Positions 1-64,000 of a stretch of 64,000 nucleotides of DNA are shown piece by piece. The notes beneath the pieces are model-generated. The model was given only the letters and a program-made list of their open reading frames with translations, was not told the DNA's origin and did no database searches. Made by a program: the position numbers and the translations under genes. The DNA is from Paenibacillus borealis (GTDB taxonomy: Bacteria > Bacillota > Bacilli > Paenibacillales > Paenibacillaceae): assembly GCF_000758665.1 (NCBI RefSeq), contig NZ_CP009285.1:6200001-6264000 (forward strand). Direction: 5' to 3'. Position 1 is the stretch's first letter. The number at the start of each line of letters is the position of its first letter.

Positions 1-80
1 CCGACTGTATCGACAATATCATGCCGCGCCAGCACGCTCTCGATAACCTCTTCCGGAATATTACCGTGTCCGCTAGCCAC
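1..80 (-). CDS. dnaG: DNA primase DnaG, N-terminal fragment (cut by window edge)
   Basis: Only about the first 26 codons are inside the window. Read on the minus strand they give VASGHGNIPEEVIESVLARH and then DIVDTV, which matches the start of Bacillota DnaG just before the zinc-binding domain. DnaG makes RNA primers for replication at the fork. I place the start at the GTG at 80 because an AAGGTGG Shine-Dalgarno lies five bases upstream (92-86); an in-frame ATG at 95 would put that sequence inside the gene. It follows yqxD by 39 bases on the same strand, the same order as the yqxD-dnaG-sigA operon of Bacillus, so co-transcription is likely. Catalytic domains lie outside the window. The identity rests on a short stretch but the sequence and context agree. 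Confidence 0.9.
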   Translation of the reverse strand, partial: MASGHGNIPEEVIESVLARHDIVDTV

Positions 81-119
81 TTCAACCACCTTCATCTCTT
101 AACAAATAAATATAATTCG

Positions 120-593
120 CTACAGCTGAACATTCTCCTGCAAAAAAGTTAAAACTTTTGTCAGTTTATGTTGAAAATAAATTTTTTCCTCTGCGGTAAT
201 CGCTTTTGGCCCCTTGGAATAGTGGCCGCGCCTGCGCTCTACCGCCCGGGCATGCCTGCCCTCCAGCATAAAATCCATTTTGGAATCCTCATATTCCTGC
301 CCCCGGTTCGAGAGCACCCTGCAGCGTTTGCCCAGCGCCAGCGCAGCAAGTCCATAATCCTGCGTAATTACGACATCTCCTGCAGAAATATGATTAGCGA
401 TATACAAATCGGCACTGTCAGCTCCGCGGTCCACCTGGACAACCGTAACACCTTCTTCAGCTTTGAGTACATGATCGTAAGAAGAAACCATCAGCACCGG
501 TATGCCAAAACTGCGGGCCACGGTAGTGATCTCCTGTTTGACCGGACAAGCATCCCCATCCACGACAATCTTTCTTTCCTGGGACCTCACCAT
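120..593 (-). CDS. yqxD: UPF0178 / YaiI-YqxD family protein
   Basis: A 157-residue protein of the YaiI/YqxD (UPF0178) family. The family hallmark VVDGDACPV is near the N-terminus, and the acidic patterns VDRGADSAD and ITQDYGLA follow in the middle. These aspartates resemble a PIN/NYN-like nuclease fold, but no biochemical role is established for the family. The start is uncertain. TTG at 605, ATG at 593 and GTG at 590 are all in frame; I chose the ATG at 593 because GGTGAG lies just upstream. It is the first gene of a unit reading into dnaG, as in Bacillus, and a 10-bp inverted repeat lies about 70 bases upstream. In Bacillus ccpN and yqfL separate glyS from yqxD; they are absent here. Confidence 0.85.
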   Translation of the reverse strand: MVRSQERKIVVDGDACPVKQEITTVARSFGIPVLMVSSYDHVLKAEEGVTVVQVDRGADSADLYIANHISAGDVVITQDYGLAALALGKRCRVLSNRGQEYEDSKMDFMLEGRHARAVERRRGHYSKGPKAITAEEKIYFQHKLTKVLTFLQENVQL

Positions 594-663
594 GCTTCTC
601 ACCAAATTCCCGTGTAATATATATACGCTCCGCTTGGCAGAAATCCTTCTTTGTAAAGCATAA

Positions 664-706
664 ATACGGAACGAATGTCAACTTACTCATTGGCACCGTT
701 CCGTAT
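664..706 (-). promoter_or_regulatory. Inverted repeat in glyS-yqxD gap (weak terminator or operator)
   Basis: Perfect 10-bp arms ATACGGAACG (664-673) and CGTTCCGTAT (697-706) are separated by 23 bases. On the minus strand a TTGACA hexamer (681-676) sits inside the loop, next to the downstream arm, and the hairpin is followed by TTATGCTTT. It can be read as a weak factor-independent terminator for glyQS or as an operator over a promoter for yqxD-dnaG. No good -10 hexamer stands at 17 bases from TTGACA, so the promoter reading is not secure. Confidence 0.45.
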
Positions 707-771
707 ATTTATACCCTAAACCCTCAATCTATACCATAAGTCACAAACATTACTTGAATTTCAGTCCCTGC

Positions 772-2853
772 TTACCACACCAGCTTGCCGAAATCGGCAA
801 ACAATCTGGAGTCCGCGTTGATGCCGGACAGGAGTGCCAGACGGTTAGCGCGAACCGCCTCGTCTTCGGCCATAACCATAACGGAATCGAAGAATCCGGT
901 GACGGCTTCCTTCAGCCCCGACAGAATCTGCAGCGCTTCAGCCGCATGCCGGATGGCAAGTGCTTCGCGGTAAGGGTCATGGATACTCTGCCAGGTCTGG
1001 TACAGCTTCTGTTCGGCTTCTTCTTTGAGCAGAGCAGGATCGATTACCGCCCCTTCGGCTGCTTTGGCCGCCAGATTGCTGACACGGGTCAGGGAATCCA
1101 CAGTGATTTTGAAATCAGCTACGTCTGTTACTGCATTCATAAGCGCAAGACTTCTGCCTACCACATCAACGATATCATCGAAACCGGCAGCAGTAGCTGC
1201 ATCCACCACATCATAGTGGACATTATTGTCGGATAATAGGCGTTTGACGCGCAGACCGAAGAACTCGTAAAGGTTTATACGCAGCTCAGGGGTGAAATGT
1301 TTCTCTGCACGTAAACTTTCATGAACTTCCAGCGCTGCAGCGAAAATTTCCTGCAAACTGATGCTGAGCTGATGCTCCAGCACAATCTGCACAATTCCTG
1401 CCGCCTGACGGCGCAGTGCATAAGGGTCCTGGGAACCGGTCGGAATAATTCCGATCGAGAAACAGCCCACGATGGTGTCGATTTTATCGGCCAGGCTGAC
1501 TACCAGTCCAGCTTGCGTGGAAGGAACGGCATCTCCGGCGAAACGCGGCTGATAGTGCTCAAAGATCGCTTTGGATACATTGTCAGCTTCGCCGGACTTA
1601 CGGGCATAATCCTCACCCATCGTACCCTGCAGCTCAGGGAACTCACCAACCATTTGCGTAACCAGGTCGAATTTACAGATATCCGCAGTCCGGCTGACTT
1701 CAGCCGCGGCACTTGCCGGCAGCGCAAGCTTCACAGCCAGACGGTCAGCGATGGCACGGATGCGGCGCACTTTATCTCCTACACTGCCCAGCTCTTCGTG
1801 ATACACGATATTCTCGAGCTTGGCCAGCGCATCGTTAATCTGCAGCTTCTGGTCCTCTTCATAAAAGAATTTGGCATCCTGCAGCCGGGCGCGCAGCACC
1901 TTCTCGTTACCCTTGGCGATCACATCCAGCGATACTGCATTCCCGTTGCGCACAGTTACGAAGAACGGAAGAAGCTTGCCGTCTTCGCCGAACACCGGGA
2001 AGTAACGCTGATGTTCGCGCATGGAAGTAATCAGCACATCCTGCGGGATGTTCAGGAAAGCAGGGTCGAATGTACCGAACAAGACGGTCGGTGTTTCTAC
2101 CAGGAACAGCACTTCTTCGAGCAGATCTTCCTTAATCGCAATCTTCCAGCTCTTCTCTTCTGCGAGCTTGTTGATTCCGCTAAGGATCAGCTCTTCGCGT
2201 TCCTTCACATCTACGAGCACATGCTGGCTGCGCAGAGCTTCGACATACAGGGCAGGCTCAGCAATAACTGCTTCCTTCCCAAGGAAACGGTGGCCGCGGC
2301 TCACATTGCCGGCTTTGACTCCGGTAATCGTAAGGTCAATAATCTCCTGGCCGAAGAGCGCGACCATCCAGCGGATCGGACGGACAAATTTGAAATCATA
2401 AGCGCCCCAGCGCATATTTTTGGGGAAAGTCATGGCATTTACAATACCTGTAAGACCTTCAGAGAGCAGGGAAGCTGTCTCAATCCCGGTGCTGCTCTTG
2501 GTGGCATAGATATATTCTACGCCTGCCAGTTCCTTGAAGGTAAACTGCTCCGGTGCTACTCCCTGGCTGCGGGCAAAACCAAGTGCCGCCTTGCTCCATT
2601 CGCCGTTTGCGTCCAGGGCGATTTTGCGTGACGGGCCTTTGACTTCTTCACTTACATCTTCCTGCCGCTGCGCAGCATCCTTCACCAGCACAGCAAGACG
2701 CCGCGGTGTTGCATATGCACTTACGCCATTGTGGCTGATCCTTGAGGCTTCGAGCCATTTCACGGTTCTGTCCTTCAGCTGTTCCATAGCGGCGCGGATG
2801 AAGCGGGCCGGAATTTCCTCAAGACCGATCTCGAACAAAATATCTTTAGACAA
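772..2853 (-). CDS. glyS: Glycine-tRNA ligase beta subunit
   Basis: The beta chain of the bacterial alpha2-beta2 glycyl-tRNA synthetase, which recognises tRNA-Gly and works with the catalytic GlyQ chain in the cytoplasm. The start [18 protein letters not shown] and the motif [11 protein letters not shown] are typical. The C-terminal part, with [17 protein letters not shown] and the following helices, is the DALR-type anticodon-binding domain. Length 693 residues is normal for the family. I start it at the TTG at 2853, because AAGGTG lies six bases upstream. The longer GTG start at 2862 would have no ribosome site of its own. With this start it overlaps the end of glyQ by eight bases, implying translational coupling. 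Expression should follow the T-box upstream of glyQ. Confidence 0.97.
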
Positions 2854-3733
2854 GGTCAGCACCTTCTTTCTTCAGCAGCGGGAAGCCGAGCTTCTCGCGT
2901 TCCTCCAGATATGTTGCCGCTACGGTGCGGGCAAGATTACGCACTCTTGTAATGAAGCCCGTACGTTCCGTTACACTGATCGCTCCGCGCGCATCCAGAA
3001 GGTTGAAGGTATGCGAGCATTTCAGCACGTAGTCATACGCCGGGAAAACCAGGTGGTTCTCCATCGCTCTGCGCGCTTCCTCTTCGTAGGTGTTGAACAG
3101 GGTGAACAGCATTTTGACATCGGAGACTTCAAAAGTATACGTGGAATGCTCCACCTCCGGCTGATGGAACACATCACCGTAAGTCATTCCGTCGACCCAT
3201 TCCAGATCGAATACATTTTCTTTATCCTGAATGTAGGAAGCAAGACGCTCCATACCATAGGTAATTTCCACCGCTACCGGACTTGCTTCAATTCCGCCTA
3301 CCTGCTGGAAGTAGGTGAATTGCGTAATTTCCATACCATCCAGCCATACTTCCCAGCCGAGGCCCGCACAGCCCAGGGACGGGTTCTCCCAGTTGTCTTC
3401 AACAAACCGTACGTCATGCAGCAGGGGATCTACGCCCAGTGCCTTCAAGCTATCCAGGTACAGCTCCTGAATATTGTCCGGGGACGGCTTGATGATGACC
3501 TGGAACTGGTGATGCTGGTACAGGCGGTTCGGGTTCTCCCCGTAACGGCCGTCTGACGGACGGCGTGAAGGCTCGACATAAGCGACCTTCCAGGGCTCTG
3601 GACCAAGCGACCGCAAAAAGGTCATAGGATTCATCGTGCCCGCCCCTTTTTCCGTATCATACGGCTGGACGAGAATGCAGTTCTGGGCTGCCCAGAACTG
3701 CTGCAGTGTCAGAATCATCTGCTGAAAGTTCAT
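2846..3733 (-). CDS. glyQ: Glycine-tRNA ligase alpha subunit
   Basis: Catalytic alpha chain of the tetrameric glycyl-tRNA synthetase (class II), 295 residues, the usual length. Conserved stretches include [14 protein letters not shown] near residue 13, [19 protein letters not shown] and the nearby [19 protein letters not shown], which form the ATP and glycine site. The ATG at 3733 is the natural start. The gene is preceded by a T-box leader and a consensus promoter, so its transcription is expected to rise when uncharged tRNA-Gly accumulates. It is coupled to glyS downstream by an eight-base overlap. Between the leader terminator and the start codon there are about 145 bases without an evident gene. 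Confidence 0.98.
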
Positions 3734-3877
3734 ACTACCGACTCCTTCGCTTTACAAGTGTGTACTGCCTCTTACTTATGACTGGCTCTTGCTGCTGCGC
3801 GATGGAGGCGGTCACCGGCTTCTATATCCCTGCGGCAGGTTACGGAGAGTATATCCTCCATAGGTCCATCACAAGGC

Positions 3878-4160
3878 AAAAAAGCTCCCGCCCCCATGCC
3901 TGATTAACAGACATAGGGACGAGAGCCTCAAATTCTTCTCCCGCGGTTCCACCCTACTTGATTACGCTACGCGAAATCCACTTTTCATACTGCCGCTTCC
4001 GTACTCCCGGGCGCCATGTTCATGAACGTTGTCCCGCCAGGCTTCCACTATCCCCGGCTCGCTGAAGCGACAAATCGATTCATTACTTTCCCGATCACTG
4101 CACTCTCTCCATAAGCTGGAGCAATCACGGCATTGCTATAAATTGCTGTAAAAAGAAACT
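3878..4160 (-). promoter_or_regulatory. Glycine T-box riboswitch leader of glyQS
   Basis: The minus strand carries the T-box consensus AGGGTGGAACCGCG at 3955-3942, which pairs with the free tRNA acceptor end. Upstream is a typical Stem I with GAGCCGGGGATAGTGGAAGCC. A GGC glycine codon at 4015-4013, in the context ACATGGCGCC, fits the specifier position of known glyQS T-boxes. Downstream, arms at 3910-3926 and 3884-3900 form a terminator ending in a T-run (3883-3878); the T-box bases 5' of it can form the competing antiterminator. Uncharged tRNA-Gly should therefore switch glyQS on. The 5' end is inferred from the promoter at 4167-4195. Confidence 0.93.
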
Positions 4161-4166
4161 GAACTT

Positions 4167-4195
4167 ATAGTAACGGATATTTCGCGTTTCGTCAA
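4167..4195 (-). promoter_or_regulatory. Sigma-A-type promoter of the glyQS T-box transcript
   Basis: On the minus strand TTGACG (4195-4190) and TACTAT (4172-4167) are 17 bases apart, close to the vegetative consensus. The -35 hexamer physically overlaps the TGA stop codon of recO (4194-4192), so recO ends exactly where glyQS transcription begins. Confidence 0.85.
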
Positions 4196-4947
4196 ATATT
4201 GTATTTATCGAGCTGATCGAGGAAACTCTGCGTCTTCAGCCGGAGTCCCAGCTGCATATCCATAAATGCCCGCATAATGGCCTTGAGCTCCGCGCGGGTA
4301 TCAAGCTTCACATCCACATTGCCAAGTCTGGTCAGATCCAGCGCTGCGAATACACGAAGAAGCTTCAGGGCACGCGGAGAAATCTCCATCGCCGGAGGAT
4401 CATTATGCCGGCAGCTGCGGCAGATGACACCGCCAAGACGCGGACTGATTCTAAGCTCCTCATCCGGCTTGTCCATATCGCAGACGACGCAGGCATCGAG
4501 CTGCGGGCCATAGCCTGCCGCCTGGAGCACTTTCATTTCAAAAACATTTATGATGATGCCGGGCTCTTTGTCTTCTTCAAGTGCATTCAGACAGGCGCTT
4601 AGTTGACGGAACCAAAAGCTTCCCGTCTCTTCATCATGCAGTACCCGGTCAAGCAGCTCGCAGGCATAGGATGCATACGCCGCTTTGACAAGATCCTCAC
4701 GCAGCGGATGATGGGACTTCGTGATCTCCCCGGCATTCAGTGTTCCCAGTCCGCCATTGTTGCGGAAAAACACAAATTCTCCTGTTGTGAACAACTGGAT
4801 CAGGGCAGCATGGCGGCTTTTCACCTTCTTAGCGCCCCGTACCAGAACCCCTACTTTACCGGCGTTCTCGGTGCAAAGCGTAATAATTGCGTTCCCTTCG
4901 CCGTAGTCCATGCTGCGGATGACGATCCCTTCCACCCTGTATAGCAT
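4192..4947 (-). CDS. recO: DNA repair protein RecO
   Basis: RecO helps load RecA by annealing DNA and displacing SSB together with RecR in the RecFOR repair route. The 251-residue protein starts MLYRVEGIVIRSMDYGEGN, the typical N-terminal OB fold. It keeps the four-cysteine zinc site: C153 and C156 (CVVC), then C176 and C179 (CRSC). The ATG at 4947 is preceded by GGGGGAAGAGG; a GTG at 4965 would add six unconserved residues. It sits in the conserved series era, yqzL, recO, 36 bases after yqzL, and is probably in the same transcript. Its stop codon overlaps the glyQS promoter. Confidence 0.96.
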   Translation of the reverse strand: MLYRVEGIVIRSMDYGEGNAIITLCTENAGKVGVLVRGAKKVKSRHAALIQLFTTGEFVFFRNNGGLGTLNAGEITKSHHPLREDLVKAAYASYACELLDRVLHDEETGSFWFRQLSACLNALEEDKEPGIIINVFEMKVLQAAGYGPQLDACVVCDMDKPDEELRISPRLGGVICRSCRHNDPPAMEISPRALKLLRVFAALDLTRLGNVDVKLDTRAELKAIMRAFMDMQLGLRLKTQSFLDQLDKYNI

Positions 4948-4983
4948 GCCTCTTCCCCCAACCACTCGGCAAGCAACCAGTCC

Positions 4984-5127
4984 TTATTGTGCTTCTTCAT
5001 CAATGACCATCTCTTCCTCCGCCGGCAGCGGTCCGCTGCTCTCCGGCGAATCCCCGGCTTCCCTGTACAGCAAATAAGCATCGACATCTCCAGTCATTGC
5101 AAAATACTTCCACGAAAAGTTCCGCAT
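4984..5127 (-). CDS. yqzL: YqzL family small protein
   Basis: A 47-codon gene between era and recO, where Bacillus also has the 47-residue YqzL. The product begins MRNFSWKYFAMTGDVDAYLL and continues with an acidic tail ending VIDEEAQ. The pattern FSWK(Y/V)F, TG(D/N)(V/I)D, (A/T)YLL is the family signature as I remember it. The start is the ATG at 5127 with AAAGGA upstream; another ATG ten bases earlier is out of frame. Function is unknown. No signal peptide or membrane segment is visible. The gene is easily missed because it is so short, and a longer open frame covers it in another phase. Confidence 0.85.
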   Translation of the reverse strand: MRNFSWKYFAMTGDVDAYLLYREAGDSPESSGPLPAEEEMVIDEEAQ

Positions 5128-5234
5128 TCGTATTCATCCTTTCTTCGGAAACACGATGTCTCTTCAGAAGTAGGATGTACGAAGCTCAAGGATCTATCCT
5201 TGCAATTCCTGCCAAGTAGGAGCGGAGGGAGAGT

Positions 5235-6128
5235 TTATTGGTCTTTGTGGAAGCCCAAATCCCGCAGTACGCGGTCCTGATTGCGCCAGTCTTTTTTCAC
5301 TTTTACCCATAGTTCCAGAAAAATCTTCGAACCCAGCAGGTTCTCAATATCCGTCCGCGCACGCCGTCCGACTTCTTTCAGCAGGGCGCCCTGCTTGCCG
5401 ATAATGATCCCCTTCTGGGAATCGCGCTCCACAAAAATAACGGCCGAAATATGCACTACGCCATTAGGTTCCACACTCATGTCCTCAATCGCCACTGCAA
5501 TGGAGTGTGGTACTTCTTCGCGGGTCAGATGCAGAATCTTCTCACGGATCAGCTCCGCACAGACGAACTGCTCCGGATGATCGGTAATCTGGTCGTCCGG
5601 GTAATACTGCGGGCCTTCCGGCAGATATTTCTGTACCTGCTCCAGCAGCGTATTGACATTGCTGCCCATTTTGGCAGAAATCGGCACAATCTCGGCGAAC
5701 TCATGCAGCTTGTTGTATTCGGTAATCATCGGAAGCAGCGCTTCCGGCTCGATCTTGTCAATCTTGTTCATTACGAGAATGACCGGTGTCTTGATGGAGT
5801 TCAGCTGTTCCGCGATATAACGGTCACCGCCGCCCATCCCCTCTGAAGCATCAACCAGGAACAATACAGCCTCCACTTCATGCAGGGTGCTCATCGCCGT
5901 CTGGTTCATGTAATCGCCCAGCTTGGATTGTCTTTTATGGATACCCGGTGTGTCCAGGAATACGATCTGTGAATTATTGGCGGTATATACCCCGTGAATT
6001 TTGTTTCTGGTCGTCTGAGGCTTGTCCGACATAATGGCGATCTTCTGGCCGATCACCTGGTTCATGAGTGTCGATTTGCCTACGTTCGGTCTGCCGATAA
6101 TGGCGACAAACCCTGATTTGAATTTCAT
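5235..6128 (-). CDS. era: GTPase Era
   Basis: Essential GTPase that assists 16S rRNA maturation and assembly of the small ribosomal subunit. The 297-residue protein has G1 GRPNVGKST (residues 12-20), G3 DTPG, G4 NKID, and a C-terminal KH RNA-binding domain with [15 protein letters not shown]. The ATG at 6128 follows AGGAGG with standard spacing. It lies upstream of yqzL and recO, and is separated from cdd by 545 bases rich in repeats, so era-yqzL-recO is probably its own unit in this genome. Confidence 0.98.
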
Positions 6129-6234
6129 ATAATCCTCCTATTTGTCTTACAACTTGGTCAAAAGCGTTCATAACATTTTTAGATCAATCTGGAAACCTTG
6201 ATACAAGGTCAAAAGCGTTTCGATCCCCCTAATT

Positions 6235-6358
6235 CCCCCTTCGCCAAGGGGGACCCCAAGGGCCCCGGCCCTCTGGACACCCGGAACTGGCGTGGGCTCA
6301 GCGTCCGGTGCATTGAAGAGGGAATTAGAGCATGAGCGCTTACGTTCCCTGCGGGAAC
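6235..6358. repeat. GC-rich hairpin segment in the cdd-era gap
   Basis: The 545-base gap between cdd and era has no convincing gene. This part contains a perfect hairpin CCCCCTT-CGCC-AAGGGGG (6235-6252), a run of GGGCCCCGGCCC-type bases and a second hairpin GTTCCCTGCGGGAAC (6344-6358). An open frame across 6209-6451 on the minus strand has no ribosome site and no recognisable product. The segment looks like a compact intergenic element; no second copy was seen here. Confidence 0.4.
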
Positions 6359-6436
6359 ACGCTTTACTGCGGCGCGGAAAAGACTGGTTACTTTAACAAC
6401 AAAAACCCATACTAAAACCCTCGAAAACAAACTTAA

Positions 6437-6615
6437 TTGTATTTTGTACACTTATTCTGTTTAGAATCAGAACCTTTACAGGTTTAATTGTATTTGATAC
6501 AACTATTTCCTGAATTAGAGGCTATTTTCGGACTAAACTGCAAATATAGTTGTACTTTTTGCAGTTATATCGAAGTTTAGCTGAGTTAGCGGGCTTTTAA
6601 TTGTACAAAATACAA
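6437..6615. repeat. Four-box palindromic element, copy 1 (spacing 51-62-51)
   Basis: Four 15-bp boxes based on TTGTA-N5-TACAA start at 6437, 6488, 6550 and 6601. The second (TTGTATTTGATACAA) and fourth (TTGTACAAAATACAA) have perfect 5-bp arms. The first (TTGTATTTTGTACAC) and third (TTGTACTTTTTGCAG) are degraded in the right arm. Box starts are 51, 62 and 51 bases apart, exactly as in the copy at 47340-47518. Sequence between boxes is AT-rich. Located between cdd and era. Confidence 0.85.
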
Positions 6616-6673
6616 TTAACCTATGATCACCAGCATAACTAACCCCAATTAAATGCTCCACCCCACCTGAAGC

Positions 6674-7093
6674 CTACTCCGGAGCCTGCCCCTGCTCCAG
6701 ATCCGAAGGACCAAAAGCGCCGGGGAGCAGGTCGCGCACGGTAGTCTCCACGATGTCGCCCTTCAGGTTGCCGAGGATTACCGGCATATCGGGGCCGCAC
6801 AGCTCAACCATCACCTGGCGGCAGACGCCGCAAGGCGATACAGGGCCGTCCGTATCCGCGACTACAGCGATAGCCCGGAAGGTACCCGGCTTATGCCCGT
6901 CCGCAATCGCGCGGAACATAGCGGTCCGTTCCCCGCAGTTGGTCGGGCCGTAAGCAGCATTCTCAATATTACAGCCGTGGTGAACATTCCCGTCCTGGTC
7001 CAGCAGTGCAGCGCCGACCCCGAAACGAGAATAAGGTATATATGCATTGACTCTTGCCTTGATCGCTTCCTGAAGAAGTAGAGCAGAATCCAT
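6674..7093 (-). CDS. cdd: Cytidine deaminase
   Basis: Deaminates cytidine and deoxycytidine to uridine and deoxyuridine in pyrimidine salvage. The 139-residue protein has the tetrameric zinc-enzyme layout: TNCGERTA gives zinc ligand C53 and catalytic E55, and PCGVC gives ligands C88 and C91. The start at the ATG at 7093 (MDSALLLQEAIKARV) is fixed by a perfect AGGAGG six bases upstream (7105-7100); the longer open frame to 7132 runs into repeat DNA. It follows dgkA in the conserved ybeY-dgkA-cdd-era order but is separated from it by about 270 bases of repeat-like sequence. Confidence 0.97.
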   Translation of the reverse strand: MDSALLLQEAIKARVNAYIPYSRFGVGAALLDQDGNVHHGCNIENAAYGPTNCGERTAMFRAIADGHKPGTFRAIAVVADTDGPVSPCGVCRQVMVELCGPDMPVILGNLKGDIVETTVRDLLPGAFGPSDLEQGQAPE

Positions 7094-7099
7094 AGTTGT

Positions 7100-7300
7100 C
7101 CTCCTGAAAGTTTTATTGAGCATTCTCTTCATTGAATTTTCTTCGAAATAAAACTCACTTCGTAAGCATGGACCTAGTTTTGTGAGTATACACTGCTTCG
7201 TTTATTCTTCGCACAAAATTCGCTTCGTAGGCATACACCGCATCGATTATTCTTCGTACATAACCCGCCACTTAAGCATGGCCCGGTTTTGCAGTTCTAA
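7100..7300. repeat. Imperfect repeats upstream of cdd ending in its ribosome site
   Basis: Units built around TTCTTCG...CTTCGTA(A/G)GCAT begin near 7139, 7205 and 7250. On the minus strand the element ends with AAAACTTTCAGGAGG, so its last bases are the Shine-Dalgarno of cdd. A related element with the same end, CAAAACTTTCAGGAGG, precedes prmA (46525-46650). No gene is seen in this 270-base gap. Confidence 0.55.
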
Positions 7301-7361
7301 GTAAAGATGACGGAGCGCACAAAGCGGATCCGCCTCTCCCTAAGCTGAAGTTGTAAACTGA

Positions 7362-7757
7362 TTATGACATAAGACTTGTGATCCAGTCCATCACGGGATG
7401 ATAAAAAACATAGATTCCCGTAATAACAGCAAACACCGCCGTAAGCAGTACAGCTCCTGCGGCGGTATCTTTGGCCTTCTTAGCCAAGGGATGAATCTCC
7501 GGCGAGACCAGATCAATCGTCGCTTCAATTGCCGTATTCAGCAGCTCGGCGGTCAGCACCAGCGTAATCGCCAGGAGCAGCAGCATCCAGCTTGACAGAG
7601 GAAGCCTGAATGCAGCGGCGGCGGCCAGCACTATAACAGCAAGACCGCTGTGCACCTTCATATTCAGCTCCGACCGGAAAGCCGCAGCAATGCCATGAGC
7701 CGCGAAGCGAAAAGAATGCCAGAATTTTTTGTGGCCGACCGCCGTGTTCTTGACCAT
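7362..7757 (-). CDS. dgkA: Undecaprenol / diacylglycerol kinase
   Basis: Small membrane kinase of the DgkA family; in Gram-positive bacteria the substrate is mainly undecaprenol, giving the lipid carrier for wall synthesis. The 131-residue protein has three hydrophobic segments and the signature ELLNTAIEATIDLVSPE followed by KKAKDTAAGAVL, which holds the catalytic glutamate and nucleotide-binding residues. The start ATG (7757-7755) shares one base with the TAA stop of ybeY, so the two are translationally coupled. Gene order matches Bacillus (ybeY, dgkA, cdd). Confidence 0.96.
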   Translation of the reverse strand: MVKNTAVGHKKFWHSFRFAAHGIAAAFRSELNMKVHSGLAVIVLAAAAAFRLPLSSWMLLLLAITLVLTAELLNTAIEATIDLVSPEIHPLAKKAKDTAAGAVLLTAVFAVITGIYVFYHPVMDWITSLMS

Positions 7758-8260
7758 TAGCGTGTCAACCCGACCTGAGCCAGAACGTTCTCCTGCTTGG
7801 ACATCATCTCCGCCTCGGATTCCGGGTCCTGATGATCATAACCCAGTAAATGCAGGAAACCATGGACGAACAGGAAGCCCAGCTCGCGCTCCAGCGAATG
7901 TCCATATTCCAGCGCCTGCTCTTGCGCACGCGTTACGGAGATAATAATATCTCCAAGCACATAAGGAACTTCCTCCAGCTCCTCACCCTCGTCTTCGGCC
8001 ACAGCATATATAATTTCCGGCTCATCTTCTCCGGTCTCATTCATCGCGAAGGACAGCACATCCGTCGGACGGTCAATTCCCCGGTACTCCAGGTTAAGCT
8101 CATGAATGCGCTCATTATCGACAAAGGTAAGATCCACTTCACCCTTCTCGATCCCTTCAGCTTCACCCGCTTTCTGCAGAATGCGCTCCAGCAATTCAAT
8201 CAGCTCGCTGTTAATCTCATGTTCTTCCTGTTCATTGTTCCAAACGACGCTCAGGCTCAT
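7757..8260 (-). CDS. ybeY: Endoribonuclease YbeY (rRNA maturation)
   Basis: Zinc-dependent endoribonuclease for 16S rRNA 3'-end maturation and ribosome quality control. The 167-residue product carries the metal motif HGFLHLLGYDH, with ligands H133, H137 and H143. I start at the ATG at 8260 (MSLSVVWNNEQ), which overlaps the end of pgpH by 29 bases. The longer frame to 8314 would run through the pgpH coding end with unconserved residues. An acidic loop (residues 78-97) is longer than I expect for the family. Coupled to dgkA by a one-base stop/start overlap. Confidence 0.95.
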   Translation of the reverse strand: MSLSVVWNNEQEEHEINSELIELLERILQKAGEAEGIEKGEVDLTFVDNERIHELNLEYRGIDRPTDVLSFAMNETGEDEPEIIYAVAEDEGEELEEVPYVLGDIIISVTRAQEQALEYGHSLERELGFLFVHGFLHLLGYDHQDPESEAEMMSKQENVLAQVGLTR

Positions 8261-10511
8261 TTTTGATGGCCCCTTCCTCTTTTTTGGGCTTGCGCACATC
8301 CTCGGGATATTCAATCCGGGAATGGAAAATGCCCATTACGGTCTCTTTAAGTGTCCGTGCAATAATATCCAGCTCTTTGATGGTCAGGTCGCATTCATCG
8401 AACTGATGGTCATCCAGCCGGCTTTTGATAATTTTCTCGATCATCGTTTCTACCTGCACTACGGTAGGCTTGCGGAGCGAACGGACTGCGGCTTCCACAC
8501 TGTCGGCGATGCCGACAACTGCAGATTCCTTCGACTGTGCCTTCGGTCCCGGATAACGGAAGTCCTCCTCCGTGAAGTCGGGCTCGACACCCTTTTCCTC
8601 CGCCAGCTTCAGTGCCTTATGATAAAAATAATGCAGGAACGTCGTGCCGTGATGCTGCTCCGCGATATCGCGGATCGGCTTCGGCAGCTTGTACTCCTTC
8701 TGCATCTCCACCCCGTCTCGGGCGTGGGCCACAATGATGGATTTGCTCAGCTTCGGCTCAATCGAATCATGCGGGTTCTCCATATTGTTCTGGTTCTCAA
8801 TGAAATAGAACGGCCGTTTCGTCTTGCCGATATCATGATAATACGAACCCACCCGGCACAGCAGGCCGTCCGCTCCGATCGCTTCAGCAGCGGCCTCGGA
8901 CAAGTTCCCGACCATAACACTGTGATGGTACGTTCCCGGTGTCTCCGTAAGCAGCTTACGCAGCAGCGGATGGTTCGGGTTAGACAATTCGACGAGCTTC
9001 AGTGCCGACAGGATACCGAATGTAGCTTCGAAGAATGGCATCAGGCCGATTACCAGCACGGCAGTCAGCAGACCGCTGGCAAACGCGAAGCCGATGGAAT
9101 ACAGCGTCTGCGTTTCGTTCCACACGCCTCCGCTCAGCATGGTCAAAATAGCTACCGTCAGGCAGCCGAACAGGGATACCATGATTCCGCCTTTCAGGAG
9201 TGTAGAGCGCTGTCCTGCCCGATGGGTGGAGAAAATAGCCACATAGCTCACAATAAGTGCAAAGAAGCCGAAGGTGAAATCAAATACGGTGTTCTGCTGC
9301 ACGTTCAGTAGAATACTGGCAAGAACACTGAACAGAATGGAACAGAAATAGGCCAAAGTCATATCCAGCAGCATGGAAATCAGCATCGCACCTATCGCTA
9401 CAGGAGCCAGGAAGCCTATATACGTCCGGACATCCGTCTGCAGGAATGCCGCCAGCTTCATCATAATAATTGTAATTATAAACACCAGCACCAGCATAAG
9501 CAGCTGGGAGTTATTATACTTGAAGCCGGAGGTCCCCCCGTTATAACGGATGAATGTCATCAGGCCAAAAGACAGCAGCACAGAGAGCAGCAGCAGTCCG
9601 AATTGCGGCCAATAATTAACTTCTTTGCTCAAGAGGCCGTTCTCGTCCAGAAGAGCATACAGCTCCGGAGTAATCTCCTGGTTCTTGGCGACCAGTACAT
9701 CCCCCTGCTCAATGAATACATCAGGTGTATTCTGGCGGGCCTGTACCTTTGCTTCCTTGGTCGCATCCTCGTCATAGAATTTGTTGCTGGTAATAACCAG
9801 CCGTACCAGTTCCTGCACAACCTCGCGGGCTGTACGCTGGCTCAGCGAGCTGACGCTGACCTGCTCCGCCACTTTAGCGCGTGCGGTCTGGGCGTCGGTA
9901 ATCTGGTCATTCATCAGCTTGGTGACAATATCCCGGGCGACAGGCTTCATCTCAATGATATCCTGGGAGGTCAGCCGCGGAATCTTAATATACGTTTCTT
10001 CCGGAATCACATACGCCTGATCTTTGATGACCGACTGCATTTCAGCGAGCAGATGCTCTGAATACGTCCCGGCTTTACTGCTGGCAGCAACAAAATTAAG
10101 AATAAAATCGTTGGCCCGCCGCGGAATCTCCTCACGGTAGATCGTCGTCTTATCGCTTTGTGAAATCGTATCATCCTGATTCAGCCGGTCGATCCGGTCG
10201 AGCAGCAGCGTTACGAGGTTCTCAGCCCGCATTGGAATAATCGCATAACGATTGACTACATTCTCAGCCGCTTCTTCCTGGGCCTTCAGCTTGGCATTGG
10301 TGTCCAGGATTTGCTTGGGTGCTGTAATTTCCTTGGCGCTGCGTGTTCCCTCTTTGATGTCATACTTTTTGGGCAGCAAATCAGAGGACAGGCTGAAGTA
10401 GAAAACAAGCCCCAATAACAGGAAAAGAGCATAGCGCGAGACCGCGCTATACTTCCACCCGTTAGTGCTATATACAAATCCGCTTAATTTCGATGGTTGC
10501 TTTGAGGCCAT
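8232..10511 (-). CDS. pgpH: 7TM-HD domain phosphodiesterase PgpH (c-di-AMP hydrolase type)
   Basis: Membrane phosphodiesterase of the 7TMR-HD family; Listeria PgpH degrades cyclic di-AMP. The 759 residues comprise an N-terminal membrane segment (about 21-43) and a large extracellular 7TMR-HDED-like region (about 45-290). A seven-helix membrane block (about 300-480) and a cytoplasmic HD domain (about 515-720) follow. HD-domain residues visible are HHSVMVGNL, YYHDIGKT and EQHHGTTF. It sits between phoH and ybeY as in Bacillus (yqfF) and is separated from phoH by 17 bases. An acidic and basic tail (KKEEGAIKNEPERR) overlaps the ybeY start. Confidence 0.95.
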   Translation of the reverse strand: MASKQPSKLSGFVYSTNGWKYSAVSRYALFLLLGLVFYFSLSSDLLPKKYDIKEGTRSAKEITAPKQILDTNAKLKAQEEAAENVVNRYAIIPMRAENLVTLLLDRIDRLNQDDTISQSDKTTIYREEIPRRANDFILNFVAASSKAGTYSEHLLAEMQSVIKDQAYVIPEETYIKIPRLTSQDIIEMKPVARDIVTKLMNDQITDAQTARAKVAEQVSVSSLSQRTAREVVQELVRLVITSNKFYDEDATKEAKVQARQNTPDVFIEQGDVLVAKNQEITPELYALLDENGLLSKEVNYWPQFGLLLLSVLLSFGLMTFIRYNGGTSGFKYNNSQLLMLVLVFIITIIMMKLAAFLQTDVRTYIGFLAPVAIGAMLISMLLDMTLAYFCSILFSVLASILLNVQQNTVFDFTFGFFALIVSYVAIFSTHRAGQRSTLLKGGIMVSLFGCLTVAILTMLSGGVWNETQTLYSIGFAFASGLLTAVLVIGLMPFFEATFGILSALKLVELSNPNHPLLRKLLTETPGTYHHSVMVGNLSEAAAEAIGADGLLCRVGSYYHDIGKTKRPFYFIENQNNMENPHDSIEPKLSKSIIVAHARDGVEMQKEYKLPKPIRDIAEQHHGTTFLHYFYHKALKLAEEKGVEPDFTEEDFRYPGPKAQSKESAVVGIADSVEAAVRSLRKPTVVQVETMIEKIIKSRLDDHQFDECDLTIKELDIIARTLKETVMGIFHSRIEYPEDVRKPKKEEGAIKNEPERRLEQ

Positions 10512-10528
10512 GAAGACAATCCCCTTTT

Positions 10529-11500
10529 TTATTGGAGGTTTTCGGCAGAGCGGTCATAGGCAACGATAATTTTCTGCACCAGGGAATGCCGGACTACGTC
10601 CTGTTCTGCAAAATAGACAAAGCCGAGCTCCTCAATACCGGATAATATCGTTTTGGCTTCTATCAGCCCTGACTTCTTGCCGCGCGGCAGATCGATCTGG
10701 GTAACATCGCCCGTAATGACCATCTTGGAGCCGAAGCCCAGCCGGGTGAGGAACATTTTCATTTGTTCTGGTGTGGTATTCTGGGCCTCGTCGAGGATAA
10801 TAAAAGCATCTTCCAGCGTACGCCCGCGCATATAGGCAAGCGGCGCGATCTCGATCAGCCCGCGCTCCAGCGCCTTGGCTACCTGATCAGGCCCCATAAC
10901 GTCGTACAGGGCGTCGTAGAGCGGCCGCAGATACGGGTCTACCTTCTCCTGCAAATCTCCGGGAAGGAAGCCCAGGTTCTCGCCTGCCTCCACTGCCGGA
11001 CGCGTCAGCACGATACGCTTGACCGAGCCCTCCTTGAGCGCCGTCACCGCGAGCACAACGGCAAGATAAGTCTTGCCTGTTCCCGCCGGCCCGATGCCAA
11101 AGACGATATCACGCTTTTTGATGGTTGTCACATAATGTTTCTGGCCAATCGTTTTGACGCGGATGGGTTTTCCGCGGAAAGTTGTTGTAATTTCACCTTT
11201 GAACAGGTCAAGCAGCTGATCGGCACGGAAATCCTTCGCCAGTTCTACGGCGTACTGCACATCACGCTCACTTAATATGTAACCGCCCCGTACCAGGGAC
11301 AGCAGCACGTTGAACAGCTGGCCCAGCATGTCCACTTCACGCTCAGCACCGCGAATGGTAACTTCAGCTTCACGCGAGTCGATAACCGCCGGAATTTCTT
11401 TCTCGATAATTTTCAGGAATCCGTCCTGCGGGCCGAACAGGGATTGAGCTTCTCCCGCATTTTGCAAAGATATACGAATGCTTGCAGTCTGTTCTGACAA
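10529..11500 (-). CDS. phoH: PhoH family ATPase/RNA helicase-like protein
   Basis: Cytosolic PhoH-type ATPase of 323 residues. It has Walker A GPAGTGKT (137-144) and Walker B with FIILDEAQN, followed by MFLTRLGFGSKMVITGD, the usual PhoH arrangement. The family is linked to RNA metabolism and commonly neighbours ybeY, as here. N-terminal residues 1-115 carry the basic region seen in the Bacillota branch. It follows yqfD by 15 bases, so yqfC-yqfD-phoH-pgpH-ybeY-dgkA could be read from one transcript, although the first two are sporulation genes in Bacillus. Confidence 0.95.
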   Translation of the reverse strand: MSEQTASIRISLQNAGEAQSLFGPQDGFLKIIEKEIPAVIDSREAEVTIRGAEREVDMLGQLFNVLLSLVRGGYILSERDVQYAVELAKDFRADQLLDLFKGEITTTFRGKPIRVKTIGQKHYVTTIKKRDIVFGIGPAGTGKTYLAVVLAVTALKEGSVKRIVLTRPAVEAGENLGFLPGDLQEKVDPYLRPLYDALYDVMGPDQVAKALERGLIEIAPLAYMRGRTLEDAFIILDEAQNTTPEQMKMFLTRLGFGSKMVITGDVTQIDLPRGKKSGLIEAKTILSGIEELGFVYFAEQDVVRHSLVQKIIVAYDRSAENLQ

Positions 11501-11515
11501 GTAGCCTCATTCTCC

Positions 11516-12697
11516 TCAATTGTTTACTATCGGAAGTTCTTCCGCGATTCTCTCTTCCACTTCAAACAGCACTTTCATATAAACTTTACCATTCTCTTTC
11601 TTCTCATGCAAAATTTTTTGACTTTTGATGACGCTGTCAGCACCGTAACGCGCGAAAATATCACTCTTGGCCCGAGTCAGCCCTTCCTCCCGTGCGGCCT
11701 CCGGAGTCAGCATTTCAGCGGTATATTTAATCTCCATTTCCTTCTCGGTCATCAGGCCCAGCGGCAGCTGGAAGGACCGCCAGGACAGCATATCGGGCTC
11801 CGTAAGCGTACGCGACTTCTCAAAGCCGGAATCCCCGTAGCCCCACAGCTGCACCGCCCACTTGCCGAGAACAAGATACGTACGGTCTTTGCGTTCTCCT
11901 GTATAGGAACTGCCCGTTCTTTTGAGGGGCACTTCAAGATTATATTCATGCCATACCAGGCCTTTAACATCGCCTTTGGCTACTACCAGTTCTCTATTCT
12001 CTTCGTCGCCCAGCACCCCGGAGATGAGGATGTCCCCTTTTTTGACGCGCGAGTTGCGGCTCACCACAGGTCTGCCCTGCTCCGCATAGATTTCGGTGAC
12101 AACCGCATCCGTTCTGCTGATCAGATGGCGCTGGCTGAGCAGCGGCTTAGTCTCCGGGCGGTCGGCTTCGACAACCTGGATCGTAATGCTCGTCCCCGTC
12201 CGGTGGAAGCCTGCCCATGTCAAACCCGGAACAAGGGTGGTCAGCTCCCTGGAGAGCTTGTCCGATTCTTCCATCCGCCAAATCCACTGAAAAGGGTATA
12301 CCCCCTCCTTGCGGGCGGCTTCCAGGATATCCTCGGTGGGAATGCGGGTATTCCCTTCAACCTTGATGCTCCACACCATGGAGGACAGCAGCAGCAGCCC
12401 CACACCGAAGATCAGCAGTCCTGCGGCAAAAAACTTCCGCTTCCATAAGCGGGCCGCCCGGAAAGGAATTCCGTTACGGGCCGTAACATGCATGCGGCAG
12501 CCTGTCTTCTTCAGGAGCGGACGGAGGCTGAAGAAATCATCGAGCAGCAGGTTCAGCGAAGCGCCGTCCCCGGCAGGCCTCACATCCCAGATGACGATGC
12601 CTGCTCCGGTTACAGCATTGATAAAGGTTTCCACCTGCGGTCCCGTCACATGCAGTGTAACGAACCCCCGCAGTGATGACAGAGGCGGCTCTTTCAT
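11516..12697 (-). CDS. yqfD: Sporulation protein YqfD
   Basis: A 393-residue membrane protein of the YqfD family, found in spore-formers and controlled by sigma-E in Bacillus subtilis. One clear membrane segment lies at about residues 90-112 (FAAGLLIFGVGLLLLSSMV). The N-terminal part is cytosolic, and a long extracellular or intermembrane region starts with a POTRA-like stretch (IKVEGNTRIPTEDILEAARK). The start ATG overlaps the TGA stop of yqfC (four-base ATGA). Its presence indicates an endospore-forming host. The molecular role is not settled; an engulfment or mother-cell function is inferred from the family. Confidence 0.93.
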   Translation of the reverse strand: MKEPPLSSLRGFVTLHVTGPQVETFINAVTGAGIVIWDVRPAGDGASLNLLLDDFFSLRPLLKKTGCRMHVTARNGIPFRAARLWKRKFFAAGLLIFGVGLLLLSSMVWSIKVEGNTRIPTEDILEAARKEGVYPFQWIWRMEESDKLSRELTTLVPGLTWAGFHRTGTSITIQVVEADRPETKPLLSQRHLISRTDAVVTEIYAEQGRPVVSRNSRVKKGDILISGVLGDEENRELVVAKGDVKGLVWHEYNLEVPLKRTGSSYTGERKDRTYLVLGKWAVQLWGYGDSGFEKSRTLTEPDMLSWRSFQLPLGLMTEKEMEIKYTAEMLTPEAAREEGLTRAKSDIFARYGADSVIKSQKILHEKKENGKVYMKVLFEVEERIAEELPIVNN

Positions 12698-12987
12698 GGA
12701 TTCTCCCCACTTTCCCTATACCTGATTTCACCGATAATACCTTCAACGGCAAGCTCCTGGCCCAGAATATTGCGGATGACCAGCCCTTCACCGGAAATCT
12801 CCAAATATCCTTTGGCTAACGCCAGCCTTAGCTGCTCCGATGAGAAATGCAGCACGCCGCGGTGATTCTCAATATACAATTCCTTATTGCCGATCAGGGT
12901 GATCCGGGGCATCTCCTGCAGCACATCCTGCGGAAGATCCAGTACCCCGTTTGTCCATCCCCGCAGCCTGCGGCCGATACGGGTCAT
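12694..12987 (-). CDS. yqfC: Sporulation protein YqfC
   Basis: A 97-residue YabP/YqfC family protein. It begins MTRIGRRLRGWTNGVLDLPQ and contains the PRITLIGNKELYIENHRGVL stretch typical of the family. I place the start at the ATG at 12987 with GGGGGAGCG upstream; the open frame extends to 13092 but those residues have no family match. It forms a four-base overlapping pair with yqfD, and in Bacillus both belong to the sigma-E regulon. A factor-independent terminator at 13153-13197 isolates the pair from the floA side, so the pair should have its own promoter in the 165 bases upstream. I could not assign one with confidence. Confidence 0.92.
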   Translation of the reverse strand: MTRIGRRLRGWTNGVLDLPQDVLQEMPRITLIGNKELYIENHRGVLHFSSEQLRLALAKGYLEISGEGLVIRNILGQELAVEGIIGEIRYRESGENP

Positions 12988-13152
12988 AAGTAGACGCTCC
13001 CCCTTCCTGCCTTCTGTACACCTTATGCGGGAGGGCGTTTGTTTATGAGAGGAACTCACATCATTTGTACCGGGAAGCTCCTGCGGCTCCATCCGCCAGG
13101 CAGCCGTATATACAGCGGATTCTGCCGGATAGGTCCAAGGGACAGCACGGCA

Positions 13153-13197
13153 AAAAGCCCGGGTCTGCTCCTCTTAAAGAGCAAAACCGGGCATTAT
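13153..13197 (-). terminator. Factor-independent terminator after the nfeD-floA unit
   Basis: On the minus strand GCCCGG and CCGGGC arms enclose an inner GCTC/GAGC pair and are followed by TTTTTG. It lies between the hypothetical gene at 13249 and yqfC. Confidence 0.8.
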
Positions 13198-13248
13198 GGC
13201 AGAGCCTGGTATATAATTCGGTTCTGAAACCGCTCATCTGACGGGATC

Positions 13249-13866
13249 TCAGCCTTCCTTGCGGACAGAGGCATGCGGCTGCCGGGAACGGGGCGGTCCC
13301 AGAATCTCCGCCCACACCAGGCCGCTGCGCAGCGCCTCACGGTCACGCGCCAGCGGATGCTGCCCTGTACCTGCCTGAGACGGACTGGAGCCCTCTCCGG
13401 CAGTCATTGCGCCTGTAGACGGCACTGCAGCTGCCATGCCGTCAAAAGCTGCCTGCAGACGCTCCAGCTCCCGCTGCATGCGTTCTGTCCGGATCTGCAC
13501 ACCGTCCATATCGCCGGCCTGCTCCATGGACATCCCTTCGCCTGTCTCGTAGTCAGGCGTCGGCTGCTCTGCCCGCTCCGGCCAAGCCGGCGAAGCGTCG
13601 TACTCCCGCTCTTCCGGCGCGGGAGCCGGCCGGTCCGAATTCGCCCGCCGCGCTTCAGGCTCAGGAAATCTGCTGCCTGGACGTCCAGGGCGCCCGCTGT
13701 CCTCTGGCCGGGCGGGAACACGGGGACGGCGCAGCGGATTGCCTTCGCTCCCGCCGCCGCCAAAGGTAGGCATGCCGCCGCGCGGGGCGGACTTGCCTTT
13801 ATTTTTGTTCCAGTTGCTGATGACCGCGATCACCGCAATGACCACGATGTAGATTATGCTGCTCAT
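13249..13866 (-). CDS. Hypothetical membrane-anchored, Pro/Arg-rich protein
   Basis: I do not recognise a family. The 205-residue product begins MSSIIYIVVIAVIAVISNW, a single N-terminal membrane segment. A low-complexity Gly/Pro/Arg/Glu-rich stretch (about 25-115) follows, then a short helix with RTERMQRELERLQAAFDG (about 125-145) and a basic tail with LRSGLVWAEILGPPRSRQPH. The position directly after floA, 15 bases away, corresponds to yqfB of the Bacillus yqeZ-yqfA-yqfB operon, although I see no sequence match to YqfB. I chose the ATG at 13866 over a GTG at 13875. The context suggests a membrane-associated partner of the NfeD/FloA system; that is inference only. Confidence 0.75.
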   Translation of the reverse strand: MSSIIYIVVIAVIAVISNWNKNKGKSAPRGGMPTFGGGGSEGNPLRRPRVPARPEDSGRPGRPGSRFPEPEARRANSDRPAPAPEEREYDASPAWPERAEQPTPDYETGEGMSMEQAGDMDGVQIRTERMQRELERLQAAFDGMAAAVPSTGAMTAGEGSSPSQAGTGQHPLARDREALRSGLVWAEILGPPRSRQPHASVRKEG

Positions 13867-13881
13867 GGGAATCACATCCCT

Positions 13882-14883
13882 TTATTTGTGGGGCGGACGG
13901 CTGCTGTCGTCCCCGTCGTTTAATTTACCGAGGGAGCCGCGCATCTGCGTGTCGGCCTCAATATTTTTGAGGTTCATGTAGTCCATTACACCAAGTTTAC
14001 CGGAGCGCAGTGCTTCAGCCATCGCCAGCGGAACCTGGGATTCGGCTTCAACCACCAGCGCCTTCATCTCAACCACGCGCGCCTTCATTTCCTGCTCGTG
14101 GGCGACAGCCATCGCTCTGCGTTCCTCAGCCTTGGCCTGGGCGATGCGCTTATCGGCCTCCGCCTGCTCGGTTTGCAGGTACGCACCGATGTTCTTGCCG
14201 ACATCCACATCCGCAATATCGATCGACAGAATTTCAAAGGCTGTACCTGAGTCCAGACCCTTGGACAACACTGTCCGCGAGATCGAGTCGGGATTCTCTA
14301 GTACATCCTTATGCGAATTACTCGAACCTACTGTGGTTACAATCCCCTCGCCGACACGGGCAATAATTGTTTCTTCCCCTGCACCGCCGACGAGCCGGTC
14401 GATATTGGCCCGGACAGTCACCCGCGCTTTGACCTTCACTTCAATCCCGTTCTTGGCGACTGCTGCAACAATCGGCGTTTCAATGACCCGCGGGTTAACG
14501 CTCATCTGAACTGCCAGCAGCACATCGCGCCCTGCCAGATCGATGGCCGCAGCACGGGTGAATTCCAGCGGGATATCCGCTCTTTGCGCCGCAATCAGCG
14601 CATTAACCACCCGGTCTACGTTCCCTCCGGCCAGGTAGTGGCTTTCGAGCTGATTGATGTTCAGCCCCAATCCGGCCTTGGTAGCCTTAATCAGCGGATT
14701 AACAATCCGGCTTGGCGTTACCCGCCGCAGACGCATCGCTACCAGCGTAATAATGCTGATTCTAACGCCGGATGCCCAGGCGGACACCCACAGCATGACC
14801 GGGAAGAAGCTGAAGAAAACGCTTAGTACAATGATCACAACAACCGCAATCAGCAAAAAAGTAATCATAGATGCTTCCATCAT
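13882..14883 (-). CDS. floA: Flotillin-like protein FloA
   Basis: Flotillin-like scaffold that organises functional membrane microdomains and influences membrane fluidity. The 333 residues start with a membrane-inserting hairpin (about 6-50, including [13 protein letters not shown]). An SPFH-like domain follows with GMRLRRV-like sequence [19 protein letters not shown] and [26 protein letters not shown] coiled coil rich in Glu and Ala (about 225-300, [20 protein letters not shown]) comes next. It follows nfeD by about 100 bases, the same pair as yqeZ-yqfA in Bacillus. Confidence 0.97.
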
Positions 14884-14981
14884 ACGCTTTACAACCTCCG
14901 TTATTTTTTGAGTAACCTAAGTATTCATTCAGTTCCACATTGCTGCAAATCCTTAAGAGGAGGCTCAGCTTATTTCACAGC

Positions 14982-16364
14982 TTACTTCAGGGATTCTTTC
15001 ACGACCACGCGGCCGCCTTCGACCTTCACCACCGAAATAGCGGTTTGTGCATTGATGAATCCGCCCTCTGTCACCACATCAATCCGCTCGCCGCCAATCG
15101 CGGCGGTTCCGGCTGGCCGCAGCGGAGTTACGCTGATCCCTGAGGCTCCGATCAAACTCAGCTTCTCCGTCACAGGGACAAAGCCCTGCTCTTTGGTAAG
15201 ACTGTCCTGGAGAATGAACCGGTTCCAGATCCCCCGCTCCTTGAAGACCACCGCTACAATCACAATCACAACTGCCGCTGCCGAAAAAGCAATGCCAAGA
15301 CTGAACATCGCATGCGTTAAGCTGTAAGCAGCTCTTACTACCCCAGCCACAAGGCTGACGGAGCCCAGCAGCCCCAGAATACCGAAGCTAGGCACAAACA
15401 GCTCCAGCACAAGCATTACGAGTCCCAGAATGAACAGCAGCAGGGTCTCTGCCCCGGCGAAGCCAGCCACATAATTCCCGAAGAAATAGAGGGCGAACGC
15501 CAGCGTCCCGATAATTCCGGGCACACCAAAGCCGGGCACCAGCAGCTCAATGAACACCCCGGCGATGCCGACGAAGAGCAGAATCGTCATAATAACCGGA
15601 TTCGTCAGAAAATGCGACATTTTCTCCGCGCCGGTATGCTCTACGCGAAAAATGTCATCTGTTGAGTAACCCAGCCAGGAGATGGCCTCATTTGCGGTAC
15701 CCGCAATGCGGTCAGCGTAACCGGCCTGGAGCGCTTCCTCACTGCTCAGAGCGATGATCTCTCCCTGTCCTTTGTCCACACCGAGTTCCGGCTTGTTCAC
15801 CACCAGATTGATGTCCATCATCCCGGCAGCTACGTCCGGATCACGCCCATTCAGCGATGCGGCTCCTACCATCTTGGATTTCCAGTAGGATACCATTTTT
15901 GCGTCATCCACGCTATTGCCATTCATATCTACCAGCGAAGCGGCACCGATCATACTCCCCGGCTTCATGATAATGGCACCAGCATTAAGCGCTATGTAAC
16001 TGCCTGCGGAAGCGGCGTCGCCTTTGATGTAGGCTGCGGTAGGAATTTTGCTGTCCCTGACCATATTGCCGATTTGCTCAGCTGAATCCACCCGCCCGCC
16101 CGGTGTGTCAATCTCCAGCACAATCAGAACCGCGCCGTAATTAGCCGCCTCCTGAAACCCGCGTTCCAGAAAGCTCTGCAATCCGCGCTCAATCTCCTGG
16201 TCCACCGGAATGATGAAGACAGGACCGCCCACGACTGTGCCTGAAGCTGCAGACGGTGCACGAACCGCTTCGTTGTCCGCCTGGACTCTGCCCGTAAACG
16301 GCAGTATCAGCAGAATCAACATCGCGGCTATACAGGACAAGACCACTATGCGTAACTTTTTCAA
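14982..16364 (-). CDS. yqeZ: NfeD family membrane serine protease-like protein
   Basis: A 460-residue NfeD protein of the long type. A signal or anchor segment is at about 7-27, followed by a ClpP-class serine protease domain (about 45-240) with TPGGRVDSAEQIG and the nucleophile motif GDAASAGSYIALNAG. Four to five membrane helices (about 255-390) and a C-terminal soluble OB-fold NfeD domain (about 405-460, GTAAIGGERIDVVTEGGFI) complete it. NfeD proteins pair with flotillins or stomatins; here floA follows directly. A sigma-W-like promoter (16442-16467) precedes it, in line with the Bacillus yqeZ operon, which belongs to the sigma-W cell-envelope stress regulon. Confidence 0.95.
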   Translation of the reverse strand: MKKLRIVVLSCIAAMLILLILPFTGRVQADNEAVRAPSAASGTVVGGPVFIIPVDQEIERGLQSFLERGFQEAANYGAVLIVLEIDTPGGRVDSAEQIGNMVRDSKIPTAAYIKGDAASAGSYIALNAGAIIMKPGSMIGAASLVDMNGNSVDDAKMVSYWKSKMVGAASLNGRDPDVAAGMMDINLVVNKPELGVDKGQGEIIALSSEEALQAGYADRIAGTANEAISWLGYSTDDIFRVEHTGAEKMSHFLTNPVIMTILLFVGIAGVFIELLVPGFGVPGIIGTLAFALYFFGNYVAGFAGAETLLLFILGLVMLVLELFVPSFGILGLLGSVSLVAGVVRAAYSLTHAMFSLGIAFSAAAVVIVIVAVVFKERGIWNRFILQDSLTKEQGFVPVTEKLSLIGASGISVTPLRPAGTAAIGGERIDVVTEGGFINAQTAISVVKVEGGRVVVKESLK

Positions 16365-16441
16365 ACTTGCTGCCTCCCTTCTGCACTTATAAATCCGCCC
16401 GCATCCTTATCATATAATAAAACGCAGCATATAATCCTTAG

Positions 16442-16467
16442 AACGCCAGTTCCGTCCGGTCGTTTCA
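16442..16467 (-). promoter_or_regulatory. ECF sigma (sigma-W-like) promoter of nfeD-floA
   Basis: On the minus strand TGAAAC (16467-16462) is followed after exactly 16 bases by CGTT (16445-16442). The sigma-W consensus in Bacillus is TGAAAC-N16-CGTA. It lies about 80 bases upstream of the nfeD start codon. The rest of the 347-base gap up to yqeY holds the yqeY terminator and a short GAGGTTGATA direct repeat; no gene is seen there. Confidence 0.7.
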
Positions 16468-16677
16468 ACAGTGGATAAAGTGTATTTAGTAAGATCATTG
16501 TCACAGATGGATGGCAAAACTGCTTTGAGGGGGGAAACAGGAAAGTTGGATGTTGATAGAGAGGTTGATAGAGAGGCTATTTGAGAAACTGAAAGTGACG
16601 CCGATTATTTTCCAATATGCATTCTGCTGCATTCGAAGCTATTGGCACTTGGAGTCCGCCACTCTCCACATAACGAA

Positions 16678-16707
16678 AAACACCCCTAATTAAAGGGGTG
16701 CTAGCGT
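16678..16707 (-). terminator. Terminator of rpsU-yqeY
   Basis: On the minus strand CTAGCACCCCTTTAATTAGG starts a perfect ACACCCC/GGGGTGT-type stem followed by TTTTTCG. It begins five bases after the yqeY stop codon and separates this unit from nfeD. Confidence 0.9.
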
Positions 16708-16711
16708 TATA

Positions 16712-17155
16712 TTATTGCAGAAATTGCTGAACCGCCTGGTTCACGAGTTTACCATCGGCGCGACCTTTGACCTTAGGCATCAGTGCGCTCATCACCTTAC
16801 CCATTTCACTTTTCGAAGAAGCACCGGTTTCCTGGATGGTCTGCTGTACAATTACTTTAATTTCTTCTTCGGAAAGCTGTTCAGGAAGATATTGAATGAT
16901 AATCTCGATTTCTGCCTTAGTACTCGCGGCAAGCTCTTCGCGACCCGCTGCTTCAAATTCTTGGAGGGCATCTTTGCGCTGTTTGATTTCACGACTAAGG
17001 ATATCAAGCACTTCGTTGTCGTCTAATGTTCTCTTCAAATCTATTTCAAGATACTTTATTGTAGAACGAACCATTCGAATGGTGGAGAGTCTGAACTTGT
17101 CCTTACTCTTCATCGCTTGCTTCATATCTTCGTTTAATCGTTCGCTAAGATTCAT
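16712..17155 (-). CDS. yqeY: GatB/YqeY domain-containing protein
   Basis: A 147-residue YqeY protein, homologous to the C-terminal tRNA-contacting domain of the GatB amidotransferase subunit. It contains LSTIRMVRSTIKYLEIDLKR, EIEIIIQYLPEQLSEEEI and the closing GRADGKLVNQAVQQFL typical of the family. Function is not established; a role in tRNA handling is suggested by homology. The start ATG follows AGGAGG at 11 bases. It is 15 bases downstream of rpsU, the same pairing as in most Bacillota, and a strong terminator follows. Confidence 0.95.
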   Translation of the reverse strand: MNLSERLNEDMKQAMKSKDKFRLSTIRMVRSTIKYLEIDLKRTLDDNEVLDILSREIKQRKDALQEFEAAGREELAASTKAEIEIIIQYLPEQLSEEEIKVIVQQTIQETGASSKSEMGKVMSALMPKVKGRADGKLVNQAVQQFLQ

Positions 17156-17170
17156 GCGTGGGTAATCCTC

Positions 17171-17344
17171 CTAAAACTTTCTCTTACGAGCAGCCTCAGA
17201 CTTCTTCTTGCGCTTTACGCTTGGCTTCTCATAATGCTTGCGTTTCTTCACCTCAGCCAAGACACCATCCTTAGCAATGGAACGTTTAAAGCGACGAAGT
17301 GCAGCATCAATTGTCTCGTTTTTGCGAACTTTCGTTTCAGACAC
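17171..17344 (-). CDS. rpsU: 30S ribosomal protein S21
   Basis: The 57-residue S21 protein, a small basic component of the 30S subunit near the mRNA exit, reads (V)[18 protein letters not shown] and ends in a Lys/Arg-rich tail ([14 protein letters not shown]). I use the GTG start at 17344 with GGAGGG upstream. The open frame extends to 17407 but that part covers the promoter. A near-perfect vegetative promoter is 60-90 bases upstream, and yqeY follows on the same transcript. Confidence 0.97.
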
Positions 17345-17405
17345 CAGTTTTCCCTCCCTCCGACCAGACCGTCCAAGAGCATAACAACACGGTTCATCAA
17401 ATTTC

Positions 17406-17435
17406 ATTATAGGTCAAACCTAAATAAGGTGTCAA
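17406..17435 (-). promoter_or_regulatory. Consensus promoter of rpsU-yqeY with paired AGGT/ACCT repeats
   Basis: On the minus strand TTGACA (17435-17430) and TATAAT (17411-17406) are 18 bases apart, both perfect hexamers. Two short imperfect palindromes overlap it on the plus strand, AGGTCAAACCT and AGGTGTCAACCT, separated by AAATA. They cover the -35 and the region just upstream of the -10, the position of a possible operator. Confidence 0.85.
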
Positions 17436-17482
17436 CCTTCGTGTTATTATTTTTTAGCCGGAATGCTTTATTGAATTCCTGA

Positions 17483-17842
17483 TTATGCGTGCGAAGCAGA
17501 ATTCCCTACGAGGGCACCAAGTTTGGCGCCGCCCAGCAGATGATAATGCAGATGAGGCACCGCTTGTCCGCTGTCCGGTCCACAGTTATTAATCAGCCGG
17601 TATCCGGTATCAGCGATTCCCAGTTCTACCGCAATTTGCTGTGCAACAGCATGGATCTCGCCGATCAGCGGCAGGTCTTCGGGCGTGACATCGTTCATCG
17701 AAGCGATGAACTTCTTCGGGATAATCAGCACATGCACAGGGGCTGCAGGCTCAATATCGTAGAATGCCAGAATCCGCTCATTTTCGAACACCTTGGTGGA
17801 CGGGATCGAACCTTCGATAATTTTGCTGAACACAGTTTCCAT
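17483..17842 (-). CDS. hit: HIT family (HINT-type) nucleotide-binding protein
   Basis: A 119-residue histidine-triad protein of the HINT branch, which hydrolyses adenosine phosphoramidates and related nucleotides in the cytoplasm. The triad is H97-L-H99-Y-H101 in VPHLHYHLLGG, and the N-terminal FSKIIEGSIPSTKVFE is typical. I start at the ATG at 17842, nine bases after GGGGAGG; an ATG at 17851 is too close to that site. It is a separate gene upstream of rpsU on the same strand. The tail NSASHA is short and unremarkable. Confidence 0.94.
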   Translation of the reverse strand: METVFSKIIEGSIPSTKVFENERILAFYDIEPAAPVHVLIIPKKFIASMNDVTPEDLPLIGEIHAVAQQIAVELGIADTGYRLINNCGPDSGQAVPHLHYHLLGGAKLGALVGNSASHA

Positions 17843-18192
17843 ACAACGCATCCTCCCCAGAAATTTGTGATGCAGAAGCTTGCATCCGGCACTTCCCGCG
17901 GTAAATTCTGTAGCACTGGCAGTCCTTATACTGTAAAAACAGGCGTATTCACGGCCATTTCCACTAAATAAATCCGCCGCTCACAGGGTTGCACCCTGTA
18001 ATCGTGAGCTCAGCTTTTGCCCGGCGGGGCGCATTTGCCTGAATTTGTTGGTTATTCCGGCCTGATCCGCTTCGCGACAAATTAAAGTTTATGGCTCTAA
18101 TCATACAGGAAATTGAAAGATAACGAAAGGCGGAGTCCGGGCATTCCGGTTAACCCCGGAGGAAGTATATGAAATAGGATCAAGAAGACAAG

Positions 18193-18404
18193 GCTGTATT
18201 ATAACAGGGCAGAATACTTCAGGTGCGGTGGAACGAGGGAAGAAACTGAGAAATTCTTATTTAAAAAAAGACAAAAAAAAAGAAACACCCTTCACAGCTC
18301 ATATGAGCTGCTTCGGCGGCGGACGTATGAGAAGGAACAAATTCCCTGTCATACGTCCGCCGAGGTGTTTCAAATGATGTCGGCTTAGCTGTATTATAAC
18401 AGGG
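18193..18404. repeat. 17-bp direct repeats flanking a structured terminator
   Basis: GCTGTATTATAACAGGG occurs at 18193-18209 and again, identical, at 18388-18404, 195 bases apart. Each copy is itself nearly palindromic (CTGT...ACAG) and holds TATAAT on the minus strand. The pair brackets the branched hairpin at 18263-18371. The rest of the 607-base gap between hit and sbcC shows no gene. Confidence 0.7.
18263..18371 (-). terminator. Branched (three-way) hairpin terminator after sbcC
   Basis: On the minus strand outer arms GAAACACC (18371-18364) and GGTGTTTC (18289-18282) close a loop that contains two further hairpins. One has 14-bp arms CGGCGGACGTATGA/TCATACGTCCGCCG, and the other is CAGCTCATATGAGCTG. 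A long T-run (18281-18263, interrupted) follows, so it should end the sbcDC transcript. The three-way shape is far more elaborate than an ordinary terminator. Confidence 0.75.
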
Positions 18405-18449
18405 GGTTGAAGGTGTATCTGTGATCGTTGTCACACTCAACCCCGCATT

Positions 18450-21400
18450 TCACATTTTTTCCAAAAGAATGGTTGAACCCCCGCCGCCCTGCTCTGCAGG
18501 AACTACAATCAGCTTGCGCGGCAGACGGGCACGAAGCTCCGGAACATGGCTGATGATGCCCACGGACAGCTGGTCATTGTGCAATCTTTCCAGTGAGGTT
18601 ATCACGGTATCGAGCAGATCCGGGTCCAGCGTACCGAAACCCTCATCCAGGAAAAAGAATTGCAGCGGATACTGTCCACGGAGCTGAATCTGGGCTGACA
18701 AGGCTAACGCCAGTGCAAGGGAGGTCAGGAAGGTTTCCCCGCCGGATAGCGTCGAGACTGGCCGTTTAACACCGCCGTTCCCGTCATCACGGATGACGAA
18801 ACCTCCGCCGGAATCCACTTCCAGCGCGTAGCGCTGCTTGCTAAGGAAACGCAGACGCTGTGAGGCGGACTGACACACCTGCATCAGCTGTTCTTCCGCC
18901 ATATATTCCACAAAGGCATTGCCGCGCAGCACCGTCTGCAGCTTGGACAAGCGGTCCTGCATAGCAGCATGTTCCGCCCGCTGGCCCTCAAGCTCCATCC
19001 AGCGGATGTGCCGCTGCTGAAGATCCTCCAGATCACGCTCCGCACGTGCGCGGGCCTGCAGTGAACTCTCATCCTCTTCCCTGCACTTCTGCAGTGACGC
19101 CTGGCTCTCCTGCCACTCCTCACCACTAAGCACAGCACCCTCCAGCTTCTCCTCTAGACTCCGTAGCTGCAGGGCACACTCCGCTTCCTCCTCGCGGTGA
19201 GCCCGCACCCGTTCAGCCGCCTGTGCCCGCTCGGAGGTCTCCAGTGACGCGGCTTCAACCTCAGCGGCTGAAGCAAACACCGAAGACTGCAGCGTCTCCT
19301 TCCACTGGGAGTCGGCTGCCGTATAATGCTCATGCGCAGACTCTGCCGCCTGACGGGCAACCGCAGCTTCCCGCGTCTGCTGCTGGGCCTTGTCCGCCGC
19401 CTGGCGGTGTCCCTGCCGGGTGCGTTCAAGCGCAGCCTGCAGCTCCAGCAGCCTGCGCTCGCATTCGGCCAGCAGCGCAGCCGCCGGACGCCCGCCTGTC
19501 CATTCCCGGAGACGCTGCTCTTTGTCACGCGCAAGGGCTTCTTTGCCTTCAAGCTGCGCATCCCACTGTGCCAGCTCCTTGTCGAGCCCGGCTATCTGCT
19601 CCTGCAGTGCCTGTACAGCAAGGCTCTTCTCGTCCAGAAACTTGACGCTGATCTCCAGCCGTCCACGGATCTCCTCAGCCCGCTCATCCTTGGCAAGCAT
19701 CTCCTGATAGGCCTTCTCTGCCTCCTCAGGCGCAAGCTTCGGAAATAGCCGGTTCCATTCTTCCCTAAGCTTCTTCGCCGAGGCGGCGAGTTCCTCCGCT
19801 TTGGCAGCCAGACCCTGCACCCAGGTCTGCTCAGCTTCAGCACCGGCCGCTTCCTTGTGGTACAGCTGCTCCAGCTCCTGCATGGAGCGCTGCCAGTCTG
19901 CGGCCGCACGGCGCAATTCTCCGGAACTGGCCTTCAGCGAGACCAGCTGGGCATTCAGACCGGATAATGCTGCTTCATCCGGGATGTCTGCGGCGGCAGG
20001 GACTGCAAGTGATCCAGAGGACACAGGGGCTCCAAGGGACTCAAGGGCCGCCGAGGACTCAAGGGAAGCAAGTGAGTCGTGTGCAGAGGACTCATGGGAT
20101 GCAGGAGAGTCGTGAGTTGCAGAGGACTCGAGAGATGCGAGAGAGTCGCGAGAGGCAGAGCTAACAGCCGGCTGCTGCTCTATCCCGGCAGCCGTAGCAG
20201 CGGTCTGCTCCAGCGCCTCTTCGGACGCTGCCCCGCCCAGCTGGGCAAGCCATGATCCGTCCTGCTCCAGCAGGCTGCGGAACAAATGGCGTGTCTCCAG
20301 CGCCTGCCGGGCCAGAATGCGGACATGGCGGAGCCGTTGGTCCAGCTCTTCATGTTCCCCCTGCTCCTGATTAAGCGCAGGGGAGGGATGGTGCTGGCTG
20401 CCGCACACAGGGCAGGGCACACCCTCCTGGAGTTCACGGGCGAGCGCCAGCGAGAGCCTGTGAACCTCCTGCTCCTTCAGCGCAGCTTCAAGCGCGCTGG
20501 TGTGCTGTTCCAGGCGGCCGGCAGCGGCTCCCGCTGCACCTTCGGCCGCCTGCAGCTCTTCCTGGTGCAGGGCAGCGGCGGCAAGCAGCTCCCCGCGCCC
20601 GGCAGCAAGCGCCTGCCGCCGGGAACCGGCAGCGGCCAGGCGCGCCTGCGCCGCCGTGAGCACCGCTGCGCGCCCGCGGTGCTCACGTTCTGCCGACTCC
20701 CGCTGGAGCTCGGCAGAACGCAGACCCTGCAGTCTCTGCATGGCTTCCTGCAGAGACTGCCGCTCCTGGGAGCGGACCGCGAGCGGCTGCAGGCTCCGCT
20801 GCAGCTCGTGCTGTTTCTTTTGGCCGCGGGCCAAAAGCTCACGCTCCCGGGCCAGGCTCTCCCGCCCGGCGGCTAGGCCCCGGGCGGCTTCGTCCCCCCG
20901 CGCCAGCAGCGCCGCGCGCTCCTGGCGCAGCCCGCCGAGCTCGGCTTCCAGCTCGAGCGCGCGGCGGAACAGGCCCTCCTCCTGCCGGAGGGCCGGCTCT
21001 TCAGCAGTAAGCGCGGCCTGTGCCGCTGCTTCCGCCTCCGCCATTACCGCCGCCTCCCGGCTGGCGGCGGAGGCCAGAGCCTCCAGGCCCTCCGCGCGGG
21101 CCAGCCGGCTCTTCCAGGCCTCTTCCGCGCTGCGCCAGGCCTTCAGCGCGGGCAGCCTTTTCTCGGCATCGTCAGCCTTGCCGAGCTTCTGCTCCAGGAG
21201 GAGAATCTGCTCCTCCTGGGCCTGTAGAGCCTGCCGCTGCTGCCCGCGGCGGGCATGCTCCTCCTGCAGCTCGCGGATGCGGGCGAAGCGCTCAGCACGC
21301 GCCGCCGCTTCCGTGAGCCGCTTGCGGCATTCTGCCGCATGGCGGACAGCCTCCTGCACCCGGACAGCTGCCGCTTCCACATCTGCCTTGCCTGCGCTGC

Positions 21401-22028
21401 CCAGTCCCTGCTGTTCGGCCTCCAAAGCACGCAGTGCCGCCTCATTCTCTTTGACGCGGCGGCTAAGCTTAAGGGCCAGCCCGTCCCCGTACTGCTCCAG
21501 ATGGAACAGGCGCTGGAGCATCTGCCTGCGGTCTACACCGCGCAGGGACAGAAACTCGGCGAATTTGCCCTGCGGCAGCACCACCGCCCGAGTGAAGTCA
21601 TCCATCTTCAGCCCGATATGCTCTTCCACACAGCGGGTAACCTCCGCCAGCTTGTCAGCCATTACAACATCGCCGTCATCCTTGACCTCGATGAACCGGC
21701 TGATGGTATTGCTGACTGATTGCTCACCGGTCCGTTTGAATTTGCGTTCCACCCGGTAACGCCGGGCCCCGGAAGAAGAGGTCAGCTCGAAGGTGAAGGC
21801 AACGCTGAGCTGGTCCTCGGAATGGTTCATGATGCCTTGGGTCCCGTTCACCGCGCGCTCTACTTTACCGTACATCGCCAGCGTGATCGCATCCAGCAGG
21901 CTGGATTTGCCGCTGCCGGTCGGACCAAAGATCCCGAACAGCCCGGTCTCAGTGAGACTGGCAAAATCAATTTCCTGCTGCTCCCTATAACTTTGCAGTC
22001 CGGATAATTTCAGTAGTATCGGCTTCAC
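18450..22028 (-). CDS. sbcC: Exonuclease subunit SbcC (Rad50-like SMC ATPase)
   Basis: Large ATPase subunit of the SbcCD nuclease, which opens and trims hairpins and blocked DNA ends. Of 1192 residues, Walker A GPTGSGKSS is at 35-43 and the Q-loop region VVLPQGKFAEFLSL follows. Two long coiled-coil arms flank the zinc hook CPVC (about 538-541). The ABC signature LSGGETFLTSLALALALS is near 1095 and Walker B FFFLDEGFGTLD near 1125. The second arm contains a Ser/Ala/Asp/Glu-rich repeat insertion (about 620-680, units like DSLASLESSA) that breaks the heptads. The GTG start overlaps the TGA of sbcD (GTGA), so the pair is coupled. A branched terminator follows. Confidence 0.96.
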   Translation of the reverse strand: MKPILLKLSGLQSYREQQEIDFASLTETGLFGIFGPTGSGKSSLLDAITLAMYGKVERAVNGTQGIMNHSEDQLSVAFTFELTSSSGARRYRVERKFKRTGEQSVSNTISRFIEVKDDGDVVMADKLAEVTRCVEEHIGLKMDDFTRAVVLPQGKFAEFLSLRGVDRRQMLQRLFHLEQYGDGLALKLSRRVKENEAALRALEAEQQGLGSAGKADVEAAAVRVQEAVRHAAECRKRLTEAAARAERFARIRELQEEHARRGQQRQALQAQEEQILLLEQKLGKADDAEKRLPALKAWRSAEEAWKSRLARAEGLEALASAASREAAVMAEAEAAAQAALTAEEPALRQEEGLFRRALELEAELGGLRQERAALLARGDEAARGLAAGRESLARERELLARGQKKQHELQRSLQPLAVRSQERQSLQEAMQRLQGLRSAELQRESAEREHRGRAAVLTAAQARLAAAGSRRQALAAGRGELLAAAALHQEELQAAEGAAGAAAGRLEQHTSALEAALKEQEVHRLSLALARELQEGVPCPVCGSQHHPSPALNQEQGEHEELDQRLRHVRILARQALETRHLFRSLLEQDGSWLAQLGGAASEEALEQTAATAAGIEQQPAVSSASRDSLASLESSATHDSPASHESSAHDSLASLESSAALESLGAPVSSGSLAVPAAADIPDEAALSGLNAQLVSLKASSGELRRAAADWQRSMQELEQLYHKEAAGAEAEQTWVQGLAAKAEELAASAKKLREEWNRLFPKLAPEEAEKAYQEMLAKDERAEEIRGRLEISVKFLDEKSLAVQALQEQIAGLDKELAQWDAQLEGKEALARDKEQRLREWTGGRPAAALLAECERRLLELQAALERTRQGHRQAADKAQQQTREAAVARQAAESAHEHYTAADSQWKETLQSSVFASAAEVEAASLETSERAQAAERVRAHREEEAECALQLRSLEEKLEGAVLSGEEWQESQASLQKCREEDESSLQARARAERDLEDLQQRHIRWMELEGQRAEHAAMQDRLSKLQTVLRGNAFVEYMAEEQLMQVCQSASQRLRFLSKQRYALEVDSGGGFVIRDDGNGGVKRPVSTLSGGETFLTSLALALALSAQIQLRGQYPLQFFFLDEGFGTLDPDLLDTVITSLERLHNDQLSVGIISHVPELRARLPRKLIVVPAEQGGGGSTILLEKM

Positions 22029-23212
22029 TTAAGCATCTCCTCCCCTTCCGCAGATTCCTGCCGTTCTTCTTCAGCCAGCTCCAGGAACAGCTCAATCAGG
22101 CTGTCGTCCGGTTCTGCCCCGCCCGTCTGGCGCTGGTAGAACCTGCGGAACAATTCCTGTACAGGCATGCGTGAGCGCGCAGTCTCTTCCAGCTCCTGTT
22201 CCATCTGCGGATAGACCGGACGGATATGTACGATGCCTTCCCGTGACTTGCGCAGACGCTGGATATCGTTCATCGACATCGCCTCCGTCAAACGAAGCTC
22301 CAGATCGATGAATGCCCCCGCATCCCTGCCTTCATCCAGCCAGCTATAGACCTCCTGCAATCCTCCGGTTGACTTCCAGTTGACCAGCGGACGGCCGCAG
22401 CTCAGATAGATTTCTTCGAACACCGGCTCCCCGCCGGGAGCAACGTCAATCATCGCCACCGACTTGGCCTGCCCTGCCTCAGAAAAGCTGTACGCCAGCG
22501 GCGAGCCGCTGTAGCGGATCATCCCCTCGCCCTTGACCCGCTGGGCGCGGTGAAGATGCCCGAGTGCCGTATACTGTGCACCGCAGGAGAGCGCCGAGGG
22601 ATCTACGGTATAAGCACCGCCTACCTGGATCGGCCGCTCAGAGTCGCTCTCCACACCACCCAGCACATAAATATGGCTCATCGCCAGATTAACGGTCTGC
22701 GGCGTGAACTCCCGGCCGAGCAGCTGCATCAGCCTGCCGACGCGCGCGCTGTAAGCCAGCCGCAGCTCAGCCTCTCCGCCGTCCCCGGCGAGCAGCTCGC
22801 CAAGCCGGGCTTCGGAGGGGTAGGGGAGCGCAGCGATTTTGGCAATCTCACCAGTTCTTGCAGCATGCACGGTCACCGGCTCTGAGGTCGGCATTCCTAC
22901 CAGTGTAATCCCCTGTCTGCGGACAAGCGGAGACACGGAAGCTACGCGTTCCGGCTGATCGTGATTGCCGGAAATGACAACCAGCGGCCTGCCGCCCGCC
23001 GTCAGCCTGGCCGCAGCCTCGTAGAACAGCTGCTCCGCCGCAGCCGGAGGATTGACCGAATCGTAGACATCTCCCGCCATCAGAATCAGATCCGCTCCGG
23101 AGGAATCTGCAATCTCCACCAGCTCATCCACGAACTGCTCCTGCTCCTTCTGCCGGCTTCTGCCCTCCAGCGTCCGCCCCAGATGCCAGTCTCCCGTGTG
23201 CAATATGCGCAT
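22025..23212 (-). CDS. sbcD: Exonuclease subunit SbcD (Mre11-like nuclease)
   Basis: Metallophosphoesterase nuclease partner of SbcC. The 395-residue protein has the metal-binding series DWHLGR (D8, H10), GDVYDS, GNHDQPERV and GHLHRAQRV. The C-terminal capping region has the Glu-rich LELAEEERQESAEGEEM end. The start is the ATG at 23212 (MRILHTGDWHLGRT); the open frame to 23245 adds residues without conservation. It is the first gene of sbcDC, and the 849-base gap upstream carries repeats and presumably its promoter. Confidence 0.96.
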   Translation of the reverse strand: MRILHTGDWHLGRTLEGRSRQKEQEQFVDELVEIADSSGADLILMAGDVYDSVNPPAAAEQLFYEAAARLTAGGRPLVVISGNHDQPERVASVSPLVRRQGITLVGMPTSEPVTVHAARTGEIAKIAALPYPSEARLGELLAGDGGEAELRLAYSARVGRLMQLLGREFTPQTVNLAMSHIYVLGGVESDSERPIQVGGAYTVDPSALSCGAQYTALGHLHRAQRVKGEGMIRYSGSPLAYSFSEAGQAKSVAMIDVAPGGEPVFEEIYLSCGRPLVNWKSTGGLQEVYSWLDEGRDAGAFIDLELRLTEAMSMNDIQRLRKSREGIVHIRPVYPQMEQELEETARSRMPVQELFRRFYQRQTGGAEPDDSLIELFLELAEEERQESAEGEEMLK

Positions 23213-23397
23213 TTCCGCCCTCTTTTCCCCGCCTGTCCGCGGCAATCATAGATTTATATATAAAGGCTGAACTTAATATACTTAGATAAGAGCTGGCTTC
23301 ACCTACAACGGATATTTAGGTTTCCAGCTGCTGTTGCCATAGCAATTATCGATTTTATCTGCTGTTTGTGTTGACCATCCGCGTGTTTTGTTGAATC

Positions 23398-23566
23398 CTG
23401 CATGAAATACAACATTTTCCTCATTATATCGATCCTAATCCAGAATTGTTGTATAAAAGGCAGCATTTCTGCTTCTACAAGCGGATTAGCAGGACAATTC
23501 TTGTATTTCGTACAACAATCTTTCGAATAGTCATGAATATAAGAATTCAAGTTGGATAATGTACAA
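23398..23566. repeat. Four-box palindromic element, copy 2 (spacing 51-52-51)
   Basis: Boxes start at 23398 (CTGCATGAAATACAA), 23449 (TTGTATAAAAGGCAG), 23501 (TTGTATTTCGTACAA, perfect arms) and 23552 (TTGGATAATGTACAA), 51, 52 and 51 bases apart. The sequence between boxes (ATCC...AGAATTGTTGTATAAAA, AGCGG.TTAGCAGGA) is clearly homologous to the copy at 62124-62293. A minus-strand open frame over it (23299-23550) is not a credible gene. Confidence 0.85.
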
Positions 23567-23579
23567 CAATTGTGCCTAT

Positions 23580-24061
23580 GCAGCGTGAACGTAAGGATCT
23601 CATTTCTTTTCTGCCACTAACAAATCAGGTATTAAAATTAAAAGATTTCGAGTGACAGATAATCGGTAGCCGGTTACTTGAATGTTTACAGTCTAAAGCG
23701 CTGTTTATATAGATACTCTTTGTCAGTCTATCCGCTCAACCTATATCGTGAATCCAGAGAACACTTCGCCCTACGGCCGCTGTCCGTCTGCAGATTCCTT
23801 GAATTATTCCGCTGTTCACGGTGGAAATCCGCAGATAAAGGCAGACGCTGACGCCGCTATATTCCAAAATGGTTCCCCGCCACGTTCCCTTAGTCTATAT
23901 ACTTTGAGGTTCAACCTATATATGTTAAATCTCTCATTCTCTTAATCTCTAAGTCTATGAGAATCCTTAACCTCTTGTCTAATAGCATCCTAAGTCTCTT
24001 AGACTGTTAGACTGTTAGTCTCTTAGCACTCTTAGCACTCTTAGCCTCGTAATCCTTATTC
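23580..24061. other. Intergenic stretch upstream of sbcD/after addA
   Basis: No gene seen. TCAACCTATAT occurs at 23736-23746 and 23911-23921, bracketing a GC-richer stretch with CGTCTGCAGATTCC and a partly inverted GGAAATCCGCAGAT. From about 23940 to 24060 there is low-complexity sequence made of short tandem units (AGACTGTT repeated, CTTAGCACT repeated, around 24001-24045). This tract lies just beyond the addA stop codon. Confidence 0.6.
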
Positions 24062-27000
24062 TCACAACCTCACAGCATGTCCGCCGTCAAAAAAGTACAG
24101 CCAGACCTCGCTGACCGGCTCGCCCAGAATATCAAGCAGCGCCTTGCTGTACAGCTCCAGCTGGAAGCGGTATTTCTCAGTCAGCGTTTCGAGCCCGCCC
24201 TCTTGCACAGGGACGAAATCCGTTTTGTAATCGAGCAGAATAAGCCGGCCTTCCTCCCGGAACAGACAGTCAATCACCCCTTGAATCAGGACGGTCTCAT
24301 TGAAACTCCCTCTGGCACTGTCAGCCGGGAGTCCCGCTGCCGCTTCATCCAGATATGCAAGTCCCCGGTAAGCCTCGTCTGCAGGAACGCTATAGCTGAA
24401 AGGCTGCTCTCTGGTCTTCCAGGAAGACTTAAAGAGTCTGCGGCCCAGTTCACTAGTACAGAAATCCTCTACTTCCCCTAGTTCAACCGCGTCTGCCTGT
24501 TCCTTGCTAAGTATGGCTAGCCGTTCAAGCCGAGCAAGTGTAGCCTCGAGAACAGACCGGTCCACCGGCTCATCCAGCGGAATATGCTGCATAACGGTAT
24601 GATAGGCGGTTCCGCGCTCAGCAGGGGTAAGCCCCCGCTTTTCCATAAATTTCGGGCGCTGCAGATGCAGGCTGTCACCATATCCCGCACCGCCGCTTCT
24701 TGTCTTCTGCCCCCCGGGAACATAGGTTTCTTCCAGCAGATCAAGGGAAGGCTGGTCCTGCATGGACAGCAATGCCTTCAGCTCGGTCACCGATGTTTTG
24801 GCGGGAATGCCGGAAGCAGCCGCATACGGATAGGTCCACAGCAGCCTGTCTGCTATTTGCCCTGCAGAAGCAGTTGCCAGCGAAGGCACAGTCTCACCAC
24901 GGCGGAGCGCCTCAAGCGCCATACGGCGTTCTTCGTTCTTGTCACTGTCACCGTCTGCTGCCAGAAAAGATCCGGAGCCCAGCTCCGAAGCGCCGAGCAC
25001 CGATATGCTCCAGTTGGAATCATCGCCGTGAAGCGCCGTGGATACCGTGCCTTCACTACCTGCAAGCTTGCGCAGAATAGCGGCTGCGGGATGGCGGATC
25101 AGCGCCGGTCCCACCCAGTCCAGATAGCTGCGGCCCCGGGCCAGCAGATGGTCTGCCAGGAGCAGCTCCTCCCGGCCCTGCATAGCAGTCCAGCCGGATA
25201 CCGTGCGCGGCAAATCGCGGACCGTGCCTACCAGGATCATTTTGTCGCGCGGACGGGTCAGTCCGACGTAGAGCACGCGCATCTCCTCAGCCAGCAGCTC
25301 CAGCCGTGAACGGCGGTTGATGGCTAGGTAAGGCAGTGTAGGGTAGCTGACCCGCGTCTCCCTCTCCACGAAGCGGGGACCGAAGCCGAGTTCCTTGTGC
25401 ATCAGGAACGGGGAATGCAGATCCTGCCGATTGAACATTTTGGCCATGCCTGCCAGGAATACAACCGGGAACTCCAGGCCCTTGGACTTGTGGATCGTCA
25501 TAATCCGGACGCCTCCAGCCTCCTCGCTGCTGCCTCCGGCAACGCCCAGATCGCCGCCGTTCTCTCTCAGCCGTGAGATGAACACGAGGAAGCGGAACAA
25601 GCCTCTGGCTGAAGTCTCATTCTCGAACTGAACGGCCCGGTCATACAAAGCCTTCAAATTGTTCTGGCGCTGAAAGCCGCCGGGAAGCCCGCCGACCCAT
25701 TCCAGATACCCGCTTTCCCGGTAAATACGCCAGATCAGATCGCTTAAGCTCCCCTGCCGGGCGGTGTTTCTCCAGCTCTCCAGCAGATTCAGGAAAATCC
25801 GCAGTTTCTCCTGCAGCTGTGGATCAATCTCCGTGCGCGCTGCTGAGTTTTCTGCTTTGGCAGCCATGCCTTCCGGCACGATCTCCTCTTCCCGGGCAAA
25901 AAGATCATAAGCCGCTGCAATTTCAGCCGCCGGGTCTCCGCCTGCGGCTCCGTCATGCCCAGCCGGGGTTGCCCCCGCTGCCGCCCGGCCGCCTGATGCC
26001 GCAACCAGCGCGTCATAGAACGTTCCGGTGCTGCATAGGCGCACCTTCGCCAGCTCCTCCTCGCGCAGGTTCACCACCGGTGAACGCAGAACACCGGCCA
26101 GCGGAATATCCTGGCGGGGATTATCTACAATCTGAAGCAGCGATAAGGCGATCTCCACCTCGGTAGCCTGGAAGTAGCCTTTGTTCTGGTCGCCATATGC
26201 CGGAATGCCTTCATTCCGCAGCTCTTCAATCATCAGCGGCGTCCACACACGCGCGGAGCGCAGCAGAATAACGATATCACCGTACACTACCGGACGCATG
26301 ATCCGCAGTGCCTTATCATAGATCAGCAGCGGTTCCCCGCCGGTCATTCCTGTCATCTGCGAGATGCGCCGGGCAATGGCCCGTGCTTCCAGCTGTGCAG
26401 TCTCACTCTCTACTGCCTCATTCTCCTGCTGGGGCAGCTCATCGTCCTCCCCGGGTTCCTCCGGCTGTCCGGATGCAGAAGTCCCCTTATCGATCAGCAG
26501 CAGCTCCGGCGCAAAATAAGTATCCGGCCCTTTCTCCACCGCTCCCGGGAAGTTGGCTCCATAGACCAGCTCTGCGCGCTCGTCGTAGCTTATCTCTGCA
26601 ACATTGCTGTCCATGATCTGCCGGAAAACCATATTTACGGCATTCACAACCTCCAGCCGGCTGCGGAAATTGCGGGCCAGGTCAATGACCGAGCCGCCGC
26701 CATTATCGTTCTGCCCGGGACTGGCTTCAGTCCGGGCATCCGCTTCACCGGCAAGCAGGCCGCTGCCGTTACCTTCAGCAGATGGATCAGCGCTGAACCT
26801 GCGGTATTTGTCCAGGAACAACCCCGGTTCAGCCAGGCGGAAGCGGTAAATACTCTGCTTCATATCCCCGACCATGAAGCGGTTGCCGGGGAACTCACGG
26901 GAGATCAGCCGGACGATCTCCTCCTGTACACTGTTGGTATCCTGATATTCATCCAGCAGCACCTCATCGAACTGGCTGCGGTATTCCATGGCAGCATCCG

Positions 27001-28216
27001 ACGGCAGGGAATGCCCCGGAAGCGAGTCCGGGTGGCGCAGGATCTGCAGGCAGTAATGCTCCAGATCACTGAAATCCACCAGCCCGCGGCCCGCCTTCTC
27101 CAGCCGGTAACGTTCACCGAACCCGATAACCGTCTCGGCCAGCTCGCTCATCAGCGGTGCCGCTTCATGGAGTTCACCCAGGAAAGATTCCGCCGGACGC
27201 CCAAACAAGGATTTCTGCAGCTCCAGCAGGCTCTTCTTCACTTGATCCCGGGTTGCCTTAACACTCTCCTGCAGGCCGGGATCGGTTGCATCCTTCTTGC
27301 AGGGCTTCAGCTTGCCAAAAGAGATTTCCATGAAAATATCATACAGATCAGCCCAGGGCTGCGCTTCTACGGCATCCCGTAATCCCTGCGCCATATCCAG
27401 GTCAGCCGTCAGGTTATCCGCATAAGGCGCCGGTCCGCCGGGCTGAAGCGCGATTTCACGGGCCTGCAGCAGCTGGCTGATGGCACCATCCAGCGTCAGC
27501 CTGGCTTCGGCGAGAATGCTCTGTACCCAAGGGGTATGGCTCAAGGACTCTGCATCCGGCAGTGAGAAATCAGCAGCCGTATCCCGCAGCCACTGTGCCG
27601 GCCAGGGATGGCTGCGTGCGAAATCATGCAGCCGCTGAATCAGCGAATGCACCGCATCGTCACTGCGCTCCCCGCTGAACCAGTCCACGAGCCGGACGAA
27701 TACGCTATCTTCCCCGTCTTCAGTGACCTCACCGTATTTCTCCTCCATCAGCTCATCGAGCAGCTCCTGGCGCATCATCTCAGCTTCATGCTCATTGAGT
27801 ATACGGAAGCCCGGATCAATCGGAATCAGCTGATAGTAACGGCGGATGACTTCAAGACAGAAGGAATGCAGCGTCGTAATAGATGCTCTGCCCAGCAGGG
27901 CAAGCTGGCGGCGCAGGTATTCGTTCTCACCGCTTGTATCCTCTTCCAGCTTGCGCTCCAGTGCCTCCCGGATCCGCTGCCGCATCTCGGAGGCTGCAGC
28001 CTTGGTGAATGTCGCTACCAGCAGCCGGTCCACGCTGAAGCCTGCTTCTTCATTGCTTATTTTGCGGATAATGCGCTCTACGAGTACAGCTGTTTTGCCG
28101 GAACCCGCTGCCGCCGCGACGAGAATATCGCTGCCGCTCTCGGCAATGGCGCGCCACTGGTCATCACTCCACAGGCTCCCTTCCGGCTTCGCTTCCGTTA
28201 CTGGATGTATGCTCAC
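24062..28216 (-). CDS. addA: ATP-dependent helicase/nuclease subunit AddA
   Basis: UvrD-type helicase and nuclease subunit of AddAB, the RecBCD counterpart that resects double-strand breaks for RecA. Of 1384 residues, Walker A AAAAGSGKT is at 34-42, with DEYQDTNSVQEEIV (motif II), GDMKQSIYRFR (motif III), IMTIHKSKGLEFPVVFL (motif V) and LYVGLTRPRDKM (motif VI). The nuclease domain has RGTAYHTVMQHI and LLDYKTD (D1329, K1331). It is longer than Bacillus AddA (about 1230) because of three low-complexity insertions, near 480-510, 590-620 and 745-805, rich in Ala, Gly, Glu and Ser. Its start overlaps the addB stop by four bases (ATGA). Confidence 0.97.
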   Translation of the reverse strand: MSIHPVTEAKPEGSLWSDDQWRAIAESGSDILVAAAAGSGKTAVLVERIIRKISNEEAGFSVDRLLVATFTKAAASEMRQRIREALERKLEEDTSGENEYLRRQLALLGRASITTLHSFCLEVIRRYYQLIPIDPGFRILNEHEAEMMRQELLDELMEEKYGEVTEDGEDSVFVRLVDWFSGERSDDAVHSLIQRLHDFARSHPWPAQWLRDTAADFSLPDAESLSHTPWVQSILAEARLTLDGAISQLLQAREIALQPGGPAPYADNLTADLDMAQGLRDAVEAQPWADLYDIFMEISFGKLKPCKKDATDPGLQESVKATRDQVKKSLLELQKSLFGRPAESFLGELHEAAPLMSELAETVIGFGERYRLEKAGRGLVDFSDLEHYCLQILRHPDSLPGHSLPSDAAMEYRSQFDEVLLDEYQDTNSVQEEIVRLISREFPGNRFMVGDMKQSIYRFRLAEPGLFLDKYRRFSADPSAEGNGSGLLAGEADARTEASPGQNDNGGGSVIDLARNFRSRLEVVNAVNMVFRQIMDSNVAEISYDERAELVYGANFPGAVEKGPDTYFAPELLLIDKGTSASGQPEEPGEDDELPQQENEAVESETAQLEARAIARRISQMTGMTGGEPLLIYDKALRIMRPVVYGDIVILLRSARVWTPLMIEELRNEGIPAYGDQNKGYFQATEVEIALSLLQIVDNPRQDIPLAGVLRSPVVNLREEELAKVRLCSTGTFYDALVAASGGRAAAGATPAGHDGAAGGDPAAEIAAAYDLFAREEEIVPEGMAAKAENSAARTEIDPQLQEKLRIFLNLLESWRNTARQGSLSDLIWRIYRESGYLEWVGGLPGGFQRQNNLKALYDRAVQFENETSARGLFRFLVFISRLRENGGDLGVAGGSSEEAGGVRIMTIHKSKGLEFPVVFLAGMAKMFNRQDLHSPFLMHKELGFGPRFVERETRVSYPTLPYLAINRRSRLELLAEEMRVLYVGLTRPRDKMILVGTVRDLPRTVSGWTAMQGREELLLADHLLARGRSYLDWVGPALIRHPAAAILRKLAGSEGTVSTALHGDDSNWSISVLGASELGSGSFLAADGDSDKNEERRMALEALRRGETVPSLATASAGQIADRLLWTYPYAAASGIPAKTSVTELKALLSMQDQPSLDLLEETYVPGGQKTRSGGAGYGDSLHLQRPKFMEKRGLTPAERGTAYHTVMQHIPLDEPVDRSVLEATLARLERLAILSKEQADAVELGEVEDFCTSELGRRLFKSSWKTREQPFSYSVPADEAYRGLAYLDEAAAGLPADSARGSFNETVLIQGVIDCLFREEGRLILLDYKTDFVPVQEGGLETLTEKYRFQLELYSKALLDILGEPVSEVWLYFFDGGHAVRL

Positions 28217-31200
28217 AATTTCTCTCCTCCTTTGCGGGACAGCAGATCCCAGATTACATCTTTGCCGGGCTTGCTCAGATTATTGTAGCCGTTGCCCTCC
28301 ACAGCCTCGTCGAACTGGCAGACCGGACGGAAGGAGCAGAAGGTACAGGCGGTTTCCTGCTGGATGCGGTAAGGCTGAATGGCCACATCGCCTTCTGTAA
28401 TACGCGTCCCGATATCCGAAATCGTACTCCGGACTGAAGACAACAGCTGACCCCATTGCTCCGGCGTAGCAACAGACGCACTGCTGTAGAAGCTGCCGTC
28501 GCTCTTCAGCGCTACCGGAACAATAGAGGAATATCCTTTGTCGAGTGTGGTATCCATCAGTGAGACCACTTCACGGTCGGCCGTCAGCAGACCTTTCATC
28601 TTGAAGCGCTTCATCAGCTCCTGCTCCGCCTGCTCCCGGTTCATTCCGTTGGCTGAGGTCAGCAGCGGATCATGAACATGGAAATAGAGCGCGCCTGCCG
28701 GGAGTGCAGCCTGGCCAAGCCATTGCTCGGAATAGGTGAGCAGCACATCAAGATAGGTCAGCATTTGCAGCGACAATCCATAGTAGACCTCATGCAGCTT
28801 GAGATCCTTCTGGCTCGATTTGTAGTCGATGACCCGCAGCAGAATACCCTGCTCGCCTTCAGCCATATCCACACGGTCAATCCGGCCGACCACCTCCATT
28901 ACGCAGCCGTTCGGCAGTGTAATTCTCAGCGGAGGCAGCTCCTTCCCGGGACCGAAATCCAGCTCCAGCCCGACCGGCTCGAAGCTCCCCCTGCGCGAAT
29001 GCTCACCAAGGATCACCGAAGCGCGGCCGACAATATTCTTCAGCTTGCGCGAGATATAACTGTAACGCTTGCTGCTCATCAGAATTTCGCCCTGCAGCAG
29101 CGGAGACAGACGGTCTACTGTCTCGCCCGCCTCACGGCGGCATTCCTCTGCCGTCATGCTGCCCCAGCTGCGGCCCTGGTCCTGCAGCCGCTGCGCCATT
29201 TGGCTTAAAGCCGCATGGAACAGCTGCCCGATATCCGGAGCCTGCAGCTTGTAGAGCTGGCGTTCCTTCAGCCTCAGCCCGTATGAGGCGAAATGGGAGA
29301 AGGAGCAGGCGACAAATTTCTCCATGCGCGACACGCTGCCGCGCAGTGTGGGGCCGCCATACAGCCGCAGGCTGGTCTCCTGCTTCAGCCTGATCCCTTC
29401 GTTGCGGTAGAACAGCGAGCCCAGCAGCCGTTCAAGCTGCAGCTTCACCGGGACTTCTGCCTGCTCATCTGCTGCTGCCAGTTTGTTCAACGCCTTGTCT
29501 GCCTGTCTATCCGCTGCAAACCAGTTATAGACATCCCACCACAGTCCCGGAATCTCCACCCCCTGGCGCCACTGCCGGAGCTGAAGCATCAGCATGCGGA
29601 GCGTTTGCTCAGGATGGCCGATAAAATTCATGTGGACCGCTTCCGCAGACGCGCTTTCATCAGCTGCCTCCCCTCCCTGGGGGAATCCTGACAGATACTT
29701 CTCATCCAGCCCTTCAGGGAACATGCCCTGCAGCTGGCGGATAATCTCCGAGGGCAGCAACGCTTTGCCTTCATCATCAGCCGTTGCGTAACTAATCCAC
29801 AGCTTCCTGCTGGCAGTCGTAAGCGCATTGTAGATCAGGAAGCGCTCATCCAGCAGCTTGCGGGATGAACCGGGGGCAAGCTCCATACCGGCATTCTCCA
29901 GCAGCAGACGCTCTCCCTCGGACAAGATCCCGTCTTCCTTGAACTGTGCCGGAACCACACCTTCATTGAAGCCCAGCAGGAAGGCATACTTCACTCCCGA
30001 CACCCGCGTACGGTCCATCGTTCCGACCAGCACCTGGTCAAGGGCAGGCGGGACAAGCCCCATCTTGAGCTCAGCCAGCCCTGTTTCCAGTACGCCGGCG
30101 AACAGTTCAAATTCCATTCTTTCCTTGCCCATCATCTCGGCAATCTGATCGAGCAGGTCCAGCACAGCACCCCACAGCTGGTTATGCTCACGGGCAGCTT
30201 CCGGGCGTCCCTGCTCCAGAGACTCCGCTCCCATCCGTTCCAGCTTGCGCGCCGCCCCTGTGTCCTCAAGCAGCAGATATACTGCCCTGCACAGCTCCAG
30301 GCCGCTGCGGCTGGCTTTGACTCTCTGCTCAAAAGCCTGCAGCGGTCCTGTGATCGCGCTCCGGCAGGCTTCCATTCTGGCCAGCATAGCTTCATCTACG
30401 GCCTCACTGCCCTCCAGCGAGAGGCGGGGAATGCCTTTCCATGAACGGCCGTCAGTCCACCGGTACCCGTGAATACCGCAGGCCAGCACGTAATTCTCCA
30501 GTTCATCCATATTGGCGCGCGTAATACTTCCGTCCGGCGGAAGCAGCAGCTCAGTCTTCACGCAGCGGAACACATCCTCGTAGCGCCAGCGGCGGCGGAC
30601 TATATCCAGAGCGGAACGGATGAATTCCACCAGCGGATGGTGCAGCTCATTCAGCTTCTGGTCCAGGAAGAACGGAACGCCGAAGTCCTGGAACAGCGGA
30701 GCAATCAGCGGCTCATAATCACTCATATTCCGCATGAATACAGCCATCTCACCGTATTTGGCCCCCGAGTCTCTCGCCAGGCTCAGCATCTCGCGCAGCA
30801 CGCCTTCGACCTCGGTCCGGCGTGAGGCCGCAGCCCGGATACTGACTGCTTCCTCCACTTGCCCGGCTGCTCCATTCCAGCGCATCCGGCGCTGGAATCC
30901 GCGCTCCAGATGCGCGAGAGCCGGGCTGTCCTTGAACCTTGGAAGTACAGGCGGAGCCAGAAGCTGATCCCAGACTGTAAGCCCCATCTCCTCTGCCATT
31001 CCGCGCAGCTTGATATATGTAACCGCAGCCGGGTGAAACAGCTCCAGCTCATGCGGTGCCTGGCCCGCTTGATAGATCCGGTCCAGGGTCAGGGCAATGG
31101 TCACCCCCGAAGCATATTGCATAAGCTCTCGCAGTACGATGAATTCCTGATTGGTAAACCCGTGGAACCCGTCTACCCAAATCTCTGCACCGCGGATATA

Positions 31201-31791
31201 GCCGGAATGCTGAATATGCTCGGCCAGCTCCGCCAGCCTGTCCTCCTGATCCATGTAGAGCTGCGACATTTCCTGCTCCAGCTCACTGAAGACCAGGTGC
31301 AGATCCTCCAGCTTGCCGGCCAGAATCGGGCTTCCTCCCAGGGCATCCCGCATTCTGCCCAGCTGTTCTTCGAGGTCACCGGCTCCAAGGCAGCAGCGCT
31401 TGAGCTCCGTGTGCAGACTGCTGAGCCGTTCCACAAATCCGGGCCGGTCCGAAGAAGCGCCGAACAGCTTCAGCTCTTCCTTGCGCCGGTTGACAATCTT
31501 ATAGATCAGCATCTTCTTGCCTTCTTCGCTGATCGGCAGACTCGCGCTGCCGCCGGTCTCCTGCTTCACCCTGTAGGCCAGCCGCGAGAAGCTGAGTGTC
31601 TGGGCGCGGATGCTGCCCTTCACATTACCCGCAGCCAGCAGCCCGCGCTCAGTACCGAATGATCCCTGCTCAGGGACAAGTATAATGATCGGCGCTCCAA
31701 GCGGCTCTGTCTTCAGCCGTGAGGATACCGTCTCCCATATTGTAGTTGTCTTGCCGCTGCCCGAGCGTCCGATCAAAAAGTTAACCGTCAT
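28213..31791 (-). CDS. addB: ATP-dependent helicase/nuclease subunit AddB
   Basis: Partner of AddA, with an inactivated helicase fold that scans for Chi and a second nuclease domain. Of 1192 residues, an intact Walker A GRSGSGKT is at 8-15. The iron-sulfur cluster that pins the nuclease domain is complete: C829 (ACSFSHF), then C1149, C1152 and C1158 (CTFCSFRPVC). The spacing between these four matches the known Bacillus cluster. The nuclease motif is VIDYKSS. The start is the ATG at 31791 with AAGGAG upstream; the open frame to 31848 is unconserved. First gene of addBA, transcribed from the 31.8 kb gap. Confidence 0.97.
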   Translation of the reverse strand: MTVNFLIGRSGSGKTTTIWETVSSRLKTEPLGAPIIILVPEQGSFGTERGLLAAGNVKGSIRAQTLSFSRLAYRVKQETGGSASLPISEEGKKMLIYKIVNRRKEELKLFGASSDRPGFVERLSSLHTELKRCCLGAGDLEEQLGRMRDALGGSPILAGKLEDLHLVFSELEQEMSQLYMDQEDRLAELAEHIQHSGYIRGAEIWVDGFHGFTNQEFIVLRELMQYASGVTIALTLDRIYQAGQAPHELELFHPAAVTYIKLRGMAEEMGLTVWDQLLAPPVLPRFKDSPALAHLERGFQRRMRWNGAAGQVEEAVSIRAAASRRTEVEGVLREMLSLARDSGAKYGEMAVFMRNMSDYEPLIAPLFQDFGVPFFLDQKLNELHHPLVEFIRSALDIVRRRWRYEDVFRCVKTELLLPPDGSITRANMDELENYVLACGIHGYRWTDGRSWKGIPRLSLEGSEAVDEAMLARMEACRSAITGPLQAFEQRVKASRSGLELCRAVYLLLEDTGAARKLERMGAESLEQGRPEAAREHNQLWGAVLDLLDQIAEMMGKERMEFELFAGVLETGLAELKMGLVPPALDQVLVGTMDRTRVSGVKYAFLLGFNEGVVPAQFKEDGILSEGERLLLENAGMELAPGSSRKLLDERFLIYNALTTASRKLWISYATADDEGKALLPSEIIRQLQGMFPEGLDEKYLSGFPQGGEAADESASAEAVHMNFIGHPEQTLRMLMLQLRQWRQGVEIPGLWWDVYNWFAADRQADKALNKLAAADEQAEVPVKLQLERLLGSLFYRNEGIRLKQETSLRLYGGPTLRGSVSRMEKFVACSFSHFASYGLRLKERQLYKLQAPDIGQLFHAALSQMAQRLQDQGRSWGSMTAEECRREAGETVDRLSPLLQGEILMSSKRYSYISRKLKNIVGRASVILGEHSRRGSFEPVGLELDFGPGKELPPLRITLPNGCVMEVVGRIDRVDMAEGEQGILLRVIDYKSSQKDLKLHEVYYGLSLQMLTYLDVLLTYSEQWLGQAALPAGALYFHVHDPLLTSANGMNREQAEQELMKRFKMKGLLTADREVVSLMDTTLDKGYSSIVPVALKSDGSFYSSASVATPEQWGQLLSSVRSTISDIGTRITEGDVAIQPYRIQQETACTFCSFRPVCQFDEAVEGNGYNNLSKPGKDVIWDLLSRKGGEKL

Positions 31792-32160
31792 TTCAGCAGA
31801 CTCCTTCCGTAGCGGAGAATTAGAATGCAGGCAGCCCTGCTGCTGCACACACAGAAGCGGATTGCCTGATAAATATCAGAATCTATGAATAATCTCGTCC
31901 CAATAGTATAGCATACCTCCGCAGCACGCTCCAGAACGTACGTTTGCCATTGTTTGCAAATGGCTGCAGCTATTTTTCAGGACACGACTACCAAGGGCAA
32001 CAGCAAAGAAGATTCTCCCGGAGCCATGGTTCGGCTGGTTGGGAGAACCTGGATGGATTGTATGATTACAAGTGAACAAATGGCATCTACTAACGGGTAA
32101 AACTCCAATAGAAGGGACATAGTTGGAATAACCCCCAGACTGTTGAGAAAGTCCAATTAA
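31792..32160. other. Intergenic stretch upstream of addB
   Basis: This part of the 756-base gap between addB and rlmI holds no supported gene. A 67-codon open frame on the minus strand (31876-32079) has no ribosome site and an odd composition. A promoter for addBA should be here but I could not place one with confidence. Confidence 0.5.
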
Positions 32161-32440
32161 ATCAGCAGAGTCACTCCTCTGCTGATTCCAGCTGAATTGC
32201 AGGGCAACACTCAGCGCGATTCCTCTGCTTAGTTCATGATCCGCCGGCCTAGGAAGCGGACTGAAATTCCGTTATATGAGCAGATCAGGCGGATTCGCCG
32301 GGCAAACAGACTCAGATTCCGCTAAGTGACCAGTCAGAGCTCATATGGAATCCAGCCAGCAACATAACGGAATCCCAGTCCGCTTAAGCCCCATTCTGAG
32401 GTTTTTTGGAGAAATAGAGGTTTCTCAGTCCGCTTCACTC
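32161..32440. repeat. Intergenic repeat cluster of GCGGACTGA-ATTCCG units
   Basis: Units resembling AGCGGACTGAAATTCCGTTA occur at 32255 and 32305 (50 bases apart, the second AGACTCAGATTCCGCTA). An inverted copy, CATAACGGAATCCCAGTCCG, is at 32363-32388, and a partial inverted copy, TTTCTCAGTCCGCTTCA, at 32421-32437. A weaker unit is near 32211. A hairpin TCAGCAGAG/CTCTGCTGA opens the cluster. This is a different family from the TTGTA boxes. Confidence 0.65.
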
Positions 32441-32483
32441 TGCTGACGGTTCCCTGCCTATAGTACCCGCAACTTCCCCGTAA

Positions 32484-32516
32484 GAAAAAAGAGAGCCTCT
32501 AAAGTAGAGACTCTCC
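32484..32516 (-). terminator. Terminator of rlmI
   Basis: On the minus strand GGAGAGTCTCTACTTTAGAG continues into GGCTCTC and a TTTTTT run, a standard factor-independent terminator about 30 bases after the rlmI stop. Confidence 0.88.
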
Positions 32517-32547
32517 GTAACAAGCCTTCCGGCTTGAGATAACATCA

Positions 32548-33948
32548 TTATTTGCTGCGCACCTCAAAGATGGCAAACTTCAGATAATGCCCTTCGTCCA
32601 CGCCGAGGATCTGCGGGTGATCCTTGCCTGCGGCCCGCCACTCGATCAGCCGCAGCACTTTGCCGGCATCCTTGGCCGCTTCCTGAATGGTGTCCAGGAA
32701 CAGCTGTGGCTGCATATGGTACGAGCAGCTGGCCGTAACCAGATATCCGCCTTCGTTGACCAGCTTCATGCCGTGCAGATTGATGTCCTTGTAGCCGCGG
32801 ACGGCGCCTGCTACAGCACTTTTGGTCTTGGCAAAAGCGGGCGGATCAAGAATAACGACATCCCAGGTACGTCCGCCGCCAGCAGTCATCGGCTTCGCAG
32901 TATCCGCCTTGGCAGCCGGCTTAGCGCCGGGTTTAACCTCTGCCGCCGGACCTGTCGCCCGCTCGGAGCGTTCTTCCAGCCCCTTCACCTGATTACGCAG
33001 GTAGGCAAACGCATCATCCACTACAAATTCCACCCGGTCGGTGAATCCGTTGATCTCCACATTGGCTTTCGCACTCTCAATCGCATGCGCGGACACATCA
33101 AGGCAGGTTACCTTCTTGGCGCCGTATTTGCAGGCATGCAGGGTGAAGCTGCCGGTGTGTGCGAAGCATTCCAGCACGGTTGCGCCGTCCCAGAACGGGA
33201 ACGTGACCGGCTTGCCGCTTTTGTTGACCGGCAGCGTCTGGAGCGATCCATCCTCTGCCGCTACCTCCTGCAGCGTAATTCCGCTGCGTCCGCCCCAGCC
33301 CTTCATGAGCGGAGCGATGGAGGCTCTGTTCTCGCGCTGATCGAAGAAGTATCCAGTCTTCTGGCCTTCTTCAATATCGACGATAACCTTCAGTCCGTTC
33401 TCGCTCACCGTGATGTGGCGCGGGCATTCCCCGTAGAGCACGCCTGTGGTCTGCTCTAAGCCTTCGAGCTCGCGGACGCTGACGTCACTGCGCTCATAAA
33501 TGCCGCGCGGCGCCATAACCTGTACCAGCGCTTCCACAATCTCGGAGCGGTGCTGATCCATCGCCAGCGTCAGCAGCTGCACGACGAGAACCTCCCCGAA
33601 GCGGTCGATGATCAGCCCCGGCAGGAAATCCGCTTCCCCATACACCAGACGGTAAGCATCCGCACCCGGCAGGAAACGCTCCCTGTGCTGCAGAGCGCTT
33701 GCGAACCGGCCGGCAAAAAATGCCGTGTCCATCGCCGCAAGCTTACTCTGCGACAGAATTCTTACCCGGATCTGCGAGGCCGGATTGTAATACCCTGTGG
33801 CCAGATAACGGCCCTGGTGATTCAGCACATCGACAAGTCCCCCTGCCTGCGGCTCTCCGTCTACCGAGGCCACTTCGCTGGCGTAAACCCACGGATGTCC
33901 CTGTTCCAGTCTTTTTTTACGGTTTCGTTCCAGAATTACCGATGCCAA
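32548..33948 (-). CDS. rlmI: Class I SAM-dependent rRNA methyltransferase (RlmI/YwbD family)
   Basis: Methyltransferase with the RlmI layout. The E. coli RlmI makes m5C1962 in 23S rRNA; the exact target here is inferred. An N-terminal PUA domain (RNRKKRLEQGHPWVYASEV onward) is followed by the RFGEVLVVQLLT region and a Rossmann domain with VLECFAHTGSFTLHACKYGA and the catalytic ILDPPAF. A 35-45 residue Ala/Lys/Pro-rich insertion (about 320-360, including GAKPAAKADTAKP) sits between the motif ending VVDDAFAYL and ILDPPAF. I prefer the TTG start at 33948 (466 residues), nine bases after AGGGAG; an ATG at 33996 gives 482 residues but has no ribosome site. Confidence 0.9.
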   Translation of the reverse strand: MASVILERNRKKRLEQGHPWVYASEVASVDGEPQAGGLVDVLNHQGRYLATGYYNPASQIRVRILSQSKLAAMDTAFFAGRFASALQHRERFLPGADAYRLVYGEADFLPGLIIDRFGEVLVVQLLTLAMDQHRSEIVEALVQVMAPRGIYERSDVSVRELEGLEQTTGVLYGECPRHITVSENGLKVIVDIEEGQKTGYFFDQRENRASIAPLMKGWGGRSGITLQEVAAEDGSLQTLPVNKSGKPVTFPFWDGATVLECFAHTGSFTLHACKYGAKKVTCLDVSAHAIESAKANVEINGFTDRVEFVVDDAFAYLRNQVKGLEERSERATGPAAEVKPGAKPAAKADTAKPMTAGGGRTWDVVILDPPAFAKTKSAVAGAVRGYKDINLHGMKLVNEGGYLVTASCSYHMQPQLFLDTIQEAAKDAGKVLRLIEWRAAGKDHPQILGVDEGHYLKFAIFEVRSK

Positions 33949-34050
33949 TGACTTCAACTCCCTGTTCTTGTTGTTCGATTTGTATACATGTCCCATGCAA
34001 TGCCTTCATATATTGGTGTACAACCCCCGTCCAAAAAGGAGCCTGTCCTC

Positions 34051-35040
34051 ATGATCCGTGACCTGCTGTTCCCTGTCATTTACGGCCTTGTCATCTTTCT
34101 CGCCGGCATGAAGGTGATGGAAGCCTCATTGTCGAGGCTTGCCGGCCCGCTCCTGACCCGGAGTCTGCATAAAGCAACCTCTACGCCGGCCAAAGGCCTG
34201 ATTGCCAGCAGCCTGCTATCCGCGCTGCTGCAGAGCAGCACGGCCGTAACCGTGCTGACTATCGGTATGGTCAATGCCGGGCTGCTGACGTATGCCCGGA
34301 CGCTGGGCATTATCCTCGGCAGCAACATCGGCACCTGCCTGACTACAGAGCTGATCAGCCTGCAGATCAGCACCATGGCAGCGCCGCTGCTGGCAGCAGC
34401 GCTATGCCTCTGGGCGGCCGCGGTGATGGCCGGCGAGCTATCCCCGCAGGCATGGCGGCTGGTTGAAGCCTGCCGCCGGATCTCGGGGCCGCTGCAGTTC
34501 ATCTGCCTTGCGGTGGCCGGCTTCGCGCTGGTCCTCTGGGGCATCGCGGTTATGCAGTCGATCGGCCCCGCCCTGGAAGGCAGCGGATTGTTCCGCTGGT
34601 TCCTCGGACATGCCGCCACAAGCGCACTGTGGGGGCTGGCAGCTGGTGCCGTGCTGACCGCGATGGTGCACAGCAGCGCGGCGGTGATCGGCATGGCGAT
34701 GGGCCTCGCGACCAGCGGCGTTATGCCGCCGGAGCTCGGGATCGCCATCGTGCTTGGCGCGAACATCGGCACCTGCGTTACGGCCGTAATTGCCGCCATC
34801 GGCAGCACGCCGTCCGGCGTGTTCGTTGCCTGGTCGCATGTGGCGCTCAATGTCGGCGGCGCCCTGCTCTTCCTGCCCTTCATCGGACCGCTGCAGTCAC
34901 TCTCCGCCTGGATTGGCGGCGGACCTGCCGCACAGCTCGCTCATGCCCAGACCATCTTCAATGTCGTGTGCTCACTCGGGGTACTGCCGCTGTGCTACCT
35001 GCCCGTATGGTCCAGGCTGGAGCAGCGGCTTCAGCGCTAA
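34051..35040 (+). CDS. Na/Pi cotransporter family protein
   Basis: Membrane protein of the Na+/phosphate symporter (PF02690) family, 329 residues, about nine hydrophobic segments. It shows the two inverted half-repeats with LLSALLQSSTAVTVLTIGMV (first) and VLTAMVHSSAAVIGMAMGLA (second), plus two GSNIGTC/GANIGTC turns. The second repeat has HSS in place of the usual QSS. The short C-terminus lacks a PhoU-like domain. The start is the ATG at 34051 with AAGGAG nine bases before. Transcribed divergently from rlmI. Bacillus has the related yqeW in the same mtaB-rpsU interval, so this may be its positional counterpart. Confidence 0.9.
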   Translation: MIRDLLFPVIYGLVIFLAGMKVMEASLSRLAGPLLTRSLHKATSTPAKGLIASSLLSALLQSSTAVTVLTIGMVNAGLLTYARTLGIILGSNIGTCLTTELISLQISTMAAPLLAAALCLWAAAVMAGELSPQAWRLVEACRRISGPLQFICLAVAGFALVLWGIAVMQSIGPALEGSGLFRWFLGHAATSALWGLAAGAVLTAMVHSSAAVIGMAMGLATSGVMPPELGIAIVLGANIGTCVTAVIAAIGSTPSGVFVAWSHVALNVGGALLFLPFIGPLQSLSAWIGGGPAAQLAHAQTIFNVVCSLGVLPLCYLPVWSRLEQRLQR

Positions 35041-35128
35041 ACCGTACCGTCCGGCCAGGATTACAACTGTCTTATTATACTTCAATCCGCCCCGCAGTTC
35101 TACGGAAGCTCCACTTCCAGCATCCCCC

Positions 35129-35956
35129 TCAGAAAATACTATAAAACCGCGAGCCGTCATAAAAAGTAATAATCGTCGCGGCTGCGGCTATCCCCACCAT
35201 CAGACACAGCGCAGCATAATCGCTGCGGGTAAACGGCCGGGCCTGGTACCAGGTCCGCCCCCGGCCTGTTCCGAAGCCGCGCAGCTCCATCGCAGTGCTG
35301 ATCTTCTCAATCCGCTCGATACTGGTCAGAATCAGCGGGAGCAGAATCGATACGATGTTCTTCAGCCGCTTAGGCAGCTTCTCCTTGCGGGAGATATCAA
35401 TTCCCCGCGCCTGTGCCGAGAAGGAGATATTCTCATAATCCTGCTGGATATCGGGGATATAGCGCAAGGCCAGCGAAACGGAATATGCGATCTTGTAATT
35501 GACCCCGACCCGGTTCAGCGAAGCGGCGAATTCGCTCGGATCTGTCGTGAGCAGGAACAGCAGCGCCATCGGAATCACGACCGCATACTTCAGAGCGATA
35601 TTGAATTGATAGAACAGCTGCTCCGCCGTCAAGGTGTAACGTCCGGCCAGATGGAGCAGATCATGCCGGGTGCCGTAGATGCGTGTACCTTCCAGCGGTG
35701 AGAAGGCAAAGATCGCGATATGATTCAGCAGAAAGAAGATCAGAATGAAATAGAGCACGAAGGCATAGTCCTGAAACCGGACCCGCGAAATCCGGAATAC
35801 GGCCAGGCTGAAGAGCAGCATCAGCAGCAGGCAGCGGGTATCGTAGGTAATCATGGCAGAGACCGACCAGACGGCGAATATAATCAGCTTCGTCGCCCCC
35901 GTCAGCCGGTGCACCGGAGAATCCTGTTTGGTATAGGTTAGCATCTTAGCCTTCAT
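35129..35956 (-). CDS. ecfT: ECF transporter transmembrane component EcfT
   Basis: Integral T component of an energy-coupling-factor transporter, which couples the ATPases to a substrate-binding S component. The 275 residues have about five to six membrane segments. Two short coupling motifs are present, ARG in FSAQARGIDIS (about 180) and RG in AMELRGFGTG (about 225). The start overlaps the ecfA stop by four bases (ATGA), so it is translationally coupled. The tail after about 235 adds one or two hydrophobic segments near the C-terminus. Confidence 0.93.
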   Translation of the reverse strand: MKAKMLTYTKQDSPVHRLTGATKLIIFAVWSVSAMITYDTRCLLLMLLFSLAVFRISRVRFQDYAFVLYFILIFFLLNHIAIFAFSPLEGTRIYGTRHDLLHLAGRYTLTAEQLFYQFNIALKYAVVIPMALLFLLTTDPSEFAASLNRVGVNYKIAYSVSLALRYIPDIQQDYENISFSAQARGIDISRKEKLPKRLKNIVSILLPLILTSIERIEKISTAMELRGFGTGRGRTWYQARPFTRSDYAALCLMVGIAAAATIITFYDGSRFYSIF

Positions 35957-37659
35957 CCGCGCCGGTTCCCCCTGTCACATTCGATAAACCGCCGGACAAA
36001 TTCCACCGGCTGGTCAATCCCCGCCTTCACTGCCAGTGTAAACAGTGAAGTCTCCTTCAGATTGGCGCTGCCCACAATATTCCTGTCGGTCAGAATCACT
36101 TCCGGCCGGGCATCAGCCAGCTTCCTGCCCTCCGCCAGCACAATTGTCCGCTCTGCGTACTCCAGCATCAGGTGCATGTCATGCGTAATCATGATTACCG
36201 TAATCCCGGTGCTGCCAAGTCCGCGCAGAAACTCCATAATCTCGTTATAGTGCCGGTAATCCTGTCCGGCGGTGGGTTCATCCAGAATGAGCACCTCCGG
36301 CTCCAGCACCAGGATGGAAGCAATGGTCACCCGTTTCTTCTGCCCGTAGCTGAGCGCTGAAACCGGCCATTCGCGGAATTCATACAGCCCGCAAATCCGG
36401 AGTACCCTATGTACCCTCTCGCGGATCTCTTCTTCCGCGAAGCCCCGCAGCTTAATTCCCAGGGCAATCTCGTCATAGAGCAGCGTCATGGAGATCATAT
36501 GATTGGGATTCTGCATCACGAAGCCGATATGCTCTGCCCGCTCCTTGATCGTATCCGCTGCCAGATCACGCCCGTTCAGCAGAATACTTCCCGCTGACGG
36601 CCGGTAGAACCCGCAAATCAGCTTCGACACCGTTGATTTGCCCGCACCGTTCCTCCCGGCAATGCAGAGCATCTCGCCGCGGCGGACGCTGAAAGACAGT
36701 CCCTGCAGCACCGGAGCCTGCTTGTCATAGCCAAAGGTAAGATCCCGCAGCTCAAGCAGCACAGGTGCCGCTTCCGCCTCCTGCGGTACTTCACTGGCCT
36801 CATACCAGGCGCGGAGCTTGGCGGCTCCTGTCTCTAGCTTAATCCCGTTCAGATGCTGCGGGTTCATCTCCGGCGTAATCTCGCAGCCGGCATATTTAAG
36901 AGCGGTAAGATACAGCGGCTCCCGGATACCTGACTCCGCAAGCAGCCCAGAGCTCAGCAGCTCGGCGGCCGGCAGATCCGCCGCAATGACTCCTTCATTC
37001 ATGACAATGATCCGGTCCACCGGACGGTGCAGCACTTCCTCCAGCCGGTGCTCAATGATAATGACCGTATTGCCGGTCTCACGCTGCAACCGGTCGATCA
37101 GCTCAATCGCCCCGGTTCCCGTATAGGGATCAAGACTGGCCAGCGGCTCATCGAACAGCAGGACATCCACATTGCTGACCAGCACCCCGGCCAGCATGGT
37201 CTTCTGCTTCTGTCCGCCGGACAGCTCCTGCGGAGAAGCTGCCAGCAGCTCCTGAATATCGACCGCTCTTGCCGCAGCTTCCACCCGCTCATGCATCTCC
37301 CGCACCGGAACCGCTGCGTTCTCCAGACTGAAGGCAATATCCTCGCCTACGGTCAGGCCGACAAACTGCCCGTCAGGGTCCTGCAGCACAGTCCCCACCA
37401 CCTCTGACAAGCCGGCAATTCCCAGCTCCTTCGTATCTCTCCCCTTAACGGTCAAGGTGCCGCTTGTTTCGCCTGGATACGCAAACGGAATCAGGCCATT
37501 GATGCAATGGGCCAGGGTGCTTTTGCCTGACCCGGAGGGCCCGACAATCAGAATCTTCTCGCCTTCATGAATTTTCAGATTGATCTTATGCAGTGTAGGT
37601 TCCTGCTGGGCCCGGTATTTAAAGGTGAAATCGGTGAATTCTATAACCGTTTTGCTCAT
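35953..37659 (-). CDS. ecfA: ECF transporter fused double ATPase (EcfA1-EcfA2 type)
   Basis: A single 568-residue chain holding two ABC ATPase domains, where many bacteria have separate EcfA1 and EcfA2. Domain 1 has Walker A GPSGSGKST (40-48), signature LSGGQKQK and Walker B VLLFDEPLASLDP. Domain 2 has Walker A GRNGAGKST (about 334-342), signature LSYGQKKR and Walker B VLILDEPTAGQD. A linker of about 50 residues (about 250-300) joins them. It powers import with EcfT and an S component; the likely S component is the gene at 37757, upstream but beyond a terminator-like hairpin. Confidence 0.94.
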   Translation of the reverse strand: MSKTVIEFTDFTFKYRAQQEPTLHKINLKIHEGEKILIVGPSGSGKSTLAHCINGLIPFAYPGETSGTLTVKGRDTKELGIAGLSEVVGTVLQDPDGQFVGLTVGEDIAFSLENAAVPVREMHERVEAAARAVDIQELLAASPQELSGGQKQKTMLAGVLVSNVDVLLFDEPLASLDPYTGTGAIELIDRLQRETGNTVIIIEHRLEEVLHRPVDRIIVMNEGVIAADLPAAELLSSGLLAESGIREPLYLTALKYAGCEITPEMNPQHLNGIKLETGAAKLRAWYEASEVPQEAEAAPVLLELRDLTFGYDKQAPVLQGLSFSVRRGEMLCIAGRNGAGKSTVSKLICGFYRPSAGSILLNGRDLAADTIKERAEHIGFVMQNPNHMISMTLLYDEIALGIKLRGFAEEEIRERVHRVLRICGLYEFREWPVSALSYGQKKRVTIASILVLEPEVLILDEPTAGQDYRHYNEIMEFLRGLGSTGITVIMITHDMHLMLEYAERTIVLAEGRKLADARPEVILTDRNIVGSANLKETSLFTLAVKAGIDQPVEFVRRFIECDRGNRRG

Positions 37660-37708
37660 GGGTAACCTTCCTCATATGCTGATTTACGTATCATAACTGA
37701 CCCGCTCA

Positions 37709-37747
37709 AACAGAAAGGCCGGTGACGGGCACCGGCCTTTCTGTTTG
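37709..37747. terminator. Symmetrical terminator/attenuator between ECF S and A genes
   Basis: Perfect arms CAAACAGAAAGGCCGGTG and CACCGGCCTTTCTGTTTG with a short loop. On the minus strand it follows the S-component stop codon by about ten bases and precedes ecfA. The CTTTCTGTTTG tail is only moderately T-rich, so it may be a partial terminator that lowers ecfAT relative to the S gene. Confidence 0.75.
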
Positions 37748-37756
37748 AATTATATA

Positions 37757-38326
37757 TTATTGCAGTCTTTTCAGGCTACCCTGTTTCGTTCTCGTCTTGG
37801 AGTAGGCTACAGCGAGCAGTGTTCCGATGACCGCCACCGTTACGATGTTGGACGCCCCGGCGATCAGCCCCTGGGTGAAGACCTTGTTAGCCGGTTCCGC
37901 ATAGATGAGAATGTCCAGCACCGGCGCTACTACGAACCACGCAATGGCATTGGCGACAATCTGCGCTAAATTGAAGGCAATGATCTCTTTCCGGCCAAAC
38001 TCACCGTCCCTGATCGCTATTCTGGCTGCCAGCAGCCCGATAATCAGCCCGACGAGTCCCGAGGAGATGACCCAGCTGAACCAAGGCGAACCGTAGAAGA
38101 TCGCATCCTTCAGTGTGTGCCCGATCAGTCCGATGAAGAGTCCGGCAACCGGTCCGTATAGCAGCGCAAACAGCGCCAGAAGTGCGTATGTAGTCTCAAT
38201 GTTGGTATTCGGGATACCCGAAGGAATGGAACCGAACCTCCCCAGTATTACGAATAACGGCGAACCGATGCCGATTGCCACAATTGTTTGAATGGATAAT
38301 GCCTTGTGCTTAGCCACCTGCTTCAT
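37757..38326 (-). CDS. ECF transporter S component, UPF0397 / riboflavin-type
   Basis: A 189-residue integral membrane protein with about five or six helices. It matches the UPF0397 family, often named ECF-type riboflavin transporter S component: the stretch [35 protein letters not shown] and [12 protein letters not shown] are diagnostic. S components bind the vitamin and dock on EcfT. The true substrate is uncertain; no FMN riboswitch is seen in the 178 bases upstream, so riboflavin is not supported by regulation here. It is followed by a hairpin and then ecfA-ecfT. Confidence 0.9.
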
Positions 38327-38429
38327 CTCCCTTAATGGACTTTATAATATGCTTTTCCGAATTATACATCGGTTTACTTGGGATTACTATAGGGGAGAGC
38401 AAATTAATATCCGAATCCGTTATACGACA

Positions 38430-38469
38430 AAAGACCTGAACACCGCCGTAGAGGCAAATGTTCAGGTCT
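38430..38469 (-). terminator. Terminator of the Big_2 repeat gene
   Basis: Perfect arms GACCTGAACA (38434-38443) and TGTTCAGGTC (38460-38469); on the minus strand the stem is followed by TTTTG. It lies about 35 bases after the stop codon at 38505. Confidence 0.88.
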
Positions 38470-38504
38470 GATGATTATGCTTAAGGATAGCAGGCATTAC
38501 TGTA

Positions 38505-40757
38505 CTATTTCACAGTAACTGATACTGTCACTGTCTTCGTGCCCAGCTTGCCTTTAACCGATGTTGTTCCTTTGCTTACCGCTGTAATCTGCCCGGAGGA
38601 ATTCACTTTAGCCACAGAAGGCTTGGAACTGGTCCAGACTACGCTTCCTGTGACAACTGCGCTCTTGCCCGTATCATACAATGCGGTTACAACTACGCTT
38701 TTGCCTGCACCCGGTGCAAGGCTCAGCTTATTCTCACTGACCGTAATCTTCATTAGCTTCGGCACCACTGAGATTTTGACGGTGGCAGGAATCCCCTGGT
38801 AGGAACCGCTCAAGGTTACTGTACCTTCCGTAATCGCTTTGACCGACGTTCCCTTCACAGAAGCAACTTCCGGATTTGACGATACCCAGTTCATTCCGCC
38901 CGAGAAGTTCGCAGTTTTGCCGTTCGAGAAATATCCGGTGACCTTAATCGTTTTGGAGCCTTTGATATTCATCTCAAGCACAGCCGGTTCTACGACGAGC
39001 TTCACAACCTTCTGCTCAATCGTTACCGGAACACTGATCGTCTTATTGGAATATGTTCCTTTGAGTGTTGCCGAGCCTTTGACCAGACCTTTAATGGTCT
39101 TGGCAGCTGCCGATTGCTTGAGAACCGCGTTGCTTCCGCCCAGTTCCCAGACAATGGTGTCTGTTACATCGAGCTCATCACCGTTCTCCAGTACGGCCTG
39201 AACCGCCGGGAGCGGCGTTTCTTCACCGATGACCAGCCCCAGTGCATCTTCCGGTCCAATCAGAACAAGCACTTTATTCTTAACTGTAACTTTGAGCTCA
39301 ACCGTCTTGGAGCGGATCGCAGTCGCAGAACCTGCAGTTACTGCACCTGCTTTGATCTTGCCTGTCAGGGTAGCCGTACCTGCCTTGCCGCCGGTAAGCT
39401 TCCCGTCCTTAATCGAGACAATCTCTTCATTCGCCGAGGTCCACTCGATTTCATCGCTGATATCCAGCTTGGTTCCGTCATATTTCGTTCCGCTTACCTT
39501 CGGCAGGCTGACGGAGTCTGCTGTGTATATTTCCTGTTCAGTCTTCTCTAGGGTCAGCTCAGTCAGGGTTGGATAGACCGTTACCTTGAAGGTTTTGCTG
39601 ATTCCGAGGTGATCTGCTTTGATGACAGAAGACCCTACCGCTTTGCCTGTTACTGTAGCAAAAGCATTGCTGGCATCGGTAACATTGGCAGCTACCGTAG
39701 CCGCCATCAGGTTGTCGGAGGTCCAGGTTGCCGCTGCCGTTTCATTGGTGGTCGAATTCACTGCATTACGCATGGAAGCCGTCACGTTGAGGCTTTCGCC
39801 CAGGAACAGGGATTGATCCCCTGTAGGATTCAGCAGCAGCGCTTCATAAGGTGCACGCACATACACATCCACCGACTGGGTAACTCCGAGGTAACTGGCA
39901 GTGATAACCGCTTTGCCGACTCCAAGTATAGTAATCTTACCTTCATCTACTTTAGCAACACTTTCAGCCGAGCTGCTCCAGTCCACATCAGCATTGGCTA
40001 TGGTGGATTCCGTACTCTCCGCAGTCGCTTTCGTCTTGGCGGTCAGTTGTACCGGATCGTCACCAACCAGCATTTCCAGCTCTTTGACAACCGTCCCGTT
40101 TTTGTCTTTCAGTTCAATTGCCGAATAAGGAAGCTCCACAACTGCCTTGAAAGTCTCAGTTAATCCCTTGTACTTGGCAGTAACTGTCGCCGTTCCTTCG
40201 CCTACCAGCGTAATCTTACCCGCTGTAATTGTCAGTACGCCTGAATTCGAGCTGCTCCAGTCGGCGTCCTTCGTCACATCTTTCTCTTCAGTGGCTGATT
40301 CGCCGCCCTTGGCCGTTGCGGTAACTAGGAGTGAGGCTTCTTTGTCTCCTAGTTTGTAGCTGCCCTCCGTGCTGCGTTTCAGTGTAAGATCTTTATACGG
40401 ATACGTAACAGATACCTCAACAGTATCTACCGCATTATTACTGTAAGTAGCTGTAATCATTGCCGTCCCGTAAGTAAGCGGCTTGATCTGACCGTTAATT
40501 ACGCTGACAACTTCATTCTTGGAGGAGGTCCATGTGGCGGATGCCGTCACATCCCTCTTGGAAGAAGAGCCTTCTACATTGGCATATACCTTAAGCTGCT
40601 TCGGTGTCTGGCCAACGGTTAGCTCTATTTTGTCAGAGCTGTCGATTTCAATAGAGTTGATGTCTCCAGCAGCGGCAAAGACGTTTACCGGAAAAGCTGC
40701 AGCAACGAGCAATATCATAATGAGGAGCGTTTTTGTCATTTTCCTGTACACGGTCAT
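38505..40757 (-). CDS. Secreted protein of tandem Big_2 Ig-like domains
   Basis: A 750-residue exported protein. The first 29 residues are a signal peptide (TLLIMILLVAAAFPVNVFA, cleavage after AAA or nearby). The rest is about eight or nine Big_2-like repeats of roughly 80 residues. Each has the pattern LxVGxxxQLxAxA...ATWTSSNxxVAxVxxGxITxxxxGxAxVTAxYxGxTxxxxVxV. No catalytic domain, SLH domain, LPXTG motif or other anchor is visible, so it may be released or bound by its Ig domains to the surface. It is a single gene with its own terminator. Function unknown; adhesion or a wall-spacer role would be typical of such repeats. Confidence 0.85.
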   Translation of the reverse strand: MTVYRKMTKTLLIMILLVAAAFPVNVFAAAGDINSIEIDSSDKIELTVGQTPKQLKVYANVEGSSSKRDVTASATWTSSKNEVVSVINGQIKPLTYGTAMITATYSNNAVDTVEVSVTYPYKDLTLKRSTEGSYKLGDKEASLLVTATAKGGESATEEKDVTKDADWSSSNSGVLTITAGKITLVGEGTATVTAKYKGLTETFKAVVELPYSAIELKDKNGTVVKELEMLVGDDPVQLTAKTKATAESTESTIANADVDWSSSAESVAKVDEGKITILGVGKAVITASYLGVTQSVDVYVRAPYEALLLNPTGDQSLFLGESLNVTASMRNAVNSTTNETAAATWTSDNLMAATVAANVTDASNAFATVTGKAVGSSVIKADHLGISKTFKVTVYPTLTELTLEKTEQEIYTADSVSLPKVSGTKYDGTKLDISDEIEWTSANEEIVSIKDGKLTGGKAGTATLTGKIKAGAVTAGSATAIRSKTVELKVTVKNKVLVLIGPEDALGLVIGEETPLPAVQAVLENGDELDVTDTIVWELGGSNAVLKQSAAAKTIKGLVKGSATLKGTYSNKTISVPVTIEQKVVKLVVEPAVLEMNIKGSKTIKVTGYFSNGKTANFSGGMNWVSSNPEVASVKGTSVKAITEGTVTLSGSYQGIPATVKISVVPKLMKITVSENKLSLAPGAGKSVVVTALYDTGKSAVVTGSVVWTSSKPSVAKVNSSGQITAVSKGTTSVKGKLGTKTVTVSVTVK

Positions 40758-40953
40758 CTGTTCTCTCCTTAGACGGTCTTATTATCGGTGGCCTTTTGCC
40801 ACACTCTTCCACTATATCGACAATTAGAGCCCAAGTCTTTACCCTATTTTCAGTTAATTTTCAGTTTAGGCCGAATTCAGGTCTTTATAACTATAAAATC
40901 AGTGCTCTGTATCTGTACATTCAGCTCTGGTTAGCAACCGCCTAAGGTAGTAT

Positions 40954-41011
40954 ATAAAATACCTAATTTGTACCATTGTCTGAAATTTACATTTTCGATA
41001 TGGTATTTTAT
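40954..41011. promoter_or_regulatory. Inverted repeat between divergent Big_2 and acyltransferase genes
   Basis: Perfect 10-bp arms ATAAAATACC (40954-40963) and GGTATTTTAT (41002-41011), 38 bases apart, lie midway in the 413-base divergent gap. Apart from this and AT-rich DNA with possible promoter hexamers, I see nothing else in the gap. Confidence 0.45.
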
Positions 41012-41170
41012 AACATCCTCTTTCTATGTTTATACCTCATCCAGCTTTCCTTCATCGAGAAACCGCTTTGCTTCCTATAACAATGTATTTCACTTGATGA
41101 TTTAGTAGATTTGCAATTGAGTTGAGTAACCGTATTGCTATTGCCGATAAAAATGCAGAGGAGGATTATC

Positions 41171-42337
41171 ATGAAGCGGCTTGCTCAACTGGATTCCATA
41201 CGCGGACTGGCCTCACTATCTGTAGTGCTTCATCATCTGTGGCAGTCTGCTCCGGTATTGCCGGCTGTATTCTATTATTCCCCGGCCCGGATATTCATCG
41301 GCGGCCATCAGGCCGTCATTCTCTTCTTCATCCTTAGCGGCTTCGTGCTCGCTCTCCCGTTCCTGGGCGGCAAAACTGCCTCATATTCCGCCTTCATCAT
41401 CAAACGGATCTGCCGGATCTATCTCCCCTATCTAGTGGCCCTGATCCTTGCGATCATTGCCGCCAGCCTGCTGCATAACAAGTCAGAGAGTCAGGTAGGT
41501 TCATTCTTCTACTTCTTCTGGCAGAGCGGGTTCAGCCTCCGGCTGATCGCCGAGCATCTGACGCTGCTCACCAACTTCAATACCAACGCCTACAATACCG
41601 TCATCTGGTCTCTGCTCCATGAGATGCGGATCTCCCTGATTTTCCCGCTGTTAATGATCCTAGTGCTCAGGCGCGGCCTGGTGTTCAATCTCCTCATCTG
41701 CCTCCTGCTGAACATGGCCAGCGCAGCCAATGATATCTTCGGCCTGGAGTCCAGCAGAGGATTTCACACTTCATATTTTGACACCGTCTATTACACCTCG
41801 TTCTTCATCATCGGCGCCCTGCTGGCCAAGCACAGGGCAGAACTGATGAGCCTCTGCCAGCGTGCCGGACAGCTGTACAAGGCGGCCGGCCTGGCCGCAG
41901 CCATCCTGCTCTATGCCTACTCCCGTTTCATCTCCGACAAAATCCATCTGCCGTTCAACCGCGTTATCGACGACTATGGGATCACTCTGGCTGTGGCTTT
42001 CTTCATCATCCTGGCACTTACTTCAGTGCAGCTGATCAAGCTGCTCTCTCTGAACTTCATCAGCTTCCTTGGTAAAATCTCATACAGTCTCTATCTCTAC
42101 CATTTCATCGTGTTCCTCACTCTGGCCTATACCATCCAGCCTTATATTCCCTACTGGCTGTTCGGCCTGCTTACACTGGCTCTTAGCATTCTGGCGGCTA
42201 CAGCAAGCTATTATGCGGTGGAGAAGCCGGCTATGGCTCTCGGACGGCATCTCAGCAGCTATGTCACCAGACCCCGGACGGGACGTTCCGCGCTGCACAA
42301 GGGTCCTGAAGCTGAGGCTGTGACGCAGCAGATCTGA
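41171..42337 (+). CDS. Acyltransferase 3 family membrane protein (OafA/YrhL type)
   Basis: A 388-residue membrane O-acyltransferase. The N-terminal RLAQLDSIRGLASLSVVLHH contains the conserved Arg and the catalytic-type histidine region. About ten membrane helices follow, and SLLHEMRISLIFPLL and GKISYSLYLYHFIVF are typical family motifs. Such enzymes acetylate or acylate cell-surface glycans; the substrate is unknown. There is no SGNH domain at the C-terminus. The ATG at 41171 has an excellent AGAGGAGG seven bases upstream, which rules out the longer frame from 41135. Confidence 0.9.
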   Translation: MKRLAQLDSIRGLASLSVVLHHLWQSAPVLPAVFYYSPARIFIGGHQAVILFFILSGFVLALPFLGGKTASYSAFIIKRICRIYLPYLVALILAIIAASLLHNKSESQVGSFFYFFWQSGFSLRLIAEHLTLLTNFNTNAYNTVIWSLLHEMRISLIFPLLMILVLRRGLVFNLLICLLLNMASAANDIFGLESSRGFHTSYFDTVYYTSFFIIGALLAKHRAELMSLCQRAGQLYKAAGLAAAILLYAYSRFISDKIHLPFNRVIDDYGITLAVAFFIILALTSVQLIKLLSLNFISFLGKISYSLYLYHFIVFLTLAYTIQPYIPYWLFGLLTLALSILAATASYYAVEKPAMALGRHLSSYVTRPRTGRSALHKGPEAEAVTQQI

Positions 42338-42394
42338 TTCTTTGATACCGGCGGGCGGTTAGCCAGTAGACTTATCCGCAATAGATCAGGAAGC

Positions 42395-42446
42395 CAAAAA
42401 AGGGGAGCCCTTAGAGCCGTTACCGGCTCTTGGAGGCGTCCCCTTG
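42395..42446. terminator. Convergent terminator between acyltransferase and mtaB
   Basis: Outer arms AAGGGGA/TCCCCTT and an inner AGAGCCG/CGGCTCT hairpin. On the minus strand a T-run follows, ending mtaB; on the plus strand the tail is GGTGTTGTTT, a weaker stop for the acyltransferase. Confidence 0.8.
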
Positions 42447-42485
42447 GTGTTGTTTATACTTGCGTATAGCTGTCCTTGCGTACGC

Positions 42486-43829
42486 TTACGCGCGGCGCGG
42501 TTCGGCTGTGGCTCTGCTCACACTGACAAGCTCACCGCGGCATTCGTTCACACCAGCTTCAGTCACCTTCACCTCGCAGAGCTCACCCTGCAGCGAGTCA
42601 TCACCGCTGAAGAGAATCTGCAGATAGTTGTCGCTGAAGCCGTGCTGAATACTGCGTCCCGGTGATCCCTTGGCTGAACGCTCAGGAATGACGGACAGAG
42701 TTCTGCCGACGAATTTCCGGGCATAAGCCAGCTGCATCTCCTCAGAGAGGTCGATCAGCTTCTGGACACGTTCGTTCTTGATCTCTTCATCCACTTGGTT
42801 CAGCATCCGTGCAGCAGGCGTGCCGGTCCGCTTGGAATACGGGAACACATGCATCTCGGAATAGTTGACCGCCTTCATGAAGTCATAACCGGCGCGGAAC
42901 ATCTCCTCGGTCTCGCCCGGGAAGCCGACAATAACGTCGGTTGTAATGCCTACATCCGGCATCGCCTGGCGGATCAGCTGCATTTTGGCATAATACTCTT
43001 CGGTCGTATATTTACGGCGCATCGCCTTCAGCACGTCGTTATGTCCGGCCTGCAGCGGAATATGCAGATGGCGGCACATCTTGGAGCTGCGGTTCAGCAC
43101 CTCAAGCAGCTTCTCATCAATCTGGCTGGCTTCAATCGAGCTGATGCGTACCCGTTCCAGGCCATCAACCTGATCCAGCTCCCACAGCAGATCAGCCAGA
43201 CGGTAGTTGTCCAGATCATCGCCGTATCCCCCGGTATGGATACCGGTCAGCACAAATTCCTTATATCCGGCTTCCACAAGCTGATGCGCCTGGGCGACAA
43301 TCGATTTCGGATCCCGGCTGCGCGACAGGCCGCGCGACCAGGGAATGATGCAGAAGGTGCAGAAGTTGTTGCAGCCGTCCTGAATTTTCATGAACGCGCG
43401 CGTCCGGTCAGCGAATCCGGGAACGTCCAGCTCCTCGAACTCCCGGGTCTTCATAATGTTGCGGACCGCATTCACAGGCTGGCGCGATTCCTGGATATTC
43501 TTCACATGGGTCATGATCTGCTCACGGTCCTGGTTGCCGATGACCAGATCGACGCCGGGAATGTCGAGAATCTCTCCGGGTGAAGTCTGCGCATAGCAGC
43601 CGGTTACAGCGACGATCGCTTCAGGATTGCGGCGCACGGCACGGCGGATCATTTGCCGGCTTTTTTTGTCGCCCGTATTGGTCACCGTGCAGGTGTTAAT
43701 CAGGTAGACATCGGCGGAACCTTCGAAATCAACCTGCTCGTAACCTTCATTTTTGAATAGCTGCCAGATCGCTTCAGTGTCATAGAAATTGACTTTACAA
43801 CCTAAAGTATAAAATGCTACGGATGGCAT
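42486..43829 (-). CDS. mtaB: tRNA t6A37 methylthiotransferase MtaB
   Basis: Radical SAM enzyme that adds a methylthio group to t6A37 in tRNAs reading ANN codons. The 447-residue protein has the three domains of the family. The N-terminal UPF0004 domain contains cysteines in YTLGCKVN, INTCTVTN and VTGCYAQ. The radical SAM core has the CxxxCxxC motif in DGCNNFCTFCIIPWSRG. A C-terminal TRAM domain with LQILFSGDDSLQGELCEVKV follows. It follows rsmE by three bases, as in Bacillus (yqeU-yqeV), so they are co-transcribed. Confidence 0.97.
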   Translation of the reverse strand: MPSVAFYTLGCKVNFYDTEAIWQLFKNEGYEQVDFEGSADVYLINTCTVTNTGDKKSRQMIRRAVRRNPEAIVAVTGCYAQTSPGEILDIPGVDLVIGNQDREQIMTHVKNIQESRQPVNAVRNIMKTREFEELDVPGFADRTRAFMKIQDGCNNFCTFCIIPWSRGLSRSRDPKSIVAQAHQLVEAGYKEFVLTGIHTGGYGDDLDNYRLADLLWELDQVDGLERVRISSIEASQIDEKLLEVLNRSSKMCRHLHIPLQAGHNDVLKAMRRKYTTEEYYAKMQLIRQAMPDVGITTDVIVGFPGETEEMFRAGYDFMKAVNYSEMHVFPYSKRTGTPAARMLNQVDEEIKNERVQKLIDLSEEMQLAYARKFVGRTLSVIPERSAKGSPGRSIQHGFSDNYLQILFSGDDSLQGELCEVKVTEAGVNECRGELVSVSRATAEPRRA

Positions 43830-43832
43830 TGT

Positions 43833-44597
43833 TTAAGCTCCCCCCATTTCTCCGGATTCATATAGAATGCAGGCGGCGGCGACCATGCCTGCGGTTTCAC
43901 AGCGCAGAATGCGCGCTCCCAGACCGACGGATACTGCGCCGGCCTCTTCGGCCGCGCGGCATTCCTCCGGACTGAAGCCGCCCTCCGGGCCGACTACAAT
44001 CATTACCTTGGCAGTTGAATCCTGCGCAAGCGAGGACAGCCAAGGCGCGGCTGCGCTGCGGAGCTGCAGCCCTTCTTCTTTTTCATAACAGAAATACACC
44101 GCGTCATACTCACTGAAGCTCTTCAGCAGCAGCTTCCAGCTCAGCGGCGAATGCACCTCCGGAACGATATTCCGGTGCGCCTGCTCGGCAGCTTCCTTGC
44201 AGATCTTGCGCCAGCGCTCTACCCGCTTGCTCTCCTTGCGCTCATCATACTGCACAATCGTCCGCTCGGAGAGGAACGGGGTGAAGGCAACCGCACCAAT
44301 CTCGGTACATTTCTGGATTACAGTCTCCAGCTTGTCCCCCTTCGGCAGGCTCTGGGCTACAGTAATCTTGATTCGCGGCTCGTGGGTCATGGCCAGATTC
44401 TCCAGTATGGTCACGGTTACGAAGCCAATCTCTATTTCAGCGATCTCAGCCAGTGCCTCACGGGAAACGCCGTCGCTGACGATCAGCGTATCCCCCGCCT
44501 TACCGCGCATCACCTTGGCAATATGCCGGGCATCTTCGCCGTCAATGCTTACCTTGTCTTGGCCGAACTGCGCCGGTGTTACGAAATAACGCTGCAT
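43833..44597 (-). CDS. rsmE: 16S rRNA (uracil1498-N3)-methyltransferase RsmE
   Basis: SPOUT-class methyltransferase of 254 residues that modifies U1498 of 16S rRNA. An N-terminal PUA-like part (RYFVTPAQFGQDKVSIDGED) is followed by the knot domain with VGPEGGFSPEE and SVGLGARILRCETA, which binds SAM. The start ATG at 44597 is standard. It is separated from the upstream site-2 protease gene by 160 bases that include a terminator, so rsmE-mtaB forms its own unit here instead of continuing from prmA. Confidence 0.97.
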   Translation of the reverse strand: MQRYFVTPAQFGQDKVSIDGEDARHIAKVMRGKAGDTLIVSDGVSREALAEIAEIEIGFVTVTILENLAMTHEPRIKITVAQSLPKGDKLETVIQKCTEIGAVAFTPFLSERTIVQYDERKESKRVERWRKICKEAAEQAHRNIVPEVHSPLSWKLLLKSFSEYDAVYFCYEKEEGLQLRSAAAPWLSSLAQDSTAKVMIVVGPEGGFSPEECRAAEEAGAVSVGLGARILRCETAGMVAAACILYESGEMGGA

Positions 44598-44629
44598 CTT
44601 TTATCATCATCCTGTCTCTTATTCAGCGT

Positions 44630-44673
44630 AAAAGCGGCGGCGTTCCCGTCTAATCAGGTCCCGGCCGCCGCTT
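44630..44673 (-). terminator. Terminator after the prmA-protease unit
   Basis: Arms AAGCGGCGGC (44632-44641) and GCCGCCGCTT (44664-44673); on the minus strand the stem is followed by TTTAC. It lies about 85 bases after the site-2 protease stop codon and just upstream of rsmE. Confidence 0.8.
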
Positions 44674-44756
44674 CACATACATGATCAAACCTCGAAAAAA
44701 TACCACATTATATTGTACAACGTTTAGAGCTGCATGAACATCCCTCAATCTGAATT

Positions 44757-45440
44757 CTAGCCGCCGAATAATCCGTAGAAGAATTGCACGGCTCCGGCGC
44801 TCATTTGATTGGCCCAGTTATCCAGCGGTGTAATCGTGTAGGCACGCAGACCCGGGATAAACAGGATCAGCAAAAAGATGAAGACCGCCCACTGCTCATA
44901 CTGCTGCAGTCTCCCGCGGATCGGACGCGGAGCCACATCCTCCACAATCCTGTAGCCGTCCAGCGGCGGCAGGGGAATCAGATTGAACAGGAACAGGAAG
45001 AAATTAAGTTGAATGAAAATGCCGAAGAACCAGTAAATAGCCTGAAGCACGCGGTCATTGCTGATAGATTCCAACACTCCGGTCGCCGCCAGAGCCGAAT
45101 AAATCATTGCTCCGAGGAACCCGAGGAGCAGATTGCTGATCGGACCGACAGCAGATACGATAACGCCCATCAGACGGGGACGGCTGAAATTGTCACGGTT
45201 AACCGGAACCGGCCGCGCCCAGCCGAAGCCGGCGACCACGAGCAGGATAATTCCAAAGAAATCGAAATGCACCGCCGGGTTCAGGGTCATGCGGCCGAGC
45301 AGGCGTGCTGTCGGGTCACCGAACTTGTTCGCAAAGTAAGCATGGCTAAACTCATGTACTGTAAAGGCGATGAGCAGGGTAATAAGCAGGAACGGAAGCT
45401 GTTCCAGCGGCATTCGTATAAAGCTTTGCAGAAATTCCAT
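44757..45440 (-). CDS. Site-2 protease family membrane metalloprotease (M50)
   Basis: A 227-residue membrane protein of the site-2 protease-like family. The zinc motif HEFSH is in the first membrane helix (about residue 30). A second family element, NPAVHFDFFGIILL, and NLIPLPPLDGYRIV follow, the latter providing the third ligand D. About five to six membrane segments are visible, and there is no PDZ or CBS domain. The start ATG at 45440 has AGAGGT upstream and is two bases from the prmA stop, so the two are coupled. In Bacillus no such gene lies between prmA and rsmE. Substrate unknown. Confidence 0.88.
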   Translation of the reverse strand: MEFLQSFIRMPLEQLPFLLITLLIAFTVHEFSHAYFANKFGDPTARLLGRMTLNPAVHFDFFGIILLVVAGFGWARPVPVNRDNFSRPRLMGVIVSAVGPISNLLLGFLGAMIYSALAATGVLESISNDRVLQAIYWFFGIFIQLNFFLFLFNLIPLPPLDGYRIVEDVAPRPIRGRLQQYEQWAVFIFLLILFIPGLRAYTITPLDNWANQMSAGAVQFFYGLFGG

Positions 45441-45442
45441 CT

Positions 45443-46510
45443 CTACCTCTTTCCGGCTGTAAACGCCACCCAATCTTCTTCACGGGTTACTTCTATAATT
45501 TCGAAACCGGAAGACTTCAGCGCTTCCGCTACAAGTCCTTCCTTATCCTTGTAAATACCGGAGGTGATGTAGATTCCTTCCGGCTGGAGTGCACGGTACA
45601 CATCATCCGTGAACAACACAATAATCTCGGCCAGAATATTCGCTACGACAACCCGCACCGGCAGGGTAACTCCCAGTCCCTCAGCAGCCGAAGCAGCGGC
45701 AGGAACAGCTTCCTGTCCAGCCTGGTCAGCAGTATAGCCCGGTCGGGCCGAAGGCCACATATCACCGGCTGTGGTATCTGCCGCCCGTTCACCGCCGAGC
45801 AGGGAGAGCAGATCGCTCTCCTTAACTGTGATCGCAGCCTCAAGCCGGTTCAGCGCCACATTCTCACGGGCACTCTCCACCGCCACCGGATCCAAATCCA
45901 GGGCGAGGACGGATTTCGCGCCCAGCAGCACCGCGCCTACGGCAAGGATGCCGGAGCCTGTGCCGACATCGATCACTTCATCGCCGCTGGCGATATGCTT
46001 CTCAAGCGCGCGCAGGCACAGCGCCGTCGTCGGGTGCGTCCCCGTTCCGAAGGCCATGCCGGGATCGAGTTCGATAATCTTTTCGTCCGGGGAGGCCGGG
46101 GTATATTCTTCCCATGTAGGCTTTATGGTCAGCCGTTCCGATACGCGCAGCGGCTTGAAGTACTGCTTCCAGGCATGGGCCCACTCATCCTCATCCACCG
46201 TCTTCCAGGAGATCAGCGCTTTGCCGGGATCAATCCCGTACCCTCTCAGCTCTTCCACCCTTGGCGTTACCTCCGCCACAATCTCATCCATTGCCACTGT
46301 TTCGGCATAATAGCCCTTAATTACCGCTTCCCCCTCGGGGATGTCATTCAGCGGCTCATCGTATAATTCACCATAACGGGTATCCCGTATTTTATTCAGC
46401 GTTCCGGATTCCTCAATGGAAACTCCGCCCGCACCGGCCTCATACAGCAGATTGGATATCATCTCCTGTGCTTCCTCCGTTGTATGTACCGTCAGTTCGT
46501 GCCATAGCAT
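45443..46510 (-). CDS. prmA: Ribosomal protein L11 methyltransferase PrmA
   Basis: Methylates ribosomal protein L11. The 355 residues begin MLWHELTVHTTEEAQEMISN. The SAM-binding motif DVGTGSGILAVGAVLLGAK and catalytic-region ANILAEII are intact. Compared with the usual length of about 310, there is an insertion of roughly 40 residues (about 238-284, RAADTTAGDMWPSARPGYTA and an Ala-rich stretch) between the IAVKESDLL-like strand and VVANI. The reading frame is unbroken. The start ATG at 46510 has AGGAGG ten bases upstream, contributed by a repeat element shared with cdd. In Bacillus dnaJ is directly upstream; here a 16 kb accessory block intervenes. Confidence 0.95.
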   Translation of the reverse strand: MLWHELTVHTTEEAQEMISNLLYEAGAGGVSIEESGTLNKIRDTRYGELYDEPLNDIPEGEAVIKGYYAETVAMDEIVAEVTPRVEELRGYGIDPGKALISWKTVDEDEWAHAWKQYFKPLRVSERLTIKPTWEEYTPASPDEKIIELDPGMAFGTGTHPTTALCLRALEKHIASGDEVIDVGTGSGILAVGAVLLGAKSVLALDLDPVAVESARENVALNRLEAAITVKESDLLSLLGGERAADTTAGDMWPSARPGYTADQAGQEAVPAAASAAEGLGVTLPVRVVVANILAEIIVLFTDDVYRALQPEGIYITSGIYKDKEGLVAEALKSSGFEIIEVTREEDWVAFTAGKR

Positions 46511-46524
46511 GTTAGTAAATCCTC

Positions 46525-46650
46525 CTGAAAGTTTTGTAGCATATGCTCCGTTGGTTCTGCTCCGCAAAACTTGCTTCGAAAGCATACGCTTAGTTATGAG
46601 AGCCCAGTCTCCCTGAAATCACTCCGCAGAACTGGATTGGAAAGCGTCCG
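46525..46650. repeat. Repeat element upstream of prmA ending in its ribosome site
   Basis: Two imperfect units resembling GCTCCGCAAAACTTGCTTCG and ACTCCGCAGAACTGGATTGG start near 46559 and 46622. On the minus strand the element ends CAAAACTTTCAGGAGG, the Shine-Dalgarno of prmA. It resembles the element before cdd at 7100-7300. No gene is seen between prmA and tag. Confidence 0.55.
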
Positions 46651-46716
46651 CGTAGTTAAGTAAAGCATATCTAGGATAGTATAGCATTTCTTACCCGTGC
46701 AGCGCCAAACTGCGCT

Positions 46717-47292
46717 TCACATCCCTCCATCTGTCCCGCGGCTGCGGCAAAAGCAATCCAGCACATGGTCGTCCACCATCCCCGAGGACTGCATAAATGC
46801 ATAACAAATCGTCGAGCCGACAAACTTCATCCCTTTGCGCTTCAGCGCCTTGCTCATGTTGTCAGACTGCGGAGTGGTAGCGGGAACCTCCGCTCTGCTC
46901 TTCCATTGATTCACCACAGGCGTTCCGCCGGTGAAGCTCCAGAGATACTCTGCGAAGCTGCCCTCCTCCCGGCAAATCTGCAGATAGGCCTCCGCATTGC
47001 GGATGACAGCATTAATCTTCAGCCGGTTGCGGATAATCCCCTCATTCTGCATCAGCTCGGCGATCTTGTCCTCCCCGTACAGCACAATCTTCTGCGGATC
47101 GAAACCGTCGAAGGCTTCGCGGAAATTCTCCCGCTTCTTCAGTACCGTATACCAGCTCAGTCCGGCCTGCATGCCCTCCAGCATCAGCAGCTCGAACAGC
47201 TTCAGATCATCATATAGCGGCTTGCCCCATTCCTCATCATGATAGGCAATATAGACAGGATCCTCATTCACCCAGGCGCAGCGTGTTATCAT
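46717..47292 (-). CDS. tag: DNA-3-methyladenine glycosylase I
   Basis: Base-excision repair glycosylase of the Tag family, 191 residues, which removes 3-methyladenine. It begins MITRCAWVNEDPVYIAYHDE and continues EEWGKPLYDD, the zinc and substrate region (Cys and His). The helix-hairpin part has MLEGMQAGLSWYTVLKKREN. The C-terminal zinc ligands are in VDDHVLDCFCR. I use the ATG at 47292, since the residue before it is a TTG without better spacing. It stands alone between repeat elements, at the edge of the accessory block. Confidence 0.95.
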   Translation of the reverse strand: MITRCAWVNEDPVYIAYHDEEWGKPLYDDLKLFELLMLEGMQAGLSWYTVLKKRENFREAFDGFDPQKIVLYGEDKIAELMQNEGIIRNRLKINAVIRNAEAYLQICREEGSFAEYLWSFTGGTPVVNQWKSRAEVPATTPQSDNMSKALKRKGMKFVGSTICYAFMQSSGMVDDHVLDCFCRSRGTDGGM

Positions 47293-47339
47293 CAAGTGTT
47301 GTTCTCTCCTTATGTACTGAACTGGAAATTCAGTGATAG

Positions 47340-47518
47340 TTGTATTATGTACAATTAAAAACAGCGAAAAGAGATGCTTGCCTCATATAACTGTATTCTG
47401 TACAACTAAATCTTCCCAAATGGCGAGAACCCGTCTACACAGCTCTTTTTAATTGTACGAAATACAACTAAACGGATAATCGCTGGATAATCAGACGTTC
47501 TAGTTGTACAAAGTGCAA
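47340..47518. repeat. Four-box palindromic element, copy 3 (spacing 51-62-51)
   Basis: Boxes at 47340 (TTGTATTATGTACAA), 47391 (CTGTATTCTGTACAA), 47453 (TTGTACGAAATACAA) and 47504 (TTGTACAAAGTGCAA), 51, 62 and 51 bases apart, identical spacing to the copy at 6437-6615. Each is flanked by TTAA- or CTAA-type bases. It lies in the 399-base gap between tag and the SLH phosphatase gene, which also holds a terminator at 47617 and no other gene. Confidence 0.88.
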
Positions 47519-47616
47519 TTAAGTATACCGCATATCCCGTAATCGGGTCACGGCCAACCATCTCTATTTAGCTACTGCGAAATCTGCCCGCCAGATGACG
47601 CCTGAGAGCTTTCAGC

Positions 47617-47648
47617 ATAAAAAGAGCAGCCCCGGCCGGGCTGCTCTT
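47617..47648 (-). terminator. Terminator of the SLH phosphatase gene
   Basis: Arms AAGAGCAGCCC/GGGCTGCTCTT around CCGGCC; on the minus strand followed by TTTTATG. It lies about 45 bases after the stop codon at 47692. Confidence 0.88.
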
Positions 47649-47691
47649 CCAATTGTACTTGTTTCTTACTATACTCGCTACAAAATGCCGC

Positions 47692-50600
47692 CTATTGTGC
47701 CAAGAGCTTATCCATGAGGCGGAGGATCATCACTACCGATTCAGCGCGGGAAGCCTGCTCCTCCGGCTTGAACTGTCCATTACCTTTTCCCGTTACGATA
47801 CCCGCATCAGCAAAGGCATTGATCGGCCCTGCCGCCCAGCCCGCAGTGACGTCGGAGAATGGAACACTATCGCCGCTCACATAGTTCGTCAGACGGGACA
47901 GCATCGTCACCATCTCCGCCCGGGTGATCTCCTGCTTGGGATGGAAGGAGCCATCCGCGTACCCGGTGATCACTCCGTTGCCTTGAAGTGCACTAATGGC
48001 TTCAGCGGCCCAATGCCCCCGCGTATCCGAGAAGCCGGTTCCGCCTGAAGCATTCAGGCCAAAGGCCTTGAACAGCATCGTTGCAAACTCAGCGCGGGTT
48101 ACTCTGGCGTCAGGGCGGAGGGAACCATCCGCATAGCCAGTTATAATCCCCATCCGGGCCGCACGTTCAATGAATGCGGCACTCCACAGAGCTGCTGGGG
48201 CATCCGGGAATGTGACAGCAGGAGCGGTTTGCCCTTTTGCCATGATCGCTTTTACCTTATCAAGATCTACTCTGTCGTTGAACACAGGCTTCGTTACAGT
48301 TGGCAGCGTTGGCCCCGTAGTTACAGCCGGTGTCGGAGTTGCTGCTGGTGTCGGCGTTACCGTTGCCGCCGGAGTTGGCGTTGACGTTGACGCTGGCCTT
48401 GGAGTTGCTACAGGTACTGTGCCTCCATCATTGTTGCCTGTAGCCGCCGTTACGGAGACCTGAATCTCCTTCTTCACGCCTCCGTATGAAACTGTGATCA
48501 TCGCCGTTCCTGTACCCACTGCAGTGACTACCCCCGCTTCGCTCACAGCTGCAACCGAAAGATTGCCAGTGGCATAGTTCGCTTCCAGGGTCTTAAGGGC
48601 GCTAGAAAAGTCAGAATACTTAGCCGTTACCGCCAAGCTCTGCGTCTGACCTGCTGTCAGGGAGACTGAAGCTGGCGTCACCTCCAAATCAACCACTGCC
48701 GGTGCGGAAACCTCCGTAATCACAACCGGTATCGCAACGGACTTGCCTCCGAATGAAGCCGTGACCGTTGCTTCACCTGCCGCAACGCCCGTGATAAGCC
48801 CCTTGTCCGATACAGAAGCAATAGCAGGGTCCGAAGATAACCAAATGACTTGATCCGTGACCACCAGGTTCTCTGCATGATCATATACTGCCGTTATCAC
48901 AGAAGCTGCGGTCTGGCCCACTTGCAGCGTATGTTTACCCGGATCAGCTGTCAGTTTCAGCAGAACAGGAGCCGTACTTTCCGCCTGAACCTTTACAGCA
49001 ATGCTGACTGCCGGCATATTTCCGTATTGCGCCTTGATCGTAGCGCCGCCTTCTGCAACCGCATGAATTAGGCCATTGGCATCTACCGTAGCTACATTGT
49101 CATTGGAGGAAGTCCAAATCGCTTCATTCGTGACATCTGCTGTGGACTTATCGCTATAGGTAGCGGTGAGAACTGTCGCGCGCTCCTCCCCGGCCTGCAA
49201 TGTCAGCTCCGCCGGTGATGCCGCCACGGAGGTCACTGTAAGCTCATCCTTCTTTTCAATAGTATAATTGTCTAATAATGCATCGCTTTCTGTAGTACGG
49301 GCCTGGATGGTGATTTTGTCATGGCTGACTTGAATGGCAGAATACACCGGAACGTCCTCGTCAAACATGAAGTTGAGATACTCGTACTGCTTACCATCAT
49401 AGAATTTCCAGCCGGAGGCGCCCCCGTCCAGATAGACCGTCCCGCGCTCGCCGTTTAGCAGCGGCTTTCCTCCATTCATCGGATAGGTGCGCGCATACAC
49501 ATGGTCATGGCCTTCCAGCACCAGATCTACTTTCAGTTCCTCCAGAACAGGCGCAAAATACGTTTGCGTGTATTCAATTACATTCCCGCGCCCATCTTCG
49601 GTATGATAAGCAGGCTTATGGAACATTACAATTTTCCATTTTTTATCACTGGCCTGAACATCCCCGCGCAGCCATTCGGCTTGCTTAGCCATGGTCACTT
49701 CGTCTGCCTCGGAGTTCAGCACAATGAAATGCACCTCACCTGAATCGAAGGAATAGGCGTAATCCTTCTGAATGTCCGGGCCATTCTCCGGCAGATCCAG
49801 TCCCTTGGCAAAAATCTCCTTGCCTTCACCCTTCACATCATGATTCCCCATCGTATAGCCTGAAGGAAGAGAGGATGCATAGACCGAAGAAGCTTCCCAG
49901 AACTGGTTCCACTCATTCAGGATTCCTCCGTCGTCAACCATATCGCCGCCGTGCATCACAAATTGGGTATCCGGATAACGGGTTAGAGCATCGCTGATCA
50001 GCTGCTGATAGATTTCAAGCCCATTATCTCCTTTGGTATGCGAATCAGTAACGAATACGAAAGAAACGGGGGCTTCCGGTGCTGCATCCAGTGTCTTGTA
50101 TTCGTACCAGGCACTCCAATGGCCTTCATAGCCCACCCGGTAATGATAAGCCATACCCGGCTCCAGGCCGGTAACCAGTGATTTATGGAACTTAATTTCG
50201 CCCAGCGGTCCGCCCTCCACTTCATGGATGACCTCCACTTCAGTAAGCGCAGACTGCTCTACCGCCTTTGGCTGAGCACTGTCCGACCCATGGTCTACCA
50301 GGTCGCTGTCCTTCACATATTGTATCTTAGTCTCTTGAACTCCAGGGGCTGTCTGCCAGCCTACGCTCAGCATCGTACCCATATCTTCGGTAACAAAGGT
50401 CTGGACATATTTCGGATCATCTCCGCCGAATTGGGTCACAACATTCATGCTGAAGCTCTCACTGGTGCCGCCGTCCTTGACCGCCTGTACTTTCCAGGTG
50501 CCGATTGCAAGATTGGCCAGCGAAGTATGAATTTCGCCCTTGGCATCCGTCAGTCCCAATCCTTCTGTAAGGCTCTGCTGCTGTACATCAGCAGAGGCAA

Positions 50601-52233
50601 TATAACCTGTCTTCGTTCCATCCGGCAGATACACTTTGACGAATCCGGAGGTGCTTCCTGCTGTAGCGAAGAATTGCCCGTTGTTCTCTGCTGTAAGCAG
50701 CACGGCGGACGATTCGTCAGCGCTTGTATATATATTGGAACTGGCGGCTGTTACCGTCACATAAGTCTGAGGGCCGCTAGTATCGGTAAAATCGATCTCC
50801 GCCCCTTCTACGGGAGCTCCCGCATGGGTAGTAACGGTGATAATGTTCTTCGTTTGCAGACCTGATCCCCTGACGCTTAAGGCATACGGGAAACCGATCT
50901 TATAATTAACCGGAGAGGCAAAGGAGCTTACGGCAGTCCCGCTGCCATACCCAAAGCGGCCTTCCGCCATCGTGAACTGCTTGTAGGTCTCGCCACGTTC
51001 CATTTTTGCGGACCTGCTTACAGCGAAATCAATGCTGGCCAGGGCTTCCGCAGGAACTCCCTGCAGTCCTTCTGCGCTAAATTCAACATAACCGCCTATA
51101 TTGTCGATGGTACTCTGGACGTTGCTTAGTCCGTCACGAGCGTGCACAGCCTCCGCCTGCAGCGTCTGCGGGTCGAACTTGATCTTGGCCAGCACATTGC
51201 TCGCTCCGCCTGTATTCTTCGCCGCCAGCTTCAACCGGTAAGTCTCGTTGCTGACCGCTTCCTCCGGCGCTTCCAAGGTGAGCATCGCCCCATGCTCAAT
51301 AGTAAAAGCATATTCCGCTGAAGCCGGATTACCCGCCAGATCCTTCACTTCAGCAACCACTTGATGATAACCGCCATCAAGCGGCACCTCCGGGTGATAT
51401 GTAATTGCCTTAGTGTTCAGATCGTAAGCGTAAGCCTCCGGTGCAACCGGCTGGCCATCCACTGTTAATTGGATCGAGTCTGAATCAATGCCCGATTCCG
51501 CATCATCCGCCGACAGGATAATGTCGGATACGGGAGCATTCAAGGTTTGATCCGGTGCGGGTGAAACCGGGGCCAGCACGGGAACATCCATATCTTCATC
51601 CGCCGGCTCATCATAAATAAGTCTGACATCATCGATCCATATGGAGCCTTTGTTCTTTTTGCTCATTTGCCGTTCTTTCATCTGGAAGTAGAACGCCACG
51701 GTACCGGGCAGCGTCAGATCACTCCCTATCTCGGCCTCGACATATTTCCAGCCGCTCCAGTCTATCCCTGTCTCTTCGCTCCTCATCTCATACGTTTTGG
51801 ACTTCCCGGTGGCTGAAACATAGAACTTGGAGGTTAGGCCATGCCCTTCGTTATTGGCGTAAATCCACATGCCGATTTTTTTGGGCGTTCTGCCTGTCAA
51901 AGCTAACTGGGTTGCAGGCCCGACTGCAACCTGGGAGGGATTATCGGTTATGCCGATAAAATCATAATCAATCCGCAAGGATTTTGCCCCGTCACGAACG
52001 TATTTCGGATCACTTTCAAGCGCCATATTGCCGCTGTAGATGCGCGCACTGTCAAACGTTAAGTCTGCCAGGCTCACATGTTCAAAATCCTCCAGCATAA
52101 CGACATCGCCAGGCTCAGCTGGATCCCCATACACGGTCGATGAAGAGAAGGAAGGTGGAATGACCGGAATCAAAACTGACATTGCCAATACCCCGGTTAA
52201 TACTCGCTTTAAAAGCGGATGCTGCCTGCTCAC
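47692..52233 (-). CDS. SLH-anchored, multi-domain purple acid phosphatase-like metallophosphoesterase
   Basis: A 1513-residue surface enzyme. In order it has a signal peptide (about 1-37), a carbohydrate-binding-like beta region (45-195), an Ig-like domain (215-310) and a cohesin-like domain (312-435). An SH3-like segment (490-560) and a fibronectin-type purple acid phosphatase N-terminal domain (615-715) follow. The calcineurin-like catalytic domain (720-930) has the metal-site series TDSHT, GGDMVDD, GNHD, FHKPAYH and GHDHVYART. The rest is three Big_2 domains (about 1000-1280), a Thr/Pro linker with TPTPAAT repeats and three SLH domains (about 1345-1513). The SLH domains should bind pyruvylated wall polymer. 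Substrate unknown: extracellular phosphate esters are likely. Confidence 0.9.
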   Translation of the reverse strand: MSRQHPLLKRVLTGVLAMSVLIPVIPPSFSSSTVYGDPAEPGDVVMLEDFEHVSLADLTFDSARIYSGNMALESDPKYVRDGAKSLRIDYDFIGITDNPSQVAVGPATQLALTGRTPKKIGMWIYANNEGHGLTSKFYVSATGKSKTYEMRSEETGIDWSGWKYVEAEIGSDLTLPGTVAFYFQMKERQMSKKNKGSIWIDDVRLIYDEPADEDMDVPVLAPVSPAPDQTLNAPVSDIILSADDAESGIDSDSIQLTVDGQPVAPEAYAYDLNTKAITYHPEVPLDGGYHQVVAEVKDLAGNPASAEYAFTIEHGAMLTLEAPEEAVSNETYRLKLAAKNTGGASNVLAKIKFDPQTLQAEAVHARDGLSNVQSTIDNIGGYVEFSAEGLQGVPAEALASIDFAVSRSAKMERGETYKQFTMAEGRFGYGSGTAVSSFASPVNYKIGFPYALSVRGSGLQTKNIITVTTHAGAPVEGAEIDFTDTSGPQTYVTVTAASSNIYTSADESSAVLLTAENNGQFFATAGSTSGFVKVYLPDGTKTGYIASADVQQQSLTEGLGLTDAKGEIHTSLANLAIGTWKVQAVKDGGTSESFSMNVVTQFGGDDPKYVQTFVTEDMGTMLSVGWQTAPGVQETKIQYVKDSDLVDHGSDSAQPKAVEQSALTEVEVIHEVEGGPLGEIKFHKSLVTGLEPGMAYHYRVGYEGHWSAWYEYKTLDAAPEAPVSFVFVTDSHTKGDNGLEIYQQLISDALTRYPDTQFVMHGGDMVDDGGILNEWNQFWEASSVYASSLPSGYTMGNHDVKGEGKEIFAKGLDLPENGPDIQKDYAYSFDSGEVHFIVLNSEADEVTMAKQAEWLRGDVQASDKKWKIVMFHKPAYHTEDGRGNVIEYTQTYFAPVLEELKVDLVLEGHDHVYARTYPMNGGKPLLNGERGTVYLDGGASGWKFYDGKQYEYLNFMFDEDVPVYSAIQVSHDKITIQARTTESDALLDNYTIEKKDELTVTSVAASPAELTLQAGEERATVLTATYSDKSTADVTNEAIWTSSNDNVATVDANGLIHAVAEGGATIKAQYGNMPAVSIAVKVQAESTAPVLLKLTADPGKHTLQVGQTAASVITAVYDHAENLVVTDQVIWLSSDPAIASVSDKGLITGVAAGEATVTASFGGKSVAIPVVITEVSAPAVVDLEVTPASVSLTAGQTQSLAVTAKYSDFSSALKTLEANYATGNLSVAAVSEAGVVTAVGTGTAMITVSYGGVKKEIQVSVTAATGNNDGGTVPVATPRPASTSTPTPAATVTPTPAATPTPAVTTGPTLPTVTKPVFNDRVDLDKVKAIMAKGQTAPAVTFPDAPAALWSAAFIERAARMGIITGYADGSLRPDARVTRAEFATMLFKAFGLNASGGTGFSDTRGHWAAEAISALQGNGVITGYADGSFHPKQEITRAEMVTMLSRLTNYVSGDSVPFSDVTAGWAAGPINAFADAGIVTGKGNGQFKPEEQASRAESVVMILRLMDKLLAQ

Positions 52234-52283
52234 TGCCTGCCACGCTCCTCGTTGTCTGTTCTTGTTCGCCTCTAAATCGCAAT

Positions 52284-52303
52284 TTTAAAATTTAAATTTT
52301 AAA
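52284..52303. promoter_or_regulatory. 20-bp perfect AT palindrome upstream of the SLH phosphatase
   Basis: TTTAAAATTTAAATTTTAAA is a perfect palindrome of A and T only, about 50 bases upstream of the start codon at 52233. It may be part of an AT-rich promoter region or a protein site. No other feature is seen in this 213-base gap apart from the neighbouring terminator. Confidence 0.4.
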
Positions 52304-52404
52304 GGACAAGTTATTCCAGCATAACGCGGTAACGTATTCGTGAGATCATCGCAGTGTAAGCACAATAAATATTTCAGCTACATTATTCCCCGGGCGTCTC
52401 CTAT

Positions 52405-52447
52405 GAAAAAAAAGGCGTCCGCCCCTTTTCAGGTTTGGACTGCCTTT
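52405..52447 (-). terminator. Terminator of the sigma/DUF4179 operon
   Basis: On the minus strand AAAGGCAGTCC and GGACGCCTTT arms are followed by a run of T. The first arm overlaps the stop codon of the DUF4179 gene (52449-52447). Confidence 0.8.
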
Positions 52448-54105
52448 TAAGGCTGCAATTGCACCCGCGTCTCTTTGTCTGGCTCGTTGGTGGAATAGAA
52501 GAACATGTATATAGAAGCTTCTGTTCCTTTGAAGTCCTTATATACATCAATGCTGTGGTTGTTTCCGTCTCCGCGGAAGTTCACTGTCACTATTTTACCT
52601 AAGATCCGGTCTTTCCCTGTGCCGATATGAGTCTGATTCACGCCGCCAAAATGGGGATCATCGCTCTTCGTCTCCACATAGAGATCCGCACCCTGCATAT
52701 AGTAGGTCCACTGTACCGGATAACCGCCGGTTTCCCGGATCAGCGTCTGCTTCTCGCTGGAGATATTGGTCAATTGGAGTGGCACCTTATCGTCACCATG
52801 CCGGGTAACTTTATATTTCCCTACAAGCGTTATTGGCGTCGTCTTTGTAATCTCAAGATCTGCCGGCCGTTCGAAACGCAGGGTTGTCAGCTCCCTGTCC
52901 CCGGTTGTCGAATACCATATTCCGCCTTCCAGCTGCCGGCCGTCCACCTCAAGTGTATACGTAACATACGGCAATTCAGCGAATTTAGCTTTGCTCCGGA
53001 CGGACACACGAATTTGCGTAGGCGTTACTACCATTTGCTCAATCCTGTTATCTGTGTCTCCCGCTTCGAGCGGCAGATCCAGCGCCGTCTTGATTGTGGC
53101 GTCTGCCATCTTCTTCTTGCTCAGTTCCAGATCAAACGTCCAAGGGCCGTCAATATTGCGTTCAATCCTGGTGTAGCCGAGCTTATACACTGTGTCAGCC
53201 TTGGGAACGTCACCCGGCTTGTAATACTGAAGCGAGGTGTATTCCCCGTTGTCTCCCGGCTTGCCAAAAGCACCTGCCTGAGAGTTCCTGACAAGCTCTC
53301 CGTCTCTATAAGCTATAATTTGCGGGAAAGCCAAGCTCTTGGCTTCCGGATTATTAAAGACTGCAGCCGTGGACAGCATCAGACGTTCATCCCCCTCCTT
53401 AAAGGGCTGAACACTGAAGGATTCCAGTCCATCCCGGTTAACAGGGAAGCTCTGCTGCTGCGGTGAATCGGTATCCAGGTTCAGATCAACCTCTTGCTGT
53501 GAATACGACTCGATTCTCTCTGCCGTCAGGCTCACCTTGACCGTCTCCTGGTCCGGCGTCCAATTCGACTCGAAATACCCGTTATACCGCTGATTCTTCT
53601 CGTCCCATTGCTGATAATTATATTCCATTTCATCGCCGTTCCCCTTCGCATCCTTAAGGGACATGCCTTGAATATTCCACATTCCGCTTTCCCTGTCTGC
53701 ACCGACATCCAGACTGTACAGAATCACCGTCCGGTTCTCATCGGTGAGCGCCGTATGCAGGGTCAGGGTTACTCCATCCTTAGTGATCGTCTGTCCAAGC
53801 GGCTGACCCAGATTCTGCGTCAGCGCCGCCTGCACACCTCCTCTACCTCTGAGCAGGATGCCCCAATCATATTGCACAGCAGCATATACGGGCACAGCCA
53901 CCAGCAGGGCGCTGAGAGAAGCAGCGATGGTGAGCTTGCGCCAGCTGCGGTGACTGCGCGGAGCGGGAGCCTCTGCATCGGTTCTGCTTACTGAACCTGT
54001 ATGTCCGGCCTGCTCCATCCGTCCCCACATCTCCTCAAAATCAGGATACTGAATCTCGTTATCGTCATTTAAGCGACGCTTTAGCAGTGCTTCGGTGCTG
54101 TCCAT
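52447..54105 (-). CDS. DUF4179 membrane protein, probable anti-sigma factor
   Basis: A 552-residue protein with a cytosolic N-terminus of about 58 residues (LLKRRLNDDNEIQYPDFEEMW), one membrane segment (about 60-76) and a large extracellular part. The first extracellular section (about 80-200) fits DUF4179, with ITKDGVTLTLHTALTDENRTVI; the later beta-rich section resembles DUF5643. Genes of this type follow an ECF sigma gene and are thought to hold the sigma factor at the membrane. Here the start overlaps the sigma gene by 41 bases, with AGGAAGAG as ribosome site, strongly suggesting coupled synthesis. The sensed signal is unknown. Confidence 0.85.
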   Translation of the reverse strand: MDSTEALLKRRLNDDNEIQYPDFEEMWGRMEQAGHTGSVSRTDAEAPAPRSHRSWRKLTIAASLSALLVAVPVYAAVQYDWGILLRGRGGVQAALTQNLGQPLGQTITKDGVTLTLHTALTDENRTVILYSLDVGADRESGMWNIQGMSLKDAKGNGDEMEYNYQQWDEKNQRYNGYFESNWTPDQETVKVSLTAERIESYSQQEVDLNLDTDSPQQQSFPVNRDGLESFSVQPFKEGDERLMLSTAAVFNNPEAKSLAFPQIIAYRDGELVRNSQAGAFGKPGDNGEYTSLQYYKPGDVPKADTVYKLGYTRIERNIDGPWTFDLELSKKKMADATIKTALDLPLEAGDTDNRIEQMVVTPTQIRVSVRSKAKFAELPYVTYTLEVDGRQLEGGIWYSTTGDRELTTLRFERPADLEITKTTPITLVGKYKVTRHGDDKVPLQLTNISSEKQTLIRETGGYPVQWTYYMQGADLYVETKSDDPHFGGVNQTHIGTGKDRILGKIVTVNFRGDGNNHSIDVYKDFKGTEASIYMFFYSTNEPDKETRVQLQP

Positions 54106-54622
54106 ATTGCTCTTCCTCCTTAGCTATAATCTGAACTCCCGTTTCCTCAAGAATCTTCTTCATCAGGCGCAGCCCCTTGTGCTGCCTGGATTTGACCGTT
54201 CCCAGCGGAATATCCAGCATACCGGAAATTTCAGCAAGACTGAATTCATGCATATAACGCAGTGTCAGCACAGCCCTGATCTTCACCGGAAGACGGGACA
54301 TATAACCAGCCCACTCCAGCTTCGTTTCCTTTTGCTCCACCAGCCCCTCTACATGTGGTTCCGGATTTTCCTTAAACACATAGAGATTGGCCATCAGCTT
54401 CTGCTGCAGGCTGTTCCTGCGCTTCAAGTGATTCAGGCAGGTATTGACCGTGATCTTCATGATCCAGGCCTTCAGATGATCTATGTTCTCCCACTGGCTG
54501 CGGAAAAGGGTAATGAATACCTCCTGGCATAGATCTTCAGCATCGGCAGCATCATGCACCATATAATAGCAGGTCCGGTATACCTCTTTACTGTACGTTT
54601 GGAACAATTCCCTATTGCCCAC
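54065..54622 (-). CDS. ECF-type RNA polymerase sigma factor
   Basis: A 185-residue sigma-70 family factor with only regions 2 and 4. Region 2 (about 10-75) has MVHDAADAEDLCQEVFITLF, and region 4 (about 110-165) has LRYMHEFSLAEISGMLDIPL and GTVKSRQHKGLRLMKK, the helix-turn-helix that reads the -35 element. The start is a GTG at 54622, nine bases after AGGAGG. The downstream overlapping DUF4179 gene is the probable anti-sigma factor. A TGAACCTTTT element upstream suggests autoregulation. Targets are unknown; nearby surface-protein genes are candidates by proximity only. Confidence 0.93.
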   Translation of the reverse strand: MGNRELFQTYSKEVYRTCYYMVHDAADAEDLCQEVFITLFRSQWENIDHLKAWIMKITVNTCLNHLKRRNSLQQKLMANLYVFKENPEPHVEGLVEQKETKLEWAGYMSRLPVKIRAVLTLRYMHEFSLAEISGMLDIPLGTVKSRQHKGLRLMKKILEETGVQIIAKEEEQYGQHRSTAKASLK

Positions 54623-54656
54623 CTGAGCATGCCTCCTTTCTTGTTTGGACTACCCT

Positions 54657-54686
54657 TTATAACAACCGGGAGCTTCAAAAGGTTCA
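54657..54686 (-). promoter_or_regulatory. Candidate ECF-type promoter of the sigma gene
   Basis: On the minus strand TGAACC (54686-54681), followed by TTTT, stands 17 bases before GTTATAA (54663-54657). A GAAC core at -35 is typical of ECF promoters, but the -10 does not match the usual CGTC. Weak support. Confidence 0.35.
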
Positions 54687-54706
54687 TTTTCCTATTCACT
54701 CTAAGC

Positions 54707-54748
54707 AAAAAAAAGCATGTCTTCCCGAAAATGAACGGGATACATGCC
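54707..54748 (-). terminator. Terminator of the PAS chemoreceptor gene
   Basis: On the minus strand GGCATGTATCCCG and CGGGAAGACATGC arms are followed by TTTTTTTT, about 50 bases after the stop codon at 54800. Confidence 0.9.
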
Positions 54749-54799
54749 TTAATAGGAAATTCTATGCTGAACCGGAACAGCATTCGGGGCAGGCAAACA

Positions 54800-55711
54800 T
54801 CAGACGATGTTCATTACTTCACGCGCCTGATTGTCCAGTTCCTGCGCAGAGGAAGCAATCAGCGTGAATTCATTCAGGGCTACCTGAATCTGCTGCTGGC
54901 TCACACCCACATTCTCTTGAACCAGGTTAAGTCCGGTAGATATTCTTCCTACTTCCTCCGTGATAGCCTGGACACTGTCGCGCACTTCTGTGATCTGATC
55001 CTGAACCATTGCGGACAGCTTCCGTACTTCTTTGGCTACTACGTCGAATCCCCGGCCGAATTCACCGGCATGAGCAGCTTCAATAGCCGCGTTAAGCGCA
55101 AGCAGATGGGTCTGTGATGCAATATTACGGATGGTCTGTACAACGCCGTGAATGGCCGCGGCCTGCTTCTGCAGATTCAGCAGCGTATCCGTATTTTCGC
55201 TCGACACTTCAGCAATTTTATCAATACTCATCAGCAGATCCCGGCTCCGCTCGATTCCTTTTTCCGCACGCTGATTCAGACTGTCAGCCATTTCCTGCAT
55301 CTGTTCTACTACACGGTTCATATTATTCTGCCTGCCCGTGATATTGGTCGCCACCTTCGACACTCCAATGACATGCGTATCCGTCTCATCAAACACCGGC
55401 ATATATGTAGCTTCCAGCCAGACCGAATTCCCCTCCGCGTCCATCCGTTCGATTTTATCCTGAAAGCTCCGTCCGGCGAACAGATTCTGCCAGAATAGTT
55501 CATAATCAGGGCTGTTCACGAACGAGGGGAAACACAGCTCCTTGTGCTGCATCCCGTACATTTCCTCTACCTTGTATTTCATCGAGCCGGCAAACACCTC
55601 ATTGACAAAGGCTACCCGGCGGTCAAGATCAAATCGGATCAATGCGAGATTCTTTTCCAAAGCTTTGACAACCAGTGCATCTGTGACTTCCTGGACTGAT
55701 AGATTCTCCAT
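54800..55711 (-). CDS. Soluble PAS-domain methyl-accepting chemotaxis protein
   Basis: A 303-residue cytoplasmic chemoreceptor without membrane segments. A PAS domain (about 15-125) has FVNEVFAGSMKYKVEEMYGM and ATYMPVFDETDTHVIGVSKV. A short MCP signalling hairpin (about 145-300) follows, with the conserved tip NIASQTHLLALNAAIEAAHA and GRGFDVVAKEVRKL. The tip binds CheW and CheA. The PAS pocket may hold a cofactor for redox or energy sensing; no ligand can be named. The ATG at 55711 (MENLSVQEV) has GGGGAG upstream. It is a single gene with its own terminator. Confidence 0.92.
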   Translation of the reverse strand: MENLSVQEVTDALVVKALEKNLALIRFDLDRRVAFVNEVFAGSMKYKVEEMYGMQHKELCFPSFVNSPDYELFWQNLFAGRSFQDKIERMDAEGNSVWLEATYMPVFDETDTHVIGVSKVATNITGRQNNMNRVVEQMQEMADSLNQRAEKGIERSRDLLMSIDKIAEVSSENTDTLLNLQKQAAAIHGVVQTIRNIASQTHLLALNAAIEAAHAGEFGRGFDVVAKEVRKLSAMVQDQITEVRDSVQAITEEVGRISTGLNLVQENVGVSQQQIQVALNEFTLIASSAQELDNQAREVMNIV

Positions 55712-55893
55712 TATGACAGCTCCCCGCAAATCTCAATTTTTATCTATTTTTTGTGTTATATCAGTTATGTTTCGCTTTATTCATATTAACGGATGTTTGG
55801 GCATTTTGGATTATATTAATTAAAAAAATCAGTGTAGATGATGCCGCTGCGCAAGGTAACCGTCCGGCTGCCAATCACGGTCCAGCTAGATAG

Positions 55894-55928
55894 AAAACCC
55901 CACTCCCGGCTGGCGGAGAATGGGGTTT
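55894..55928 (-). terminator. Terminator of the gene at 55983
   Basis: Arms AAACCCCA and TGGGGTTT around a GC-rich loop; on the minus strand it ends GGGTTTTCTA. It lies about 55 bases beyond the stop codon at 55983. Confidence 0.75.
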
Positions 55929-55982
55929 CGAGTTTTGGAAGGCAGAGTATGCGGTTCTTCCGGGTGTATGTACCGTTCTGGA

Positions 55983-56357
55983 CTACTTCTTGGGGCCGTA
56001 ATCCCCCATCTTAATCCCCCACACACTATCCTTCTGGTATGCAGCTGCTTCCTGCAGATCCGGGAGCCTGGCATCACGGGGATAATGGCGCTCCAGATAC
56101 TGGACGAAGGCACGCCGCAGACCGATCTCATTGTCCAGCTTGTTGAACTCATTAGGGTGCTTCTCCATTTCGGCAAGTGAAGTTTCCCAGCCTGCCAGAT
56201 CAGCGGCCTCCGACTGCTCTGCACGGACTTTAGCGGCAAGCTCCCGAAGCTCGCGGTAAGCCTTTTTTACTTTGGAAGAATAGACCTGCTTCTGGTTCAG
56301 GAAGGTTAGCAGCGCAACCAGCAACGCCAGTCCAACCCACAAAATAACTGTATTCAC
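55983..56357 (-). CDS. Hypothetical small membrane-anchored protein
   Basis: No family recognised. The 124-residue product starts with one membrane segment (VILWVGLALLVALLTFLNQ). A charged helical region follows, with SKVKKAYRELRELAAKVRAE and GWETSLAEMEKHPNEFNKLD, probably coiled coil. The C-terminal part (RRAFVQYLERHYPRDARLPD) is rich in aromatic and basic residues. N-in anchoring with the helical part outside or inside cannot be decided. The gene is flanked by a terminator downstream and a YfhD-like small gene upstream. Confidence 0.75.
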   Translation of the reverse strand: MNTVILWVGLALLVALLTFLNQKQVYSSKVKKAYRELRELAAKVRAEQSEAADLAGWETSLAEMEKHPNEFNKLDNEIGLRRAFVQYLERHYPRDARLPDLQEAAAYQKDSVWGIKMGDYGPKK

Positions 56358-56506
56358 GTAAGTAACCTCCCGGTATGGCCTATCTCTTCATTATACACGG
56401 CTGCACACAAAAATACCCCACTTCTGTGGGGCATCCTCTGCAACATTTCGCATTATGAACTGGCCAAGATCACATTATTAAACTCACATTATAAGGAAGG
56501 TTTCCG

Positions 56507-56686
56507 CTATTCCTTCTTCAGAATCTCCTCCAGCTGTCTTTTGTCAGCCTCCCGTGACCTGTCCATGGCTTCTATATCATCGTGATCCGCTTCAGCCGCT
56601 GAGAATTCAACATCCTCCGCCTTCGCCTCATAGAGCATTTTCAATTTTTCCGTTTTGGAGAATATTTTCGAGTTTTCTCTGTCCAC
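56507..56686 (-). CDS. YfhD family small acidic protein
   Basis: A 59-codon gene not covered by longer frames. It starts at a GTG at 56686, ten bases after GGGAGG (56702-56697). The product is highly charged. The segment AEDVEFSAAEADHDDIEAMD, then RSREADKRQ, matches the C-terminal signature of YfhD proteins (DVEFS.E.AD.DD.EA..R...AD.R). The N-terminal half (VDRENSKIFSKTEKLKMLYE) is lysine-rich. Function is unknown; YfhD genes are common in spore-forming Bacillota. The match is from memory of the signature, so treat the family name as probable. Confidence 0.7.
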   Translation of the reverse strand: MDRENSKIFSKTEKLKMLYEAKAEDVEFSAAEADHDDIEAMDRSREADKRQLEEILKKE

Positions 56687-56721
56687 TTTCCATCAGCCTC
56701 CCAGGTAATGTTATTTGACAA

Positions 56722-57078
56722 TCAAATCATTCCGCCGGCTTCCTCAATAAGTGTCAGCGCCTGATCGTAAATGGCCGAATCCACAATTACAGTCAGCAGA
56801 ATATTTCTGCCTGTCGGTCCGCCATCCCCGCCGTGGCTCATCCCGCTGCCGCTCGTATGCGATGCGGAGAGGATGCCCGTATGCTCACTGACTGCGGTCA
56901 TGGAATCCATACTCGCCAAATTGCCGGTGACCGGATTCACTCCGGACTGCAGCCCGTTCCCGCCAAACCTGCTGAACCTGTCAATAGTGACTTCTTCAAC
57001 GCGCAATGCCTGCAGCTTGCGGGAGACTCCTTCCGCTTCTTCTGGAGCCCTGAAGTACGCCAGTATATATCTTTCCAA
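56722..57078 (-). CDS. Hypothetical protein with Gly/Ser/His-rich centre
   Basis: No family recognised with confidence. The 118-residue product has an N-terminal ferredoxin-like pattern (RYILAYFRAPEEAEGVSRKL, then VEEVTIDRFSR). The central stretch (about 45-90) is rich in Gly, Ser, Asn and His (SASHTSGSGMSHGGDGGPTG), and a C-terminal hydrophobic strand and helix follow (LLTVIVDSAIYDQALTLIEE). The two ends could form a small alpha-beta domain interrupted by a flexible loop, as in stress-induced proteins of the general-stress-17M type. The start is a TTG at 57078. There is no signal peptide. Confidence 0.7.
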   Translation of the reverse strand: MERYILAYFRAPEEAEGVSRKLQALRVEEVTIDRFSRFGGNGLQSGVNPVTGNLASMDSMTAVSEHTGILSASHTSGSGMSHGGDGGPTGRNILLTVIVDSAIYDQALTLIEEAGGMI

Positions 57079-57379
57079 GACCGTATCCCCGCTCTCTTGA
57101 AATTTAAGCTATATGTTGTACAAGTTTATGGTGTCTTGACGGGGAGTTTTTTATTCTTTTTTTCCAATAACCAAGTAATTTAATCGGTTTTCGACAATTT
57201 ATTCACCACTTTACCGTAATATGGTACTAAAGTAGTATATTCCAAACTGTAAATTGCCTGTAAAATAAATGTAATTTTCACAATTATTTTTCTGCAAAGC
57301 ATTAAGCCATTAGGAAGGGAGAGAACCGGTTTATAAGGTTGCAGCAATCAAAATCAAATACTACTGGGGAGGATATTAA
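57079..57379. other. Divergent gap upstream of the subtilase gene
   Basis: AT-rich 301-base region between the minus-strand small gene and the plus-strand subtilase. No gene seen. It should hold promoters for both; TATA-like sequences are abundant but no pair of hexamers stands out. Confidence 0.5.
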
Positions 57380-60300
57380 ATGTTCAGACGCTCCATTCGC
57401 AAATTTGGCCTAGGCACTGCAAGCTTTAGTCTAGCTGTTTCAATTCTCTTTCCTTCCGCATCTTTCGCAAGTAGCGATTCGTTTTTACCGGCAGCACCGG
57501 ATCTCAAGAATCAAGTCTCTCTGCTTAACTCCAGGCTTGGCAACACCCCGGACTCATTGAAATCTTCCATCCAGAACTACACTTCAGCGATAAACTCCAA
57601 ACCGCAGAATTATGCGGGCAACATCACTACTTCAGCACCAGTAACTTTCATTGTCCAATTGCAGAGCGACCCGGTCAAAGTAGCTGAGAACCAGGGCGCC
57701 AAGAGCAAAGCGCCTGCCCTGCAGCGCAATATTCTCCGCACGGAGCATAACAGCTTCGCTGCCGCTGCCGTTGCGCTCGGTGCAACCACCGGCCATGAAT
57801 ATACGGAAGTATTCAACGGCTACTCTGTGACTCTGCCGGGTAATCAAGTGGACAAGCTGCTGACCTTACCTGGTGTGAAGGCGGTCTTCCCTAACCAGAA
57901 GGTTCAAGCGCTGGAAACTGCAACAGATGCCTCTACTCTTACCGAAACCCTTAAGGATGCCGGGGCTGCCGAAAAGGTTGGAAACGGGGATATCTTCGGT
58001 TCCGATGAACTGAATGAGGATGGCATCACAGGTGAAGGAATCCAGGTTGCCGTAATCGATACCGGTATCGACCGTACGCATCCGTACCTGGAGGAAATTT
58101 ATAAAGGCGGGTATGATGTCGTCGACGGTGACGACGATCCGTCAGAGACAGCGCCTGATTCCGATTATGCGCCAATCAACGGCAATCCTTATGAGACGGC
58201 TCACGGCTCACACGTCTCTGGTATTATCAAGAGCGTAGCACCGGATGTTGAGCTTTATGTGTACCGCGTGCTCGGTCCATATGGAAGCGGCACTACGGAC
58301 GACGTTATTGACGGTATCGAAAGAGCCGTAGCCGACGGTGCCGATGTTATTAACCTCTCGCTCGGTTCAGATGTGAACCAGCAGTATTCGCCTGATGCCA
58401 TTGCAGTGGATAACGCTGCTGCTGCCGGTGTCACCGTTGTACTGGCCGCAGGTAACGCCGGTCCCGAAGCGGAAACCGTCGGTACACCAGGCGGTGCGCA
58501 CCGCACCATTTCAGTCGCCGCTTCTACGACCCCTGCCGATATTACGTTCATTAAGGTGGGTGTTACCCAGACTGTCTATGGTATCCAGGCTTCTGAAGAA
58601 GGACTTCCCGGAAAAGCCAACGGCTTGGAAGTTGTCTATGCCGGACTTGGGCTTACTGTAGATGATTATAAGAATGCAGATGTTGAAGGTAAAATTGCGA
58701 TTGTTGACCGCGGAACCAACACCTTCGTGAACAAGTCCGCAAATGCCCGTGCAGCAGGAGCTGTCGGCTTGCTGATTGCTAACAACAGAGCAGGTGATCT
58801 CAATGCTGCTACTGATGCTACCGGAGTCCCTACTTACGGCATCACCCAGGACGAAGGCAAAGCGATCAAAGCTGAACTGGCAGCGAACCGCAATAAGCTG
58901 TCCTTCTCTGTGGGTCGAGATAAAGACAACCTCATTGCCGGTTTCAGCTCGCGCGGACCTGCACTTCCGGACTTCACCATCAAGCCGGATGTAACGGCTC
59001 CGGGTGTCGGGGTGAATTCATCCGTACCGGATTGGGAAAGCAAAACAGGTTACACCAAGCTCAACGGAACCAGTATGGCCAGCCCGCATGTGGCCGGGGC
59101 TGCTGCACTGCTGCTGAGCGCAAGCATTCCTGATAACGGGGAAGAGCCTTCCCTGACTCCGGACCAGGTTAAAATCCTGTTAGCCAATAATGCCACGACT
59201 CTTTCCGACCGGAATAATAAATATTACAGTGTATACGAGCAGGGTGCCGGGCTGATTGATCTTCCAAAAGCACTTAGTGCCACTGCCATCGCCCGTGTTC
59301 CGGAGGTGCTTGATACCAAACGTCCGGAAACAGAAATACCTAAGGTTAACTATGACACAGGCTCCTTGTCCTTCGGACTGGTGACTGCGGCGTCCACTGT
59401 GACGAAGACCGTGTATGTAGACTCCCTGACTGGGGAACCCGACACTTTCACTATTGATGTGGAATGGCGTACTCCAACCCATAAAGGTATTGATTTTGCC
59501 AATCTTGAAACCTCTGTTGAAGCAGATCATTACTTCCAGGTGCCCCTGACGGTAGCTGCGAATGCGGAGACTGGAAAGTACGAAGGTGTACTGACGCTAA
59601 CTTCAGGTACAGAGACTCTGACTCTGCCGTTCAGCGTGGTAGTAGGTGCGCAGTACAAACCGGACACAATCACGAATTTCGAAGTCGGTGCAGAGAATTT
59701 CGAGTTCATTTCACCTAACGGTGACGGGCTTCTGGAGAGCACCTACCTGACCTTCTCTGTAAATGAAACCGTAGAAAACCTAGCGCTGGAAGTTGTTTCA
59801 CTGGATGGTTCTACAACGGTTGTCGGAGACGTGTATGCTACAGGGCAGAAATTCTACCCGGGCCTCTATGAAGAACCGGAATGGACTGGCGTCATTGATG
59901 TTCAGGGTGAGCCTTATGTATTGCCTGACGGCATCTATTCCATAACTCCTGTCCTGGACGGAACGACCCGTTTCAAAGATCTGTCTGCTATTGTTATTAT
60001 TGACCGTGAAGCACCGGAAGTCAGCGGTGCAACAATAACGGAGCACGCCCGGACGAACGAGCAGGAACCACGAAGTGCAACCATTAGTGGCGTCATTGCT
60101 TACGATCTGATGTTCGAGCTGATCGATGAAGAGACGGATCCGAATGATCTGCTTGCAGTTTCTGCCGCCTATGAAGAACCGGATGGCACCGTAAAAGAAG
60201 CGGACGGCTATATTGATTCCAACGGTTATTTTGAAATTGAGGTTCCTTTGACCGAGGGCTTGAATCAGTTCTATCTGTACGCTTACGATTACGCTTCAAA

Positions 60301-61915
60301 CGGTTGGCTTGACTATAACCAGCTTCTGCGTTACAACACAGATCAGACAGTAGCAACGGTCTCACCTACAGCTTCCAGTGCGACTGTTGAGCTGGGTAAT
60401 TCGATTACCATTGATGCCGGCTTCTCCGTAACTGAGAATGTGTACGGTATCTACGGAGCCACTTTCAATTTGCTCTACAGCAATAGCCTGGCTCAGCCAA
60501 ATATCAAGTCAAGCGTACAGCTGGCAACCTATCAGGAAACTCATTTCCCTGGTGTACCATTGCCTGAATATACGAACCTGATCCATTTGGAGGACGGACG
60601 CGATGTCCAGCAGTACGGCGTGCATGTAACAGACGGAGCTTACGATGGAATTGGTACCGGATCCTTAGGACAGTTCACCTTTACTCCGACTAAAGCCGGA
60701 ACCTATACTTTTGAGCTAGCGGATATTAAGCTTTGGAGCGACAATTACTCGGCAACAATTCCGGCAGGTTCATCGACCGTGAGTGTCGTTGTCAAAGAGC
60801 CGCTATCCGGCTCCAGTAATCCATCACCATCTACAAGTACATCAACACCAGCTGCAGGCACTAATACGGCTTCCGGGCAGATTACTGAAACTGCTGATCC
60901 TGCAGGCGGAAAGCCTACAGCGAGCCTGGCTGTTTCGGACTCCGTTCTGGATGCAGCATTGAAGAGTGCGGTGAACAACAGTGTGGTACTGAACATCACT
61001 GATGTAGACTTCTCCAAATATGGACAAGTTAGCATTGTACTCACAGCTGCCCAAGCGGACAAGCTGAAGAGCTCCGCAAGTGCACTCAGCCTGAACGGCA
61101 AGGGATTCTCCCTGATCATTCCGGCTGGCACACTTCCAGACTTCATTACCGCCAGTGGCCTAACCGTCACAATCGGTTTGAATGAGGAAGCGGATACCGC
61201 CCCTCTAAGCGGCAGTACAGGAAGCATTGATATCGGCTCCTCCTCACTGACCCTCAAGAACGGCTGGACGACAAGCAAACCTGTATTTGTACAGCTTGCC
61301 CTGAACCCTGACGGCTTGAAGGATGTCCGCAAGACAGGAGCTTATAAAGAGTCTGCTGAAAATTCATGGAGTTATCTGCAGCCAGGCACCATTCCTGCAG
61401 ACGGCCTGCTGCAGTTCAGCATTACCGGCGATGGCACTTACACTGCTGCAGCCCGTAATGCAAGCTTCTCCGATATCGGCGTACACTGGGCCAAGGATGC
61501 TGTCGAAGTTCTTGCCGCTCACGGTATCGTAGCCGGTAAAGGAACTACGGCCAGCTTCAAGCCTGCCGACACCCTGAATCAGGCTGAGCTGTTGACCCTG
61601 TTCGACCGCTTGCTCGGCAAAGGCGACACCTGGACAATACACATCAAGGAGAGCGGCTCCCGTGATGTCCTGACCCGCGAAGAAGCAGCGGTAATATTGG
61701 CTGAGGCACTGGGTGCCGATGTCACTTCCTCCTCGCTGACCTTTAAGGATGCAGGTTCCATCTCGGCTAATGCCAAGAACGCAATCGCTTATGCAGTAAG
61801 CAAAGGCTACCTCCAGGGTGTAGGCAACAACACCTTCAACCCGAAAGGTACCCTGACGCGTGCCCAGGCCGCGGTAATCCTGGAGCGTGTGCTCGAGGAT
61901 CTGCGTAATCAGTAA
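57380..61915 (+). CDS. SLH-anchored S8 family serine protease (subtilase)
   Basis: A 1511-residue exported protease. In order it has a signal peptide (about 1-31), an I9 propeptide (about 88-178) and the S8 catalytic domain with D227 (VIDTGID), H275 (AHGSHVSG) and S565 (GTSMASPH). A PA domain (about 400-500) is inserted between His and Ser. Fn3-like beta regions (about 650-990) and a cohesin-like segment (about 1000-1135) follow, then a Ser/Thr linker and a beta domain (about 1190-1350). Three C-terminal SLH repeats (about 1362-1511) complete it; the middle one is degenerate. The SLH part should hold it at the wall surface. The start follows GGGGAGG. Confidence 0.93.
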   Translation: MFRRSIRKFGLGTASFSLAVSILFPSASFASSDSFLPAAPDLKNQVSLLNSRLGNTPDSLKSSIQNYTSAINSKPQNYAGNITTSAPVTFIVQLQSDPVKVAENQGAKSKAPALQRNILRTEHNSFAAAAVALGATTGHEYTEVFNGYSVTLPGNQVDKLLTLPGVKAVFPNQKVQALETATDASTLTETLKDAGAAEKVGNGDIFGSDELNEDGITGEGIQVAVIDTGIDRTHPYLEEIYKGGYDVVDGDDDPSETAPDSDYAPINGNPYETAHGSHVSGIIKSVAPDVELYVYRVLGPYGSGTTDDVIDGIERAVADGADVINLSLGSDVNQQYSPDAIAVDNAAAAGVTVVLAAGNAGPEAETVGTPGGAHRTISVAASTTPADITFIKVGVTQTVYGIQASEEGLPGKANGLEVVYAGLGLTVDDYKNADVEGKIAIVDRGTNTFVNKSANARAAGAVGLLIANNRAGDLNAATDATGVPTYGITQDEGKAIKAELAANRNKLSFSVGRDKDNLIAGFSSRGPALPDFTIKPDVTAPGVGVNSSVPDWESKTGYTKLNGTSMASPHVAGAAALLLSASIPDNGEEPSLTPDQVKILLANNATTLSDRNNKYYSVYEQGAGLIDLPKALSATAIARVPEVLDTKRPETEIPKVNYDTGSLSFGLVTAASTVTKTVYVDSLTGEPDTFTIDVEWRTPTHKGIDFANLETSVEADHYFQVPLTVAANAETGKYEGVLTLTSGTETLTLPFSVVVGAQYKPDTITNFEVGAENFEFISPNGDGLLESTYLTFSVNETVENLALEVVSLDGSTTVVGDVYATGQKFYPGLYEEPEWTGVIDVQGEPYVLPDGIYSITPVLDGTTRFKDLSAIVIIDREAPEVSGATITEHARTNEQEPRSATISGVIAYDLMFELIDEETDPNDLLAVSAAYEEPDGTVKEADGYIDSNGYFEIEVPLTEGLNQFYLYAYDYASNGWLDYNQLLRYNTDQTVATVSPTASSATVELGNSITIDAGFSVTENVYGIYGATFNLLYSNSLAQPNIKSSVQLATYQETHFPGVPLPEYTNLIHLEDGRDVQQYGVHVTDGAYDGIGTGSLGQFTFTPTKAGTYTFELADIKLWSDNYSATIPAGSSTVSVVVKEPLSGSSNPSPSTSTSTPAAGTNTASGQITETADPAGGKPTASLAVSDSVLDAALKSAVNNSVVLNITDVDFSKYGQVSIVLTAAQADKLKSSASALSLNGKGFSLIIPAGTLPDFITASGLTVTIGLNEEADTAPLSGSTGSIDIGSSSLTLKNGWTTSKPVFVQLALNPDGLKDVRKTGAYKESAENSWSYLQPGTIPADGLLQFSITGDGTYTAAARNASFSDIGVHWAKDAVEVLAAHGIVAGKGTTASFKPADTLNQAELLTLFDRLLGKGDTWTIHIKESGSRDVLTREEAAVILAEALGADVTSSSLTFKDAGSISANAKNAIAYAVSKGYLQGVGNNTFNPKGTLTRAQAAVILERVLEDLRNQ

Positions 61916-61954
61916 ACGGAATACTGTATTTCATAAGTAATATGCCCCAAAAGT

Positions 61955-61996
61955 AACGGCGGCAGTATCCTTAATCAGGATGCTGCCGCCGTTTTT
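61955..61996 (+). terminator. Terminator of the subtilase gene
   Basis: Arms AACGGCGGCAG and CTGCCGCCGTT with inner ATCC/GGAT pairing, followed by TTTTT on the plus strand, 40 bases after the stop. Confidence 0.93.
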
Positions 61997-62123
61997 GTAC
62001 AGATTCAAGATAGTGCTGTCTATGAACCGGACTGTTGGAATAGTTGTGCTTGCAGCAGGATCGTCATATCTTCTCCCCTGCAGATCCCCTTATGTTTAGC
62101 AGAATTTCTCGAACAACGAAATC

Positions 62124-62293
62124 CTGCACATAATACAACATTCCCTTCTTAATATCAGCCTAAATCCAGAATTGTTGTATAAAAAGCAGGATTTCACCTT
62201 TTTCAAGCGGCTTAGCAGGATTATTCTTGCATTTCATACAACAATCCGCCCGGGCACCCGGCTATCTATGAACCCAAGTTGCAAAACGTACAA
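62124..62293. repeat. Four-box palindromic element, copy 4 (spacing 51-52-52)
   Basis: Boxes at 62124 (CTGCACATAATACAA), 62175 (TTGTATAAAAAGCAG), 62227 (TTGCATTTCATACAA) and 62279 (TTGCAAAACGTACAA). Sequence between boxes is clearly related to the copy at 23398-23566 (shared TAAATCCAGAATTGTTGTAT-like and AGCGG.TTAGCAGGA stretches). It lies in the 571-base gap between the subtilase and dnaJ, which holds no gene apart from two terminators. Confidence 0.87.
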
Positions 62294-62436
62294 CATTTAT
62301 GCCTACAACCCCCTCTCAACTTCTCCATTTGCCGGTAACGAATCAATCGCCGTGGAATTGAGGATATATGCCTCCAGTCCCGCAGCGATTGGCCGGTAAC
62401 TGGTTTGGCTAATGTCTAAAGTGAGGTGCACATAGC

Positions 62437-62472
62437 AAAAAACGCCCGCCTCCAATTCCATGGGGGCGGGCG
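62437..62472 (-). terminator. Terminator of dnaJ
   Basis: Arms CGCCCGCCTCC and GGGGGCGGGCG; on the minus strand followed by TTTTTTGC. About 15 bases after the dnaJ stop codon, so the hrcA-grpE-dnaK-dnaJ transcript probably ends here and does not read into prmA as it does in Bacillus. Confidence 0.92.
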
Positions 62473-62486
62473 CTGCTGTTAAGAGA

Positions 62487-63611
62487 TTAGTCCCCGCGGA
62501 ACGCACGTTTCACGCGGTCAAAGAAGGACTGCTCTTGCTCATGAGTGTTCTCTCCATTGTGGGAGGCGAACTGGCGGAGCAGGTCTTTCTGCTCATCACT
62601 GAGCTTGCTCGGCGTGACCACAATGACGCGGACATGCTGATCGCCGACTCCGCTGCCGCGCAGATGAGGAACACCTTTGCCTTTGAGGCGGAAGAAGGTT
62701 CCGGTCTGTGTGCCTGCCGGGATCTTGAGCTTCACTTTTTCCGTAAGTGTAGGAATTTCAATCTCGTCACCGAGCGCCGCCTGAGCGAACGTCAATGGAA
62801 CCTCGCACATAATATCATCGTTCTCGCGCTCGAAGAAATCGTGATTCTTGACGCGGAAGACAATGTACAGATCTCCGGCCGGGCCGCCGCGTGTGCCGCC
62901 TTCGCCTTCACCGGTCATGCGCAGCTGCGCGCCGTCATCGACACCGGCAGGAATGCGCACATGAATCTTGCGCTGTTTCTTAACCTTGCCCTGGCCCGCA
63001 CATGTTGTACATTTTTCCTTGATGATTTTGCCTGTACCACTGCAGTGTGAGCAGGGACGGCGGTTACGCATCTGTCCAAGCGGTGTATTCTGCACGAATT
63101 CCTGCTGGCCGCTGCCGTGGCATACGGAACAGGTCTCCGGTTTCGTTCCGGGTTTGGCACCGGAGCCAAAGCAGGTATCACAGGTTTCCGTGCGCGGAAT
63201 GGTAATATCGGTTTCTTTACCGAATACCGCTTCCTTGAATTCAATGGTCATTGTATACTGCAAATCTCCGCCGCGCTGCGGTGCATTCGGATCACGCCGT
63301 CCGCCACCGCCGAAGAACATGTCGAAGATATCGCCAAGACCGCCGAAATCTCCGCCGCCGCCGCCGAAGCCGCCGCCCATGCCCTGGTTAGGATCAATAT
63401 GTCCATATTGGTCATAACGAGCCCGCTGCTGCCCGTCACTGAGGACGTCGTAAGCTTCCTTAACCTCTTTGAACTTGGCTTCTGCATCGCCAGCTTTATT
63501 CACATCCGGATGATACTGGCGCGCCAGCTTACGGTACGCTTTCTTCACATCTTCGTCTGAAGCATCTCTTCCGAGGCCCAGAACCTCATAATAATCGCGT
63601 TTATCTGCCAC
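62487..63611 (-). CDS. dnaJ: Chaperone protein DnaJ (Hsp40)
   Basis: Co-chaperone that delivers substrates to DnaK and stimulates its ATPase. The 374 residues include a J domain (1-70) with HPD at 34-36 and a Gly/Phe-rich linker (about 75-115, [13 protein letters not shown]). Four zinc-binding repeats ([32 protein letters not shown]; about 140-205) and two substrate-binding beta domains follow. I use the GTG at 63611, six bases after GGAGGTG; the upstream GTG at 63620 lies within that ribosome site. About 220 bases with hairpins separate it from dnaK. Confidence 0.98.
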
Positions 63612-63661
63612 TGCTTTCACCTCCGTACATCGTTATTCTTCTGCCCTTAACATGGCAAGTA

Positions 63662-63790
63662 GAAACGGCTACGCCGTCCCGCGGGGACGGCACCGTTTCT
63701 TCGAGAAATGTAAGAAGAAATTTATGACGGGAAACCCATAAATCCTTACATTTTAAAGGGAAAGCCAAAACACGGGATGCCCCGGTTTTG
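63662..63790. promoter_or_regulatory. Three consecutive hairpins in the dnaK-dnaJ gap
   Basis: Stem-loops at 63662-63699 (GAAACGG/CCGTTTC outside, GCCGTCCC/GGGACGGC inside), 63706-63753 (AAATGTAAG/CTTACATTT) and 63766-63790 (CAAAACACGGG/CCCCGGTTTTG). On the minus strand none is followed by a clear T-run. They may set mRNA stability or the dnaK:dnaJ ratio inside one transcript, or be weak terminators. Confidence 0.6.
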
Positions 63791-63829
63791 ACCTTCCCCT
63801 CTCACCAAATAGAAACTTATCGTTTAAGG

Positions 63830-64000
63830 TTACCCTTGATTCTTCTCATCGTCAACCACTTCGTAATCGGCGTCTACCACGTTGTCTTTCTTGGCGTTGC
63901 CTTCAGAAGCTCCTTGACCGCCTTCAGCGCCTTGCTCGGCTTGTGCAGCCTGTTCATACAGCTTCACGGACAACTGCTGTACGATCTCATTCAGCGCCTC
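63830..64000 (-). CDS. dnaK: Chaperone protein DnaK, C-terminal fragment (cut by window edge)
   Basis: The last 56 codons of the Hsp70 chaperone DnaK. They read EALNEIVQQLSVKLYEQAAQ, then a Gly/Ala/Gln-rich disordered tail and NVVDADYEVVDDEKNQG before TAA. The DADYEVVDD ending is characteristic of Bacillota DnaK. The ATPase and peptide-binding domains are outside the window. Followed by dnaJ on the same strand, the usual heat-shock operon order. Confidence 0.97.
   Translation of the reverse strand, partial: EALNEIVQQLSVKLYEQAAQAEQGAEGGQGASEGNAKKDNVVDADYEVVDDEKNQG

Follow-up and report, generated by a model that had tools for sequence, protein, structure and literature searches.

The chromosome of Paenibacillus borealis carries many dispersed arrays in which four palindromic boxes stand at nearly fixed distances from one another, and arrays with almost the same geometry but other box sequences occur in the same genome and in its relatives. 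We give a probability of roughly 0.55 to the reading that these arrays are copies of a dispersed element made of four sites for protein dimers at a fixed distance, probably helically phased, many copies of which are kept for DNA binding. The window analysed here is the stretch of 64,000 nucleotides at G000:C1:6200001-6264000, G000 being this genome, with a chromosome of 8,156,808 bases.

The array at the centre of the original prediction (B1, 6437..6615, no strand assigned) lies between cdd (cytidine deaminase; 6674-7132, minus strand) and era (GTPase; 5235-6128, minus strand), and starts 58 nt past the cdd stop codon. Its four boxes, of the form YTGYA-N5-TRCAR, begin at 6437, 6488, 6550 and 6601, and the steps of 51, 62 and 51 bases proved exact on recheck; the boxes depart from the pattern at 1, 0, 2 and 0 of the ten specified bases, respectively, and their extended arms read TARYTGYA/TRCARYTA. 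A second copy with identical spacings and differing linkers had been reported at 47340, and this array (B2, 47340..47518, again with no strand assigned; boxes at 47340, 47391, 47453 and 47504) does have steps of exactly 51-62-51; in the better of the two orientations it agrees with B1 at 33% of linker bases and 92.5% of specified box bases. The window contains 12 boxes with at most one mismatch, whereas 100 shuffles averaged 0.67, and exact boxes number 245 genome-wide against 8 for the pattern read backwards. Beyond the two arrays first described, which we call family B, the window holds two sister arrays of family A on the plus strand, one at 23398..23566 (boxes at 23398, 23449, 23501 and 23552, steps 51-52-51) with arms like ATTGTTGTA/TACAACAAT and one at 62124..62293 (boxes at 62124, 62175, 62227 and 62279, steps 51-52-52), as well as a plus-strand array of other boxes, family D, at 32257..32432 (CGGACTGAGATTCCG-type boxes at 32257, 32307, 32368 and 32418, steps 50-61-50).

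Further copies with this spacing, for which a search had been proposed, were found. Arrays were counted in 61 stretches of G000 (60 evenly placed stretches of 20 kb and the window; 1.264 Mb), with a tolerance of one base per step. With the score set at 32 of 40 or higher, there were 15 family B arrays against none in reversed sequence, 12 of them at exactly 51-62-51 and three with one step off by one base, and 30 family A arrays near 51-52-52, again against none; this threshold leaves out 3 of 18 family B and 2 of 32 family A arrays. Lowering the score to a loose 26 gave 58 against 4 reversed for family B and 52 against 9 for family A. Scaled by length, the genome would hold roughly 100 B and 190 A arrays, about 300 together. 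When no spacing was assumed, the only distances between paired boxes with at least three cases in the first 464 kb were 51, 52, 62 and their sums, which made up 85 of 108 pairs (control, 7 pairs). Exactly four boxes were present in 28 of 49 clusters, and 17 of the other 21 consisted of four strong boxes plus one or two weak ones. Of the 64 strict B boxes found in 1.46 Mb, all but 4 had a partner at an array distance by a loose criterion (control, 2 hits in total). Isolated hits amounted to 1 of 9 for family D, 0 of 4 for A, 0 of 1 for family F and 0 of 5 for a looser F form; for B', a variant of B, they were 7 of 17, all within open reading frames (control, 2). Boxes thus occur almost only in fours. 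One locus, L060:15839-16191, has seven boxes at 62-51-61-51-62-51, seemingly two B-type arrays back to back. Neither the chromosome position nor the strand of the arrays showed a clear trend.

The alternative raised originally, a dispersed element with functional boxes, is supported by 30 family A copies taken with 350-base flanks, which align across the array and show little similarity outside it, so that the copies end sharply in unrelated surroundings. Intergenic and genic copies were counted as had been proposed, with simple open reading frames as gene calls: all 15 of the 15 family B arrays lie outside called frames, and so do 20 of 31 family A arrays. The frames that the other 11 A arrays overlap are mostly of 92-132 amino acids; one is of 387 amino acids with its first start inside the array, and one overlap is of 8 bases. 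After frames overlapping arrays were dropped, two flanking genes could be assigned to 43 of 45 arrays, 17 pairs being convergent, 2 divergent and 24 codirectional, a distribution that departs from that of the space between called frames (chi-square 15.8, p = 0.0004). Array flanks on the 3' side of a gene (within 800 nt) numbered 58 and those on the 5' side (no limit) 29 (p = 0.0025). A simple detector found terminators in 8 of 58 array flanks and 9 of 59 controls, no excess. We scanned 30 flanking proteins, 24 from genes next to B arrays and 6 from genes next to A arrays, and 25 of them match a Pfam family; these are mostly enzymes and transporters, including those of cbiC, cbiD, era and cdd, together with an AraC-type response regulator, a TetR-type regulator and a helix-hairpin-helix protein, and none is of a transposase family, while the other five match no family. 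At L021:14576-14754 a B array sits between the codirectional genes cbiC and cbiD, probably within one cobalamin operon.

The arms of family B follow TARYTGYA-N5-TRCARYTA, and in most half-sites of B' the outer pair is CT...AG. Judged by eye from the box centres, the boxes of B are ordered F F R R and those of A R R F F. Among 65 oriented B arrays, information per position was 1.46 bits in the arms, 0.96 in the centres and 0.45 in the linkers; since only arrays scoring 35 or more of 40 for their boxes had been picked, the arm value is partly built in. The covariation analysis left out 19 of the 84 unique B arrays, whose spacing was other than 51-62-51 or whose flanks were short. In these 65 arrays no positive covariation was seen between the two arms of one box at variable core positions. 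The outer dinucleotide covaries in all 16 of the 16 left-right half-site pairings, a pattern that we interpret as marking subfamilies. For core positions in different boxes, some left-right pairs exceeded shuffles (z up to 3.4) and others fell below them (z down to -3.7), and these mixed signs may likewise be subfamily structure. Because the arms of one box do not covary, hairpins are unlikely, and from palindromic, non-covarying sites we infer that the boxes are read by protein dimers. Neither a binding protein, nor a transposase partner, nor a phenotype was found in this analysis.

The boxes may all face the same side of the helix, as had been claimed: five turns in 51 bases and six in 62 (51/5, 62/6) fit a helical repeat of 10.2-10.3 bp. 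With 10.5 bp per turn, box four would be about 0.4 turn off box one. Steps of 50-52 and 61-63 bases would be about five and six turns at 10.2-10.4 bp per turn, and the dyads could then share one face.

The spacing is not confined to one box sequence. We searched 2.06 Mb of G000, G040 and G058 for any four similar words in the order F F R R, at any repeat distance from 30 to 100, and obtained 55 loci, of which 27 were at distance 51, 8 at 50 and 20 spread over thirteen other values; shuffled sequence of 40 of the stretches gave none. Of the 20 loci at other distances, 16 have a distance divisible by three and could be repeats within coding sequence; since 51 is divisible by three as well, the distance of 51 alone cannot exclude coding repeats. 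The loci at 51 and 50 sort into B with B', D, F, E and one A-like locus. Family D (CGGACTGAGATTCCG) had 13 arrays against none in the control, 8 of them at 50-62-50. Family F (TAAGTGGA type) had 13 hits against none in the control, 8 being true F by eye once five offset copies or B arrays were dropped. B, D and F have the middle distance of 62 in common, and, judged by eye, the half-sites of these three families are in the same register. In two intergenic regions, families face one another across genomes: at 6262124 G000 has a family A array and G040 a D array, and at 6290889 G000 has a B'-like array and G040 a D array. Family E is a 51-bp tandem repeat with the GC-rich palindrome AGGGGCA-N4-TGCCCCT, which at L152:12008-12430, L064:1860-2028, L072:1638-1806 and L167:3192-3513 is near-perfect, in 4 to at least 9 copies, with the same period as in the arrays. 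An 81-bp repeat at L073:3928 gave many hits in the geometry search and is probably a coding repeat.

The orthologous place of B1 was followed across species with era as the anchor; era was sought in 100 genomes of the genus, the 30 best loci were used (86-100% identity, G000 included), and 29 were readable, G076 being left out since no cdd end was read. With at most one base tolerated per step, an array lies 49-169 nt past the cdd stop in 25 of the 29 genomes; 20 of the 25 are spaced exactly 51-62-51, and the other five differ by a single base at one to three of the steps. Sixteen are of a TA type and nine of a CT type. In G039 box four is broken, in G058 a collapsed remnant has box 1 fused to box 3, and in G026, G025 and G073 nothing reached threshold. 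The linkers of the G000 array agree at 0.376-0.881 with those of 11 other TA-type cdd arrays of exact spacing, and at 0.267-0.446 (mean 0.336, overlapping in part with the TA-type orthologues) with those of the 11 other B arrays of G000. For the 12 TA-type arrays compared, the linkers thus show descent. Agreement with eight exact CT-type arrays is 0.347-0.406, and between TA and CT linkers 0.374, or 0.337 when flipped; because of linker values of only 0.347-0.406, descent of the CT type from the TA type is not established. Among themselves, the 11 other B arrays of G000 have a mean linker identity of 0.473 and a maximum of 0.83, a likeness that points to fairly recent amplification.

It had been proposed to align copies and see whether boxes are more conserved than linkers, and they are: between G000, G040 and G080 and seven distant genomes, in arrays picked by box score, identity is 0.716 in the core arms, 0.958 in the outer dinucleotide, 0.645 in the centres and 0.460 in the linkers, for which 0.265 is expected by composition. 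Transitions account for 77% of core-arm changes in 14 TA arrays (including two second arrays lying further from cdd) and 90% in 8 CT arrays, against 39% and 42% in the linkers; as the picking score tolerates purine-purine and pyrimidine-pyrimidine swaps, both the arm conservation and the transition excess are partly built in. The simplest reading of the TA-type cdd array is vertical descent with constraint on arms and spacing. The view that the arrangement is selected gains from its recurrence, from arms and spacing being kept while linkers drift and from a spacing common to different box families, whereas the part that draws on arm conservation is weakened by the inflation that picking by box score brings. 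We also considered coevolution of the boxes within a genome and do not claim it: in their arms, the 11 G000 paralogues resemble the cdd array of G000 (mean 0.884) more closely than 10 of 11 TA orthologues do, but the paralogues were picked by box score, and the correlation across 22 genomes was 0.20 (p = 0.36).

Other arrays in and near the window have mixed fates. B2 and an array at 6316562 are in the same place in G000, G058 and G040, while an array at 6268431 has been shortened in both G058 and G040. The 23398 array is present in G040 and occurs in G058 with an insertion in box 4; in this G058 orthologue (L154-L163) the box is split by well over 1 kb of what looks like an insertion sequence. 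The 62124 array was not found at that place in G058 or G040, and near the syntenic position of the 32257 array there are similar D arrays in G058 (L160:12304) and G040 (L175:3034). Arrays are lost or broken often enough (the cdd-era array in G058, G026, G025, G073 and G039, the 6268431 array in G058 and G040) that no single one is essential.

The search of other Paenibacillus genomes, suggested at the outset, found arrays widely. At E ≤0.001, models built on arrays with 51-62-51-type spacing hit 59 of 100 genomes of the genus for family B, 37 for A and 74 for D (G000 included in each); at most 26-27 candidates per genome were scored, with both strands counted, so the hits are not copy numbers, and some genomes have only one weak hit. 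Family B was found in 58 of 148 genomes and 13 of 19 genera of the taxonomic family, and in 41 of 119 genomes and 13 of 34 genera of the order, 20 of the 41 belonging to other families. In the class, at E ≤0.0001, 9 of 200 genomes had hits, of which seven belong to the same family as G000 and two, with one or two weak hits, lie outside it, so that model hits nearly stop at the order level. Among 25 loci from eight distant genomes, 12 are spaced exactly 51-62-51 and 24 fall within two bases per step, the loci having been picked by a model derived from arrays so spaced. From genus to genus their half-sites vary, examples being TTGACTGCA, TTAGTTGGA and CTAACTGCA. One family A array had no plasmid or phage match, in a collection from which records near G000 may be absent.

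On the reading that we favour, each array would be one discrete DNA element of about 180-187 bp with four dyad-symmetric sites for protein dimers. With the sites about 5, 6 and 5 helical turns apart, four dimers would be brought onto one face of the DNA and could join in one complex that wraps, bridges or synapses it; a multi-dimer complex wrapping, bridging or pairing DNA is the most likely form, and it may organise the chromosome, insulate genes or move the element. The elements would have spread through the chromosome as dispersed non-coding units, settling mostly downstream of genes, and many settled elements would then have been retained for DNA binding. The recognised sequence would have switched several times (families A, B, B', D and F) with the geometry nearly constant, which is expected if related DNA-binding proteins shift in specificity yet assemble into one type of complex. 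From these patterns we infer that proteins bind the boxes, lie on one face and cooperate, and that the arrays serve to structure the chromosome or to regulate; a spacing common to several box sets suggests that a protein complex reads the geometry. A broader proposal can be put forward only tentatively: the arrays may belong to an order-wide superfamily of sites coded by geometry, in which related DNA-binding proteins, each with its own sequences, build the same four-dimer complex on very many elements per genome, the 5-6-5 turn spacing being conserved and the sequence interchangeable, with a nucleoid-organising or regulatory role that has no described equivalent. If geometry is selected while sequence changes, the arrays would be a natural experiment on how DNA encodes protein spacing; they would also point to a probably abundant, undescribed family of DNA-binding proteins in the order of Paenibacillus, and would account for some of the intergenic repeats in these bacteria.

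The main rival is a plain miniature transposon. On this account, which we regard as possible but rather doubtful, the arrays are non-autonomous elements (MITEs) and nothing more, the boxes being transposase sites, two per end, the spacing a need of the transposase and persistence the outcome of continual renewal. The discrete unit with sharp ends in unrelated flanks (the 30 family A copies), the inverted ends that the order F F R R provides, the strong differences between species of the genus and the alikeness of G000 B arrays in their linkers (mean 0.473) all agree with it, as do the two places where an A or B'-like array of G000 faces a D array in G040 and the two types of cdd array, one of which may have replaced the other. 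Against it stands the TA-type cdd array, which is vertically inherited with arms and spacing intact. A middle distance of 62 in B, D and F would not be expected from unrelated internal deletions, and no transposase was found, either as a family among the 30 flanking proteins (five of them without any family) or as a Y1 enzyme in G000. The terminal boxes are mutually inverted, yet each box is itself palindromic. Paired sites examined for an empty insertion point showed deletions or other sequence and no clean empty site.

We consider two further accounts very improbable. If the element acted as RNA, every box would fold as a hairpin within the 3' untranslated region of a transcript and serve to terminate or protect it, as the palindromic boxes and the excess of arrays on the 3' side of genes (58 against 29) might suggest, and the mixed covariation signals leave some room for pairing between different boxes; but the arms of one box lack positive covariation, C-A mismatches arise on either strand, separate hairpins need no constant linker length with drifting sequence, and Rfam gave 0 matches in the window at the gathering threshold. 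The spacing might instead be a by-product of tandem duplication of a unit of about 51 bp, with no selection on distance. In its favour are family E, a near-perfect 51-bp tandem repeat, and two arrays filed under family A, L018:5341 and L061:5272, in which one box is repeated four times almost directly. In B and D, on the other hand, the boxes on the two sides of the centre are inverted relative to one another, the middle step is about 62 and no linker copies another, and the distances outlast linker divergence.

The original prediction knew of no described element of this form, and our literature search, judged by titles and abstract openings, likewise found no description of these arrays among the papers listed. 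Dispersed chromosomal repeats are known in Bacilli from the bcr repeats of Bacillus cereus; these are structured or mobile and to our knowledge lack a four-dyad design, a distinction made by description only. Like REP, BIME and REPIN sequences, the arrays are palindromes scattered between genes in many copies, arranged in pairs or groups and falling into several sequence groups per genome; unlike them, they consist of four sites at a kept spacing. Membership in this class was considered and rejected on the tag, on a hairpin with compensatory change and on the Y1 transposase: by eye, the REP tag GTAG/CGTC is absent from the invariant columns of 12 aligned B arrays and from the consensus of 65, and the Y1 (RAYT) transposase family PF01797 had 0 matches in G000; the positive control found it in 5 of 14 known genomes. 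A survey of GTAG/CGTC repeats describes variable distances, mostly of 20-100 bp, in a main text in which the word Paenibacillus does not appear (PMC3733652). MITEs, including Correia elements with IHF sites, are described as short non-coding dispersed units able to carry a site for a nucleoid protein (PMC10969869). The arrays are likewise short, non-coding and dispersed, but differ in that four evenly placed dyads are their main content, in the vertical persistence of the TA-type cdd array and in that no partner transposase was found.

A separate GC-rich element lies just upstream of era (window 6186-6400, in the sense of the minus strand) and is strongly conserved in 11 aligned species. It has a tandem duplicate in G040, and in the long stretches examined its full length occurs only beside era, with parts elsewhere. 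Its exact 37-base core was located in 36 stretches from named Paenibacillus records, some species contributing more than one, and the family B model matches 20 of the 36 stretches around it.
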